Below, in pieces: positions 1 to 40,793 of a stretch of 40,793 nt of DNA. The notes beneath the pieces are model-generated. The model saw nothing but the letters and a program-made list of their open reading frames with translations, made no database searches and was not told the DNA's origin. The stretch spans positions 1-40,793 of the IMG/VR virus record IMGVR_UViG_3300020204_000143, one strand, 5' to 3'. This stretch comes from a virus. How positions within the stretch are numbered: the stretch's first letter is position 1; the number at the start of each line of letters is the position of its first letter. The translations under genes were made by a program, and so were the position numbers.

Positions 1-53
1 GTCAATGCATAACCTATAAAACCACAACCACCTGTAACTAATACTTTTTTCAT
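1..53 (-). CDS. NAD-dependent epimerase/dehydratase, N-terminal fragment cut by window edge
   Basis: The ATG at 53-51 opens a frame that reads to the window edge as MKKVLVTGGCGFIGYAL. This is the first beta strand and the glycine-rich NAD(P)-binding loop (TGGxGFIG) of extended short-chain dehydrogenases such as UDP- or dTDP-sugar epimerases and dehydratases. The start overlaps the stop of the preceding gene in an ATGA, a usual sign of translational coupling. Sugar-nucleotide epimerases would supply donors to the glycosyltransferases encoded upstream. The substrate cannot be told from 17 residues. Confidence 0.8.
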   Translation of the reverse strand, partial: MKKVLVTGGCGFIGYAL

Positions 54-442
54 TGCTCTTCGTTGTGTGATTTATTATTTGTATAATGCCAAGCACTACC
101 ACTTGGATACTCATATGTAGTTGATGTGGATGGGTTATAGGAAATAGAACCATAACCAGGAGTAGTTGTAACTGCAAACCCAGGTGATGATGTACCAACT
201 GAACCCGTACTACAAGTTATCTTATATGGATTATCCATTGGGTTAGGATAGTGTGGGTGTTGCCAAGTTGGGAATTGTTGTATGTTTGGAACTCCTATAC
301 CTGGTCCAATTGGTGTACCAATTAAATCATTTACTTCTGCTAATTTATCTTTTAGTGCATCCCATTGTTTTGGTGTGGGTGCGTATTCGTGGCAGGCTTC
401 TACGAAACCTTTAAGCCATATAACGTATTCTTTTGATGTCAT
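50..442 (-). CDS. Conserved phage hypothetical protein with Pro/Ser/Thr/Gly-rich tail
   Basis: This is a 130-residue protein of unknown function. Residues 1-40 look like a short helical domain seen in many phage proteins: WLKGF near 9-13, then PTPKQWDALKDKL, then a valine. I recognise the pattern but know no function for it. From about residue 43 the chain turns into a low-complexity Pro, Gly, Ser, Thr and Tyr-rich tail that is probably disordered. There is no signal peptide or membrane segment. The gene sits two bases after the preceding stop and overlaps the epimerase start by four bases, so it belongs to the sugar-related operon by position only. Confidence 0.75.
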   Translation of the reverse strand: MTSKEYVIWLKGFVEACHEYAPTPKQWDALKDKLAEVNDLIGTPIGPGIGVPNIQQFPTWQHPHYPNPMDNPYKITCSTGSVGTSSPGFAVTTTPGYGSISYNPSTSTTYEYPSGSAWHYTNNKSHNEEQ

Positions 443-444
443 TA

Positions 445-915
445 TTATCTACCTTTTAATTGTGAGCGTTTATCTATTCCCGTAACATTCATATTCTTTG
501 GGGTCAATTCATTAACATCCATAGTCAATTCTATTACTTTTTGTAATCCACTTATTTTATATGTTCTATAAGCATCATTTGTTATGATTGGAACTTTAGC
601 AACTACATTTTCATAAAACTTTTTAGCACCACCCCTCATTTGCAATTTTTCAGTATTCTCATTTACAAATTTTCCAAAGAACTTTTTTATTAAATTTGGG
701 TTTACATTGGATACTTTTACGCAATGTAATATATCTTTACCTTGAGATACAAATAGTGTATAAATTATTGGTGCCGTTGTTTCTGTAAATTTACCTGTAG
801 TCCCATCTACATAATCGTATTCTTTTATAAGATAAAATTTACCCCTTGTCATTTTATTAGGAGCTACTACGTTTCTATCATCAATTGATTTACGATATAT
901 AGGATTGTAATTCAT
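445..915 (-). CDS. Hypothetical protein
   Basis: A 156-residue protein that I do not recognise. The N-terminal third contains KMTRGKFYLIKEYDYVDG, a beta-rich look, and the middle holds a basic helix-forming stretch (NPNLIKKFFGKF). The C-terminus is rich in Asn, Lys and Thr. There is no signal peptide, membrane helix or cysteine motif. It lies one base downstream of a glycosyltransferase and two bases upstream of the next gene, so it is almost certainly co-transcribed with them. Confidence 0.7.
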   Translation of the reverse strand: MNYNPIYRKSIDDRNVVAPNKMTRGKFYLIKEYDYVDGTTGKFTETTAPIIYTLFVSQGKDILHCVKVSNVNPNLIKKFFGKFVNENTEKLQMRGGAKKFYENVVAKVPIITNDAYRTYKISGLQKVIELTMDVNELTPKNMNVTGIDKRSQLKGR

Positions 916-916
916 A

Positions 917-2188
917 TTACTTACTTACCATTTTTAGTTTAGGTAACTGCATTGGTTGAAACGTTGGTTGTTTCTTATTATAAATACCATACTGATTTAA
1001 AATAGTATCAAACAATTGAGTCATTTTCGATAAACTGAAGTTTTGCTTATTTTGTTTACCTAATTGAAATGCTTCTATTTTATATTTGTCATAGTTTTTA
1101 TAGATATCTTTAATCAAAGGAAGTGCTTTAGAAACATTTACATTAAACCACTTTGCTTCTTTTAACAAAAAATTATCTGCTGCTGATTCGTGTACAGGCT
1201 TCAATTCACCATCTAACAATACCGCTCCACTTTTTAAAAAATCTAAATGCCCACTCCAATTACTTACTAAAATTGGTTTTCCTGTCAAACTGAATTCTAA
1301 TAATGGTCTACCAAATCCTTCACCTTTTGTAAAATTCAACATTGCTTTTACTTTTGGATGTTCATATAAACCATTCATTTGTGAAGGTGTTAAATCGCCA
1401 TGCAATAAATAAATAGAAACAGTTCCATAATCTTTACCTAAAGTTTGTCTTATATTTGATACAAGTCTTTCTCTATCAATCACACTAAATCCTGCGGTAG
1501 ATGTTTTTAAAACTAATGCTGGCTTTACTTTTTCATTTTTAAATGCCATAGCAAATGTTTTAATCATCATTCCCACATTCTTTCTATCTTCACCTAAGTC
1601 ACCCCTTAACCAATGTCCTACAAACAAAAATGCAAAATCTTCTTTAATTTCATCCAATTCACTAACAGTAGCAACTACATCAGTTCCAAAATCATTTTCA
1701 TCAAATCCTTCAAAAAGAACTTCAACAGGTTTTTGTATTCTGTGTTGACCAATTTGTTTACCAGTTTGCCTATCTTGCTCATTGTAAACCGTATCAACTA
1801 AACTTTTCTTTGAATGTTCTGATGGTACGATTATTAAATCCATTCGATTACATCCGTGAATCCAATCTAATGCACAATGGGTTGTTTCAATACCTGCAGT
1901 AATTCCGATGTTATAGAATCCTAATGGTTGAAATTCATTCGGAACGGTCACTTGAATATAAATATCTGGCTTTTGGTCAGGTTTTTGGATAATATTATTA
2001 ACAATCCATTTATGAAATTCATTTTCATAATTAAGAGCATCCATAGGAGTTGCACCCCATCTTGTACTGATTACTTTAATATCAAACTTATCTAATTTAT
2101 ATAATGATTGTAATAAATCTCTCGCGTGGTCTCCATATCCACTTCTCGTTGCTACGGGTGCCTGAAATACTAATGTTGGTTTACTCAT
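917..2188 (-). CDS. GT4-family (GT-B fold) glycosyltransferase
   Basis: A 423-residue glycosyltransferase of group 1. The N-terminal Rossmann half starts with a typical strand and glycine-rich loop (ATRSGYGDHARDLLQSL). The C-terminal half carries the nucleotide-sugar binding E-x7-E signature in EGFGRPLLEF followed by TGKPILVSNWSGHLDF. Such enzymes transfer a sugar from a nucleotide donor; the acceptor is unknown here. The next gene codes for a second GT4-type enzyme one base upstream, and an epimerase follows downstream. The two transferases differ enough that they are not a recent duplication. Possible targets are modified DNA bases, virion proteins or host surface glycans. Confidence 0.85.
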   Translation of the reverse strand: MSKPTLVFQAPVATRSGYGDHARDLLQSLYKLDKFDIKVISTRWGATPMDALNYENEFHKWIVNNIIQKPDQKPDIYIQVTVPNEFQPLGFYNIGITAGIETTHCALDWIHGCNRMDLIIVPSEHSKKSLVDTVYNEQDRQTGKQIGQHRIQKPVEVLFEGFDENDFGTDVVATVSELDEIKEDFAFLFVGHWLRGDLGEDRKNVGMMIKTFAMAFKNEKVKPALVLKTSTAGFSVIDRERLVSNIRQTLGKDYGTVSIYLLHGDLTPSQMNGLYEHPKVKAMLNFTKGEGFGRPLLEFSLTGKPILVSNWSGHLDFLKSGAVLLDGELKPVHESAADNFLLKEAKWFNVNVSKALPLIKDIYKNYDKYKIEAFQLGKQNKQNFSLSKMTQLFDTILNQYGIYNKKQPTFQPMQLPKLKMVSK

Positions 2189-2189
2189 A

Positions 2190-3569
2190 TTAGATGTTTA
2201 TCAATTTAAATTTTTTCTTTGGTTTCCAATTTTCAAATGCACCTTCCATACCTTCAATGAGTGCATCACACATAGCTTCTCTACTTAACTTACCTTCTCC
2301 CATCATCCACTTTCTACCTTTCAATCCAGCAGCTTTTCTATCTTCTATTGGAGTTTGATACCATTCCATAATCAAAGGCGATACATCTTCAAAATCAATT
2401 CTATCATCAAAAATATATGGTGTTGGAACTGAACCCGTTGTTGAACGAACTGGCCAAATTGGTTTTACCCAATCTCCCCAAACGTGTGTATTCTTTTTAT
2501 GCTTATTGTGTAAAGAACCAATTTCTAAATAATCTTCTGCAGTTAATAATTTACCACTACCCTTAACTCTGAATCCACATTGGTCTTGCAAACCACCCGT
2601 TACAGTTGTAATAATTGGAGTACCAGCCATAATTGATTCAGCTGTACCTAATCCAAACCCTTCGTTTGATGATAACATAATTGTTACATCTGCTAAATTG
2701 TAAAGATAGTTTAGTTCTTCTTCTTTTAGTTTTTCATCTACAAATATGATATTTGCATCTGGCATCAAATGTTCTGCTGTTTTTATCAAATCAGTACCAT
2801 GTTCTTCAACAGGTTTTGTTTTCATAACTAAAACAACCTTATCTCTTTTTTCTTCCGGTAATGCTTCTCTAAATGCGTTGAATGCCAACATCACATCAAT
2901 AGGCTGCTTTCTTCTAATATTTCTATTTGTCCAATAAAGAACAAATTCATATTCTTTATCGCCAAATATTTTATTTTTGAAATCAGTTGGAACATCTACG
3001 GGTTTATAGATATCTGAACGAATACCATGTGGTACATAACTTACTTGCCAATCTTCTGGCTTAGTCCAATGTTTTTCTTTATCCCAACTCCAAACTCTTT
3101 TAGTAATACCATAAGTTTGTTTTGAAATACATCCAATCCAATCACAACTTTCGTAGTAATCTCTATTGTATTTTGGGTCTGGCAAATCATCCCAAATATG
3201 ATAAAAGAACAAAGGTACTGATTGGCGGATTTCATGTTCAATCTCATATAACCAAATCCAATATCTTGGGTCGGTGAAGTGTAGAATTGCATCCGGTTTT
3301 TCCATCATTAACAATTGACGAATAATATCGGCATTTCCATATCCATCAAACGGATATATTTTAACATTAGCATCTTCAACTCCTGTTTGCTTTCTAACGT
3401 CCTCATTTAAATCGAATATTTTTCCTGCTTCTGGGTGTTTGATTGCTGCACCTAATTGTACCCAATCGTACTTATGTACTGTACCTAAAACCAATTGCTT
3501 TGATACATTAGCTATACCACTAGCCATTCTAAGGTCATCGGAGAGTAACAGAATTTTCTTTTTTGCCAT
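2190..3569 (-). CDS. GT4-family (GT-B fold) glycosyltransferase
   Basis: A 459-residue group 1 glycosyltransferase. The N-terminus (KKKILLLSDDLRMASGIANV) is the first strand and loop of the acceptor domain. The C-terminal donor domain shows SSNEGFGLGTAESIMAGTPII, with the E-x7-E pair that contacts the nucleotide sugar. An aromatic-rich linker (YWTNRNIRRKQP) precedes the donor domain, where GT4 enzymes usually begin their second Rossmann fold. The start is preceded by an A-rich AAAAAGTT leader, the common pattern in this genome. It is followed after one base by the second GT4 gene, which suggests a two-step sugar addition, but substrates cannot be read from sequence. Confidence 0.85.
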   Translation of the reverse strand: MAKKKILLLSDDLRMASGIANVSKQLVLGTVHKYDWVQLGAAIKHPEAGKIFDLNEDVRKQTGVEDANVKIYPFDGYGNADIIRQLLMMEKPDAILHFTDPRYWIWLYEIEHEIRQSVPLFFYHIWDDLPDPKYNRDYYESCDWIGCISKQTYGITKRVWSWDKEKHWTKPEDWQVSYVPHGIRSDIYKPVDVPTDFKNKIFGDKEYEFVLYWTNRNIRRKQPIDVMLAFNAFREALPEEKRDKVVLVMKTKPVEEHGTDLIKTAEHLMPDANIIFVDEKLKEEELNYLYNLADVTIMLSSNEGFGLGTAESIMAGTPIITTVTGGLQDQCGFRVKGSGKLLTAEDYLEIGSLHNKHKKNTHVWGDWVKPIWPVRSTTGSVPTPYIFDDRIDFEDVSPLIMEWYQTPIEDRKAAGLKGRKWMMGEGKLSREAMCDALIEGMEGAFENWKPKKKFKLINI

Positions 3570-3586
3570 AACTTTTTAGTTCGTTC

Positions 3587-3784
3587 TTAAAATTGTGAGC
3601 CACTAATTTGTAGGGCTGTGTGTTCATTTAGTTGTTTTCTAAATTTTTCATTTTTGGTGTAAAGGTCTAAAGTTCTATTAACAAGTCTTTGAAAGTTTAA
3701 TCCACCTTGAATGGTAGATATTTTAAAATCCTCATCATATAACCTTTTTATAACTTTAACCGTAGTTAATTTTAAATCTGCCAT
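3587..3784 (-). CDS. Small basic protein, possible ribbon-helix-helix DNA binder
   Basis: A 65-residue protein starting MADLKLTTVKVIK. I chose the ATG at 3784 over one 24 bases upstream because the upstream start would place its codons in the palindrome at 3796-3819. The pattern of a short polar strand (LKLTTVKVI) followed by two predicted helices (residues about 28-40 and 43-54) resembles Arc/MetJ-type ribbon-helix-helix proteins, but there is no decisive motif. It could regulate its own operon through the adjacent dyad; this is inference. It lies 17 bases upstream of the glycosyltransferase gene. Confidence 0.6.
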   Translation of the reverse strand: MADLKLTTVKVIKRLYDEDFKISTIQGGLNFQRLVNRTLDLYTKNEKFRKQLNEHTALQISGSQF

Positions 3785-3795
3785 AGTTGATAATA

Positions 3796-3819
3796 TTTGT
3801 ATATACATATATATACAAA
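3796..3819. repeat. 24-bp near-perfect palindrome in an intergenic gap
   Basis: The arms TTTGTATATA and TATATACAAA are exact inverted copies separated by the four bases CATA. The dyad fills most of the 38-base gap between the nuclease gene and the small basic gene. On the minus-strand transcript it is not followed by a T-run, so it is a poor terminator. It fits better as an operator or a promoter-region element for the small gene. Confidence 0.6.
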
Positions 3820-3822
3820 AAA

Positions 3823-4683
3823 TTATTTTCCATCACAATATGTTCCGTAAAATTCACACCATCCACATAATTTAGATGGCTTCTTAAAAAATTCTACATC
3901 AGTTCGATACGAACCATCAGTATTAAAAACATTATCTACAAATGTATTAAACTCATTCCAAGCTTTATTAATAGATTGTTTACCATTTGCTGGAACGTGT
4001 CTACTAATACGTGGAATATTATATTCAGTATTTTTGGAAACCTTTCTTTTTAGAATAATAAACTCAACATCTATCATATCCATAGAAACTCCTAACATTT
4101 CTGAATAAAACTTTTTGTAAAGAAGTATTTGTGCGTTTTTAGTTGGGTCTTTCTTTTGGTATTTATTCCAACCCGATGTAGATGTTTTGAAATCTATGAT
4201 TCGATATTTGTTATCGAACTTACTTCTAACTACTAAATCTATGAATCCTAAAAAATTGATATGCTCTCTAATTTTTGTATTGATTGGTTGCTCAATAGCA
4301 ACTAACTCATCATACTTTAGAGAAAAGAAGTTGTTGAAGTTTTTAGATTTTTGAAAGTAATCCAATATAAGATTACCATCTTCTAAAAACTCTACCAATT
4401 CTTCTTTAGTACAGATTGGTTCTTTACCTTCGTTAGATTCTTTGAGATAAATCTCTCTCATTTTTTCTTTAAGAAATGCTTTAGTATCCATTCCCTTATC
4501 TGCTTGTGATTTGGAGATACGAAGGCATCTACTTAAATACTCTTGCAACGTTTCGTGCATTGCTGAACCAAATACTGAATGTATATTGGATGTGGATTGT
4601 GATAATCCATCAATGTAACTTAGTTTGTATTGTTGTGGGCAACTGCTCCACATACTATATTGTGAAAATGATACTCTAGCCAT
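3823..4683 (-). CDS. PD-(D/E)XK nuclease of the Cas4/AddB-RecB type with Fe-S cysteines
   Basis: A 286-residue RecB-family exonuclease. The core motif is visible as GFIDLVV followed by YRIIDFKTS, which gives the D...D-x-K metal-binding triad. An N-terminal cysteine (C15, in SSCPQQYKLSY) and three C-terminal cysteines (C273, C276, C283 in LCGWCEFYGTYC) form the split four-Cys pattern that holds a 4Fe-4S cluster in Cas4 and AddB. Family members degrade DNA with 5'-to-3' or mixed polarity. In a phage this could serve recombination, end processing or host DNA breakdown. It has its own promoter of the TTTG-N20-TATATTTG type, with the ATG four bases after the -7 box. It is not part of a CRISPR locus; no repeats are present. 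Confidence 0.85.
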   Translation of the reverse strand: MARVSFSQYSMWSSCPQQYKLSYIDGLSQSTSNIHSVFGSAMHETLQEYLSRCLRISKSQADKGMDTKAFLKEKMREIYLKESNEGKEPICTKEELVEFLEDGNLILDYFQKSKNFNNFFSLKYDELVAIEQPINTKIREHINFLGFIDLVVRSKFDNKYRIIDFKTSTSGWNKYQKKDPTKNAQILLYKKFYSEMLGVSMDMIDVEFIILKRKVSKNTEYNIPRISRHVPANGKQSINKAWNEFNTFVDNVFNTDGSYRTDVEFFKKPSKLCGWCEFYGTYCDGK

Positions 4684-4687
4684 ATAA

Positions 4688-4719
4688 CAAATATACGAAA
4701 TTTATTTAAAAAAACCAAA
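4688..4719 (-). promoter_or_regulatory. Bacteroidetes-type promoter for the Cas4-like nuclease
   Basis: On the minus strand TTTG (4719-4716) is followed by a 20-base spacer and TATATTTG (4695-4688), matching the Bacteroidetes -33/-7 consensus (TTG and TAnnTTTG). Only TTAT separates the -7 box from the ATG at 4683, so the transcript should be leaderless or nearly so. The promoter occupies the whole gap after the gp62-like stop. Confidence 0.75.
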
Positions 4720-4722
4720 GAA

Positions 4723-5175
4723 TTATATCTTTAATTTTAGTTTCGTAATTTGTTTTTTCTCTATTCCGTACTTTTCACAAATGTATTTAATATTTTCTCT
4801 ACCTTCTCTAGTAGAGTATAAGATATCAATATATTCTAATGCCTGTGATTCTGGCACTGTAAATTCTTTCTTAATTAACTCAACTAAAAATTCTTCGTAT
4901 TTTTCATCAGCTTTTCCTTTTGTATATTTTAGATATTGCTTTCCTTTTGGAAGAACATTAATATACAATTTGTACATATCCTTTGGTTCTAAGGTTTGAG
5001 TTAATGGTAATAACGATGCAATAAGCTCAACCCATTCCGGCTTCATAGATAAGAATCGGTTAATCATAAAGTTGCTCCACGATTTTTTATCTTCTTCTGA
5101 AAGTTTACTGAAGTAGTTTGGGTCTTGCTCTGCAGTTATTGCATTTAAATGGTCAAATAACTTTTTAGCCGCCAT
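4723..5175 (-). CDS. 62: Clamp loader small subunit, T4 gp62-like
   Basis: A 150-residue helical protein. T4 gp62 has the pattern YSKFMVENALSQFPE ... PRGKRYGKW, and here WSNFMINRFLSMKPEW (about 33-48) and LPKGKQYLKYTKGK (about 75-88) occupy the same places. gp62 is the small partner of gp44; together they load the gp45 clamp at primer ends using ATP. It is shorter than T4 gp62 (187 residues), mainly at the N-terminus. The gp44-like gene is two genes upstream, with a zinc-ribbon gene between. The start overlaps the zinc-ribbon gene by 11 bases, which suggests coupled translation to balance the complex. Confidence 0.8.
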   Translation of the reverse strand: MAAKKLFDHLNAITAEQDPNYFSKLSEEDKKSWSNFMINRFLSMKPEWVELIASLLPLTQTLEPKDMYKLYINVLPKGKQYLKYTKGKADEKYEEFLVELIKKEFTVPESQALEYIDILYSTREGRENIKYICEKYGIEKKQITKLKLKI

Positions 5176-5419
5176 TATTTTCTTCTTTTGTACTTCTTAA
5201 TTCATCAGGTAAAAATTCATCTAATGGTTTACCACAATTAGTACATAAAGGTACTTCGAATGGCATTACGGTATCTCTATCACCGCCGGTTAATAATTTA
5301 GATGCCTTACGAAATCTATACCCCATCATAAATAACAAGTTACCACAATGTCTACATGCTATATCACGTGTATTTTTTAAATCAATTTGTTGTGGTGCTT
5401 GGAATTGCATGTTTTCCAT
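5165..5419 (-). CDS. Small zinc-ribbon protein
   Basis: An 84-residue protein with two CxxC knuckles, C22/C25 (ACRHCGN) and C59/C62 (LCTNCGK), separated by 33 residues. This is a classic zinc-ribbon. The ends are polar and acidic. It sits between the two clamp-loader genes, overlapping each, so it is probably made with them. Small zinc-ribbons in phages often bind nucleic acid or RNA polymerase, but I cannot assign one of these roles. In T4 the late-transcription factors gp33 and gp55 contact the sliding clamp; this protein is not obviously either of them. Confidence 0.8.
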   Translation of the reverse strand: MENMQFQAPQQIDLKNTRDIACRHCGNLLFMMGYRFRKASKLLTGGDRDTVMPFEVPLCTNCGKPLDEFLPDELRSTKEENNGG

Positions 5420-6366
5420 TATTTAATAATATTTAAAATTTGAATAATTGTACTCATAAAAACTATTTCTTTATCTACTACTAAAGCATCTTTGGATAAT
5501 CCATCTGCGATAGTTAAGATTACATTTGCTTTATTGTCACTTGCGTAATCATCTACTTTATCATACAACATTGAATACATTTCCGAATAATCATTTAATC
5601 GATTATCTGCTACCGCCTGTCTGATTTTCATAAATAGATTACGTTTATCATCTGATGATTTTAGTAAATCAATCAATTTAGTTTGAAAGTTTGATTCCAC
5701 CATAATTGTATGGTCTACTTTCAATTCACCTTTAGCTGATTGTAGTTGACAGGTGTTTAAGATTCTACGAATATCAGGGTAATATGAATTGATAATATCA
5801 GCCATATTCTTTGGTTCGTATTTAATCTTTTCTGCATCTAAAATTTTAACAACCTGTACTGCTACATCTTTTTTAGTTGGTGGTGTAATTGCAAATGCTT
5901 GGCAACGGCTTTGAATAGGGTCAATAATTTTCTCAATGTAATTACAAGTCAAAATGAATCGGCAATGCTTACTAAATGTTTCCATTAAGTTTCTTAGAAT
6001 TGCTTGTGCGTTTGGAGTCATATAATCGAACTCATCAAGGATAATCACTTTGTATCCTGCAAAACCTACCGAAGATGCAAAGTTCTTTACCTTTGTTCTT
6101 ACAGTATCTACATTGTTTTCATCCGATGCGTTGATAATCATACTATCACATTTGATTGTGTTTACGATTAACTTTGCTAATGTAGTTTTACCTGTTCCCG
6201 CTTTACCATACAACAATAGATGTGGAATATCATTATTTTCTAAATATTGCTGAATAGTTTCTTTGATAGTTTCATTACCAACATAATCAGCAAGCGTTTG
6301 TGGGCGGTATTTCTCTACCCATAAACTATGCTCTCTTTTGTTTATATCGTTTGCGAAAAAACTCAT
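5419..6366 (-). CDS. 44: Clamp loader large subunit, T4 gp44/RFC-like AAA+ ATPase
   Basis: A 315-residue AAA+ ATPase. The RFC signature EKYRPQTLADYVG is at 18-30. Walker A is GKAGTGKTT (54-62), Walker B is VIILDEFD (107-114), sensor 1 is LTCNY (139-143), and the SRC arginine-finger motif is at 153-155. Length matches T4 gp44 (319). It assembles with the gp62-like subunit and opens the gp45 clamp for the family B polymerase. The stop shares one base with the zinc-ribbon start (TAATG) and the gene lies two bases after the MazG-like gene. Confidence 0.95.
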   Translation of the reverse strand: MSFFANDINKREHSLWVEKYRPQTLADYVGNETIKETIQQYLENNDIPHLLLYGKAGTGKTTLAKLIVNTIKCDSMIINASDENNVDTVRTKVKNFASSVGFAGYKVIILDEFDYMTPNAQAILRNLMETFSKHCRFILTCNYIEKIIDPIQSRCQAFAITPPTKKDVAVQVVKILDAEKIKYEPKNMADIINSYYPDIRRILNTCQLQSAKGELKVDHTIMVESNFQTKLIDLLKSSDDKRNLFMKIRQAVADNRLNDYSEMYSMLYDKVDDYASDNKANVILTIADGLSKDALVVDKEIVFMSTIIQILNIIK

Positions 6367-6368
6367 AA

Positions 6369-6668
6369 TTAATTTTTTATAAAAACTCCGTTTTCTGTTT
6401 TACCTTTTCTATCTCTGATTTCATTCCAAGCTGCTTCTAAACATTCAACTGGCTCCAAACCTAATTGCTTTGATAAAATAATCAGAGTTACAAACGAATC
6501 ACCGATACCATCTTTTATTTCTTCATCTTTAGATTTCAATAAAGCACCTGCAGTTTCACCCACTTCTTCTAACACCTTTAACATTTGTTTAGGTGCATTA
6601 TCCGGAACTAAAATCCCTTTATCATGTGCCCATTGAGTCACATTTTCTATTAAATTATCGAAACTCAT
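6369..6668 (-). CDS. MazG-like nucleotide pyrophosphohydrolase
   Basis: A 99-residue all-alpha NTP-PPase of the MazG-like type. The metal-binding helices are seen as EEVGE (34-38) and DGIGD (53-57). The end AWNEIRDRKGKTENGVFIKN is typical of the phage members. The family hydrolyses (d)NTPs to NMPs and pyrophosphate; in phages it may clear unwanted nucleotides such as dUTP or host-base dNTPs, or lower (p)ppGpp-related signals. The gene lies in the replication operon between the clamp and the clamp loader. That setting fits nucleotide-pool control, which would also matter if modified bases are used. Confidence 0.85.
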   Translation of the reverse strand: MSFDNLIENVTQWAHDKGILVPDNAPKQMLKVLEEVGETAGALLKSKDEEIKDGIGDSFVTLIILSKQLGLEPVECLEAAWNEIRDRKGKTENGVFIKN

Positions 6669-6671
6669 AGT

Positions 6672-6977
6672 TTAGTTTTTACTTTCTAATTCTCTTTGTT
6701 TTTTTGATTCTTCGCTAATTGGTCTTGGGAATATACTAAATTCCATACCATTTTGTCTAAATGTTAATCTATCGCTTTCGTTTGGTTGAATTTGCAATAC
6801 CAATGGAGAAGCTTCTGAGTTTTCATTATTCCAAGCGAATACTACTGGTTCATTGTTAAAAAATTGAAAACACCATTCTGCGTCCTGAATAACTTTTGGT
6901 TGTTGGGGTTCAACACTACCTTGCTCTGGTGGAAATAATTCTAATTGTTCCATTTCTTTTTTCTTAGCCATTTTCAT
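6672..6977 (-). CDS. Hypothetical protein with a QLELF clamp-binding-type motif
   Basis: A 101-residue protein with no recognised domain. After a basic start (MKMAKKKEME) residues 11-15 read QLELF, followed by two prolines. This is nearly the bacterial beta-clamp-binding pentapeptide QL(S/D)LF and also resembles a short PIP box. The rest is polar, with a beta-like middle (PVVFAWNN) and a charged C-terminus. The start codon overlaps the sliding clamp stop by one base (TAATG). A clamp-binding peptide directly downstream of the clamp gene suggests a clamp partner, but function is inferred from the motif and position only. Confidence 0.7.
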   Translation of the reverse strand: MKMAKKKEMEQLELFPPEQGSVEPQQPKVIQDAEWCFQFFNNEPVVFAWNNENSEASPLVLQIQPNESDRLTFRQNGMEFSIFPRPISEESKKQRELESKN

Positions 6978-7690
6978 TAATTTTGAATTTCTACTAAATA
7001 ATATTTACAAACGAACTCATCAATAATGAATTCAACGTGAGCTAATCCATCAGCTGATACTTTGAGTTTAGCGGATGTTGCTTCTTTATTAGCCGTTAAA
7101 ATTTCTTTTAGATACTTAGCGGAGAATGAAATGGGTTTAACTTCACCAGCGAATCCTTTTTCACAAGTGAATGTTACTCTATTTGTAGAGATTGTTGAAT
7201 AACCAATAGCCATTTTCAAATCACCACCTTCAGTAAATACAGTGAAAGTATCAATATCGGATAATGCACCTTTTGCTTTGATAAATTTATCAATCATAGT
7301 GGATGCCATTTCGATTGAAATACCGAATTCTGGTAATTGTTTCAAATCAGGTACCGCAGGAATTACACCTAAATCTGCTAATTGGTAAGATGTTTCAGTT
7401 TCTTCTGAATTTAATTTCAATACAGTTGCTTTATCACCTACTGTATCTACATTAAGATTAATATCATTATCCAAAATACCAATAAGGTTTTTCAATAATG
7501 ATGTGGTATAAATACCAATGTTGAATGGTTTTGATGTAAAGCCATTAAAATCCACTTCACCAAGCATTGTCTTGTCATCAGAAATAAAACGTACTGAAAG
7601 TTTGTTACCTTCTGCGTTCCAAGCTACTGATTCAATAACTCCACCCAATGAATACTTTTGAATGAATCGTGTTAAATTGTTTTTGTTCAT
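6977..7690 (-). CDS. 45: DNA polymerase sliding clamp, T4 gp45-like
   Basis: A 237-residue protein with the length (T4 gp45 is 228) and alternating strand/helix pattern of the phage trimeric clamp. It lies between the family B polymerase and the clamp loader, exactly where a T4-type clamp is expected. Segments such as LLKNLIGILDND and EMASTMIDKFIKAKGALSD fit the long helices that line the central channel. It tethers the polymerase to DNA and in T4 also couples replication to late transcription. A TTTG-N20-TATATTTG promoter lies upstream with a 31-base leader, so this gene starts the clamp/loader operon. Confidence 0.85.
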   Translation of the reverse strand: MNKNNLTRFIQKYSLGGVIESVAWNAEGNKLSVRFISDDKTMLGEVDFNGFTSKPFNIGIYTTSLLKNLIGILDNDINLNVDTVGDKATVLKLNSEETETSYQLADLGVIPAVPDLKQLPEFGISIEMASTMIDKFIKAKGALSDIDTFTVFTEGGDLKMAIGYSTISTNRVTFTCEKGFAGEVKPISFSAKYLKEILTANKEATSAKLKVSADGLAHVEFIIDEFVCKYYLVEIQN

Positions 7691-7721
7691 AATCTAGTTT
7701 TTAAATTTTATTTTATAATTA

Positions 7722-7753
7722 CAAATATAAGGAAATATTTTGAATGTTCCAAA
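7722..7753 (-). promoter_or_regulatory. Bacteroidetes-type promoter for the clamp/clamp-loader operon
   Basis: TTTG (7753-7750), a 20-base spacer and TATATTTG (7729-7722) on the minus strand. The -33 box directly abuts the polymerase stop codon. The ATG of the clamp is 31 bases beyond the -7 box, so unlike several others this promoter gives a true 5' leader. Confidence 0.75.
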
Positions 7754-10309
7754 TTAAAAGGAAAAAAACTTTTTAGCAGTTTGAGCTTCCGTACTAGCTT
7801 TTTCCCACTTTAAAGCTTTGTAGAAATCATCAATTTTGTTCTCTAATTCTGCTTTGTAAATCTCATCTCTATCTATATATTGCTCTACAAAATCCATAAC
7901 CTGTTTAGGGTCATTGTAATCTTTGAATGCTAATCCTTCTAATCCTAATGGGTTTGTTTTTAGATATACCCACTTTACTTTATCACCATCTCTGATTGGT
8001 TCGTGTTTATATGGACAGTTAAAGAATTTTAGTAATCGGTTATATGCTATTCCGGCTTTGACGTGTGCAGGTGTTCCTTTTTCAAAATCTGCAATTGATT
8101 TACCTTTAACCCAACTACCATTATCATATTTACTCAATTCTTTTATTGCCCCACCTTTAGCGATTTTATTTACAGGTAAAATAGCCATTGATTTTTTGAA
8201 GTTCAATAATGATTCATCTATTTCTGAATTAGATTTACTCATTAGAATATCTTTTAATAACTTAGCCATAAAGTCCTGAAATGCTTTGGGGAATGAAGAA
8301 CGAACAACATCTAATCCCTTAACATCTAACTTATCACAGGGGATACCATTTTTCAAAATCATCCATTGTGCGTATCTTTTCTTTGCTACCCAAAATCCAG
8401 CCTTGCTGATATACTCTTTCTTAATCTCAAAACGATGCTTATCTTTTGGAATAAAGAAAAACCTTTCTGCTAATAAATCATAAAACTTATTTAGGAATGA
8501 TTGAGTTTCTTCAGCAATAGTATTAACTTCTTCAGCCATTCTATTCTGGTCAAATTCTTTGTAGTTTGGATAACGATGCTTCACCAATGGTTCAGCCATC
8601 ATATAGATAGAATCAGTATCTATATAAACATTGTAGTCGTCTCTTGTTCCGAGTTCTTTCCAGTATTTGATGTTTGCCATTTCTGCTGTCTTTTTGATAA
8701 CAGTTTGGCCGGTGATTGTAACCGCTTCTGCATTATCAATATCATAAAACCTAAAGGCAGGCAGACCAAGAACACCATACATAGAGTTAAGAAGAATCTT
8801 CTGAACCAATTGTCTCTTTGCATAAAATTCGTATTTTTCTGTATCTTTTTCTTCTCCGTATTTTTTTTCTAACTTTCGGAATTCAACTCTTTTTTGAAAC
8901 CAATCATTTAGGATATCAGCAATAAGACCAGGCTTATCCTGATTATATAATACTCCATTTGCTGCTATTCCTAAATTACTATCTTTAATTACTTCTGATA
9001 ATTCAGTTCTATTGTATTCGTATGTACTACCCTCTTTACCAACTAATTTATAAACCTTATCTTCTCCTCTAATCCATTCTTCAGCATCCCAATTCTGAAC
9101 TTTACCAATCTTTGTTTCTGGTGAAATGTTTAATGTCATAATGATTGATGGATATAGTGATGTTAAATCCAAATCATATATCCAATCATACTTACCAACG
9201 ATGGGTTCTTTTACATATGCTCCAATAAACTTTTCTTCGTTGTTATCTCTAAGAGCTTGCATTCTTTCCTTCCTATCTTTTGGTTTGTTGGTTGCCACCA
9301 ATCTTTTCTTTTTCAGATATCCCAAACACGCCCCTTCTAACCACTTTGATGAAAAAATGTAATCTTCATATGGAACGTAGCCCGCGTGGCAAACTGCTCT
9401 ACATAATTCAATGAACTGAAGTTTGTTATCCATTGCTACAACCAAGTCCACATCGACAATGTTATATTCAATGAATTTTTCCAAATCAGTTTCAAATAGG
9501 TCATCTAAATTACCTTCATACTCTACTTTACCTCTACCCAATTCTTTTGTAGCGATATAGTTCAATGTATAAGATGATTCTAATGTGTATGTGTATGTTT
9601 TGTAAAGATTGAGATAATCTAAAATACTTACACCACCAAATTGCCATTTATCTCTATAAGGTGAATAGAATGTCTGTCCTACGGGCGATAATCGTTTAGC
9701 GTTACCCTCACCGCATATATTTTTGATACGATTATAAAGATACGGAATATCAAAGAAGTCGATGTTCCAACCTGTTAGAATTGTTGGATTAACTTCTTCG
9801 TAATAGTTTATAAAGGATTGTAATAGATTTCGTTCATTATCAAAGATATGAATCTTAGCCTGTCTACCATCTTTGTTAAACTGATTGGTGTTATTTTTTA
9901 TCTTTCTTTCTTTATCTAAAACGAATACATCGAATAATTTGGTAGCTCCATCGTATGCGGCAATTGATGTAATTTCGTTTTTAGCTTCTTTTGTGTTTGG
10001 TAGGCCTGATACCATTTCTACCTCAATATCAAATGTAAGAACTCTATGTCCATTTGATGGTAAATCACTATCGTATATATCAACTAAGACTCTCGTAGTT
10101 TCGGGTACATCCGATTCGAATAAATCTTCAGCTTCATCCTTTTCCCACTTAGATATTTTGGTCAATTTATCACCATACATTGAACGGAATTCTCCATATG
10201 GGTCTTTTTTATAAGCATATTTACGATAAGGAAAAGTTGTATATCCTCTTTCATCATCCCATAAATGTATCAGGTTTCTTTGCCTTTCGTAATAAATGTT
10301 TTGATACAT
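7754..10309 (-). CDS. 43: Family B DNA polymerase, T4 gp43-like
   Basis: An 851-residue replicative polymerase with proofreading. Exo I is TFDIEVE (D94, E96), Exo II is GWNIDFFD (180-187), and Exo III is YNIVDVD (282-288). The polymerase motifs are DLTSLYPSI (motif A, 381-389), KILLNSMYG (motif B, 504-512) and YIDTDS (motif C, 562-567). All catalytic acids are present. T4 gp43 is 898 residues, so the protein is complete. The C-terminal end KKFFSF resembles the clamp-binding tail of T4-type polymerases. It follows a glycosyltransferase gene with a one-base overlap and is followed by the clamp promoter. Confidence 0.97.
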   Translation of the reverse strand: MYQNIYYERQRNLIHLWDDERGYTTFPYRKYAYKKDPYGEFRSMYGDKLTKISKWEKDEAEDLFESDVPETTRVLVDIYDSDLPSNGHRVLTFDIEVEMVSGLPNTKEAKNEITSIAAYDGATKLFDVFVLDKERKIKNNTNQFNKDGRQAKIHIFDNERNLLQSFINYYEEVNPTILTGWNIDFFDIPYLYNRIKNICGEGNAKRLSPVGQTFYSPYRDKWQFGGVSILDYLNLYKTYTYTLESSYTLNYIATKELGRGKVEYEGNLDDLFETDLEKFIEYNIVDVDLVVAMDNKLQFIELCRAVCHAGYVPYEDYIFSSKWLEGACLGYLKKKRLVATNKPKDRKERMQALRDNNEEKFIGAYVKEPIVGKYDWIYDLDLTSLYPSIIMTLNISPETKIGKVQNWDAEEWIRGEDKVYKLVGKEGSTYEYNRTELSEVIKDSNLGIAANGVLYNQDKPGLIADILNDWFQKRVEFRKLEKKYGEEKDTEKYEFYAKRQLVQKILLNSMYGVLGLPAFRFYDIDNAEAVTITGQTVIKKTAEMANIKYWKELGTRDDYNVYIDTDSIYMMAEPLVKHRYPNYKEFDQNRMAEEVNTIAEETQSFLNKFYDLLAERFFFIPKDKHRFEIKKEYISKAGFWVAKKRYAQWMILKNGIPCDKLDVKGLDVVRSSFPKAFQDFMAKLLKDILMSKSNSEIDESLLNFKKSMAILPVNKIAKGGAIKELSKYDNGSWVKGKSIADFEKGTPAHVKAGIAYNRLLKFFNCPYKHEPIRDGDKVKWVYLKTNPLGLEGLAFKDYNDPKQVMDFVEQYIDRDEIYKAELENKIDDFYKALKWEKASTEAQTAKKFFSF

Positions 10310-11466
10310 TAACCTATTAATTTTTTATGTAGTATAGAAAACATTTTTGAATCGTTTTCTGATAATTCGTTTGCTCTTTCCAATGCTATTCTTTCTCTCT
10401 CACATCTATAAGTATCGTCATCCAATATCTTATCCAACAATACAAATAATTCTTTCTGATTATTGAAAAATATACCATTCGGGTCTATCTCTCTATAACA
10501 ATCTGAATTATGGAAAATCATTGGCGTGCCGTTCATCATACAATCGGTGGCAGATACACTCCATCCATAATTTGTTTGTAGTGGCTGTATTCCAACTTTG
10601 CACAATTGTAATTTATTATAATATGCTTGCTTTGATGCTTCTTTTGTAGTATCAAACCAAGGTAATTTTTTATCACCATTTTCGTATTGAGGCACCCATA
10701 CCTTAATATCAGGTCTATGTTTTTTATATGCTTCCATATATCCAACAAACTTATTATAATTTTTATATCCAGCGGTTCGGTGATTGAATACAATTATATT
10801 ATGTTTATTTGGATTTGGTTGTTGCAATACTTTATCCTTTGCTACGCCCAAATTCCAAACAACTAATTTTTTATCAAGCATTTCTAAAGTAGAATCACTA
10901 AAGAAAGTCTTTGCTTCTTCGATTACTTTATTTTTTTGGTCTTGCGTATTAAGAAAGCAAGTATCCATTTGTAGTACACCTAATATTTCATTTGGTAACC
11001 ACAACTCTTTTGCCTTACCAGGTCTATTATCCACACCATTACAATGACTCATTTCCCACCAATGACAATAACCTATAATCTTAGTATCTGCTGTTTTCTT
11101 ATATCTACCCACTACACTCCAATCAGGCAAATGAGAATAGATAATATCGTAGTCAGTTTCTTTCATTACTCTGACTAATTCTTCCGGTGGAAAGCATCTT
11201 TGGTTCATCATATCACCAGGTATAGGAACTTCAATTTGCTTTACATTGTCAAGCATATTTAATTTTGCTGATGGATTTCCTTTGGGCATTATTACATACC
11301 AAAAATATTCACCATAGTTTCTTAGTGTACTAATGTGATTAAAAATAACATCAACGAATGAATCTTTTTCAATTTCCCTATAATTGGTTATATTGGGTAT
11401 GACCAATACTTTTCTTGCCGTATTATAATTAATTGTTGTTTCCCAAAATTTCATGTTATCTACCAA
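10309..11466 (-). CDS. GT-B glycosyltransferase
   Basis: A 385-residue protein with a two-domain GT-B layout. The first half has Rossmann strands (KVLVIPNITNY; DIIYSHLPDWSVVG). The second half begins with IIVFNHRTAGYKNYNKFV and continues with KVGIQPLQTNYGWSVSATDCMMNGTPMIFH, the donor-binding region of GT4-like enzymes. The first glutamate of the usual E-x7-E motif is absent, so donor contacts differ from the two GT4 proteins at the left end. It overlaps the DUF4338-like gene upstream by 11 bases and abuts the polymerase, so it is co-expressed with DNA-modification and replication genes. That supports, but does not prove, DNA as acceptor. Confidence 0.75.
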   Translation of the reverse strand: MVDNMKFWETTINYNTARKVLVIPNITNYREIEKDSFVDVIFNHISTLRNYGEYFWYVIMPKGNPSAKLNMLDNVKQIEVPIPGDMMNQRCFPPEELVRVMKETDYDIIYSHLPDWSVVGRYKKTADTKIIGYCHWWEMSHCNGVDNRPGKAKELWLPNEILGVLQMDTCFLNTQDQKNKVIEEAKTFFSDSTLEMLDKKLVVWNLGVAKDKVLQQPNPNKHNIIVFNHRTAGYKNYNKFVGYMEAYKKHRPDIKVWVPQYENGDKKLPWFDTTKEASKQAYYNKLQLCKVGIQPLQTNYGWSVSATDCMMNGTPMIFHNSDCYREIDPNGIFFNNQKELFVLLDKILDDDTYRCERERIALERANELSENDSKMFSILHKKLIG

Positions 11467-12685
11467 CTTCTTTTAGGTAATTTTCTTTCATACCTTCCCA
11501 TGTCATTCCAATCGCATCTACATAAAATAGAACTTCTGGTTTTATTTTACTTTCTTCAAACAATTTCTCATATCGTTTGATTGCTTTACCTTTCCACCAT
11601 TTTAAAGTATATTCATTTCCTTTCTCAAATTTATCTTTTAGAATCAAATCTTTCTCTTCAATTTTATCACATAAGAACTGATTTCCATTCTCATACATTT
11701 GAGCAAAGTAAACACCTCTTTGGAATCCGTGGTCATATTCATTTCCTTTAATTCCCAATTCTTTAAAAATTGCCTGAATAATCTTTTGTTTGATACCACT
11801 AACAGGTCCGTTCTTTTCGTAACCCATATTAGCACCATTACGTTCTCTCTCATCCATAATATTTTTCTTATACCATTCTGGTCGATTTTCTTTTAACCAT
11901 TGATGCCACGGGTCATATACCTCATCATCAGGCTTTGTAGAAATCCTACCTTTGGATTCTCCTAATGTTTTGAAATGTGGAATACCATTGTATTGTGAGT
12001 GAATACCATACAAAGATGTTGTACCAATACCAATCAATGGATTATCATATTTTTGTTTCCAATAATCTCTAATTTCAGGTGCAGTTGCCAATGCTGCGAT
12101 TAACTTACCACCTAAAAAGTTATATCCAAATGGTTGAGTAGATACGATGGTTGTAGCAATCGATGTACAATTTAATTTACCTTTCTCAAACTTATCTTCT
12201 TTGGTCCAACCAATGTATTCATCTCTTACGCCTAATGATGTAATATCTGAACCTAAACATATCTGTCCTAATATTTTTCCACTTGTTCTATCCTTAACAT
12301 ATATTTTTACGTTTCTACCAGGATTAGCCTGAAATTCCATTGTATGAATTAATTTACGAATTTCAGTCCAACGAGTAGATTCTTTTGGGTCATCATCTAC
12401 AATTTCCACATAGGGGTCTATTGATTCAATTTCTTTAATTGTTAATTCTTTATCGAAGATATTGGTTGGTTTCCACAATGAATCGTAATACGATTGTAAT
12501 ACGGGCAATCGTTTCATATTAGAAACTCTATCCATATTCCATTCTATCCATTTTTTGTACAAAGTTTGTTCTTGTACTGACATTGTTTTAAGATAGTTCA
12601 AATTATCAATGAACTTCTTTTTCATTATATGATAGTCAAATGTGGCGGTATTTGTTTCTTCGCCAGTATCCCAAAATTTATTCAT
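11456..12685 (-). CDS. DUF4338/Druantia DruA-like protein, probable DNA-modification enzyme
   Basis: A 409-residue protein. Residues about 125-250 resemble the DUF4338 (DruA) pattern: SGKILGQICLGSD, then RDEYIGW (154-160), then PFGYNFLGGKLIAAL, then DYWKQKYDNPLIGIGTTSLYG, then YNGIPHFKTLGESKGR. DruA is known from the Druantia anti-phage system, but stand-alone relatives occur in phages. No DruB-DruE partners are present, so this is not a Druantia operon. The rest is charged and helical. It follows directly after two Mom-like genes and has its own promoter, with the ATG four bases past the -7 box. A role in DNA base modification or anti-restriction is inferred from context. Confidence 0.6.
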   Translation of the reverse strand: MNKFWDTGEETNTATFDYHIMKKKFIDNLNYLKTMSVQEQTLYKKWIEWNMDRVSNMKRLPVLQSYYDSLWKPTNIFDKELTIKEIESIDPYVEIVDDDPKESTRWTEIRKLIHTMEFQANPGRNVKIYVKDRTSGKILGQICLGSDITSLGVRDEYIGWTKEDKFEKGKLNCTSIATTIVSTQPFGYNFLGGKLIAALATAPEIRDYWKQKYDNPLIGIGTTSLYGIHSQYNGIPHFKTLGESKGRISTKPDDEVYDPWHQWLKENRPEWYKKNIMDERERNGANMGYEKNGPVSGIKQKIIQAIFKELGIKGNEYDHGFQRGVYFAQMYENGNQFLCDKIEEKDLILKDKFEKGNEYTLKWWKGKAIKRYEKLFEESKIKPEVLFYVDAIGMTWEGMKENYLKEVGR

Positions 12686-12689
12686 ATTA

Positions 12690-12721
12690 CAAATATACTA
12701 AAAATAATTTAGATTACCAAA
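12690..12721 (-). promoter_or_regulatory. Bacteroidetes-type promoter for the DruA-like gene
   Basis: TTTG (12721-12718), a 20-base spacer and TATATTTG (12697-12690) on the minus strand. The -33 box lies inside the last codons of the Mom-like gene, within the small palindrome at 12716-12728. Only TAAT separates the -7 box from the ATG at 12685, predicting a leaderless message. Confidence 0.75.
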
Positions 12722-13517
12722 ATTTGGTATCTATTTCGGTTTCAGGTGCGATTGTTTCCCAATGCTGAATATCTTTATTGAAAGCACGGGTATCTTTTGG
12801 ATAAGGTCTGATTTCGTGTTTGAAAGATTTCATAATTGCTTTCTTTTCCTTCTTATCAGCTGTAATAATTTGTAGGTATCTATGCTTTGGTGGTTCTTCC
12901 CTTCTCCAAAATTCTTTATATCCTTGCTTTCCAATTTCTCTACGAAGATGTTCTAAGTTACCACTACCCCATTTTGTAAATACAGTCCTACTATGAATCC
13001 ATTTGTAAGGGTCATTTGAAAGGGAAATACCATAATTTGGCATTAACGCAATATCAGTATTTAACCCCTGATATATCCAATTAGTTGCTTGGTAAATACC
13101 ACCCAAATGCTCTTGTCCATTATCGGCATAAGAAATAAGTGTTTTGATTTCTTTATCATTTTCTCTGAACCATTTGAATGATTGCCCCATCGCATATGAT
13201 TCGATATTAGAACCATACCCATCATCACAATAAAGACGAGTTAATTCTAATACATTATCTTTTGTAAGTAAATCTGAAATAGAAGTTGCTGCTCTAGCTC
13301 CAACGGGAAATCCATAAACTATACATCCAATCAATTTGGTATCTTCACCCAAAGCATTGGTTGTATCCATTTTGTAAAAAATACCTAATGCATATCTACA
13401 AGCAGTCCAGGCGTGAGTATAGTGTTTCTTTACGATAATATCTTTTGCTACATCTTTACCAATTGGTGCAATAAATACTTTTGATGTATCGCAATAATTT
13501 TTACCTTCTTCTTTCAT
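12714..13517 (-). CDS. Mom-family DNA adenine hypermodification enzyme, paralogue A
   Basis: A 267-residue GNAT-fold protein of the phage Mu Mom type. Mom converts adenine in DNA to a N6-carbamoylmethyl derivative and blocks many restriction enzymes. Visible features are the basic start of the fold with HY (32-33), KLIGCIVYG (61-69), VLELTRLY (89-96), ISYAD (128-132) and the signature EHLGGIYQATNWIYQG (136-151). The C-terminal 100 residues are basic (RREEPPKHRYLQI) and may bind DNA. It aligns closely over its length with the neighbouring upstream gene, four bases away, so the two arose by tandem duplication. Substrate specificity is unknown. Confidence 0.85.
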   Translation of the reverse strand: MKEEGKNYCDTSKVFIAPIGKDVAKDIIVKKHYTHAWTACRYALGIFYKMDTTNALGEDTKLIGCIVYGFPVGARAATSISDLLTKDNVLELTRLYCDDGYGSNIESYAMGQSFKWFRENDKEIKTLISYADNGQEHLGGIYQATNWIYQGLNTDIALMPNYGISLSNDPYKWIHSRTVFTKWGSGNLEHLRREIGKQGYKEFWRREEPPKHRYLQIITADKKEKKAIMKSFKHEIRPYPKDTRAFNKDIQHWETIAPETEIDTKFW

Positions 13518-13521
13518 AACC

Positions 13522-14277
13522 TTAATTTACTGGTTCTAATTTATGTATTTCTTCTACAAATTCCTCGCTCACTTTTGGATATTTTAGTGATGGGTATTTT
13601 AAATTTTTTAATAACTTTTTTCTTTCTTTTCCGTTAATCAAAATATAAATATAACGATGTTTACGTGGTTCTTTTTTAATCCAAAATGGTGATGTTACCA
13701 TTGTTTGAATTATCTTTGGGTCATTCGTTCCATACTTCACATATGAAGTTCTACTATGATGCCATTCATCAATTTCACTCCATTTGAAAGACCAACTATC
13801 GTTTGGTCGGATTCGATTACCTTGATATATCCAATTCGTTGCCTGATATACAGTTCCTAAATGTCCTGCTTTCGGGTCTGAATAAGATACTAATGCTTTG
13901 ATGTGTGGTGCGTTTTCTCTTAACCATTGGAATGTTTTACCAACAAACCAACTCTCAATATTACTACCATACCCATCAAATACAAATAAACGGGTAAGTT
14001 CTAAAACTTCCGTTCTATCTAATGTTTCACAAATAGATGCGCCAGAGTGTCTACCCACCGGGTCTCCATAACATGCTACACCAATAAGTTTTTCGTTTAC
14101 ACCACCAAAGAATTTATGTTCATCGTTTGATAAATAAAACAATCCAATCGCATATGATACTTTTGTCCATATACCACTATAATGATTGTTTACGATAATA
14201 TCCTTAGCTACGTCTTTACTTATTAATCTAATAGAAAGTTTGGATATATCACAATATTGTTTACCATCTACTTTCAT
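13522..14277 (-). CDS. Mom-family DNA adenine hypermodification enzyme, paralogue B
   Basis: A 251-residue Mom-like protein. It shares with paralogue A the opening KDVAKDIIV, HY (32-33), KLIGVACYGDPVG (63-75), VLELTRLF (91-98), GYGSNIES, VSYSD (130-134), GHLGTVYQATNWIYQG (138-153), HSRTSYVKYG and the basic EPRKHRYIYI. In the motif before the signature it has SYSD where A has SYAD. All core Mom positions I can see are kept in both copies, so neither looks like a pseudogene. Divergence between the copies suggests different sequence contexts or substrates, or a hetero-oligomer. It follows a 52-residue ORF after four bases. Confidence 0.85.
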   Translation of the reverse strand: MKVDGKQYCDISKLSIRLISKDVAKDIIVNNHYSGIWTKVSYAIGLFYLSNDEHKFFGGVNEKLIGVACYGDPVGRHSGASICETLDRTEVLELTRLFVFDGYGSNIESWFVGKTFQWLRENAPHIKALVSYSDPKAGHLGTVYQATNWIYQGNRIRPNDSWSFKWSEIDEWHHSRTSYVKYGTNDPKIIQTMVTSPFWIKKEPRKHRYIYILINGKERKKLLKNLKYPSLKYPKVSEEFVEEIHKLEPVN

Positions 14278-14281
14278 TAAA

Positions 14282-14440
14282 TTACTTTGTACATTCTTCT
14301 AAAGCTATTTCATATGCATCTACTTTATCCATTTTAGGGTCCTCTTGCATAAGAGCTTTAGCCTTTTTAATAACTTCTTTTCTAACACCATATCCATGTG
14401 CTTCCATTAGGATTTCTTCAATGATTTCTTCGTTTGACAT
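14282..14440 (-). CDS. Small acidic helical protein, 52 residues
   Basis: An ATG at 14440 opens a 52-codon frame ending TAA at 14284-14282. The start is MSNEEIIEEILMEAHGYGV and the end is IALEECTK. It is rich in Glu and Lys and should be mostly alpha-helical. It fits tightly between the HTH gene (three bases upstream) and Mom paralogue B (four bases downstream), and the frame fills the gap exactly, which supports a real gene. I do not recognise a family. Position suggests an accessory to the modification genes, but nothing in the sequence proves this. Confidence 0.65.
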   Translation of the reverse strand: MSNEEIIEEILMEAHGYGVRKEVIKKAKALMQEDPKMDKVDAYEIALEECTK

Positions 14441-14443
14441 AAC

Positions 14444-14674
14444 TTAAACTTTTTCATATGGCCACTTAATCATATGTGTCCACGTTTGGTTTGTAACAAT
14501 TTTTTTGATGTTAGCGGGTGATACACCATTGTTTCTGGCTAATACTTTGACATTACGATGCCCAACTTTCCAAAGTTCTCTAATTTGAGTAACCTGCTTT
14601 TCCGTAAGTTTGTGCATCGGATGCGCTTCACCTTTTAACATACGTCTAATATAACACTTTTTTTTGATAATCAC
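14444..14674 (-). CDS. Small helix-turn-helix protein related to homing-endonuclease DNA-binding tails
   Basis: A 76-residue frame if a GTG at 14674 is used (GTGA overlap with the SGNH stop) or 65 residues from the ATG at 14641. The segment GEAHPMHKLTEKQVTQIREL, then LARNNGVSPANIKKIVTNQTW, is the KLTE...V..IR...GVS...I..I...TW pattern of the helix-turn-helix found at the ends of phage HNH homing endonucleases. No HNH catalytic motif is present. It could be a remnant of a homing gene or a small regulator of the modification genes that follow. The ATG start fits a possible weak promoter at 14674-14703. Confidence 0.7.
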   Translation of the reverse strand: MIIKKKCYIRRMLKGEAHPMHKLTEKQVTQIRELWKVGHRNVKVLARNNGVSPANIKKIVTNQTWTHMIKWPYEKV

Positions 14675-15267
14675 AAATATTTCTCTATTTTATTATAAAC
14701 AAATTCTGCTATTTTTTTATATCCATTTAAATTTGGATGCAATCCCCCCTCTTTTACTCCATCATATCCATAAAATGCTTCATTTTCAAAATATGGTATG
14801 CCTGTTAATTTTTCGGAATCTCTTAAATAATCTGCGAATGTATAAGTTGGTTCTATAAACCTTTCAAAATTCAAATTTATTGGAGTTTCATCATTAAACA
14901 TTGGATAGAATGCATTAAAATAGTATCGATTATATTCTTTTAATAATTCGTCTATTATCTTATAATCATTGTTTGGAGTTGTTAAATTTCTATATGGAAA
15001 TGAAAATGCTATTAGTATCAAATCGGTTGATAATAATTCATCCATATTTTCTTTTATAAGTTTGTAAATATCATTGTTTCCGAAGTTATTACACTTTCCC
15101 ATATTAATAAAAGGAACTCCCAACTTTTCAGCAACATATCTTGGCCAAGAATTCATTCTACGATAGTAATCTTCAAAATCATTTGGAAAACCATGTCCTT
15201 TCCATTTATTGCTATCGCTCAATCCATAACCATTTGTATATGAATCCCCAAATGTAACCAATCTCAT
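14671..15267 (-). CDS. SGNH/GDSL-type hydrolase
   Basis: From the ATG at 15267, one base after the upstream stop, the protein has 198 residues; a longer frame begins at 15285 but would overlap the previous gene. Block I is FGDSYTNGYG with the nucleophile serine at 9. Blocks II/III are blurred: NMGKCNNFGNND, then ILIAFSFPYR. Block V is EGGLHPNLNGY, which keeps the catalytic histidine but has glycine where DxxH normally has aspartate. SGNH enzymes are esterases, often deacetylating carbohydrates. It follows a glycosyltransferase, so sugar-ester removal is a reasonable guess. No signal peptide, so it acts in the cytoplasm or on the virion. Confidence 0.7.
   Translation of the reverse strand: MRLVTFGDSYTNGYGLSDSNKWKGHGFPNDFEDYYRRMNSWPRYVAEKLGVPFINMGKCNNFGNNDIYKLIKENMDELLSTDLILIAFSFPYRNLTTPNNDYKIIDELLKEYNRYYFNAFYPMFNDETPINLNFERFIEPTYTFADYLRDSEKLTGIPYFENEAFYGYDGVKEGGLHPNLNGYKKIAEFVYNKIEKYL
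14674..14703 (-). promoter_or_regulatory. Possible weak promoter before the HTH/Mom gene group
   Basis: TTTG (14703-14700), an 18-base spacer and AATATTTG (14681-14674) on the minus strand. It differs from the strong sites by one base in the -7 box and two bases in spacing, and lies inside the end of the SGNH gene. It would drive the HTH, small acidic and two Mom-like genes. Confidence 0.35.
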
Positions 15268-15268
15268 A

Positions 15269-15988
15269 TTAATCTTTTTTTCCAAAATTCTTTATTATAT
15301 AATCATTTGTGTGTAAATTTACACCAAACTCATTATAGGTTTCTGAAATATGGCCGATAATATAATTTACTTTATATCCTAATTGTATTGCAGCCATTCC
15401 TAATAAATTTTCCATACATGCTGAACCTGATTTATTTGTAGGTAATATTTTATGAAAGTTTTTTTCTTTTAATTCTTTTAAAAATTGATTCTTGCATATA
15501 AACAAATTAAATACAAATGTTTTAAATCCATATGGTTTATATGGTATATCGCATATTTTGATATGAGATATACACCATTCTTGCTCTCCTATTTTATTTG
15601 ATTCATAATCATTTGAATAGAAAAATGAGCTAATTTCTTTATCGGAGTTTGGGTAATGTTTTGTTAAATCTGTAACAGGAATAGTTGTATCTTGCAAAAA
15701 CATATAATGTTCTTCATTTGGATATTTTTCATATGCTTTCCAAATTGCACCTACTTCATAATTTTCGTTTCCTTCTATAATATCAACATCTTCTAATAAA
15801 TTATAATATGATTTATCTTCAGAATTACTATCAACTACAACTATTTTTTGATTTGGCATATATTGCTTACATGCTAAATAAACATATTCTATGTTAGAAG
15901 AACTACCTGTGTATGGAAACTTATTGGGAACTTTAAATTCCTTTTTTAATCCATAATCATTCGTATATTTACAACCAATTATAATCAA
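15269..15988 (-). CDS. Putative GT-A-like glycosyltransferase
   Basis: A 239-residue protein. Elements fitting a small GT-A fold are VVVDSNSEDKSYYNLL (a strand and donor loop), then NENYEVGAIWKAYEKYP, then YMFLQDTTIPV, in which the acidic residue at the end of the strand could take the place of the DxD metal motif. The rest of the chain is not diagnostic. The start codon appears to be TTG at 15988, four bases after the thioredoxin stop; no early ATG exists. It lies one base before the SGNH hydrolase, making a two-gene carbohydrate unit. The family call is tentative. Confidence 0.5.
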   Translation of the reverse strand: MIIIGCKYTNDYGLKKEFKVPNKFPYTGSSSNIEYVYLACKQYMPNQKIVVVDSNSEDKSYYNLLEDVDIIEGNENYEVGAIWKAYEKYPNEEHYMFLQDTTIPVTDLTKHYPNSDKEISSFFYSNDYESNKIGEQEWCISHIKICDIPYKPYGFKTFVFNLFICKNQFLKELKEKNFHKILPTNKSGSACMENLLGMAAIQLGYKVNYIIGHISETYNEFGVNLHTNDYIIKNFGKKD

Positions 15989-15992
15989 CGTA

Positions 15993-16256
15993 TTACTTTA
16001 AATTTTCATTTATTGCGTTAATATATGCTATTTTTGATGATACACCTGTGAATCTTTCAACTTCTTTACCATCTCTTTCAATGATTACCGTAGGTACTGA
16101 ACGTACACCATATTTAGTTGCTTCTTCATAAGCAATATCTACATCGTATTCTTCAAACTTTACATTTGAAAAATTACTCTTTATTTCATTCATTACGGGA
16201 GCCAATGCTCTACAAGGCCCACACCATACTGCCGAAAATTTCTTAACTGTTACCAT
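15993..16256 (-). CDS. Thioredoxin
   Basis: From the ATG at 16256 the protein has 87 residues: VKKFSAVWCGPCRALAPVM, so the active site WCGPC lies at 11-15, then the cis-proline loop GVRSVPTVII. A longer frame from 16286 adds ten residues lying inside the PhoH gene; the AAAGAAAGAAC stretch before the internal ATG supports the shorter form. Thioredoxin reduces the disulfide formed in class I ribonucleotide reductase each cycle. NrdA and NrdB lie nearby in the same run of genes, with only PhoH and a small ORF between, so this is likely the RNR reductant. The gene overlaps phoH by 14 bases. Confidence 0.9.
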   Translation of the reverse strand: MVTVKKFSAVWCGPCRALAPVMNEIKSNFSNVKFEEYDVDIAYEEATKYGVRSVPTVIIERDGKEVERFTGVSSKIAYINAINENLK

Positions 16257-16968
16257 TTGTTCTTTCTTTAAATTCATCGTATGCATCCAATAGGGAGTCT
16301 ACAACTGGATGTCGATGATTGGTTAATAATGTTTGCGAATCCATCTCTTTAATCTTTTTTGCTACTGATAAAAGAAATTTAAATCCACTATCTCCTTTAT
16401 ATTTTAAATCTACTTGCTGTGTATCACCACAAACAACCATTTTGCTTCTCAATCCCAAACGAGATGTAATCATTTCCATTTGGTCGTTTGTGCAGTTTTG
16501 TGCTTCATCTACGATGATAAAACTATCTAAGAATGTTCTACCTCTCATAAATGCAAGCGGTACAATTTCTACATATCCATCTTCCAATATCTTATCAATT
16601 TTATCTTTGTTATATAATTGATAGAAGTTAGAATATATTGGCTGCATCCACGGCTCCATTTTTTCACGAAGGTCACCAGGTAAAAATCCAATCTCTTCTT
16701 TACTTACAGTAGGACGAGTTATTATAATTTTTTGAACAGTCTTTTTAAATAACATATCCAATGCAACCTGACAAGCTAAAAGTGTTTTACCACTTCCTGC
16801 TTTACCACTTAATATTGTAATAGCGTTATTTAAAATCTTTTCTTTTGCTTCTTTTTGCTCTTCATTTAATTGAATTTGGAACTTAATAGGTCCTTTTGGT
16901 TTTTCAATTTTTTCTTCTCTAATTCTATCTGTCAACTCTTTGTGTTTTGCTGATTGATTTTCGCCCAT
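16243..16968 (-). CDS. phoH: PhoH-like P-loop ATPase
   Basis: A 241-residue PhoH-family ATPase. Walker A is GKAGSGKT (55-62), followed by TRPTVSKEEIGFLPGDLREK, a segment diagnostic of PhoH. Walker B is IIVDEAQNC, followed by MVVCGDTQQVDL. An extended charged N-terminus of about 30 residues precedes the core. PhoH is common in marine and gut phages; it is an RNA helicase-like ATPase of uncertain role, regulated by phosphate in some bacteria. It is followed by the thioredoxin with an overlap of 14 bases. Confidence 0.92.
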   Translation of the reverse strand: MGENQSAKHKELTDRIREEKIEKPKGPIKFQIQLNEEQKEAKEKILNNAITILSGKAGSGKTLLACQVALDMLFKKTVQKIIITRPTVSKEEIGFLPGDLREKMEPWMQPIYSNFYQLYNKDKIDKILEDGYVEIVPLAFMRGRTFLDSFIIVDEAQNCTNDQMEMITSRLGLRSKMVVCGDTQQVDLKYKGDSGFKFLLSVAKKIKEMDSQTLLTNHRHPVVDSLLDAYDEFKERTNGNS

Positions 16969-16983
16969 AAGATTTTTTTATGA

Positions 16984-17109
16984 CTATTTTCCTCTACCTG
17001 ATTTTTTGATTTGTGTTTGCTTTGGTACATTTTTGACAGGAACTGGCTTTGCTCCTTTAGTATTCAAAGGCTTTTTTTCGTTTTTGTTTCCAAAGAATTT
17101 ACTGCTCAT
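16984..17109 (-). CDS. Small, very basic protein, 41 residues
   Basis: The ATG at 17109 opens a 41-codon frame ending TAG at 16986-16984. It reads MSSKFFGNKNEKKPLNTK and ends KKSGRGK. Lysine, proline and asparagine dominate and no acidic patch is seen, so it is probably disordered and may bind nucleic acid. The frame fills the gap between nrdA and phoH and is preceded by an A-rich run like the other starts here. I know no homologue. Composition alone could arise by chance in a short frame. Confidence 0.55.
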   Translation of the reverse strand: MSSKFFGNKNEKKPLNTKGAKPVPVKNVPKQTQIKKSGRGK

Positions 17110-17123
17110 AGTTTTTTTTTAAA

Positions 17124-18902
17124 TTATCCATCACAACTTAAACATTCGGGATCCATTGCTTTTGCTGCAATATCTCCTCTTAATACGGATTCGGTTCTCA
17201 TATAGTAAAGTGTTTTCACGCCTTGCTTCCACGCCTCTAAATGAATCTGATTAATCCATTTTGGCTCTGCCGTAGCAGGAAATGCTAAATTTAATGAAAC
17301 TGCTTGGTCAATATATTGTTGTCTAATTCCAGCTTGTCTTACTAAATCTAATTGGTTGATTTCTTTAAATGTTTTAAATACATCTTTAATGGGAGTGCAA
17401 TTATGCTTTGGTTCGTTTTTAACTTCTTTACATTCCATTACTTTACCATCCACATAACACCATTCATCTAAGAAATCTAACCCTTGTACTGAACCACCAT
17501 CTACTAAAATTTGGTCCCATACTTCTTTTGTGTTTTTACCAACTTTACGAAGTACTCTTTCTAATTCAGGGTTTTTTCTAATGAAAGTTCCTTTAGATGT
17601 TTGTTCCGTAAATACGTTAGCTGCCCAAGGTTCAATACCACTACTTACATTGCCACTCAATTTAGAGTTTGATACCGTAGGTGCTACTGCTCTTAGGTGA
17701 GTATTTCTGAAACCACTTTCCTTACACCAAAGTGGTTCACCATATTCTTTTGCTAAATCTCTACTTGCTCTTTCAGATTCAATTTTAATTTGAGAGAAAA
17801 TTTTACGAGTTTCGAATTGTGCAGTCAACCCCTCAAATGGTACACCTCTTTGTTGTAAATATGTATGCCATCCCAATACACCCAGTCCCAATGCTCTACC
17901 TCTTTCTGCTGAACGTACTGCATTTTCAAACCCTTTCATATTCTTAGCTCTTTGCAAGAATTCTTCTAACACACCATCTAAGAATACCGTAGATGTATAA
18001 ACCAAATCAGTATCTTTCCACTCATCGTATTTTGCTAAGTTTAGGGAACTTAAACAACAAACGAATGAATGCTGCTCATCGGTATGTAAAACTATTTCAG
18101 AACAAATATTAGTCATATGAACTTTCAATCCGTTCTTCTTATACATTTCAGGATTGTGTTTGTTAACATTACCTTTAAACATAATATAAGGCTCGCCTGT
18201 AGCTTTTCTTTTCTGAAGTAACTTACCCCACTTTCTACGAGCTTCGGAGTCGCCTTCCTCCAATTTAGCCATAAATTTATCACTTATAACTACACATTGG
18301 TGCATATTAAGTGCTTGGCGATTTACATCTCCCTTTGGTTCTCTAACCTCTAAAAAATCATCGAAATCTTTGTGGTCTATTTTTATATTTACCGATGCTG
18401 CTCCTCTACGAACACTACCCTGATTTGTAGCGAGAATTGTTGAATCATATATTTTAATAAACGGAACTACACCGTCCGATGTACCATTCATTGTAATTTT
18501 AGTACCAGCTGGTCTAATCATATTAACACCAATACCAACACCACCACCATGCTTTGCTAACAACATTAATTCTAAATTCTTTGAACCAATTTCAAAGATA
18601 CTATCACCAACATCAATACCAAAACACGATATAGGTAGTCCTCTATCAGTACCAGTATTTGAAAGGACAGGCGTTGCTAAACACAACCATCCTTTCCAAA
18701 TATAATCAAAAAATTTTGTAGCCAATTGTGGTTTTTCTAATCTTTTTGCAACTGCAGTAGCTACTCTCCAATATGCATCTTTTGGCTTTTCTCCTGCCAA
18801 CAAATATCCTTTTGATATCGTTTTAACATAGATTTCTGTATTTCCCCACGATGGAAAATCTACATCTAATTCCCAGCCTAATTCTTCTCCGTAATTTTTC
18901 AT
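17124..18902 (-). CDS. nrdA: Class I ribonucleoside-diphosphate reductase, large subunit
   Basis: A 592-residue catalytic subunit. The redox cysteine is C93 in PISCFGI, the radical-site motif NICSE (265-269) supplies the catalytic C267, and C282/C283 lie in VCCLSSLNL, matching the second redox position. YYMRTESVL near 565-575 has the paired tyrosines of the radical path. The C-terminal swinging pair is C587/C590 (ECLSC). It lacks the N-terminal ATP-cone of the E. coli enzyme (761 residues), so overall activity may not be shut off by dATP. It reduces NDPs to dNDPs with NrdB, encoded nine bases upstream, and is re-reduced by thioredoxin. Confidence 0.95.
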   Translation of the reverse strand: MKNYGEELGWELDVDFPSWGNTEIYVKTISKGYLLAGEKPKDAYWRVATAVAKRLEKPQLATKFFDYIWKGWLCLATPVLSNTGTDRGLPISCFGIDVGDSIFEIGSKNLELMLLAKHGGGVGIGVNMIRPAGTKITMNGTSDGVVPFIKIYDSTILATNQGSVRRGAASVNIKIDHKDFDDFLEVREPKGDVNRQALNMHQCVVISDKFMAKLEEGDSEARRKWGKLLQKRKATGEPYIMFKGNVNKHNPEMYKKNGLKVHMTNICSEIVLHTDEQHSFVCCLSSLNLAKYDEWKDTDLVYTSTVFLDGVLEEFLQRAKNMKGFENAVRSAERGRALGLGVLGWHTYLQQRGVPFEGLTAQFETRKIFSQIKIESERASRDLAKEYGEPLWCKESGFRNTHLRAVAPTVSNSKLSGNVSSGIEPWAANVFTEQTSKGTFIRKNPELERVLRKVGKNTKEVWDQILVDGGSVQGLDFLDEWCYVDGKVMECKEVKNEPKHNCTPIKDVFKTFKEINQLDLVRQAGIRQQYIDQAVSLNLAFPATAEPKWINQIHLEAWKQGVKTLYYMRTESVLRGDIAAKAMDPECLSCDG

Positions 18903-18911
18903 AACTTTAAT

Positions 18912-19925
18912 TTAAAATATATCATCCCAATTTTCACCTTCTCCTGCTTTTGAATAATCAGTTGGTCTGATTGCGAAGAAGTCGGTATGTGTTACACCGC
19001 CTGTAAGATGATAAAACCAATCTAATTCGGCTGCTTTGTTTTCATTGTATTCAAAATAATCATCACCACCTTTCATTGGATTATAACCTAATTCTGCTAA
19101 CTTTTCATTTATTCTTTTTGTAATGAATTCTTTTAAATCATCTGCTTTTAGATTTTCTAAATCACCCATTTCAAAAATCTTATCAATAAATTTATGTTCT
19201 AAATCTCTAATGATTTCTGCTGCCTTGTAGATATCTTCTTTTGCTTCTTCTAATAATTCAGGAAATTCTTCACACATATGTCTGAATAATTGACAACCCA
19301 TTTTAGAGTGAAGTGATTCATCTCTAACACTCCACTTCATTTGTTGTCCAATTCCTTTTAATAGGTTTCTCATTTGAAAACTATAAAGAACTGCAAATGA
19401 TGAATATAATGCTACACCTTCCGCAAATGCCGAAAAGATAGCAAGTGAACGAGCAACTTCAACTCTAGCCTTATGATTCTTTTGTAAATCTTTAGGAGTC
19501 CAATCAGCAGTAGTATTAGTTAATAATTCAAATCTTTCCTTCATTGTTTCATCGTGAAGGAATCCTTCGAAATCATCCAACCCTAATGTTTCATTTAGGT
19601 ATGAATATGCTACTGAATGTATTGTTTCTTGCGAACCAAATGCCATTGCCATTTGTCTAATCTCATGCTTTGGAAACCATTTAGTAACCATACCTGTCCA
19701 ATAATCTGATACTGCGCATTCGGTTTGAGCAAATCCTAAAAGAATATTACCAACTAAATGTTTTTCCTCTTTTGATAAATTCTCATTCCAATCCTTAACA
19801 TCTCCCTGCATTGGGATTTCGGTATGTAACCAAAAAGCCTGCATCTGCTTTAACCATCCATCCGTATAATATTCTGGATACTCAAACGGCTTGAATGGGA
19901 TTCTTTCTGTAAATAATTTACTCAT
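18912..19925 (-). CDS. nrdB: Class I ribonucleotide reductase, small (radical) subunit
   Basis: A 337-residue ferritin-like diiron protein. Metal ligands are E69 (QTECA), E100 and H103 (QETIHS), E169 (FAEGV), E203 and H206 (RDESLHS). The radical tyrosine is Y107, four residues after H103. E69 stands where E. coli NrdB has D84, a change also seen in some radical-variant R2 proteins, but here the tyrosine is kept. The protein generates the radical used by NrdA. A TTTG with an AATTTGG flank lies 46 bases upstream of the ATG, but no good -7 box accompanies it. Confidence 0.95.
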   Translation of the reverse strand: MSKLFTERIPFKPFEYPEYYTDGWLKQMQAFWLHTEIPMQGDVKDWNENLSKEEKHLVGNILLGFAQTECAVSDYWTGMVTKWFPKHEIRQMAMAFGSQETIHSVAYSYLNETLGLDDFEGFLHDETMKERFELLTNTTADWTPKDLQKNHKARVEVARSLAIFSAFAEGVALYSSFAVLYSFQMRNLLKGIGQQMKWSVRDESLHSKMGCQLFRHMCEEFPELLEEAKEDIYKAAEIIRDLEHKFIDKIFEMGDLENLKADDLKEFITKRINEKLAELGYNPMKGGDDYFEYNENKAAELDWFYHLTGGVTHTDFFAIRPTDYSKAGEGENWDDIF

Positions 19926-20023
19926 TTTATAATTCTATTTCTTCTGAAGTGTAAGTATAACTATACGTCCCAAATTAAAATTTCCCTTTTTCTTTAGAAA
20001 ATTTTATATGACTTTTCGTCAGT
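19926..20023 (-). promoter_or_regulatory. Gap upstream of nrdB, probable regulatory region
   Basis: This 98-base gap is one of the longest in the window. It holds an AATTTGG element (TTTG at 19974-19971) like the -33 region of the strong promoters, then a GTATA-GT-TATAC dyad. No TAnnTTTG box is found at 17-23 bases, only TACACTTC as a poor match. It may be a promoter of a different class, or one that needs an activator. Confidence 0.35.
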
Positions 20024-21382
20024 TTATCCCATATTATCCACATATTTTTTATGTAATAATTTCTTCTCTAAATTTTCTCCGTTTTTAGATTCTTTTTGTG
20101 CGATTATACCATCTGCCGATGTTGCTGCAAATACATCCATAACTCCGTGAAAAGTATCAATCTTTGCCGGAAATGTCATACCATCAGGTCCGAATCTATT
20201 CTTTACAATATGGATACGGCCTGTGTTGGATAACTTATCCTTTGTCTTTCTACTAACACTCATAATAAAGTCAGCCGTTTGTACTTTTTTATAAGAATCA
20301 CCAACCGAATCGGCTTGTATAACTTCGTGGTCAATAGCTGCTCTATTTGTTTGTGTGGCTGTCCAAATTGGAATACCTGTTTCACCGCTCAATCCTCTAA
20401 GTTCTTCATAGATACCACCTAATTCGGCATATAAACCATCTCTACCTCTATCGGAAGATTTTAACAAATCGGCATAATCTATGATAATTAAATCGGGACG
20501 ATATCCCATTGTTTTTAACTTCTCAATATGAGCTGATAGAGTTTTTGCTGATGCGATTTGTGGTGGGTAATATTTAATACGAACTCTACCTCGTGTATTT
20601 TTAATCTTACGAATAATTTCATCCTTCTTTTGTTTGTGTTCCGATGTTTGAATACCCGTGAGGATTGTAGTATATCTCTGTCCAACGTATGATTCAGATA
20701 ATTCCAAAGTATAATGTAAAACATTCATACCCTTTTGAACTGCTGAACAAGCTATCTTAGATAAGAACCAACTCTTACCAATACCTGATGGTGCCATTAC
20801 AACTCCTAATTCGCCTGGTCCTAATCCACCATCCATTAATTCATCGATAACACTCCAACCAGTAGAAACTGAATTACGTTTTACCTCCTCCATAATAGAT
20901 TCAAATTCAGTAATGTAATCTAATCCCAAATCATTTTCAACGCCAACTTTAGATGCGGCGGTCATCGTATCTATGATTTTATCATATTGGCCTGCTTTGA
21001 GTAATTCTACTGATTTTAAAAGTGCATCTTTTACTTTTTGGTTTTTAGCAAATGTTAGATATTCTTTTTTAACGTATTGTAAATCTTCTGAACCAATCTG
21101 TAAATATACACTCTTTAATTGCTCAATTGTGGTTTGCTTTAGAATTTTATCCTCAATATCTCCAACTTTAATTTTAAACACTTCCATTGTAGGAACTGCT
21201 TTATATTCGTTGAAATAGGACAATATTTCTCCAACAATCCATTTATTGGCTTCTGATTCAAAGAATGTTGGTTTGGTGATTTCGTTTACTTGTTCTAAAA
21301 ACTTAACATCCGTTATAAGTGAAGCAACAACTTTGGATTGATACGATTGACCATATTTTACCAATGTATCTACTGCTTCCAT
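20024..21382 (-). CDS. 41: Replicative DNA helicase, T4 gp41/DnaB-like
   Basis: A 452-residue hexameric helicase. The N-terminal 150 residues are helical, as in DnaB/gp41. The RecA-like core starts with STGWSVIDELMDGGLGPGELG, Walker A is APSGIGKS (197-204), Walker B is LIIIDYADLL (near 300), and the arginine-rich end VKNRFGPDG matches motif H4. Length is close to T4 gp41 (475). It unwinds the fork 5'-to-3' ahead of the gp43-type polymerase. No gp61-type primase gene is in the window. The start abuts the small 75-residue gene with a one-base overlap. Confidence 0.92.
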   Translation of the reverse strand: MEAVDTLVKYGQSYQSKVVASLITDVKFLEQVNEITKPTFFESEANKWIVGEILSYFNEYKAVPTMEVFKIKVGDIEDKILKQTTIEQLKSVYLQIGSEDLQYVKKEYLTFAKNQKVKDALLKSVELLKAGQYDKIIDTMTAASKVGVENDLGLDYITEFESIMEEVKRNSVSTGWSVIDELMDGGLGPGELGVVMAPSGIGKSWFLSKIACSAVQKGMNVLHYTLELSESYVGQRYTTILTGIQTSEHKQKKDEIIRKIKNTRGRVRIKYYPPQIASAKTLSAHIEKLKTMGYRPDLIIIDYADLLKSSDRGRDGLYAELGGIYEELRGLSGETGIPIWTATQTNRAAIDHEVIQADSVGDSYKKVQTADFIMSVSRKTKDKLSNTGRIHIVKNRFGPDGMTFPAKIDTFHGVMDVFAATSADGIIAQKESKNGENLEKKLLHKKYVDNMG

Positions 21383-21609
21383 TATGCTGATTGTTTTTCT
21401 TTAAGTTTTCTATTTTTTTCTTGCTTTTTAGCTTGAGTTTCTGCTTTCTTTTCCGCTTCTATTTCTTGCTTTTCAGTTTTAACATCTCTAACCTTTTGTT
21501 TCCATTCGGATTTAGAAATGTATCCCCATGTGTTACCAGCCATTTGGTAAGCCTGATTATCATCCACTCTGATAATAGTTCCTGTGTTTTTGTTTTTAAG
21601 ACACTTCAT
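21382..21609 (-). CDS. Small hypothetical protein with charged coiled-coil tail
   Basis: A 75-residue protein. Residues 1-38 look like a small compact domain (TGTIIRVDDNQAYQMAG, then WGYISKSEWKQ). Residues 39-75 form a Lys/Glu-rich helix, probably a coiled coil. I recognise no family. It lies between groES and the helicase and shares one base with the helicase start, so it may help the replisome, but that is position only. It is one of the few genes here with a full Shine-Dalgarno sequence. Confidence 0.7.
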   Translation of the reverse strand: MKCLKNKNTGTIIRVDDNQAYQMAGNTWGYISKSEWKQKVRDVKTEKQEIEAEKKAETQAKKQEKNRKLKEKQSA

Positions 21610-21615
21610 TGTTAA

Positions 21616-21620
21616 CCTCC
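21616..21620 (-). promoter_or_regulatory. Shine-Dalgarno site GGAGG
   Basis: GGAGG lies six bases before the ATG at 21609. Most other starts in the window have only A-rich leaders, as usual in Bacteroidetes, so this strong site stands out and may raise expression of the small gene. Confidence 0.7.
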
Positions 21621-21633
21621 ATGTTTTTATTTG

Positions 21634-21948
21634 TTATCTAATAACCATTAATAATTCTGATTCTCTTAATAAGATGTATTTATTTCCACCTACTTTAATT
21701 TCAACTCCTTGATGGTATGGTGGTAAAATTACTTCATCACCTACTTTTACTGTCATTGGAATTGAAATGCCGGCTTGAGTGTACAACCCATCACCAACTG
21801 ATTCTACTTTTGCTCTTTTTACATCTTCGGATTTTACACTATCTGGAATAATGATACCACCGGCAGTTTTAGATGCTACTTCTTCTAATTCACTCAATAG
21901 GACTCTATCTCCTAATGGTTTTACTAATTTGTCTGCTATTTTTGCCAT
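21634..21948 (-). CDS. GroES-type co-chaperonin
   Basis: From the ATG at 21948 the protein has 104 residues; a longer frame from 22008 would overlap the FEN gene and adds nothing like GroES. The family pattern is clear: KPLGDRVLLSELEE, then a mobile loop ASKTAGGIIIPDS, then KVGDEVILPPYHQGVEIKVGGNKYILLRESELLMVI. The mobile-loop IIIP contacts GroEL. As with T4 gp31, it probably replaces host GroES to fold the major capsid protein. No GroEL gene is in the window. Unlike gp31, it looks like an ordinary bacterial GroES. Confidence 0.93.
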   Translation of the reverse strand: MAKIADKLVKPLGDRVLLSELEEVASKTAGGIIIPDSVKSEDVKRAKVESVGDGLYTQAGISIPMTVKVGDEVILPPYHQGVEIKVGGNKYILLRESELLMVIR

Positions 21949-21958
21949 AACTTTTTTT

Positions 21959-23011
21959 TTAAAATTTTGATAAATGTGAAAATGTTGATTGTAACCAATC
22001 CAATACATTTGGGAATGAGTCTAACATACGATGTTTTAATCCTAATTTAAGAAACTCTTGCTTCTCAAACTTTGTTATTGGTTCATCGTATCTATCCATA
22101 ATTTTCATTCTAAGGTTTCCGCTGAACTCTGGTTCAGATAATTGCATCAATTTACGATTTCTTTCGCAGATTTCCAAATTATTAAGAAATAATTCATGTG
22201 CTTTTACTTTTTTATCTAAACCGTTTATATACTCAACCATTGTTTCGGTTGTATGTATCTTTTCTTCAGTAAGTATTGGAAAGGCTTTTATGATTGTTTT
22301 TGCGCCTAATCCATTAATACCTTCAATATTATCAGATTTATCGCCATCAATCATTCTGAAATTAATAAAATTGTGTGGGTGAAATCCATATTCTTCTACA
22401 ACTTCGTTTATATTATAAACTTTCTTTTTAGTTGGAGAATATACAGATACATCTTTATTTACTAATTGTAAAAAATCTTTATCGGAACTCATAATAATAA
22501 CCTTTTCATCTTCTTGTCTGAGTTGAGTTACCACATATCCAATAACATCATCGGCCTCAATACCATCGTAAACCATTAAGGTTACGGGTAGGGCTGTTAA
22601 TAGTTCGGCTAAACCAACCATCTGCCTTCTCATCGATATCTGCTCATCTTCGGGATTCATATCCACAGTGATAGCACGATTAAGGCGGATTTTGTTTTTA
22701 GCTCTATCAGCTTTATAACCTCCGTAAATTTTTTTTCTACTTTCCGCTCCGCCCTTACCATCAAATACAATGATACATCGGGTCGGATTTAAAGTACGAA
22801 TAGCATAACCGATACTTTTTAAAGTACCGACTATGCCTCCGATATGGTCACCATTATCGTTTAGATTTGGTGCGGTTGACCAAGAACGAATGAAGGTATT
22901 AAGACCATCAATAATTAGGGTTTTGGAATTCTTTTGTAAATTGCCAAAACTCTTATGTTCTTCATCTATTTGTTTTAGTATATCTAAATACTTCTTATTA
23001 ATCTGACTCAT
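21959..23011 (-). CDS. rnh: 5'-3' exonuclease/flap endonuclease, T4 RNase H-like
   Basis: A 350-residue FEN-family nuclease with a PIN-like core. Metal-binding acids occur in LIIDGLNTFIR (28-38), IVFDGKGGAESRKKIYGGYK, GIEADDVIGYV, and MSSDKDFLQLV. The helix-3-turn-helix segment MIDGDKSDNIEGINGLGAKTI binds double-stranded DNA with a metal or K+ ion. T4 RNase H removes RNA primers and flaps from Okazaki fragments. The start overlaps the uvsX-like gene by 14 bases, within a recombination/replication operon. Confidence 0.92.
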   Translation of the reverse strand: MSQINKKYLDILKQIDEEHKSFGNLQKNSKTLIIDGLNTFIRSWSTAPNLNDNGDHIGGIVGTLKSIGYAIRTLNPTRCIIVFDGKGGAESRKKIYGGYKADRAKNKIRLNRAITVDMNPEDEQISMRRQMVGLAELLTALPVTLMVYDGIEADDVIGYVVTQLRQEDEKVIIMSSDKDFLQLVNKDVSVYSPTKKKVYNINEVVEEYGFHPHNFINFRMIDGDKSDNIEGINGLGAKTIIKAFPILTEEKIHTTETMVEYINGLDKKVKAHELFLNNLEICERNRKLMQLSEPEFSGNLRMKIMDRYDEPITKFEKQEFLKLGLKHRMLDSFPNVLDWLQSTFSHLSKF

Positions 23012-24107
23012 TTGCTACATCCGTTGTTTCATCAACTTCCTCTGAAGCGGAATTTGTTTTATATTGTAGAATACATACCTCACATATCTTACGATAAATT
23101 TGGTCTTTTAAATCTTCGTTTTTAAGGATATCTGGAAAATCTTTAGATTGGAATTTAATAACTTCGCCAGTATCAGTGTCGATATATTCATACCAAGCAC
23201 CACCTTGCTTTACCAATTTATTATCTTTCATAACTCCTAACCAAGAACCATAATTATCAATACCTCTATCAAAGAAGATATTAAAATCTGCGTGTCTCAA
23301 TGGTGGTCCTAAACGATTTTTAATAACTTGTGCTCTTACTTTAATACCAACAATCTTATCACCTACTTTTAGTTGTCCCATAGATTTCAAACGGAATCTA
23401 ACAGAAGCATGAAATGCTAATGCTTTACCGCCCGATGTTGTCCAAGGGTCACTAAATGCCATTGCGTTCATCTTTTGACGAAGTTGGTTAGTAAACACTA
23501 AACAAATGTTTTGTCTACCAATCATATTCGTAATCTTTCTCATCGCTTTGGAAATAATGATTGCTTTATCAGTTGCATAACCATCTTTATCGTAATCAGC
23601 TTCTAACTCTTTCTTTGTAGATGCTGCTGCTACTGAATCTACTACGATAGTTACCAGTTTATTCTTATCGCCTGTTCTAACTTTCTCAATGATTGTTTCA
23701 CAAGCTTCAAAAATACCTTCAACCGTATCTACTGAAACGTATAGTAATTTTGAAATATCAACACCAATTGCTTCCAAAAACTCCCTATTAACGGCAGTTT
23801 CGGTATCAATCAATACGGCTACTCCACCTTTCTTTTGTGTTTCAGCTAACAGATGGGCGGAGAGCAGAGATTTTCCACTCTGCTCTAAGCCCGTAATTTC
23901 TGCTATACGGCCAACTGGCAAACCACCATAAGGTCTATTAGAAACTGCTACATCTAAAAGAGCGTTACCCGTAGATACCCAATCTTTTACGTTAGTGGGA
24001 GCATCGCCTCCACCATCCGTAAGGAAGTATGCAATTCTACCATCCTTATTTTGTTTGTTTAATGAATCAGCGAGGATGCTCGCTAAGTCCTCTTGTACTT
24101 TGGCCAT
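22998..24107 (-). CDS. uvsX: RecA/UvsX recombinase
   Basis: A 369-residue strand-exchange ATPase. Walker A is GLEQSGKS (73-80), in which the usual GPExSGKT proline is replaced. Walker B is VTIVVDSVAA (about 150-159). L1/L2-type loops follow (MIGRQNICLVFTNQLRQKM, then DPWTTSGGKALAFHASVRFRL). The GGKAL-F-AS-R sequence is a RecA landmark, so it is nearer to bacterial RecA in the loops than is T4 UvsX. It would load on gp32-type ssDNA and drive recombination-dependent replication. The C-terminus is acidic, as in RecA. Confidence 0.93.
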   Translation of the reverse strand: MAKVQEDLASILADSLNKQNKDGRIAYFLTDGGGDAPTNVKDWVSTGNALLDVAVSNRPYGGLPVGRIAEITGLEQSGKSLLSAHLLAETQKKGGVAVLIDTETAVNREFLEAIGVDISKLLYVSVDTVEGIFEACETIIEKVRTGDKNKLVTIVVDSVAAASTKKELEADYDKDGYATDKAIIISKAMRKITNMIGRQNICLVFTNQLRQKMNAMAFSDPWTTSGGKALAFHASVRFRLKSMGQLKVGDKIVGIKVRAQVIKNRLGPPLRHADFNIFFDRGIDNYGSWLGVMKDNKLVKQGGAWYEYIDTDTGEVIKFQSKDFPDILKNEDLKDQIYRKICEVCILQYKTNSASEEVDETTDVANESD

Positions 24108-24121
24108 AATGTAACCTATTA

Positions 24122-24958
24122 TTAATTGTTAAATAAATCATCAAATGCTGATGCTACATCATCTTTTTGTGTAGATTTTTTAGGAGCTTCTTTTTCCCAA
24201 GGAAGGTCACCAATTTCTTGTGTACCACCCAAATCAACGGATGGTTGTTTTGATGCCTGTTTTGGAGCTTCTAATTCTTCTACAACCTCATCAGCGCCCG
24301 TAGTTGCTGAACCTGGGTTTAACCAATTTTCCAATACACCTTTCAATTCTGAATATGATAATTCTGAATATAATTCGGTGATGTTCTTTTGATTATCCAA
24401 TAAAGATTGGATTTGTTCTGCACTCTCTGCTAATTTAGATTGTGAAGGTTTTACTCTGATAGTTGTTGTTGGATAAGCTGCATTTGAATCTTCAGCGGAT
24501 TGAATTTCTACAACGATATCTCTACCATTCATTGGGTCGGTGATATCTCCGTAATCCGGGTCAGCGATATATCCTAAGATATCCTGATAAACCGTCTTAC
24601 CAAATCCCCAAAACTTAACACCTTCGTTCTCCTTACCTCTTATGATAACTGGTGCGAAAGTTCTCAATTTTGGCTCCATCTTCTTACCTGCTTTCCAATC
24701 ATCGGTATCGCCTGTACGTTTAAGTTTTTCAGCGAACTCAACAATTGGGTCAGGTCTGCCGAATGATGCAGGACTCAAATAAGTTTTGTTGTTAATGTTG
24801 TAGTGAAAGAATAATTCAATGAAAGGAATATCTTTATTGAATTTGTAGGGAACTAATCTGATTTGATGTTTTCCCGGTGTTGGCTTCCAAAGTGAATCTG
24901 ATTTTTTGGAAGTGTTTTGTAACGAGTTGAATCTCGATAGGGCAAGTTTAATGTCCAT
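24122..24958 (-). CDS. 32: ssDNA-binding protein, T4 gp32-like
   Basis: A 278-residue protein with gp32 layout: a short basic N-terminus for cooperativity (DIKLALSRFNSL), an OB-fold core (KHQIRLVPY ... RTFAPVIIRGKENEGVKFWGFGK, about 30-180) and an acidic, disordered tail ending DDVASAFDDLFNN. The cysteine/histidine zinc site of T4 gp32 is not visible. The acidic tail normally recruits replication partners. The protein coats ssDNA for the helicase, polymerase and UvsX. It has a strong promoter and a leader of about 95 bases with possible stem-loops, which could serve gp32-type autoregulation. Confidence 0.88.
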   Translation of the reverse strand: MDIKLALSRFNSLQNTSKKSDSLWKPTPGKHQIRLVPYKFNKDIPFIELFFHYNINNKTYLSPASFGRPDPIVEFAEKLKRTGDTDDWKAGKKMEPKLRTFAPVIIRGKENEGVKFWGFGKTVYQDILGYIADPDYGDITDPMNGRDIVVEIQSAEDSNAAYPTTTIRVKPSQSKLAESAEQIQSLLDNQKNITELYSELSYSELKGVLENWLNPGSATTGADEVVEELEAPKQASKQPSVDLGGTQEIGDLPWEKEAPKKSTQKDDVASAFDDLFNN

Positions 24959-24999
24959 TTTTCTTACGTTTTAAAGTTAATAATTGTTGTTTAATGTTT

Positions 25000-25038
25000 A
25001 AGGTTTTATCGATATTACCTATATCTAAATATAACCTT
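25000..25038 (-). promoter_or_regulatory. Candidate structured leader of the gp32-like mRNA
   Basis: Within the 97-base leader, AACCTT/AAGGTT (25033-25038 and 25000-25005) form a 6-bp outer stem. Inside it GATAT and ATATC (25011-25015, 25021-25025) form a 5-bp hairpin with a 5-base loop. T4 gene 32 represses its own translation through a leader structure; this could be an equivalent, but the stems are short and A/T-rich. Confidence 0.35.
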
Positions 25039-25055
25039 TTTATGTTTTTGTTCTA

Positions 25056-25087
25056 CAAATATAGAACTTTTTTTTCTTATTTCCAAA
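25056..25087 (-). promoter_or_regulatory. Bacteroidetes-type promoter for the gp32-like gene
   Basis: TTTG (25087-25084), a 20-base spacer and TATATTTG (25063-25056) on the minus strand, directly after the Nmad1 stop. The -7 box is nested in an inverted repeat, GTTCTA and TAGAAC with a 6-base centre (25050-25067). It could be an operator site or a hairpin at the 5' end. Confidence 0.75.
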
Positions 25088-25088
25088 T

Positions 25089-25442
25089 TTATTTTGCCCA
25101 TTTTCCTCTTTGAACTAATTGAGCTATCATACCATATACTGATAAATCTTCATATGTATCTTGCACCGATTCTCCTACCTCATCTGGCTGTCCTAATACT
25201 ACTAATTGCTTTAATCTTTGAACCTTATCGTTGATTCTAAACCAAAGACCTGTAAGTGATAATTTGATATCTTCTTTTGATTGTAAAGAAGTTCCTACTG
25301 AAATATTGCCAGGTCCATAGTTTCTTTGTTTCTTACAAAATGTTTCATACATTTCATTCTGAATTTTTTTAAATTCAGCCATCATTTCAGGATATACCCT
25401 TTCGCAATGTTCTCTTGCGGTTTCTTCGTGGATTTCTATCAT
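25089..25442 (-). CDS. Nmad1 (DUF1599)-type nucleotide-modification-associated protein
   Basis: A 117-residue all-helical protein. The pattern KKQRNYGPGNIS (37-48), then GLWFRINDKVQRLKQL, then ESVQDTYEDLSVYGMIAQL fits nucleotide modification associated domain 1. This domain is related in shape to MazG/dUTPase-like enzymes and is predicted, in comparative studies, to act in making modified nucleotides for phage DNA. No biochemical activity is established as far as I know. Its presence supports the idea that this phage carries modified bases, together with the Mom pair. It overlaps the next upstream gene by four bases. Confidence 0.7.
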   Translation of the reverse strand: MIEIHEETAREHCERVYPEMMAEFKKIQNEMYETFCKKQRNYGPGNISVGTSLQSKEDIKLSLTGLWFRINDKVQRLKQLVVLGQPDEVGESVQDTYEDLSVYGMIAQLVQRGKWAK

Positions 25443-25735
25443 AACTGTTTGTTTAATTTTTCTTTTAGTTTCATTCCTAATGCACAGGCTTCATATTCTT
25501 CGGCTTCAACCAAAGTTTTAATATTTTCATCGATAATAAAATTGAAGTCCTCTTTATGAATTGAAAGTTCTACGATAACGATTCGATTTATGATTATCTT
25601 TGCAAAGCAAACGATATTCTTCTTATAACGAATACCCCATTCCACTCCTTTAATTAGTGCTTTTGATATTTCGTATCGATAATCTTCGAATATTGTTTCG
25701 GGTGATTTTGTTTCAATTACTAACTTTTTTTTCAT
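25439..25735 (-). CDS. Small hypothetical protein
   Basis: A 98-residue protein, mixed helix and strand: a beta segment (NIVCFAKIIINRIVIVELSI) with an acidic, helical C-terminus (EAEEYEACALGMKLKEKL). The isoleucine-rich segment is broken by charges, so it is not a membrane helix. I recognise no family. It begins its own transcript: a TTTG-N20-TATATTTG promoter lies just upstream with the ATG five bases past the -7 box. It is co-transcribed with the Nmad1 gene, overlapping it by four bases, so the two may act together. Confidence 0.7.
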   Translation of the reverse strand: MKKKLVIETKSPETIFEDYRYEISKALIKGVEWGIRYKKNIVCFAKIIINRIVIVELSIHKEDFNFIIDENIKTLVEAEEYEACALGMKLKEKLNKQL

Positions 25736-25740
25736 TAAAA

Positions 25741-25772
25741 CAAATATAATAAATTAATTCTGAATTTCCAAA
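25741..25772 (-). promoter_or_regulatory. Bacteroidetes-type promoter for the small gene/Nmad1 pair
   Basis: TTTG (25772-25769), a 20-base spacer and TATATTTG (25748-25741) on the minus strand, abutting the stop of the next gene upstream. Five bases (TTTTA) separate the -7 box from the ATG at 25735, so the message should have almost no leader. Confidence 0.75.
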
Positions 25773-26189
25773 TTAAAACGTATCAATATTTAATTCCGAT
25801 ACGTTCAAGCTTTTGTGAACTTTTGTAGGAATCTTTTTGTATCCGTAATTAGATGTGGTAATAATACAATTTTTGAATTCATTCCAATCTAATTGATATG
25901 TTGTATCTAATTGTCCGCCAGTCTTAGCTTTGATAACCTCATTTAACGCATTGATTGTATAAATGGTATTTGATTGCTTTTTTCTATGTACCAATATAGT
26001 TTTCCATTGTGAGTTTACAGGTGCAGAACCTTTCTCAACATTATAAGTTATAAATAAATCGTTCTCTATTAACTTACTTTCTAACACAAATATGTTTGGA
26101 TTTATAAGGGTATAGTTTTTTAAGATAAATTCTAATGATGTATCTAATTCATTTCTATATGTGAACAAACATAAAAGTTGTGTATTCAT
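25773..26189 (-). CDS. Hypothetical protein
   Basis: A 138-residue protein from the ATG at 26189, one base after the preceding stop; a longer frame from 26219 would overlap that gene. It starts MNTQLLCLFTYRNELDTSLE and continues with strand-like stretches (NIFVLES, LFITYNVE, TILVHRK, CIITTSNYGYKK), so it is probably an alpha/beta protein. No motif is recognised. The promoter that follows it marks a transcription boundary, so it is the last gene of the operon containing the two large unknown proteins. Confidence 0.65.
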   Translation of the reverse strand: MNTQLLCLFTYRNELDTSLEFILKNYTLINPNIFVLESKLIENDLFITYNVEKGSAPVNSQWKTILVHRKKQSNTIYTINALNEVIKAKTGGQLDTTYQLDWNEFKNCIITTSNYGYKKIPTKVHKSLNVSELNIDTF

Positions 26190-26190
26190 T

Positions 26191-28437
26191 TTATTTTTTC
26201 TTTTTATCACACGATACAATATGTGATGGATTTACGTTATTAGGAGTCATCCATATTTTATCCTGAAATTTACTGAATTTAAATCCAGGATTGTATGACC
26301 AACTCATACAACATTTATTAACAATACCATCTAACTCTTCGTTTTTGACTGCTCCAGTTCTTTCGTTAACTGTACTTCTTTCGTTAGAAAAATAATTAAA
26401 ATCCGTATCATTATTATTAATTGTTTCTATACTTGCTCCAGCTAATGTGTGCAATCTTAATAATTGTTTATATTCCTTTTTTTCTTTATCATTCAATGGA
26501 CCAACTCCGTTTCTCATTGCCGTTTGAAAAGCACTTTCCGATTGCTTTTCACCTTGTGCCATAATACGATTGTATTCATCTTTTGTAATTATGTTATTTT
26601 TTAAGGCCCAATTCAGATGAAACATTATCTGCTTTTCTTTTTTCACCATATCTTGTACCGATGGTGGATATTTTGTATCTTTATTTCTACCATATACAAA
26701 TTGATGTATGCTCAATAAACTATTTAATGCAACCCTTGTTTCAGGATGTTTATATTCAGTTTGTTCTACTTTGGAATCACTTTGTCCGGCGCCTCCTTCT
26801 GCAAATTTTACACTTGAACCACCTACCAATACCAATGATGTTTTAATCATTTTAAAATTATCGGCAATCGATTGTGCTATATTTCCTGATTTAGGAAATT
26901 TAAATTTTGGTTCTTTAAATGCGATTACATCTGATACTTTAAATGTTTCCGATGAAGGTAAAAACGCTTGATATCCTCTGCCAATCATCTTTGAAAATAC
27001 AATTACCTCCAACAAATCGGGAACCGCTGTTCTAAAATCTTTATTTAAAGTCATTTCACCCAATAAATCATCCAATTCTTTTTCAAAATTTGGATTACTA
27101 CCATTTTGGTTAAATTTTATAGATTTAAATTTATCCATAATGATTTTTTGTTCTTTTGTTACTCCACCACTTTCTTTAAATAATTGTTCAAATCTTTTTG
27201 TGTATAAATTTTTTATATTATCAAATGTAGATTGTCTACCTTCAGGTGTGGATGTATCGCCAAAATCAACTATTTCAAACTTTCCGGCACTCTTCATCAT
27301 TTCCAATTGCTTATTGTATCTTTTCAATGATGCAATTGTAGTTTTTGCTTCAACTTCGGCATCCGGTACTCCATTTTTCTTTAAAAGTAATGTCAACTCT
27401 TTTAATTTCGGTACTGGTACCGGTTTGTGTTTCACTCCATCGATTATTATAGAACCATCCTTTTCTTCTTTAATTAAGACATCTTTACGTGCTGGAGTAA
27501 CTTTATTTGGAACTGCTTGTTTTTTACCCATAGCCCCTTCCTGTGCTTTAGTTGATTGTAATCCAAATGATTGAGTAAGTTGTTTTAATTCTTCTCTTTT
27601 TGAGCTAGGGAATGTTACTTTTTTATGTTTCTTAAAATTTCCAGGAGTTGCATTTGCTATATATAATGTAGCTTCACCGGATTTGTCTTTAAATGCTACA
27701 AAATTCTTTAATAATTCTTTTTCTTGTGCGTTAACCTTTTGGCCTGATATCATTTTTTCAAACCCAGAAAGTAATGTTTTAATTCTTTTTTCTCCTAAAC
27801 TATTTTTTAATTCAGATGAAAAATCTTTTTTAATAATTTGAGCCAAAGCGGCTGTTCTTTTTGATACATCTTCTGGCTTTAGATTTAAATTAGATGTAGT
27901 GGTTGTTTCTGGTTCAGAATCATTACCAAACACATTACCACGTTTTATCGTTCTAGTTGGTGTTGGGTTTGCTACTTTTTTTTGTTGAATTTTTTTTTCT
28001 GCATCTGAAACTTTAACCACATTTGGGGTTGGTTGTTTTTTTGATTGCGGTGCTACTTTTTTATTTTTTTCAGCTTTTTCTTTTGCATTTAATGCTCTCA
28101 AAGAACCCGAATCGCTTTTGTGTGTGATTTCACCTTCAGGTTGTTTAGAATAATAACCACCACCTCTATGATAATATCCTTTAAATTTAGAAGATTCACC
28201 AGCTTTAGGGTTAGATGCTGATTTTGGTTTAATTTTATTAAGAACCTTTTTAGCGGGAGCTTTTGGTTTAGATTTTGCTTTTTCTCTTAACGCATTAAGA
28301 GCTTGGGAATTGTATATACCATTTTCTTCTAAGATGGTAGTTAATTCATCTAAGTGTTCTTCGTTTGTTAAATCAACAATTCCAGTCGGAATTCTGTAAC
28401 TTAATTCCAATAATATTTCTTCGAAATTTGGAGTCAT
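26191..28437 (-). CDS. Large phage protein with Lys-rich linker, function unknown
   Basis: A 748-residue protein. Residues 1-55 form a compact domain (EEILLELSYRIPTGIVDLTN ... LTTILEENGI) that I have seen on other phage proteins. Residues 55-180 are a Lys/Pro/Ser-rich, probably disordered linker. The remainder, about 180-748, is a mostly helical globular part with VGGSSVKFAEGGAGQSDSK near 545-565 and a Cys-Cys pair in NKCCMSWSYNPG near the end. No enzyme motif could be fixed. The stop lies one base before the next gene. Neighbours on its upstream side are structural-looking, so it may be a virion or packaged protein. Confidence 0.65.
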   Translation of the reverse strand: MTPNFEEILLELSYRIPTGIVDLTNEEHLDELTTILEENGIYNSQALNALREKAKSKPKAPAKKVLNKIKPKSASNPKAGESSKFKGYYHRGGGYYSKQPEGEITHKSDSGSLRALNAKEKAEKNKKVAPQSKKQPTPNVVKVSDAEKKIQQKKVANPTPTRTIKRGNVFGNDSEPETTTTSNLNLKPEDVSKRTAALAQIIKKDFSSELKNSLGEKRIKTLLSGFEKMISGQKVNAQEKELLKNFVAFKDKSGEATLYIANATPGNFKKHKKVTFPSSKREELKQLTQSFGLQSTKAQEGAMGKKQAVPNKVTPARKDVLIKEEKDGSIIIDGVKHKPVPVPKLKELTLLLKKNGVPDAEVEAKTTIASLKRYNKQLEMMKSAGKFEIVDFGDTSTPEGRQSTFDNIKNLYTKRFEQLFKESGGVTKEQKIIMDKFKSIKFNQNGSNPNFEKELDDLLGEMTLNKDFRTAVPDLLEVIVFSKMIGRGYQAFLPSSETFKVSDVIAFKEPKFKFPKSGNIAQSIADNFKMIKTSLVLVGGSSVKFAEGGAGQSDSKVEQTEYKHPETRVALNSLLSIHQFVYGRNKDTKYPPSVQDMVKKEKQIMFHLNWALKNNIITKDEYNRIMAQGEKQSESAFQTAMRNGVGPLNDKEKKEYKQLLRLHTLAGASIETINNNDTDFNYFSNERSTVNERTGAVKNEELDGIVNKCCMSWSYNPGFKFSKFQDKIWMTPNNVNPSHIVSCDKKKK

Positions 28438-28446
28438 CCTTTGGTA

Positions 28447-29256
28447 TTATTTTCTTTTTATCAAAGATTTCAACTTTGTGTGGTTTTCTTTTATAGAAGA
28501 GCCTTTTGATAATTTAGCTTTTAACTTATCATATATTGGTTGAAACTCATCGATTTTCATTTGACCTTTTAATAACTTTTGCACTTCTGGCATTTTCATC
28601 AAAGCCTTTGATACTTTATAAGCCTGCTCTGGTTCTAATGTATTATCGCCTGTCAACGCATCGTAGTTTGGTTCATAGTATGGTTCTCCATTTGCATTAG
28701 CAAATACTATTGAAAATTTACCATCATTTTCAGGACTACCTACTGATAAAGAAATAAAATCATCATTGTCATAATCCGCATCTTTGGAAACAATTGTCAT
28801 AGGTCCTTCCCATCCACCTCCGCCGCCGCCACCGGTTTCACGTGTGGTTTCGAACCCATTTTTACTTAATTGTAAATCATCTTCCAAAGCCTTTTGAACT
28901 TTATTTAATCGATTTGATGTATGTTGAGGGCCAAACTCATCATCACCCCATCCTCCTCCTCTGTTATTTTTTGGGGTATTATCTTTCCAATAAGATTTAT
29001 CATCGTATTTAGATGGAGTTGATGCCGATGCTCCTCCTGTTGGAAATACCGAACTACCTTTATCTTTACCAAATACCGATGTACCCTTTACAGCTGCATC
29101 TTTAGATTGTTGAGCTGCTTTACCTGCTGTTGTTGGTTTACCGGCAATTGTAACCTTTGTATCAGGTCTTAATTGATGTTGCTTTTGATAATCATCAAAT
29201 GCGTCTTGATTTCTAAAATCGATTTCCTTTAAAGGAATTAAATTTACTAATTTCAT
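28447..29256 (-). CDS. Gly-rich phage protein with conserved N-terminal segment, function unknown
   Basis: A 269-residue protein. The N-terminus DDYQKQHQLRPDTKVTIAGK is a phage-type segment I have seen on other structural-looking proteins. A disordered Ser/Gly/Lys-rich region follows, with a run of seven glycines near residue 145. The C-terminal part (about 150-260) is acidic and helical, ending in a basic patch KSLIKRK. It is followed nine bases later by the 748-residue protein, so the two are probably one functional unit. It has its own promoter, inside the end of the family A polymerase gene. Confidence 0.65.
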   Translation of the reverse strand: MKLVNLIPLKEIDFRNQDAFDDYQKQHQLRPDTKVTIAGKPTTAGKAAQQSKDAAVKGTSVFGKDKGSSVFPTGGASASTPSKYDDKSYWKDNTPKNNRGGGWGDDEFGPQHTSNRLNKVQKALEDDLQLSKNGFETTRETGGGGGGGWEGPMTIVSKDADYDNDDFISLSVGSPENDGKFSIVFANANGEPYYEPNYDALTGDNTLEPEQAYKVSKALMKMPEVQKLLKGQMKIDEFQPIYDKLKAKLSKGSSIKENHTKLKSLIKRK

Positions 29257-29289
29257 TTTTATCTAATTTTATAGTATAAGTATCGAGTA

Positions 29290-29321
29290 TAAATATAAAT
29301 TTTTATTGGATTACAACCAAA
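29290..29321 (-). promoter_or_regulatory. Variant promoter before the Gly-rich protein gene
   Basis: TTTG (29321-29318), a 20-base spacer and TATATTTA (29297-29290) on the minus strand, so the last G of the -7 box is changed to A. The same bases also fit the ATATTTATA[GC] motif found before two virion genes. It lies over the last codons of the polymerase gene and leaves a leader of about 30 bases. Confidence 0.5.
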
Positions 29322-30568
29322 TCATCGTAATTAGTTCCTTCATATGCTCGGATAGGGAATCCTCCTCTTTCTAATATTGATTTCAAATCTTTTAAAACCC
29401 ACTCTTTTTCGGCAGGATGTACATCAATTAAGAACGCATCGTATGTATATAGTATCATTTTTGACCTACTACCATCCAAACACTTCAACACTTCCCCAAT
29501 CTTCTTATAATTGATTTCAGTTTCCAATGCCTGTAATAGATAGTTAAATACCTTTTGTTCAGTCGCACCTTCGATTCGTTGGAATGGGATTTTTCTTTTG
29601 TAAAGTGGAGTCGTTAAAGCGCCCGAAATTACAAACTTTTGGTAAACGGATTGTATATACTCATCCACCTTTTGAAAAAACGGAATCCCTTTGGCGAATT
29701 CATCCAAACCACCATAAAGATATTTGAATGATAACGCCTTTGATTCTTCGGTTGTAACCCCATAATATTTTGCTAAATGTTCGTGCGCAGTTTCACCTTC
29801 GGGAAATACATAACCCACCATCTTTCCAATGATACGGATGTGATAGGATTCATAATCAAATTGTAATAGAGTTCCCCCCTTAAATCTACTTACTATATTT
29901 TTTCTACTACCATCGGATTTATTCATAGCAGCCCAATTGACCCCTAAGTGTCTATTGGATGGTCTACCCGTTACCGTATATGGGTTGTATTTGGTGTAAG
30001 CAAACCCTTTGGGCAGGTATTCTTTATTGAAGTGAAATCTATCAATAAAATTTTCCTCATCGACCTTTACCCCAGCCCCTTCCAACCTTCCCAATGTTAG
30101 GATTGAATCTGAATATACTCTATACCATTCTTTAATATCTGATATTATTGGTATTCTTTTTAGTACTTCGTACCATCTCATTAAGGGTATGCAATCGTTA
30201 AGGTATTTAAAATCGCTTCTATACCCTCTATAAACCTCTTCAGCGAACTCTTCTAAATTAAATGGTTTCCCATACTCTTCAAAGTAAACATACTCATAAT
30301 CGAGTCCTTTACTACCTATATAGCGATTCCCATAAACCAATGTGTTTTCATTAACCAGTAATCTAAGTGCTGCCATTTTACATTGTTTGGCATCGATGTG
30401 GTTAAAATTTATAAGATAATCGGATTTTTCAGTTCTAAGATAAACAAACGATATGGATGTATCGTATTCATGTGCTTTAGGTGAACTCCATACAGGCACC
30501 ATCAATACCACTTTTGGGCTTAATTTGTAAAAGGATAGGAGAATATCGTTGCTCTCTATTAGGTTCAT
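29303..30568 (-). CDS. Compact family A DNA polymerase-like protein lacking most of the thumb
   Basis: From the ATG at 30568 the protein has 421 residues. Family A landmarks are LGRLEGAGVKVD (159-170), TGRPSN (200-205), motif A QFDYESYHIR with D238, motif B K277...F281...Y285 in KALSFKYLYGG, and motif C YTYDAF with D377. Both metal-binding aspartates, K758-, F762- and Y766-equivalents (E. coli Pol I) are kept; the R754 position is T and HDE is YDA. Only about 30 residues separate the first two landmarks, against about 130 in Pol I, so the thumb is essentially missing. The N-terminal 155 residues look like a degenerate exonuclease domain without DxE. It has its own promoter and sits between virion-type genes. 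Confidence 0.8.
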   Translation of the reverse strand: MNLIESNDILLSFYKLSPKVVLMVPVWSSPKAHEYDTSISFVYLRTEKSDYLINFNHIDAKQCKMAALRLLVNENTLVYGNRYIGSKGLDYEYVYFEEYGKPFNLEEFAEEVYRGYRSDFKYLNDCIPLMRWYEVLKRIPIISDIKEWYRVYSDSILTLGRLEGAGVKVDEENFIDRFHFNKEYLPKGFAYTKYNPYTVTGRPSNRHLGVNWAAMNKSDGSRKNIVSRFKGGTLLQFDYESYHIRIIGKMVGYVFPEGETAHEHLAKYYGVTTEESKALSFKYLYGGLDEFAKGIPFFQKVDEYIQSVYQKFVISGALTTPLYKRKIPFQRIEGATEQKVFNYLLQALETEINYKKIGEVLKCLDGSRSKMILYTYDAFLIDVHPAEKEWVLKDLKSILERGGFPIRAYEGTNYDDLVVIQ

Positions 30569-30575
30569 ACGGAAA

Positions 30576-30606
30576 CAAATATACAACTTTTTTTTGAGAA
30601 TTCAAA
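30576..30606 (-). promoter_or_regulatory. Bacteroidetes-type promoter for the family A polymerase
   Basis: TTTG (30606-30603), a 19-base spacer and TATATTTG (30583-30576) on the minus strand. The ATG at 30568 is seven bases past the -7 box. This is the replication-type promoter, in the middle of the tail and baseplate genes, so the polymerase may be expressed earlier than its neighbours. Confidence 0.7.
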
Positions 30607-30611
30607 ATCTC

Positions 30612-30986
30612 TTATTTATAGAATTGTAGTATATTTGGTAAATATAAGGAAATATTTTTAATTTTCAAAGCCGCTAAGTTTATAGCTGCTTTATTTGATT
30701 CTTTTACACCAACATCGCTTATATTACCAACTTCATTATACACCATATCAATCGGTCCACTTATTCTCCACTTTATATCAACCACTTTCCAAAATGGTGA
30801 TAAGTTTAGTTTATCATATTCTTGTTCATCAATTTCAAAAATGTAACTATTCGAATCGTTTGATTTTTGGCAAAAGTATCTTCTTATAAATCCTAATAGA
30901 TAATCCGTTTCATCGGGTGATGGTACTATCGTTTTCGGATTTGGTAGTTTGAATAAATTTAAATTAGTTGCTATCTTAGAATACAT
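30612..30986 (-). CDS. Small hypothetical protein next to baseplate genes
   Basis: A 124-residue protein. It contains DETDYLLGFIRRYFCQKSND and PFWKVVDIKWRISGPID, patterns that suggest a small mixed alpha/beta virion protein. I recognise no family. It starts four bases after the large hub-like gene and is followed by the family A polymerase promoter, so it is the last gene of the baseplate run. A baseplate or connector role is a positional guess. Confidence 0.65.
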   Translation of the reverse strand: MYSKIATNLNLFKLPNPKTIVPSPDETDYLLGFIRRYFCQKSNDSNSYIFEIDEQEYDKLNLSPFWKVVDIKWRISGPIDMVYNEVGNISDVGVKESNKAAINLAALKIKNISLYLPNILQFYK

Positions 30987-30990
30987 ATCG

Positions 30991-33297
30991 TTATTGTTTA
31001 GGAGTTATTCTAAATTGTGCTTCTAATGTTGTTCTCCATCCTTCCGGTGTTACACTATGTTTTGTGTTTGTTATTTGAAACACACCAATTTGATTATATA
31101 TTTCAGGCACACCATTAATTCTAAAATATTCACCACAATTAAAGCCATTTATACCATCTAACGTTAATGTTATATCAATAGGAGTTAACGTTGATTTAGC
31201 ATCTTGCTTTGGTGCTGATATTTTTTTCTTCGTAAGTTCTCCATCTGTAAATATTAAAACTTTAATCCCATCTTTGAATTTGAATTTAATTGATTTACTA
31301 TCTATGATTGAAGTGTAATCAGGCGGTTCGTTAGGTTTTGGTTGTTCGGAATCGCCTGATGTTGTACCTTTTTTTGCAGCTTCATTATAGTTTGCTTCCA
31401 ATGCTTTCAAATCAATCATATTTAAAGCAAAGAACCCATCAGCATTACTCATTAAAGACATATCAAATTGTTGAAATACTTTTGGTGGTAATGGTATTTG
31501 TGGCAATGCTTTTTCGGTAGCTGATAAATTTTTTAATGCATCTGTTAAAAATCGTTGAGCATTAAATACAGTTCTTCCTGCTACTAAATTACTCATTTCA
31601 AAATTAAAACTAAAATCAATAACATTTGATTTTATAGTGTTAGCATTAAATCTATAAATATCATTACTTATTTTAGCATCACTTTGGGATGTATAATCCA
31701 TAACGCTAGCTGAAACTCTTTCATCGTGGTTTGCTCTAACTAATCTAAACTTACCAAAACTATTTGCATTTATAGCATCCAATATAGCAGTTAAAAAATC
31801 TATTCTTGAATAGGATGCTTTCCACGACTGAACTAAAACTTTATAATTTATAAAAATATTTAAAGCGTTTCCACAACAATCACCTTCTTTAGTTTCAGGA
31901 TTTAAAATATCTCCGCTTTCATTTTTTACGATAACTCCTTCATTTACCGAATAACCATTTATACTACAATCTATTGTTTTAGTAGAAACTTGTATTTCAT
32001 CTCCTTCTTTTGATTTACTATCATTTATAGGAGCACGAAATGTTACCATTTGTTTATTTGGATATACTATATCAGTATTTGCGGAAATTATATTTTTATG
32101 AGAACGAATTGGAATGTATTCTTTTTGTGTTCCTCCTACATCATATTTAGGAATAATAAATTCAAAATCATCCGGCACATACCCCGTTTCTGATAATGTA
32201 TAGTTCATTAATTTTTTTAATATAAATCTAAAAGAAATATATCTTTCGGTTGATGCTGTTTCATCTTCCTTTTTATCACTAAGTTTACCCCAGTTAAAAA
32301 ATTCTTTATCATAATCTTTCTTACTTGCCGATAGTTTATCTTTTTCAATATTTAAATCCGCAGCTAATTGAGCAATCCATTGGTCAAATTCTTCAACACT
32401 ACCTGCTTTTGGTTGAGTACCCACTGTTGATTTATCATTACCCACATTTATTGGTATTGCCAAAGACATTTGATTTCCTTGTGAAATTTCTACCATAACA
32501 TTGTATGTTCCATCGGCTTCTATTCCAAAATTATAATCGGTAACTTTCCCAGCAACAAAATCATATGAACCCATTGATTTTTTAACGTATTGTTGAAAAT
32601 TTTTAAAAGATAGATTATTAAATTTGTAATAAGATGAAAATTCATCAACAAATTTTTGATAATCATTTTTTGGAAATATTAAATTTGATACGTGCGCTGA
32701 ATTAGGGTATGTTTCATCAACTGGCTTTTTTCTATTACTAAATCTATAAGTATCTAATGTAGTATCTCCGAATTCTACTAATACATTCATACCAGGTCTA
32801 CAAAAAAACAATTCAAACATTTCAAATTGTTTTAATGAAAAACACCTAAGATTTACTCTTGCTACTTTTAAAGTATTATTAGCACCATCGGTATCTATTT
32901 CAACGCTTTCTATAATTGGTGTTGAGATTCTTCTATTTGATTCTCCAATCGTTTTGATTTTTTTACCGGCGAAATCTACCCCTATATATGATTCTTCTTT
33001 TTGATATTTTGCTTCTTTATTTAAATCATTTCTTATAATACATCCCAAATAATCATTACTATTCGATGCGTTTTGTGTGTATAGTTCTTGCAACTTTTTT
33101 GCTCTAGCATCAGCATCCAACCCCTTCATAGGTTGTTGAGTAACTTTAGCACCAGAAGTTAATACTACCCACGGTCTTTTTAAAACGGAATTAAAATTAT
33201 TAGGTATTTGATTGGAAGTAGAGTCAAATTGATATTCTCTTTCTTTTAATACAGCTACAACCCATTCTTTTACAGGTGCTAAATATGGGAATGGCAT
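30991..33297 (-). CDS. Putative baseplate hub protein
   Basis: A 768-residue structural protein. The first part contains PIIESVEIDTDGANNTLKVA and then FELFFCRPGMNVLVEFGD, a strand-rich pattern typical of gp27/gpD-type hub proteins. The end VFQITNTKHSVTPEGWRTTL matches the closing strand of tail hub proteins (a phrase like 'TxVxHxxxxxGWxTxxE'). It is followed by a small protein and preceded by a LysM protein and a tube-proximal protein, the order seen in contractile tail modules. No lysozyme domain is visible, unlike T4 gp5. The gene could instead encode another baseplate wedge part. Confidence 0.6.
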   Translation of the reverse strand: MPFPYLAPVKEWVVAVLKEREYQFDSTSNQIPNNFNSVLKRPWVVLTSGAKVTQQPMKGLDADARAKKLQELYTQNASNSNDYLGCIIRNDLNKEAKYQKEESYIGVDFAGKKIKTIGESNRRISTPIIESVEIDTDGANNTLKVARVNLRCFSLKQFEMFELFFCRPGMNVLVEFGDTTLDTYRFSNRKKPVDETYPNSAHVSNLIFPKNDYQKFVDEFSSYYKFNNLSFKNFQQYVKKSMGSYDFVAGKVTDYNFGIEADGTYNVMVEISQGNQMSLAIPINVGNDKSTVGTQPKAGSVEEFDQWIAQLAADLNIEKDKLSASKKDYDKEFFNWGKLSDKKEDETASTERYISFRFILKKLMNYTLSETGYVPDDFEFIIPKYDVGGTQKEYIPIRSHKNIISANTDIVYPNKQMVTFRAPINDSKSKEGDEIQVSTKTIDCSINGYSVNEGVIVKNESGDILNPETKEGDCCGNALNIFINYKVLVQSWKASYSRIDFLTAILDAINANSFGKFRLVRANHDERVSASVMDYTSQSDAKISNDIYRFNANTIKSNVIDFSFNFEMSNLVAGRTVFNAQRFLTDALKNLSATEKALPQIPLPPKVFQQFDMSLMSNADGFFALNMIDLKALEANYNEAAKKGTTSGDSEQPKPNEPPDYTSIIDSKSIKFKFKDGIKVLIFTDGELTKKKISAPKQDAKSTLTPIDITLTLDGINGFNCGEYFRINGVPEIYNQIGVFQITNTKHSVTPEGWRTTLEAQFRITPKQ

Positions 33298-33300
33298 AAC

Positions 33301-33600
33301 TTATTTATTTATATTTTGTAAATCAGTAAACACTTTAGTTGTATCCACTGGTATTCTTAACTGAATTCCAGGCTTTACATAAAAAGTAGCATCATTTATG
33401 TTATTAGCCGTTGCTATTATCCACCACATAGTTTGGTCACCATAATATTTATTAGCTAATAAGTCTAATCTATCTCCCTTTTCCGATATAATATATAAAT
33501 CCGTATCTGATGGTTTAACTATCGGATAAATAGTAGATTCTAAATATTGTTTTTTTGAACCTTTTGTTTGCAATTTTTCGCTATTTGTATATCTACTCAT
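33301..33600 (-). CDS. LysM-domain baseplate protein, T4 gp53-like
   Basis: A 99-residue protein. The LysM-like domain spans about 35-88: YIISEKGDRLDLLANKYYGD, then MWWIIATANNI, then VKPGIQLRIP. In T4, gp53 is a LysM-bearing baseplate wedge that locks the wedges around the hub; in other contractile tails the equivalent protein binds the hub to the wedge. It sits between the tube-proximal protein and the hub-like protein with three- and seven-base gaps, which fits this job. Confidence 0.8.
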   Translation of the reverse strand: MSRYTNSEKLQTKGSKKQYLESTIYPIVKPSDTDLYIISEKGDRLDLLANKYYGDQTMWWIIATANNINDATFYVKPGIQLRIPVDTTKVFTDLQNINK

Positions 33601-33607
33601 TTTATTT

Positions 33608-35107
33608 TTATTTTTTATTTTCGACTATCCATGTAGCTGTATCATTTTTTAATCCATCAAAATCGTATTTGAATACTTTTGTTGTTTTCCCCTGTTCTAA
33701 TTTATGATTTTCTATTATAGTCATACCAAATGATACGTTTATAACAGTTGGATATAATTTATTTGCTTCCTCATCGCCAAACCATTCTGTTGCTGCCCAA
33801 CTTGTTGCATCATCTACTGAAAATTCTAATTGTGTAATAAATCCAAATATATTATTATATAACCCGTTTATGGTTAATTCTATTAAATTAGGAGAAAATC
33901 CTAAAGCAACTTCTTCATCACTATATTTTATAGATGATGGTGTGTTGTATGGAAATGTTAATTCTTTTAATGAGTTCAAATTCATTAACATTGTTTGCTT
34001 AGTATCATCATCTAAATAGTATAATTTAAATTCAAAACTTAAAGTTCTTTCTACACCATTGTATCTATGTGTGTTGTATGGTGAACCAATATATTTAAAA
34101 GAATTCCATTCGGGCGCTATACTTTCGGATATACCTGTAACAGCTGCTGGAAATATCAACGAATGTGTTGTACCATATGGCTTAATTTTTATAAAAGGTG
34201 CGCCTATTACTCTACTATCAGCTACATTTACCAAATCGGAATCATTTAGTATCATACCGGCATCTAATAAACCTTTATTAAATGTATCTAAATTTATAAA
34301 TTTTTCTTTATTTCTACTATATACCCCACTAGCTATATATTCTTCTCGATTCGTACGTGGGTTTGTAGTGGATTCAAAATAAGTAAAGTATTCAGAATTT
34401 TTTACATTACCTTTTGTAACATCACCATTTCCCGATTGAGTACCTCCACCATATAATTTACCAACAACGCCAACTTTATCTGGCTTTTTAGGTCCTTTCT
34501 GTCCTTTCTTTCTTTTCTTTGTAACTAAGCTTGTAACCGCTTTTCCAATTGTTTTTTTAACCGCACTTATCCCGGCACCTACGGCTTTTCCAGCCATTTG
34601 ATTCAAATCACCCTTTAATACACCCGAAAGTGCATTCGGTCCCATTGGTGCTTTACTTATAAAATAATCTTTATCTGCTTCTACTGCGTATCTTAATGCG
34701 GAATGGTTACCAACTGATGCAGGTAACGTTCCTTTTGTAACAGGTGCTTTCTTTTTATTTTCAAATATAGTATCTGAAGGTCTATTTGCTGAACCTCCTA
34801 ATAATGAACCTAAACTTATAGGAGTTTTCTTAGTCGGGTCTTCGTTATATTTTGCCGATTTAGTTGCTAAACTTCTCGGTGGGTCAACAGTTCCTTTTAA
34901 TGAAATACGTGGAGTTTCAGTACCATAGATTAGTGGTGGTGTTACTAATTTTTTGTAAAACAAAACTCTTGGTCCTTTTGGATTGATTTCTGCTTTAACA
35001 AAATCCATTATCTTTCCACCCAACCCTTTGTTTTGAGCACCACCATCCCACATAGTGACCTCACCATTTGCGTTAGCTTGTTTAAATAAATCTAAGATAC
35101 TTGGCAT
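33608..35107 (-). CDS. Putative tail tube/baseplate protein
   Basis: A 499-residue protein. The first 240 residues are Lys/Gly-rich and probably flexible (TKKRKKGQKGPKKP). The second half is strand-rich: RTLSFEFKLYYLDDDTK, then SLKELTFPYNTP, then LIELTINGLYNNIFGFI, then YPTVINVSFGMTIIENH, a pattern seen in tube-proximal proteins of contractile tails (gp48/gp54-like). It lies between the tape measure and the LysM protein, which agrees with this place. Assignment to one of the two T4 genes is not possible by eye. Confidence 0.6.
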   Translation of the reverse strand: MPSILDLFKQANANGEVTMWDGGAQNKGLGGKIMDFVKAEINPKGPRVLFYKKLVTPPLIYGTETPRISLKGTVDPPRSLATKSAKYNEDPTKKTPISLGSLLGGSANRPSDTIFENKKKAPVTKGTLPASVGNHSALRYAVEADKDYFISKAPMGPNALSGVLKGDLNQMAGKAVGAGISAVKKTIGKAVTSLVTKKRKKGQKGPKKPDKVGVVGKLYGGGTQSGNGDVTKGNVKNSEYFTYFESTTNPRTNREEYIASGVYSRNKEKFINLDTFNKGLLDAGMILNDSDLVNVADSRVIGAPFIKIKPYGTTHSLIFPAAVTGISESIAPEWNSFKYIGSPYNTHRYNGVERTLSFEFKLYYLDDDTKQTMLMNLNSLKELTFPYNTPSSIKYSDEEVALGFSPNLIELTINGLYNNIFGFITQLEFSVDDATSWAATEWFGDEEANKLYPTVINVSFGMTIIENHKLEQGKTTKVFKYDFDGLKNDTATWIVENKK

Positions 35108-35126
35108 TTGATAGTAATTCTATTTA

Positions 35127-35136
35127 CTATAAATAT
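35127..35136 (-). promoter_or_regulatory. Candidate late promoter -10 element
   Basis: The minus strand reads ATATTTATAG, shared with the site before the small tail gene and nearly with the site before the Gly-rich gene. No -33 TTTG is at the usual distance. The ATG at 35107 is 19 bases downstream. Confidence 0.4.
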
Positions 35137-35166
35137 CCTTTAAGAAAATTTATGGATTAATCATCC

Positions 35167-38100
35167 TTATGGATTACTACCTTGTGTATTCGAATTATAA
35201 CGTTTAAATGATGTACTTATTTGTTTACCATCTAAGTATAAGTTAGATACACTTTCACCACCAAAGAATCCTTCTTTCAATAATCTAGCGATGGTGTTAT
35301 TTAATTTAACCATTGCTTCAGTATTACCAGCCATTTTTTCAATATTCTTTGCAGTATCTTGTGCGATGTTAAATGAATTATTTGCACTTTGTGCAAGGGT
35401 TATTCTACCCCCTGCTCCTGCAAATGCTGTCATTCTTATCCAAGGAACATCATTTAATGCTTTTGTATTAACACTTGCTAATCTATCTAATGCGTATGCA
35501 AGGTTTTCAAATGCAGAAGAAATAACATCTATTGAACTTGCAATCGATGTTGTTATTATCAATTGTTCGTTTAGAGCTTTAAGACCCGATGCTAATGAGT
35601 TTATACCACTTGCGGCTCCGCCCCCAACACTTTCTCCAAAATTTGTAAATGCGGTTGTAAGAGAAGCAGATACTCCTGCTACACTTTCTAATACACCAAA
35701 TGCTGATATACCTTTAGCCAAATTTGAAATTGATGTGGCTACGGCCTGTAATTGAGCCGGGTCTAAGTTTTGGAATTTTAAAAATTTATCAACCGGGTCT
35801 CCACCAAAGAAATTACCAATAGCACTCATAAAACCACCAATAGCGGATGCTCCACCAAATATTGCAACTGCTCCTGCTAATGCTGCTATACCACCGGCTA
35901 CTGCTAATAATTGAACTGGATTTAATCCACCCAAACGTGATATACTATCGGTTATTGAATTAATAATTCCTCCAATTGCATTTCCTACTTTTTCAATTAC
36001 CAACCCAATACCTTCAAATATAGATGTGATTATTGGTCCAGCTGCTTCCAATGCTCTAACAAATGTATCCCCTAATATCGAAACCAATCCTGTTATCAAT
36101 GGTGTAAGTGCTTCGATTGCAGGTGCTGCGATTCTCATAGCCGCTGCTAATCCCATCATCATTGCCATTACGATTAATCCGGCAGGTAATCCGAATAATG
36201 CTGTTGGTGTTGCCATCATTTGTGCAAATGTTAATAAGCCTGACCCCATTCCCGAAAAGAATGAACCAATTGCTTTTCCTAAGTTACCAAGTATCGTAGG
36301 CATTGTACTAGAAGCTTTTGCCAAACCACTCATTATAGTATTGAAGGTTGTCATAACTCCCGATGCTAATTTGTTTGCCAATTGCATAACTACATCCACA
36401 CCCGATTTTAGAACCGCACCTAATTCGGTAATGATACTTTTTAGTACCGTAGATACATTTTTAACTGAATCTACTAATCCTTTTGTAAATCCTCCTCCAG
36501 GTGCTCCTCCAGGTGCCCCACCGCCTGGCATTGATGGCATCATACCTCCACCACCCCCACCTCCGGGCGTAGGTGGTGCTCCACCGCCCAACATAGATGT
36601 TGCCATACTGGTTACTCCACCGCCGCCACCAGATGATACCTTACTAAACATAGTTTGTAAACCCTTACCAAGTATACCAACTCCTTTTGTAGCAAAACTA
36701 GCTGCTACTCCACCCAACACCATAGATAACCCACTTAATAGGTTTTCTTTTATACCAGAAACCATTTCATTTTGAGCGGTTTTGGCTAATTGCTCATTGT
36801 ATGCTTTTGAATTTTTATAAAGTGACTCCATTTCTTGATTAAGTAATGAAGATTTTGCTGCTTGGTCTGCTTGGGCTTTTAAGAAATTTTTATGCCCCTC
36901 TGAATTTATAAATTCATCTGCTATTTTACCTGATAATTTTGCATCCAACACTGCGGTATTTGCGGATATCGATGCTTGTTTTTGTGCTAGTGTAGATTCT
37001 GCTGCTTGAGTTCTTGATAAGAAATCCTGATTACCTGCTCCAGCTTTTCCTTCTTTTAATCCACCAACTTGAGCACCGCTTCTTGTTGCTATTTTTTGTA
37101 AAGAACCTAAATCTATTCCACCTAATGCTTGTGATAAAGCATCTTGTGCAAACATATCCATTTGAGCAGGGTCTAACCCTTGTGCTTTTAGTGATTCCAT
37201 TGCGCCGGCTGTATCTCCACTTGCAAACTTAGCCCTAACCTCTGAAAGGTCTACGTTTTTACCTAACATAGCTGATAATTGCATTTCAGATTTGATACTA
37301 TCTTTATAGTTCATCACCATACTCTTACCAGCTTTAGCTATATCTCCAAAACTAACACCTAATGATTGTGCGTATGCTACTTGCTTTGCTAAAGCAGGAC
37401 CTGATTTAATTTGATATGATAATGCATCTTTAGAAGCATCTGCAATTTCTCTCATCAATCCACCCAAACCAATTTTAGCTTGGTCAGCCATATTTCGTAA
37501 ACCTTCAGAAAGGTTCATAGCAGTTGATTCGGATACACCATCCATTCTTTGGAACATTTCATTTATGGATGCAATACTATCTACGGATTGACCCGTTCTT
37601 TCAGCCATAATAGCCATATCAGCACCAACTTTAGCCGATGGCATTCTACCCGTTGCAGCCGATGCTGCTTCCATTCCAGCTGCTACTTTATCTGCACTAA
37701 CTCCTGCCAATGCCATTTGTGCTGCACCATATCCAACACCTCCTAATTTGTTACCAAATAATGCGGTTTTGGCTGCTCTTTCAAATTGAGCTGCTCCACT
37801 TTGCATTTGAGCGCTAAACTGAATTGCTGCTTTTTGTCCTGCAAATGCGGCCTCATTCATAGCTTGTGCTACGTTATGTGCAGTTTCAATTCTATTATTA
37901 TCAGATTCTTCTTGTATTTTACTATAACCCTTTGCAGCATCTCTATCTATAAATCCTTTATCAGATGCTATCTTAGCTCTTTCCGCTTCACCATCGATAG
38001 CCAATTGTGCTACTTCTTTAGTTTGTTGTATTTGAGCTTTCATTGGAGCACCAAAGTAATCCATTGCTGCCTTACCTAATGCTGCTCCTAATGCGAATAC

Positions 38101-38865
38101 AGCTGCTTTAAATGCAAGTGTATCTTTTATATTAGTTTTTAATAATGTGTTGAGTTCACCCATCGCAGGTATGCCTGAAAAATTATCAAACACCCTATCC
38201 ATTGCTTCGGACCTTATTTGTGCTTTTTGTATTCCACTAGAAAAATCTTCAGCCTCCTTACCCATACCATTAAGTAATCCTAAAAGTTCTTGAGATGTTA
38301 TTTTTGTTTTATCTACTAAAGAAAGTTGTGATTGAAATGCATCATTTGCCGAATTTATAGCTTGTAATCTTTCTTTTTCACTTATGTTACCCAATGCCAT
38401 TTCTTTATTGGCTTGAGCTATTGAAATTTGAGATTTTTTATAAGCATTTAATGCTTGGATTACTTGTTGTTTTGATTTATTATTTTTTACTCCACCTGTA
38501 GCTAGTTCTTTTGTAATTGCTTTTGAGATATCTTTTGTTGCTTCAAATTTATCTCTTGTTATTTCCGCAAGTTTACTATTATTTTTAAGTCGATTTCCGA
38601 TACTAACCATAGCATCATCCATCGAATCAAAATTTTCAGTTTGTTTTTTAATCTCCGCAGTATTTTGCTTATTAATTTTATTTAATTTGTTTAAATAAGC
38701 AATTTGAGATTTAATTAATTTTTCTTGTTCTTTATCACCATCAATAAGATTTGATTGAAGAGCATTGATTCTTTTTTGAGTATCCTCAATCTCCTTCATA
38801 AGACGTGCTTGATTACTTAAATCTTTAGCAAATCTTCCTTTATCATCTCTTGTAGGTTCTGCCAT
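35167..38865 (-). CDS. Tail tape measure protein
   Basis: A 1232-residue protein, the longest in the window, just downstream of the small tail genes. The first 200 residues are coiled-coil-rich (ARLMKEIEDTQKRINAL...). A helical, alanine-rich middle follows. Residues about 742-793 are a Gly/Pro-rich linker with runs of up to seven glycines. Hydrophobic helices come next (GLLTFAQMMATPTALFGLPA, ALAGAVAIFGGASAIGGFMS), the usual membrane-active segments near the C-terminal third. At about 0.15 nm per residue, a tail length near 180 nm is implied. The protein sets tail length and enters the host envelope. Confidence 0.9.
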   Translation of the reverse strand: MAEPTRDDKGRFAKDLSNQARLMKEIEDTQKRINALQSNLIDGDKEQEKLIKSQIAYLNKLNKINKQNTAEIKKQTENFDSMDDAMVSIGNRLKNNSKLAEITRDKFEATKDISKAITKELATGGVKNNKSKQQVIQALNAYKKSQISIAQANKEMALGNISEKERLQAINSANDAFQSQLSLVDKTKITSQELLGLLNGMGKEAEDFSSGIQKAQIRSEAMDRVFDNFSGIPAMGELNTLLKTNIKDTLAFKAAVFALGAALGKAAMDYFGAPMKAQIQQTKEVAQLAIDGEAERAKIASDKGFIDRDAAKGYSKIQEESDNNRIETAHNVAQAMNEAAFAGQKAAIQFSAQMQSGAAQFERAAKTALFGNKLGGVGYGAAQMALAGVSADKVAAGMEAASAATGRMPSAKVGADMAIMAERTGQSVDSIASINEMFQRMDGVSESTAMNLSEGLRNMADQAKIGLGGLMREIADASKDALSYQIKSGPALAKQVAYAQSLGVSFGDIAKAGKSMVMNYKDSIKSEMQLSAMLGKNVDLSEVRAKFASGDTAGAMESLKAQGLDPAQMDMFAQDALSQALGGIDLGSLQKIATRSGAQVGGLKEGKAGAGNQDFLSRTQAAESTLAQKQASISANTAVLDAKLSGKIADEFINSEGHKNFLKAQADQAAKSSLLNQEMESLYKNSKAYNEQLAKTAQNEMVSGIKENLLSGLSMVLGGVAASFATKGVGILGKGLQTMFSKVSSGGGGGVTSMATSMLGGGAPPTPGGGGGGGMMPSMPGGGAPGGAPGGGFTKGLVDSVKNVSTVLKSIITELGAVLKSGVDVVMQLANKLASGVMTTFNTIMSGLAKASSTMPTILGNLGKAIGSFFSGMGSGLLTFAQMMATPTALFGLPAGLIVMAMMMGLAAAMRIAAPAIEALTPLITGLVSILGDTFVRALEAAGPIITSIFEGIGLVIEKVGNAIGGIINSITDSISRLGGLNPVQLLAVAGGIAALAGAVAIFGGASAIGGFMSAIGNFFGGDPVDKFLKFQNLDPAQLQAVATSISNLAKGISAFGVLESVAGVSASLTTAFTNFGESVGGGAASGINSLASGLKALNEQLIITTSIASSIDVISSAFENLAYALDRLASVNTKALNDVPWIRMTAFAGAGGRITLAQSANNSFNIAQDTAKNIEKMAGNTEAMVKLNNTIARLLKEGFFGGESVSNLYLDGKQISTSFKRYNSNTQGSNP

Positions 38866-38876
38866 AATCTAAATTA

Positions 38877-39116
38877 TTAGCCTCTATATTTTTTTATCAA
38901 CCTATCTGTGGTTGATGTATCCATATTATGCTTTTGCTGAACTTTTTTAGTAGCTTGTAATAAGTCAATAAATGAATCTTCCCACTTTTCTAGAGAGCTT
39001 GCAAGTTGCGGGTCTGTTTTTGATACTTTATCTAAAAATTTATCTTTAGTTTCTCCTCCGGCACCTAATACTGATAATATTCTATCCCAAAGTTTAGCTT
39101 CAATTAATTTAGGCAT
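38877..39116 (-). CDS. Small tail-module protein
   Basis: A 79-residue protein from the ATG at 39116; a frame beginning at 39152 is longer but would start upstream of the candidate promoter. It reads MPKLIEAKLWDRILSVLGAG and ends TDRLIKKYRG, an acidic helical middle with a basic end. I do not recognise a family. It stands between a small tail partner and the tape measure, eleven bases before the latter, a place often used by tail chaperones or connector proteins. No frameshift signal was seen. Confidence 0.6.
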   Translation of the reverse strand: MPKLIEAKLWDRILSVLGAGGETKDKFLDKVSKTDPQLASSLEKWEDSFIDLLQATKKVQQKHNMDTSTTDRLIKKYRG

Positions 39117-39136
39117 AATTCTTTTGTTATGTTTAT

Positions 39137-39147
39137 CTATAAATATA
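39137..39147 (-). promoter_or_regulatory. Candidate late promoter -10 element
   Basis: The minus strand reads TATATTTATAG, lying 20 bases before the ATG at 39116. There is no TTTG at the -33 position. Three similar sites sit before virion or adjacent genes, and none of these lies before a replication gene. Confidence 0.45.
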
Positions 39148-39161
39148 AACAATTAATTAAT

Positions 39162-39332
39162 TTATCTCCTTCTAACTCTACTTGATGCTTTTGATTTAGA
39201 TGTAGCCTTATCCATCTCTTCTTTTTCTTTATCCTTAGCTTTGATAAGTTCTCTATAATAGAACTCTCTAAGTTTGATAGGCATATAGTAAAGGTCATGC
39301 CAATTAAATCCACCATTGGCATAGTAAACCAT
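39162..39332 (-). CDS. Small tail/baseplate assembly protein
   Basis: A 56-residue protein from the ATG at 39332 (a TTG start at 39398 would give 78). It contains GGFNWHDLYYMPIKLREFYY, a pattern widely seen in a short phage protein coded just after the baseplate protein gene, then a basic Lys/Arg-rich tail. In T4 the corresponding place holds gp51, a hub-assembly factor. It may be an assembly chaperone, but the length and motif give no function. Confidence 0.65.
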   Translation of the reverse strand: MVYYANGGFNWHDLYYMPIKLREFYYRELIKAKDKEKEEMDKATSKSKASSRVRRR

Positions 39333-39366
39333 TTGAAAAATCTTTTGATGGAGAATAACCGAATAA

Positions 39367-40191
39367 TTAGTCGGCAGGATAAAAAAACCCAATCCCAAAG
39401 GGGATTCTTAGTGCCTCCGTCTCACCTGTTATTGGGGATGTATAATCAAATGTAAGGTCTAAATCAGGTGTAATTCTATTTAGCTCTTTTCTTATTGCTT
39501 TTGAATCTCCGGCCAATAATCTATTTGAAACGAAATTGCTGATATATCCAAACTCTCTATTACCATCAACTTCTACAATCATTCTTCTATATCTTGTAGT
39601 AATTTCGTTTGATGTTTTTAAGGTTTTTTGAGATGCTTCAATATCTTTATTAATTGCTATTTCATCACCGTGAGTCAATAATTTTAATTTGATGGTGGTT
39701 TTTGAATTAGGAAGTGTAAAGCTATATTCGTTTTGTCTATTTAACAACGATTCATCTATCTCTTTTACTTTTATAGTAGTCAAATCGATAGTAACTTCTG
39801 TTTCTTCTGAATCGAATGGGTCAACTATTTTAGTAATATATTCTGGCCCAAATGCTAATATACGAGATGTAATCAAAATAGCATTTTTATCACCAATTAC
39901 CAAATCGTTTACATTAACTCCCGGCTCTACTACAATAGATTCCAATAATTTATCTAATTGAATTCCCTTCTTAATCAAATTTGTAGATGTAAGGATATCT
40001 TCTTCTTTAGCTGTCATCAATTTAATTGTAATTTCACCTTTTGATAGTGGATTACTTTCAGGATATACTAATCCTTTGGATGGTAAAGTAATAATCTCTG
40101 TTGGGAAAGGAAATGATTTTGATTGCGGTTGTGCAGCTGGTTGATTTCCTAATCCTCTTGTAACTTGTTGTTCTACGTTTTGTTGTTCCAT
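39367..40191 (-). CDS. 26: T4 gp26-like baseplate protein (T4_baseplate family)
   Basis: A 274-residue protein with the family signature LPSKGLVYPESNPLSKGEI followed by KLMTAKEEDILTSTNLIKKG (about 38-77), which marks T4 gp26-type baseplate proteins in T4-like phages. The N-terminal 25 residues are Gln/Ala/Pro-rich. T4 gp26 is a hub-assembly component of 208 residues; this one is longer at the N-terminus. It begins the tail gene run after a strong terminator, and a T/A-rich region at 40200-40230 probably holds its promoter. It is followed by a small tail protein and then the tape measure. Confidence 0.8.
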   Translation of the reverse strand: MEQQNVEQQVTRGLGNQPAAQPQSKSFPFPTEIITLPSKGLVYPESNPLSKGEITIKLMTAKEEDILTSTNLIKKGIQLDKLLESIVVEPGVNVNDLVIGDKNAILITSRILAFGPEYITKIVDPFDSEETEVTIDLTTIKVKEIDESLLNRQNEYSFTLPNSKTTIKLKLLTHGDEIAINKDIEASQKTLKTSNEITTRYRRMIVEVDGNREFGYISNFVSNRLLAGDSKAIRKELNRITPDLDLTFDYTSPITGETEALRIPFGIGFFYPAD

Positions 40192-40233
40192 AATAATAAC
40201 TAAATTGTTGTTTATATATAAGTATATATAAAT

Positions 40234-40269
40234 AAAAAAAAGTGGTAAGGATTTCCCTTACCACTTTTT
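40234..40269 (-). terminator. Intrinsic terminator between the right-end genes and the tail module
   Basis: A 14-bp stem pairs AAAAAGTGGTAAGG (40237-40250) with CCTTACCACTTTTT (40256-40269), loop of five bases. On the minus-strand transcript the hairpin is followed by a run of eight U, so it is a textbook Rho-independent terminator. It ends the transcript of the gene at 40287-40562; because A-runs and T-runs flank it on both sides it could also act on plus-strand transcripts. Confidence 0.9.
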
Positions 40270-40286
40270 AATTAGTATTTAAAATT

Positions 40287-40562
40287 TTAATCTACTGGAT
40301 AAAATTTAGTACTCAGTATCACATTCTCTGGTTTGTTAGCCACTAAAGTCTCTACCAATTTATTGGCTCTCTCTCTAGCTCCAAAGTGTCCAAACTCCAT
40401 CACATCAAAGAATGCCATATCCACTTTGTATATGGAGGTTGGATATTTACTACCATAAAATACTCTCCCCTGTATATTCTCCCGCTTTACATTCGGAAGT
40501 TTCATTAGGGATTTGATTGAAGAAGAAGAAGCGGAGACGGAGAAGAAATCAAAATCGTTCAT
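40287..40562 (-). CDS. Small hypothetical protein
   Basis: A 91-residue protein with no recognised domain. It starts with a Ser-rich stretch (SVSASSSSIKSL), has a middle with RVFYGSKYPTSIYKVD, and ends with a helical ERANKLVETLVANKPENVIL. The gene stands just before a strong terminator and 25 bases after the partial gene to its right. Codons and composition (fewer A/T-ending choices, more arginine) look slightly unlike the neighbours, but the gene is short. Confidence 0.6.
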   Translation of the reverse strand: MNDFDFFSVSASSSSIKSLMKLPNVKRENIQGRVFYGSKYPTSIYKVDMAFFDVMEFGHFGARERANKLVETLVANKPENVILSTKFYPVD

Positions 40563-40587
40563 ATTATAGGGGGGTTAGGTTGAACTC

Positions 40588-40793
40588 TTATTTATTAATT
40601 ACTGATTGGTATGCATCAAGAAACATTTGGTTGATTTGATGATTGATTTTTCTATCTAACTCTCTTTGTTTCTTTCTTACTATGGAGTTTTGTACTCTAA
40701 CAATTTCGTTAAGAACTTTGATGATGGAGTTTCTATCTTCTGCAATCACACCCACTATCCACTCAACCCCATTTATTCGGAGGGTCTCACCCA
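40588..40793 (-). CDS. C-terminal part of a gene running past the window edge
   Basis: An open frame from the window edge ends with TAA at 40590-40588, giving 67 residues: it begins GETLRINGVEWIVGVI, then EDRNSIIKVLNEIVRVQNSI, then a basic, Gln-rich helical end KQRELDRKINHQINQ. It appears to be a long helix or coiled coil. No family is recognised. The ORF is open from the first base available, which supports a real coding end. Confidence 0.6.
   Translation of the reverse strand, partial: GETLRINGVEWIVGVIAEDRNSIIKVLNEIVRVQNSIVRKKQRELDRKINHQINQMFLDAYQSVINK

What the first reader, a model, noticed from the sequence alone, without database searches (positions are those of the whole stretch)
10309..14674. 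A DNA-modification island: HTH, small acidic ORF, two Mom-like genes, DruA-like gene, glycosyltransferase
Six adjacent genes combine two Mom-like enzymes, a DUF4338/DruA-like protein, a GT-B transferase and a solitary HTH protein, directly upstream of the DNA polymerase. An undescribed possibility is that adenine is first given a Mom-type adduct and that the further enzymes extend it, in the way T4 glucosylates hydroxymethylcytosine.
Basis: inference. Interest (0 to 1): 0.75.

Follow-up and report, generated by a model that had tools for sequence, protein, structure and literature searches.

The report
Phage DNA-modification genes sharing docking tails
A family of uncultivated T4-like phages carries two Mom-type DNA-modifying enzymes, a structurally similar DruA-like protein and a sugar transferase beside its DNA polymerase, and three of these proteins end or begin with the same short Phe-Trp tag, which suggests that they dock on one partner, perhaps the replication machinery, and modify phage DNA as it is copied.

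Summary
The six genes exist as described. Two are Mom enzymes (PF25680, 46% identical to each other, catalytic Ser conserved). One is DruA/DUF4338. One is a very divergent GT-B-like transferase. The HTH and the 52-aa ORF get no firm assignment.

DruA's modelled fold is a GNAT, and its best solved match is Mu Mom (Z 9.5, tied with AAC(6')-Ib). The island therefore holds three GNAT-type proteins, not Mom plus an unrelated defence gene.

Linkage is strong in the window's own uncultivated clade (18 of 21 longer contigs carry both) but not universal: 7 of 8 DruA-bearing isolates lack Mom and 6 of 6 Mom-bearing isolates lack DruA.

The new finding is a short terminal aromatic tag. Mom2 ends in [FY]W (91 of 91 distinct sequences), DruA begins M..FW[DE] (137 of 154), and the GT begins M.[FY]W (all 47 of its subfamily plus one separate GT clade). 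In a 198-kb relative the four tagged genes lie within five consecutive genes of 217. Codon data favour selection on the peptide. T4 alpha-glucosyltransferase binding to its sliding clamp is a published precedent.

Best reading: a replication-coupled Mom-type modification module. GT extension of the Mom adduct is unproven; the clamp as partner is inferred.

The parts
14444..14674 (-). 76-aa HTH-like protein, first gene of the island
   Evidence: weak PHROG HNH/HTH matches; homologue just upstream of Mom1 in 68 of 80 Mom-seeded loci
14282..14440 (-). 52-aa acidic ORF, not conserved in most relatives
   Evidence: weak phrog_2065; found in a minority of loci
13522..14277 (-). Mom1, Mom-family GNAT (251 aa); Ser109 aligns with Mu Mom Ser124
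   Evidence: PF25680 5e-44; AlphaFold model pLDDT 88.7 matches 8bv8 Z 20.6; alignment to 8bv8
12714..13517 (-). Mom2, second Mom paralogue (267 aa)
   Evidence: PF25680 1e-41; phmmer to 8bv8
12717..12722 (-). C-terminal FW tag of Mom2 (last two codons)
   Evidence: [FY]W at the C-terminus in 91/91 distinct homologues; W 0 bits and F 0.21 bits entropy against mostly 1-3 bits in the linker
11456..12685 (-). DruA-like (DUF4338) GNAT-fold protein, 409 aa
   Evidence: PF14236 4.5e-20; model pLDDT 89.0; best PDB match Mu Mom 8bv8 Z 9.5, then GNATs
12671..12676 (-). N-terminal FW tag of the DruA-like protein (MNKFWDT)
   Evidence: FW in the first 25 aa of 137/154 distinct homologues; FF[DE] variant in the L239-L243 group
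10309..11454 (-). GT-B-like glycosyltransferase (381 aa from the ATG)
   Evidence: weak PF13439/PF00534; alignment A4; no phage isolate relative
11443..11448 (-). N-terminal FW tag of the GT (MKFWETT)
   Evidence: tag in 47/47 subfamily-A GTs and in an 8-member clade of subfamily B; the tree forces at least 2 changes
7754..10309 (-). family B DNA polymerase, C-terminus KKFFSF (conserved FFxF)
   Evidence: PF00136, PHROG 262; C-terminal FF[SAG]F across loci
6977..7690 (-). sliding clamp (by position and resemblance), candidate docking partner
   Evidence: position between polymerase and clamp-loader genes in the window and relatives; no clamp family scan was run on it; binding not tested
5419..6366 (-). 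clamp-loader large subunit (RFC-like ATPase)
   Evidence: sequence and position; in some relatives DruA sits between clamp and this gene
4723..5175 (-). clamp loader A subunit
   Evidence: PF16790 8e-10

Best explanation
A Mom-type DNA-acylation module coupled to replication. Shown by sequence or model: two intact Mom paralogues; a DruA-like protein with a GNAT fold; a divergent GT; and a shared terminal aromatic tag (F-[WF], usually with D/E after it when N-terminal) on Mom2, DruA and the GT. Inferred: Mom1 and Mom2 put carbamoylmethyl-type adducts on adenines of newly made phage DNA; DruA is a third enzyme of the same fold that binds or acylates DNA; and the tag docks Mom2, DruA and the GT to one shared partner at the fork, most plausibly the sliding clamp, since the polymerase has a similar aromatic C-terminal tail. 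The GT therefore probably acts on DNA or a base adduct rather than on the cell surface. The purpose would be protection from host nucleases. Rough confidence by step: Mom chemistry 0.9; DruA GNAT fold 0.85; tag is a real docking peptide 0.75; partner is the clamp 0.4; GT glycosylates a base or adduct 0.35.
For: Mom: PF25680 far above cut-off for both; model versus Mu Mom 8bv8 Z 20.6; Ser124 (inactive mutant S124A in 8bv8) aligns with Ser109, invariant in 27 sequences. DruA: leading PDB hits are acyltransferases, with 8bv8 top of 997 chains; a 2024 paper independently calls DUF4338 a GNAT domain (PMC10853773). Both families share G-x-N in the same strand-to-helix loop: Mom D101-x-x-G104-x-N106, DruA Q184-P-x-G187-x-N189. 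Tag: only 3 of 42 window genes have a terminal FW, and they are adjacent; 91/91, 137/154 and 54/85 in Mom2, DruA and GT against about 0 in polymerase, clamp, clamp loader, RNR, PhoH and Trx; in a 198-kb relative, 4 tagged genes span 5 of 217 consecutive genes (permutation p about 1e-5); the GT tag needs at least 2 changes on the tree, and all 8 tagged subfamily-B GTs touch DruA. Replisome link: DruA lies next to clamp and clamp-loader genes in relatives and between gp44 and gp62 in cyanophages. Precedents: T4 alpha-GT binds gp45 (PMC13216743); T4 gp43, gp55 and gp33 share interchangeable terminal clamp peptides on divergent linkers (PMC2988020).
Against: No binding, chemistry or nucleoside data. 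DruA also occurs without Mom, and Mom without DruA. Cyanophage DruA proteins lack the tag. One GT clade of 21 sequences has no tag. The tag is not the canonical T4 clamp peptide (LDFL) and is N-terminal in two of three proteins. Mom1 has no tag. The DruA-Mom structural match is tied with ordinary GNATs, and the profile-profile match is weak (E=0.005, probability 8%). In T4 the clamp contact of alpha-GT was found not to be what sets glucosylation levels.
Confidence: 0.5

Rival explanations
1. The tag is an assembly tag: Mom2, DruA and the GT dock onto each other or onto an island scaffold such as Mom1 or the HTH protein, forming one modification complex not tied to the clamp.
For: Tagged genes cluster. 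The tagged subfamily-B GTs are all adjacent to DruA. Some HTH homologues end in NEFWSGSL.
Against: A tagged 252-aa SGNH-like protein beside the polymerase is outside the Mom set. DruA and GT can sit 14 kb from the Moms yet keep their tags next to clamp and clamp loader.
Confidence: 0.25
2. The Mom pair modifies DNA, while DruA and the GT do unrelated jobs (anti-defence; surface or capsid glycosylation) and merely lie in the same replication block.
For: DruA is not tied to Mom outside this clade. Jumbo cyanophages carry GT clusters read as surface-polysaccharide genes (PMC7824862). The window has another GT4 elsewhere (2190-3569). The GT is variable between relatives.
Against: The shared terminal tag on Mom2, DruA and GT, conserved inside otherwise variable tails and present on a second GT clade.
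Confidence: 0.2
3. The island is a restriction-modification-like arms locus: Mom (with or without DruA) marks phage DNA as self and an exchangeable nuclease beside it cuts host or competitor DNA.
For: A slot after Mom2 holds unrelated 400-680 aa proteins in relatives, some recognisable as GmrSD_N plus HNH, GIY-YIG-like or ParB-like; an N6/N4 methylase also occurs. Jumbo-phage Mom domains are fused to nucleases (PMC7824862).
Against: The slot is empty in the window; most slot proteins have no match to any family, and several may be mobile homing endonucleases.
Confidence: 0.2
4. The FW signature is a nucleotide-level signal near gene boundaries (for example translational control), not a peptide.
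For: The Phe codon of the tags is TTT in 93-100% against about 63% elsewhere in the genes of the set.
Against: Internal FW pairs also use TTT in 85% of cases (94-99% within Mom2 and GT), so the codon-pair habit explains most of the bias. Aromatic swaps F to Y and W to F occur, and the FF variants vary at synonymous sites (TTCTTC, TTTTTT, TTTTTC) with the peptide kept. The motif is always in frame.
Confidence: 0.05

Closest known systems
Phage Mu Mom (PDB 8bv8)
   Same: Both window Moms match the family HMM; Mom1's modelled fold matches 8bv8 and the catalytic Ser is conserved.
   Different: Two paralogues in tandem (up to four in relatives), while 298 Mom-bearing phage records each hold exactly one place; Mom2 carries a tagged C-terminal extension.
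DruA / DUF4338 (Druantia)
   Same: PF14236 and PADLOC DruA matches.
   Different: Found in a phage, in the replication block, with an N-terminal tag; no other Druantia component was seen among the window proteins scanned with Pfam. Druantia context was not tested in relatives.
T4 alpha- and beta-glucosyltransferase acting on hydroxymethylcytosine
   Same: A phage DNA-modification region with a GT and possible recruitment to the sliding clamp (PMC13216743).
   Different: The GT here matches GT4-type Pfam models weakly and not PF11440 or PF09198; no hmC pathway gene was identified in the window proteins scanned; the first base modification would be Mom-type on adenine.
T4 clamp-binding tails of gp43, gp55, gp33
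   Same: Short aromatic terminal peptide after a divergent linker, shared by functionally different proteins (PMC2988020).
   Different: The motif is FW or FF rather than LDFL-type, and is N-terminal in DruA and GT.
Jumbo-phage Mom systems with fused endonuclease (PMC7824862)
   Same: Mom next to nuclease functions in relatives.
   Different: Nucleases are separate, exchangeable genes here and absent in the window.

Membership tests
Mom (PF25680) | match to the family profile above the curated cut-off | tested here: met
   142.9 and 150.8 bits against 27.1
Mom (PF25680) | Mom fold close to Mu Mom | tested here: met
   Mom1 model versus 8bv8 Z 20.6, 189 residues, next best 12.2
Mom (PF25680) | catalytic Ser (S124 of 8bv8) | tested here: met
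   Mom1 Ser109, invariant across A2 including Mom2
Mom (PF25680) | His-Tyr, Asp and Tyr residues proposed as iron ligands (from memory, Karambelkar et al. 2020; paper not held) | tested here: met
   Align with H32, Y33, Y144 (invariant) and D134 (at least 90%); their role itself rests on memory
Mom (PF25680) | modifies adenine in DNA | not testable with these tools
   needs nucleoside mass spectrometry
DruA (PF14236) | match to the family profile above the cut-off | tested here: met
   72.4 bits against 27; PADLOC 1e-20
Druantia defence system | companion genes such as the DruE helicase | not tested
   Pfam scans covered many window proteins without showing such a gene, but no DruE search was run in the window or relatives
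GNAT superfamily (for the DruA-like protein) | GNAT fold | tested here: met
   Model pLDDT 89.0; leading PDB matches are GNAT-type acyltransferases, Z up to 9.5
Mom (for the DruA-like protein) | profile match and catalytic Ser | tested here: not met
   No PF25680 hit; the Mom Ser position is Gly192 in DruA by motif alignment; profile comparison weak
T4 alpha-/beta-glucosyltransferase | match to PF11440 or PF09198 | tested here: not met
   Pfam scan of the GT gave only PF13439 and PF00534, below cut-off
GT-B / GT4 glycosyltransferase | profile match above cut-off | tested here: inconclusive
   E=8e-5 and 0.005, both below cut-off; no sequence match to a solved GT
T4-type sliding-clamp-binding peptide | short hydrophobic and acidic terminal peptide that binds the clamp | tested here: inconclusive
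   Aromatic terminal tag with D/E present; sequence differs from LDFL; binding not testable here

The most novel reading that the evidence does not exclude
A replisome-tethered multi-enzyme DNA hypermodification assembly: two Mom paralogues, a Mom-like DruA acyltransferase and a glycosyltransferase all recruited to the sliding clamp through one interchangeable F-[WF] tag, making a composite (acylated then further acylated and/or glycosylated) adenine that I know from no organism. It would also give DruA, whose biochemical role is not known to me, a concrete activity on DNA to test.
Probability: 0.2. Interest if true: 0.87.

Novelty: new variant of a known kind. Interest (0 to 1): 0.62.

Why it matters
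Phage DNA modification is usually read off from lists of neighbouring enzymes; here a short tag gives independent evidence about which neighbours act together, and it suggests how the enzymes reach new DNA. It links Mom, DruA (a defence protein whose activity is not known to me) and a glycosyltransferase in one testable proposal. If the tag binds the clamp, tag searches could reveal other replication-coupled modification or counter-defence proteins in T4-like phages.

Tried and rejected
Megablast of the region against phage records: no match. DNA-level explanation of the FW signature: rejected after the internal FW codon control and the synonymous variation of the FF variants. 'DruA always travels with Mom': rejected on isolate genomes. 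DruA as a true Mom family member: rejected (no HMM hit, no Ser). Sequence search of PDB for DruA: nothing; for the GT: only chance hits. Number of tagged proteins as evidence: not significant alone (4 observed against 1.4 expected by shuffling); only clustering and conservation count. Most proteins of the variable slot have no family match. Papers on Mom biochemistry that I looked for are not held, so residue roles beyond S124A rest on memory. No abundance of adenine adducts can be inferred from sequence.
Full report
All six ORFs lie on the - strand at the stated places. Pfam, PHROGs and PADLOC give Mom for 12714-13517 and 13522-14277, DruA for 11456-12685, and a weak GT4-type signal for 10309-11466. 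The HTH gene and the 52-aa ORF have only weak matches. The GT most likely begins at the ATG at 11454, giving MKFWETTINYN. The window is a 40.8-kb virus contig with a T4-like replication block: family B polymerase, clamp and clamp loader, gp32-like SSB, UvsX/RecA, DnaB-like helicase, and RNR, with a T4 baseplate gene further on. The nearest isolate polymerase is that of Microcystis phage Mel-JY01, 48.8% identical, a phage with neither Mom nor DruA.

The two Moms look catalytically intact. Mom1's model (pLDDT 88.7) matches Mu Mom 8bv8 at Z 20.6, far above other GNATs. The inactivating S124A site of 8bv8 aligns with Ser109, which is invariant in 27 sequences of both paralogues. By the numbering I recall from Karambelkar et al. 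2020 (not held, from memory), the four proposed iron ligands align with H32, Y33, Y144 (invariant) and D134 (at least 90%). Mom multiplicity is unusual: 298 isolate phage records hold 298 places, whereas the related contigs hold mostly two, sometimes three, and one has four Mom-like genes within about 3 kb (L161).

DruA is a GNAT protein. Its model (pLDDT 89.0) gives acyltransferases at the top of the PDB lists; re-alignment of 997 chains puts Mu Mom first (Z 9.5, 174 residues, 4.1 A), tied with AAC(6')-Ib at 9.0. A 2024 study had already called DUF4338 a GNAT domain (PMC10853773). At the strand-to-helix loop of the fold, Mom has D101-x-x-G104-x-N106-x-E-S109 and DruA has Q184-P-x-G187-x-N189-x-L-G192, with G and N invariant in both. 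The Mom catalytic Ser is thus absent from DruA, and DruA is not a Mom family member. The direct profile comparison is weak (E=0.005). DruA domains elsewhere include a fusion to a ParB-like domain (L244).

Linkage. Mom1 and Mom2 are adjacent in 75 of 80 Mom-seeded loci, and an HTH homologue precedes Mom in 68. Of 21 longer virus contigs, 19 have Mom, 20 have DruA and 18 have both. But DruA moves: next to Mom2 in one group, between clamp and clamp loader in another. Outside the clade, 7 of 8 isolates with DruA lack Mom (S-SSM7 has both, about 70 kb apart), and 6 of 6 isolates with Mom lack DruA. In most of the cyanophages examined DruA lies between the gp44 and gp62 clamp-loader genes. So DruA's steady companion is the replisome block, and Mom is an added companion in this clade. 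The recurring order inside the clade partly reflects common descent.

The terminal tag. In the window only three of 42 genes have FW within eight residues of an end: GT (MKFWETT), DruA (MNKFWDT) and Mom2 (...DTKFW at the very end), which are three adjacent genes. Across distinct homologues, Mom2 ends [FY]W in 91 of 91, DruA has N-terminal FW in 137 of 154, and the GT in 54 of 85; polymerase, clamp, clamp loader, RNR, PhoH and Trx have essentially none. The tag residues are nearly invariant (0 to 0.2 bits) while most of the Mom2 linker varies by 1 to 3 bits. In the near-complete 198-kb relative G006 the tagged genes are a 252-aa SGNH-like ORF beside the polymerase, the GT, DruA and Mom2, all within five consecutive genes of 217 (permutation p about 1e-5); the mere count (4 against 1.4 expected) would not be remarkable. 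A GT tree shows the tag in all 47 subfamily-A GTs and in one clade of eight subfamily-B GTs, requiring at least two changes; all eight of these touch DruA, while a sister clade of 21 lacks it. Other island proteins also show it: a small ORF between Mom1 and Mom2 ending KKYW or NYW and a protein with a NUMOD3 motif (GIY-YIG-like by eye) ending NNFW.

Peptide or nucleotide signal? The Phe codon in the tags is almost always TTT, which looked like a DNA-level constraint. But internal Phe-Trp pairs in the same gene set also use TTT in 85% of cases, and 94-99% in Mom2 and GT, so the codon-pair habit accounts for most of it. Aromatic replacements (Y for F, F for W) occur, and the FF variant varies synonymously while the peptide stays. 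Selection on the peptide is the better reading.

Partner. The polymerase ends in a conserved FF[SAG]F. [quoted passage not shown] RB69 paper PMC6024577), although that contact was found not to set glucosylation levels. By analogy I place the tags on the clamp, at about 40%. The alternative, that tags hold the enzymes to each other, is not excluded.

Mechanism proposed: Mom1 and Mom2 acylate adenines on new phage DNA; DruA is a third GNAT-type enzyme or reader at the fork; the GT, recruited by the same tag, acts on DNA or on an adduct. Steps shown: family membership, folds by model, tag conservation, linkage. Steps inferred: substrate, order of reactions, docking partner.

A further feature of the relatives is a slot after Mom2 that holds different large proteins, including a GmrSD_N plus HNH protein, homing-endonuclease-like and ParB-like proteins, which would fit a mark-and-cut arrangement; the window has nothing there.

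Noticed in passing
L093:10450-12141, L060:8605-9996, L094:9320-10534, L099:5179-6870, L115:11958-13967, L095:8558-10396: In related islands a slot after Mom2 holds mutually unrelated 400-680 aa proteins (GmrSD_N plus HNH, homing-endonuclease-like, ParB-like, several with no family); it is empty in the window.
   Followed up: partly
L244:1800-3611 and L249:4912-7113: DruA domain fused to an N-terminal ParB_N domain (archaeal MAG contig) and to a 380-aa unassigned N-terminal region (Verrucomicrobium MAG).
   Followed up: partly
L121:16508-17266, L011:9283-10038, L045:10354-11100: A 250-aa SGNH-like protein between polymerase and clamp also starts with the tag (M..LKFW); the window lacks it but has an untagged GDSL hydrolase at 14671-15285.
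   Followed up: partly
L161:1816-4904: Four Mom-like genes within about 3 kb on one virus contig that shows no polymerase or clamp nearby.
   Followed up: partly
HTVC008M (KC465899) 86386 and 99793: Pelagibacter phage HTVC008M has two DruA-family genes and no Mom.
   Followed up: no
L216, L236, L237 and contig G006 at 58100-60600: The polymerase reading frame appears in two pieces in some relatives, with small ORFs between them; inserted mobile element or split gene.
   Followed up: no
HTH homologues in several loci: Some HTH proteins end in NEFWSGSL, an FW near the C-terminus.
   Followed up: no
contig G019:7924-8541: A third Mom copy with two internal stop codons, apparently decaying.
   Followed up: no
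BFVD matches of the DruA model (A0A3G4ZXG3, A0A5K0UAJ3, A0A3G4ZRA1): DruA-like folds occur in giant-virus proteins (Faunusvirus, Yasminevirus, Dasosvirus).
   Followed up: no
L112:8031-8780 and L142:11549-12226: Relatives carry a PLOD-type glycosyltransferase and a sulfotransferase in the same island.
   Followed up: no
window 2190-3569: A second GT4-type glycosyltransferase (PF00534 1e-11, also GT4-conflict) in the window, untagged.
   Followed up: no

Follow-up and report, generated by a model that had tools for sequence, protein, structure and literature searches.

Two Mom-family genes for putative DNA-modifying enzymes kept side by side in a viral replication module

Hypermodification of DNA by a GNAT enzyme is rare, and Mom, which is an example of it, is poorly understood with respect to both sequence specificity and co-substrate. 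Phage Mu has one mom gene, which is expressed late and is served by a zinc-finger translational activator, Com. The base made by Mu Mom, N6-methylcarbamoyl adenine, shields Mu DNA (PMC8281217; PMC6483171). Unlike Mu, the stretch of DNA analyzed here (the window), a 40.8-kb fragment of a large bacteriophage of aquatic origin in the form of IMG/VR virus record IMGVR_UViG_3300020204_000143 with 30-36% GC and nearly all of its genes on the minus strand, has two mom paralogs within a replication module and a helix-turn-helix (HTH) gene in place of Com (Table 1). Why should a virus keep two neighboring copies of such an enzyme?

Table 1. Window features discussed in the text, with the matches on which their assignments rest
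Feature	Coordinates	Strand	Evidence or remark
Two clear glycosyltransferases, same module	917-2188; 2190-3569	-	2190-3569 also matches GT4-conflict (PF20706)
Family B DNA polymerase	7754..10309	-	PHROG 262 2.7e-183
Glycosyltransferase family 4-like protein, 385 aa	10309..11466	-	Pfam Glyco_transf_4 7.8e-5, below curated cut-off
DruA-family (DUF4338) protein, 409 aa, after momB	11456..12685	-	PF14236 4.5e-20; PADLOC DruA 1.2e-20
momB, Mom-family GNAT transferase, 267 aa, ATG; transcribed second	12714..13517	-	PF25680 1.3e-41; PHROG 1384 9.8e-45
momA, Mom-family GNAT transferase, 251 aa, ATG; transcribed first	13522..14277	-	PF25680 5.1e-44; PHROG 1384 5.2e-53
52-aa ORF (orf52) between HTH gene and momA	14282..14440	-	Matches mainly among close relatives
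Small helix-turn-helix protein, 76 aa	14444..14674	-	Pfam HTH_7 in relative L118 (3.6e-5); family alignment
Thioredoxin, PhoH and ribonucleotide reductase genes, upstream of mom pair	15993..18902	-	Pfam for thioredoxin and PhoH; gene order kept in relatives

A preliminary description of this locus had proposed two full-length Mom-family genes four bases apart, and this is borne out both by the open reading frames of momA and momB, which are separated by positions 13518-13521, and by their matches to PF25680 and to PHROG 1384, a family named 'Mom-like DNA modification protein'. The PF25680 scores of 142.9 and 150.8 bits lie far above the cut-off of 27.1, and the matches of both proteins run from profile position 2-3 to 202 of 202. 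These are the only two Mom genes in the window, and their products are 44% identical across 259 columns. A phmmer search against the PDB matched the structure of Mu Mom (8BV8) with MomA at 1.8e-9 and with MomB at 6.8e-4, while an AlphaFold model of MomB (pLDDT 88) superimposed on 8BV8 with a Z-score of 20.9 over 184 residues (2.9 A), the next GNAT protein reaching 12.1. The Mom-type GNAT fold is thus assigned to MomB by its model match and to MomA by its phmmer match; profile and structure comparisons, which had been proposed as a check for placement outside the Mom/GNAT family, leave both proteins inside it. Judged by sequence, momA and momB encode intact Mom-family proteins.

The signatures noticed earlier recur in both proteins as H32 Y33 (HY), ELTRL, SYSD or SYAD, and (G/E)HLGxxYQATNWIYQG, with the amendment that the residue preceding HLG is E in momB instead of G. 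Six positions of Mu Mom (H48, Y49, R101, S114, D139 and Y149, in the 231-aa numbering) are present in MomA and MomB alike and in 97-100% of the sequences within each of the two clades described below. Among them, we take H48, Y49, R101, D139 and Y149 to be catalytic, going by mutagenesis of Mu Mom and by their family-wide conservation; S114 is the position occupied by Ala in the chain of 8BV8, an entry titled 'inactive mutant S124A', and its counterparts in the window copies are S109 and S107. In a 32-member alignment of all paralog types the six positions are invariant, save the D (30/32). Loss of active-site residues from one copy, which the preliminary description had singled out for checking, is accordingly not seen at any of these six positions, and both copies are apparently catalytically competent. 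The window Moms hence share family, fold and catalytic residues with the Mu enzyme.

To place the pair in a wider context, viral contigs were searched with each window Mom, yielding 159 loci, of which 120 are distinct; as most contigs were selected through Mom similarity, prevalence figures drawn from them are biased upward. In 90 of the 120 distinct loci both genes are present, with momB always following momA on one strand, and the arrangement is therefore not due to chance. The spacing varies: most frequent are a 17-nt overlap, found in 32 distinct loci, and a gap of 4 nt, found in 20, and in about 30 loci the genes lie further apart, with 160 to 2454 nt between them. In 11 distinct loci, one of them a 238-kb contig with a single Mom, momB is present without momA, and the role of momA must therefore be dispensable in some hosts. 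Phylogenetic analysis recovered a momA clade of 95 sequences (support 0.99) and a momB clade of 101 sequences (0.97), which are unmixed sisters joined with a support of 1.00. The claim that the copies are diverged is thereby confirmed, and a recent duplication is ruled out by the two old sister clades together with 19 alignment columns that are conserved differently in them, next to 69 that are conserved alike. Two of these fixed differences directly flank active-site residues, namely S/T following HY and S/A preceding the conserved Asp. No gene conversion between momA and momB is apparent. Both genes are under strong purifying selection (median dN/dS of 0.071 for the momA and 0.077 for the momB clade), which together with the intact catalytic residues rules out a dead or decaying copy, in agreement with the initial impression that neither gene looked dead.

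Among 17 related contigs of at least 90 kb, exactly two Moms are present in 13 and three in two; of the remaining two contigs, one has a single Mom and the other, of 148 kb, has none. Tandem expansions comprise three Moms in L126 (5001-7252) and L135 (3270-5506) and four in L158 (1816-4904), and a distant, shorter Mom type precedes the pair by about 4 kb in L026 (1014-1613), L038 (922-1521) and L154 (1055-1654), its profile matches extending beyond the stop codons in two of the records. The extra copies of the relatives match the Mom profile and retain the active site. The Moms of isolate phages, such as Polaribacter phage P12002L (42-46% identical to the window copies) and Listeria phage LP-114, belong to the same family, PHROG 1384, and likely catalyze the same reaction, but each of their genomes has just one copy, with a single Mom place in 256/256 and 298/298 records with a detectable Mom. 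Bacterial genome contigs have one Mom in 63 of 65 loci. The Mom-like enzymes of jumbo phages, for which momylation is predicted, resemble the window proteins as Moms of large phages but are reported to be typically fused to a nuclease domain (PMC7824862), whereas the window copies are stand-alone and tandem. A table on the LM41 prophage of Clostridium clostridioforme assigns the neighboring genes 33 and 34 both to PHROG 1384, and the two calls are not discussed there (PMC11318856); this gives two adjacent Mom-like calls in one element, as in the window, but the pair could be one split gene, and the table line is a weak precedent. Another candidate second Mom, gp09 of pPM_01, which lies beside the Mom of this Proteus phage, was rejected, as its sequence is devoid of any Mom signature.

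The pair is embedded in a T4-like replication module, recognized by Pfam and PHROG profile matches and by sequence assignment, which adjoins tail genes. The members of this module around the mom genes include the family B polymerase, clamp loader, ribonucleotide reductase, PhoH, thioredoxin, a DnaB-type helicase, UvsX and SSB; the large subunit of the reductase was assigned from its own sequence and from the adjacent small subunit at 18912-19925. No tRNA was found in the 40.8-kb window. The closest relative of the window polymerase is that of Microcystis phage Mel-JY01 (49%), and no Mom is annotated near the polymerase gene of that phage. Contigs of the MAG 'bacterium TMED198' (L171, L172, L316) carry Moms 40-47% identical to momB together with a long DruA gene. 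It is possible that a phage related to the window virus was binned with this bacterium, which may provide a clue to the host.

Of the 103 distinct loci that could be scored, at least 74 have an HTH gene no more than 120 nt ahead of the first mom gene, whose start it usually overlaps; among the other 29 some, including the window, have orf52 between the two. The small com gene upstream of mom in Mu is a parallel in position only. The HTH protein is possibly a regulator or a DNA-binding partner of the Mom proteins. On the other side of the pair, a glycosyltransferase-like gene adjoins momB or the DruA-family gene in many relatives; a functional tie of the family 4-like gene to the Mom genes is uncertain, and the glycosyltransferases of the window possibly glycosylate modified bases.

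Several explanations for the two copies may be weighed against this background. The preliminary description had raised the prospect of a heteromer, which could consist of a catalytic and a recognition subunit or of a mixed dimer replacing the Mom homodimer. The adjacency and common overlap of the genes, the fixed differences between their products, the two chains in the Mu Mom structure 8BV8 and the standing of Mu Mom as a homo-oligomer reference (PMC13232217) are all consistent with such a complex. However, both copies possess a full active site, unlike a typical pair of catalytic and regulatory subunits, and the genes are set apart by 160 to 2454 nt in about 30 loci. Because MomB does without MomA in the 11 loci mentioned above, including the 238-kb contig with its one Mom, the obligate form is disfavored, and we consider a heteromer on the whole unlikely. 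Identical catalytic residues and the tolerated loss of one copy would also suit two redundant enzymes of the same specificity that merely raise the dose, but the duplication is old, the clades are distinct with 19 fixed differences, gene conversion is not apparent and the order momA then momB is constant. As such long retention with fixed differences disfavors pure redundancy, we regard this explanation as quite improbable. Much the same low standing may be given to the proposal that the copies differ in the group they attach to adenine or work sequentially on one base: the two fixed differences directly beside active-site residues and the glycosyltransferase-like and DruA genes alongside speak in its favor, but every examined active-site residue is identical, and we know of no precedent for a Mom adding another group.

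The same long retention with fixed differences, taken together with the loci that have momB alone, favors two specialized adenine-modifying enzymes working in parallel on different sequence contexts, a reading to which we assign a probability of about 0.5. Under this proposal a single old duplication would have given rise to momA and momB, both of which were then retained through specialization. Each would modify adenines of the phage's own DNA by a Mom-type reaction, as suggested by the Mu enzyme, and expression from the replication-module operon would allow new DNA to be marked in the course of replication. Each copy would most probably mark adenines in a different sequence context, and the combined marks would shield a larger share of the genome from host nucleases, if protection operates as it does in Mu. 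Read from the alignment, the 19 fixed differences reflect a divergence of function or of partners, and the retention of both copies side by side by related viruses suggests that they have different jobs; that sequence context, rather than the added group, timing or dose, is what separates them is the less well supported part of the proposal.

The gene following momB belongs to the same family as the DruA protein of the Druantia defense system and the DruA-like genes of cyanophages (PMC12774648), scoring 72.4 bits against PF14236 (cut-off 27); of 17 related contigs examined for such genes, 15 carry them. The top VIA matches of its structural model (m17b64999eca2, pLDDT 74) are nearly all GNAT enzymes with Z-scores of 9-10.2; the Mom structure 8BV8 comes first at 10.2, tied with other GNATs at 9.9 and below, and the E-values from Foldseek with this model are weak (6e-3 at best). 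The DruA-like protein is therefore predicted to adopt a GNAT fold. A Pfam scan of this protein returned no Mom family match, and a comparison of DruA and Mom profiles gave no match with a shallow alignment and a marginal one with a deeper alignment (P 7.6e-4, probability 25%). A specific kinship between Mom and DruA is thus suggested as a lead and not as a result.

In L025 (4274-5029), L027 and L039 (4273-5001) a short, Mom-sized DruA gene occupies the momA slot, and in L047 (3519-4250), L048, L147 and L151 a short DruA gene lies directly before momA; Mom and DruA may hence be interchangeable. The cyanophage DruA-like genes are likewise located in a replication cluster (PMC12774648), where they adjoin clamp-loader genes (L170 2707-3828, L333-L337), and one cyanophage relative carries the GenBank annotation 'methylcarbamoylase mom'. 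A Druantia system would be expected to have a DruE/YprA-type helicase beside DruA; among the annotated neighbors (Pfam, PHROG and sequence assignment) in the window, which is a fragment, no Druantia partner was noticed, and the phage DruA-like protein likely serves the virus. The consulted portions of the papers on the YprA helicase and on Phold give no activity for DruA. It is conceivable, if unlikely, that the two to four Mom paralogs, with different contexts or products, together with DruA-family GNATs that would themselves modify DNA and be interchangeable with Mom, make up a multi-enzyme set for adenine modification.

As momA and momB are natural paralogs that share an active site and differ at 19 fixed positions, they render the specificity of Mom enzymes directly testable. 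The conserved DruA-family neighbor, with its predicted shared general fold, likewise provides a testable idea for the defense protein DruA: were such a multi-enzyme set to exist, the DruA of Druantia would also be a nucleic-acid transferase.

Follow-up and report, generated by a model that had tools for sequence, protein, structure and literature searches.

The family A DNA polymerase divPolA1 was described by Yutin et al. in 2024 (Virol J 21:200, PMC11348598), in a paper that lists 14 genomes. Another truncated member of the family, CcPol, has a shortened thumb and makes primers together with a small ssDNA-binding partner (PMC7581432, PMC10061031). Here we examine a locus in a viral stretch of 40,793 nucleotides (the window; positions 1 to 40,793 of IMG/VR virus record IMGVR_UViG_3300020204_000143), where an open reading frame on the minus strand (29303..30568, with its ATG at 30568 and its stop at 29303) encodes a family A polymerase of 421 aa that has no thumb. 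The open reading frame, a profile match to Klenow, an AlphaFold model and 257 relatives all identify this protein, which is divPolA1 and thus already published. An earlier sequence-only reading had pictured a thumbless enzyme in a phage that already has a family B replicase; the thumbless, conserved clade stood, while the novelty that it implied did not, given the 2024 description. What our analysis adds to divPolA1 is the extent of the family, a thumb gap that is constant within each clade, an invariant His, a small companion protein (p148) and a primase that is usually encoded as well. The phages concerned form a widespread aquatic group that maintains a thumbless polymerase next to another one.

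Domain layout and loss of the thumb

The Pfam DNA_pol_A profile matched the protein at 20 of 34 bits, which is below the Pfam cut-off, and a PHROG DNA polymerase family matched it at 3e-9. A profile built from 53 members of the family could be aligned to E. coli Pol I across motifs A, B and C (E = 4e-7). These three motifs with both catalytic aspartates, the mark of family A, are present as the sequence-only reading had it, and by homology and fold the protein stays classed in family A despite the loss of the residue equivalent to E710.

Three distances between motifs had been called short, and all three are. Counting both end residues, 40 residues separate the equivalents of E541 and R668 (E163 to R202), as opposed to 128 in E. 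coli; motif A to motif B (D705 to K758) takes 40 residues instead of 54, and motif B to motif C (K758 to D882) 101 instead of 125. The first of these intervals begins at the palm-entry helix and motif (residues 148-170; 30059..30127, minus strand), in which TLGRLEGAGVKVD pairs with VLSRIERNGVKID of E. coli Pol I in the alignment, and it spans the place of the missing thumb (residues 171-199; 29972..30058, minus strand). An AlphaFold model built from a 51-sequence alignment (mean pLDDT 93.7, pTM 0.90) has an intact palm, finds its closest solved structure in Klenow (E = 4e-17), and places a single 8-residue helix where the thumb would be, after the palm-entry helix (148-164) and before the TGRPSN strand. 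As the N-terminus, folded alone, is exonuclease-like, a thumb hidden there is ruled out, and together with the short helix this indicates that the thumb is absent rather than moved. Neither a thumb elsewhere in the chain nor a full-thumb homologue with a frameshift at this point among the relatives, either of which would have told against the earlier reading, was found.

The N-terminal domain (residues 1-147; 30128..30568, minus strand), when folded alone, matched mostly 3'-5' exonucleases of the DEDD type, among them Nibbler, EXD2, Rrp6, RNase D and Pol I; the matches are weak but consistent, the best having an E-value of 1e-3. In the family alignment, the strand of exo motif I carries no conserved acid. 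The domain is thus a degenerate exonuclease, in keeping with the earlier remark that the exonuclease acids are gone, and the enzyme is predicted to have no proofreading activity. Pol I becomes less processive when its thumb is truncated (Minnick 1996, as cited in PMC10061031), which makes distributive behaviour of a polymerase with no thumb plausible.

Relatives with the same deletion were found in four immuto phage records, in Microcystis phage Mel-JY01, in a 484-kb uncultured phage and in hundreds of IMG/VR contigs. Together with the window protein, the 257 relatives (one of them incomplete) make up a set of 258 sequences, common in aquatic viruses, that falls into three well-supported clades (A, B and C) and one singleton. 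The distance between the equivalents of E541 and R668 is nearly constant within each clade, at 40-41 residues in A, 42 in B and 24 in C against 128 in E. coli. All 258 sequences share this deletion together with the catalytic residues, which is far beyond chance. Comparison with close relatives gave a dN/dS of 0.10-0.14, with low values for the N-terminal as well as the polymerase part, as would be expected of an enzyme under strong purifying selection and not of a relic. A pseudogene or an assembly artefact is ruled out by the hundreds of intact relatives and by the dN/dS of about 0.1. When the LR756508 protein was used as a query, no additional viral contigs were recovered, and bacterial genomes gave only two relatives, which lie on short MAG contigs that are probably phage.

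Catalytic residues and the steric gate

The motifs follow one another along the minus strand. TGRPSN (residues 200-205; 29954..29971) holds R202, the counterpart of R668, which is invariant in the family except for one incomplete row. Motif A (FDYESYHIR; 29834..29860) contains D238, equivalent to D705, and H243, equivalent to E710, both found in 258/258 sequences; motif B (29714..29740) runs from K277 to Y285 and covers the equivalents of K758, F762 and Y766; motif C (YTYDA; 29435..29449) contains D377, equivalent to D882, and A378, equivalent to E883. Across all 258 sequences, the counterparts of D705, K758, F762, Y766, Q849 and D882 are identical. Other positions have changed, and the sequence-only reading correctly picked out two of them: the R754 equivalent is T in the window protein and variable across the family, and the E883 equivalent is A here and in 257/258 of the family.

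Taken with the loss of thumb and exonuclease, the replacement of E710, R754 and E883 might suggest a polymerase fold that no longer catalyses and serves instead as a binding or assembly factor. We consider this highly improbable, as the equivalents of D705, D882, K758, F762 and Y766 are invariant in the 258 sequences, and a PolA in which Ser replaces E883 is active (Tt72, PMC9324360). With both catalytic aspartates invariant and a dN/dS of about 0.1, the protein is probably an active enzyme.

The position overlooked in the earlier reading is that of the steric gate. In Pol I, E710 keeps ribonucleotides out by blocking their 2'-OH and also pairs with Y766, and it has been called universally conserved (PMC4882331) or highly conserved (PMC9324360) in family A. 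Of this reportedly universal pair, the thumbless family retains Y766 and has His for E710 in 258/258 sequences. Some of the family scans had used a motif A pattern that contains this His and could have biased the count, and for that reason a scan was run with a C-terminal fragment that lacks motif A; His was found in 80/80 of its sequences, which removes the bias for clade C, and other search patterns are present in 60 sequences of clade A and 72 of clade B. Glu is retained at this position (DYESLE) in the full-length PolA of the immuto group. The main text of Yutin et al. (PMC11348598) makes no mention of the E710 position. In Taq, the steric-gate change E615G is part of variants that use rNTPs (PMC4215692), and the invariant His may alter the selection of sugar or base pair in the thumbless enzyme. 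An unchanging His at a supposedly universal position of family A offers a testable lead on a natural change in sugar selection and primer dependence, and since the enzyme is small and also present in the cultured phage immuto, it can be tested directly.

A conserved replication module and possible roles

Gene neighbourhoods were compared in 84 loci that extend 8.5 kb or more downstream, counting genes on the same strand. In all three clades, the thumbless gene heads a conserved replication module, whichever type of replicase the phage has, and baseplate-like genes lie upstream. In the window, where all of these genes are on the minus strand, the module includes p148 (25773..26219; unannotated, downstream in 84/84 loci), a single-strand DNA-binding protein (24122..24958; PHROG 1192 and 224, 84/84), a UvsX/RecA-like recombinase (22998..24107; PHROG 97), a separate 5'-3' exonuclease of the Pol I type (21959..23011; Pfam 5_3_exonuc_N, E = 6e-33, 83/84), which bears the Pol I 5'-3' exonuclease domains, and a DnaB-like replicative helicase (20024..21382; PHROG 19, 82/84). 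UvsX is labelled in all qualifying loci of clades A and C and was recognised by clustering in clade B. Between the exonuclease and DnaB genes, the window also has a GroES-like co-chaperonin (21634-22008, minus strand; Pfam Cpn10).

The regular replicase is encoded elsewhere in the genome, as PolB in clades A and C and as a full-length PolA in clade B. The family B replicase that the sequence-only reading saw in this phage is indeed there: a polymerase of 851 aa at 7754..10309 on the minus strand (PHROG 262, E = 3e-183; Pfam DNA_pol_B), accompanied in the window by clamp loader genes. Where PolB or a full PolA is present, the thumbless polymerase is ruled out as the main replicase. Four contigs of 101-145 kb (G006, G007, G002 and G018, the contigs of L114, L125, L060 and L188) revealed neither PolB nor a full PolA nor PolC, and they may be incomplete or may hold an unrecognised replicase; the family C polymerases reported by Yutin et al. 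(PMC11348598) were not found in the contigs checked. Two PolB genes have an unusual layout. In LR756508.1 (the L003 record; 259363-267281), PolB extends over two open frames of 1022 and 625 aa, the matches lying about 4 kb apart, possibly an intein, an intron or a split gene, and in G016 (the contig of L301; 53555-55532) it matches two separate open frames of 610 and 306 aa, possibly through a split gene, an insertion or a frameshift. The window also carries two tandem genes at 12714-14277 (minus strand), both of the Mom-like DNA modification family (PHROG 1384).

As a tentative reading, which we favour while giving it somewhat less than an even chance, divPolA1 is an accessory polymerase of large T4-like phages that fills short gaps, without proofreading, during lagging-strand synthesis or recombination. 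The enzyme would work beside the main replicase and do the polymerase part of the job of Pol I, with the 5'-3' exonuclease supplied by a separate protein. Synthesis would be in short tracts, of low processivity and without proofreading, closing the gaps that remain once primers are removed, on the lagging strand or at forks that recombination has started, and the SSB or some other partner, perhaps p148, would hold the DNA in the stead of the thumb. Gap filling is favoured by the invariant catalytic residues of the 258 sequences and their dN/dS of 0.10-0.14, by the lack of a thumb and the dead exonuclease-like N-terminus, by a module conserved in three clades with an adjacent exonuclease that has Pol I 5'-3' domains, by a regular replicase elsewhere whose type varies (PolB or full PolA), and by the usual presence of a separate DnaG-type primase. 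Against it, T4-like phages usually handle Okazaki gaps with the replicase alone. The module, moreover, is also compatible with priming or recombination roles, and plain gap filling leaves the E710 replacement unexplained.

The main rival, itself on the unlikely side, is that the enzyme makes primers de novo as does the PolA-SSB primase CcPol-MP, with the SSB or p148 providing single-strand binding. With CcPol as precedent, primer making by a thumbless polymerase is possible: loss of the thumb would leave room for the initiating triphosphate, and rNTPs may be able to pass the altered steric gate. The long last thumb helix, the proposed blocker of that triphosphate, is absent from the model, the E710 equivalent is His throughout the family, SSB and DnaB are both in the module, and p148 is an always-present small companion. 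Several observations stand in the way. CcPol itself retains E710 and uses dNTPs, p148 has neither a detected OB fold nor a known relative, and a DnaG-type primase was found in 14/19 records, with zinc finger and toprim-like motifs in both of the primases that were read. Since most large contigs encode such a primase, the thumbless polymerase is unlikely to be the sole one.

The closeness of UvsX brings up translesion or repair synthesis, error-prone through the loss of proofreading, thumb and E710. The proofreading acids are indeed gone and Pol I E710A has lower fidelity (PMC4882331). However, the gene keeps a fixed slot in the core replication module of three deep clades and is not found in a variable region, nor is there any specific lesion signal, and we regard this role as quite unlikely.

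The companion p148 is a conserved, unannotated protein with the motif HRKKxxNTIYTINALNE. It occurs in just six of 50,697 phage records, the very six in which the thumbless polymerase is present, and it is a candidate partner of the polymerase or a marker of the lineage. The six best matches of the phage SSB fall in the same records, so the co-occurrence may mark no more than a discrete lineage, and the link between p148 and the polymerase may reflect shared ancestry only. No relatives or OB fold were detected for p148, a profile search of the PDB giving chance-level matches only. A bolder proposal, which we hold to be unlikely, makes p148 a dedicated subunit of the thumbless polymerase, which with its His gate would begin or mend short strands at the phage fork from ribonucleotides or a mixture of nucleotides.

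Comparison with described polymerases

With the divPolA1 of Yutin et al., the window protein shares the truncated thumb, the dead exonuclease, the palm with conserved catalytic aspartates, the replication genes downstream and the regular DNA polymerase elsewhere in the genome, and it did not differ in any of the features tested. It forms one alignable family with the immuto protein (gene 1, QQO91919; tblastn E = 8e-31, 29% identity over 69% of the query). The divPolA2 of barbaviruses is likewise a second, thumbless PolA in phages with PolB, but its N-terminal domain differs and its gene neighbourhood is variable (PMC11348598).

The Klenow fragment of E. coli Pol I has the same order of exonuclease-like domain, palm, fingers and palm, with the same motifs A, B and C. 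Relative to Klenow, about 90 thumb residues are missing from the window protein, the fingers are 14 residues shorter and the B-to-C distance 24 residues shorter, and the exonuclease acids, E710 (now H), R754 and E883 (now A) are lost.

CcPol-MP and the other PolA-SSB primases (Bebel 2020, Rice 2023; PMC7581432, PMC10061031) also combine a truncated family A polymerase with a nearby helicase, and the S. aureus CcPol likewise has a partial exonuclease domain and a shortened thumb. In CcPol-MP the small partner, encoded next to the polymerase, is an ssDNA-binding OB-fold protein; the small companion in the phages, p148, is always present and has no known relatives. CcPol belongs to SCC-type elements, which have a D5/Rep-type helicase and lack any other primase; in contrast, a DnaG-type primase is usual in the phages of the window family, and the thumb that is shortened in CcPol is gone here. 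Finally, the PolA-SSB primases retain E710 (E174 in CcPol) and F762 for dNTP use; the window protein shares F762 but has His at the gate.
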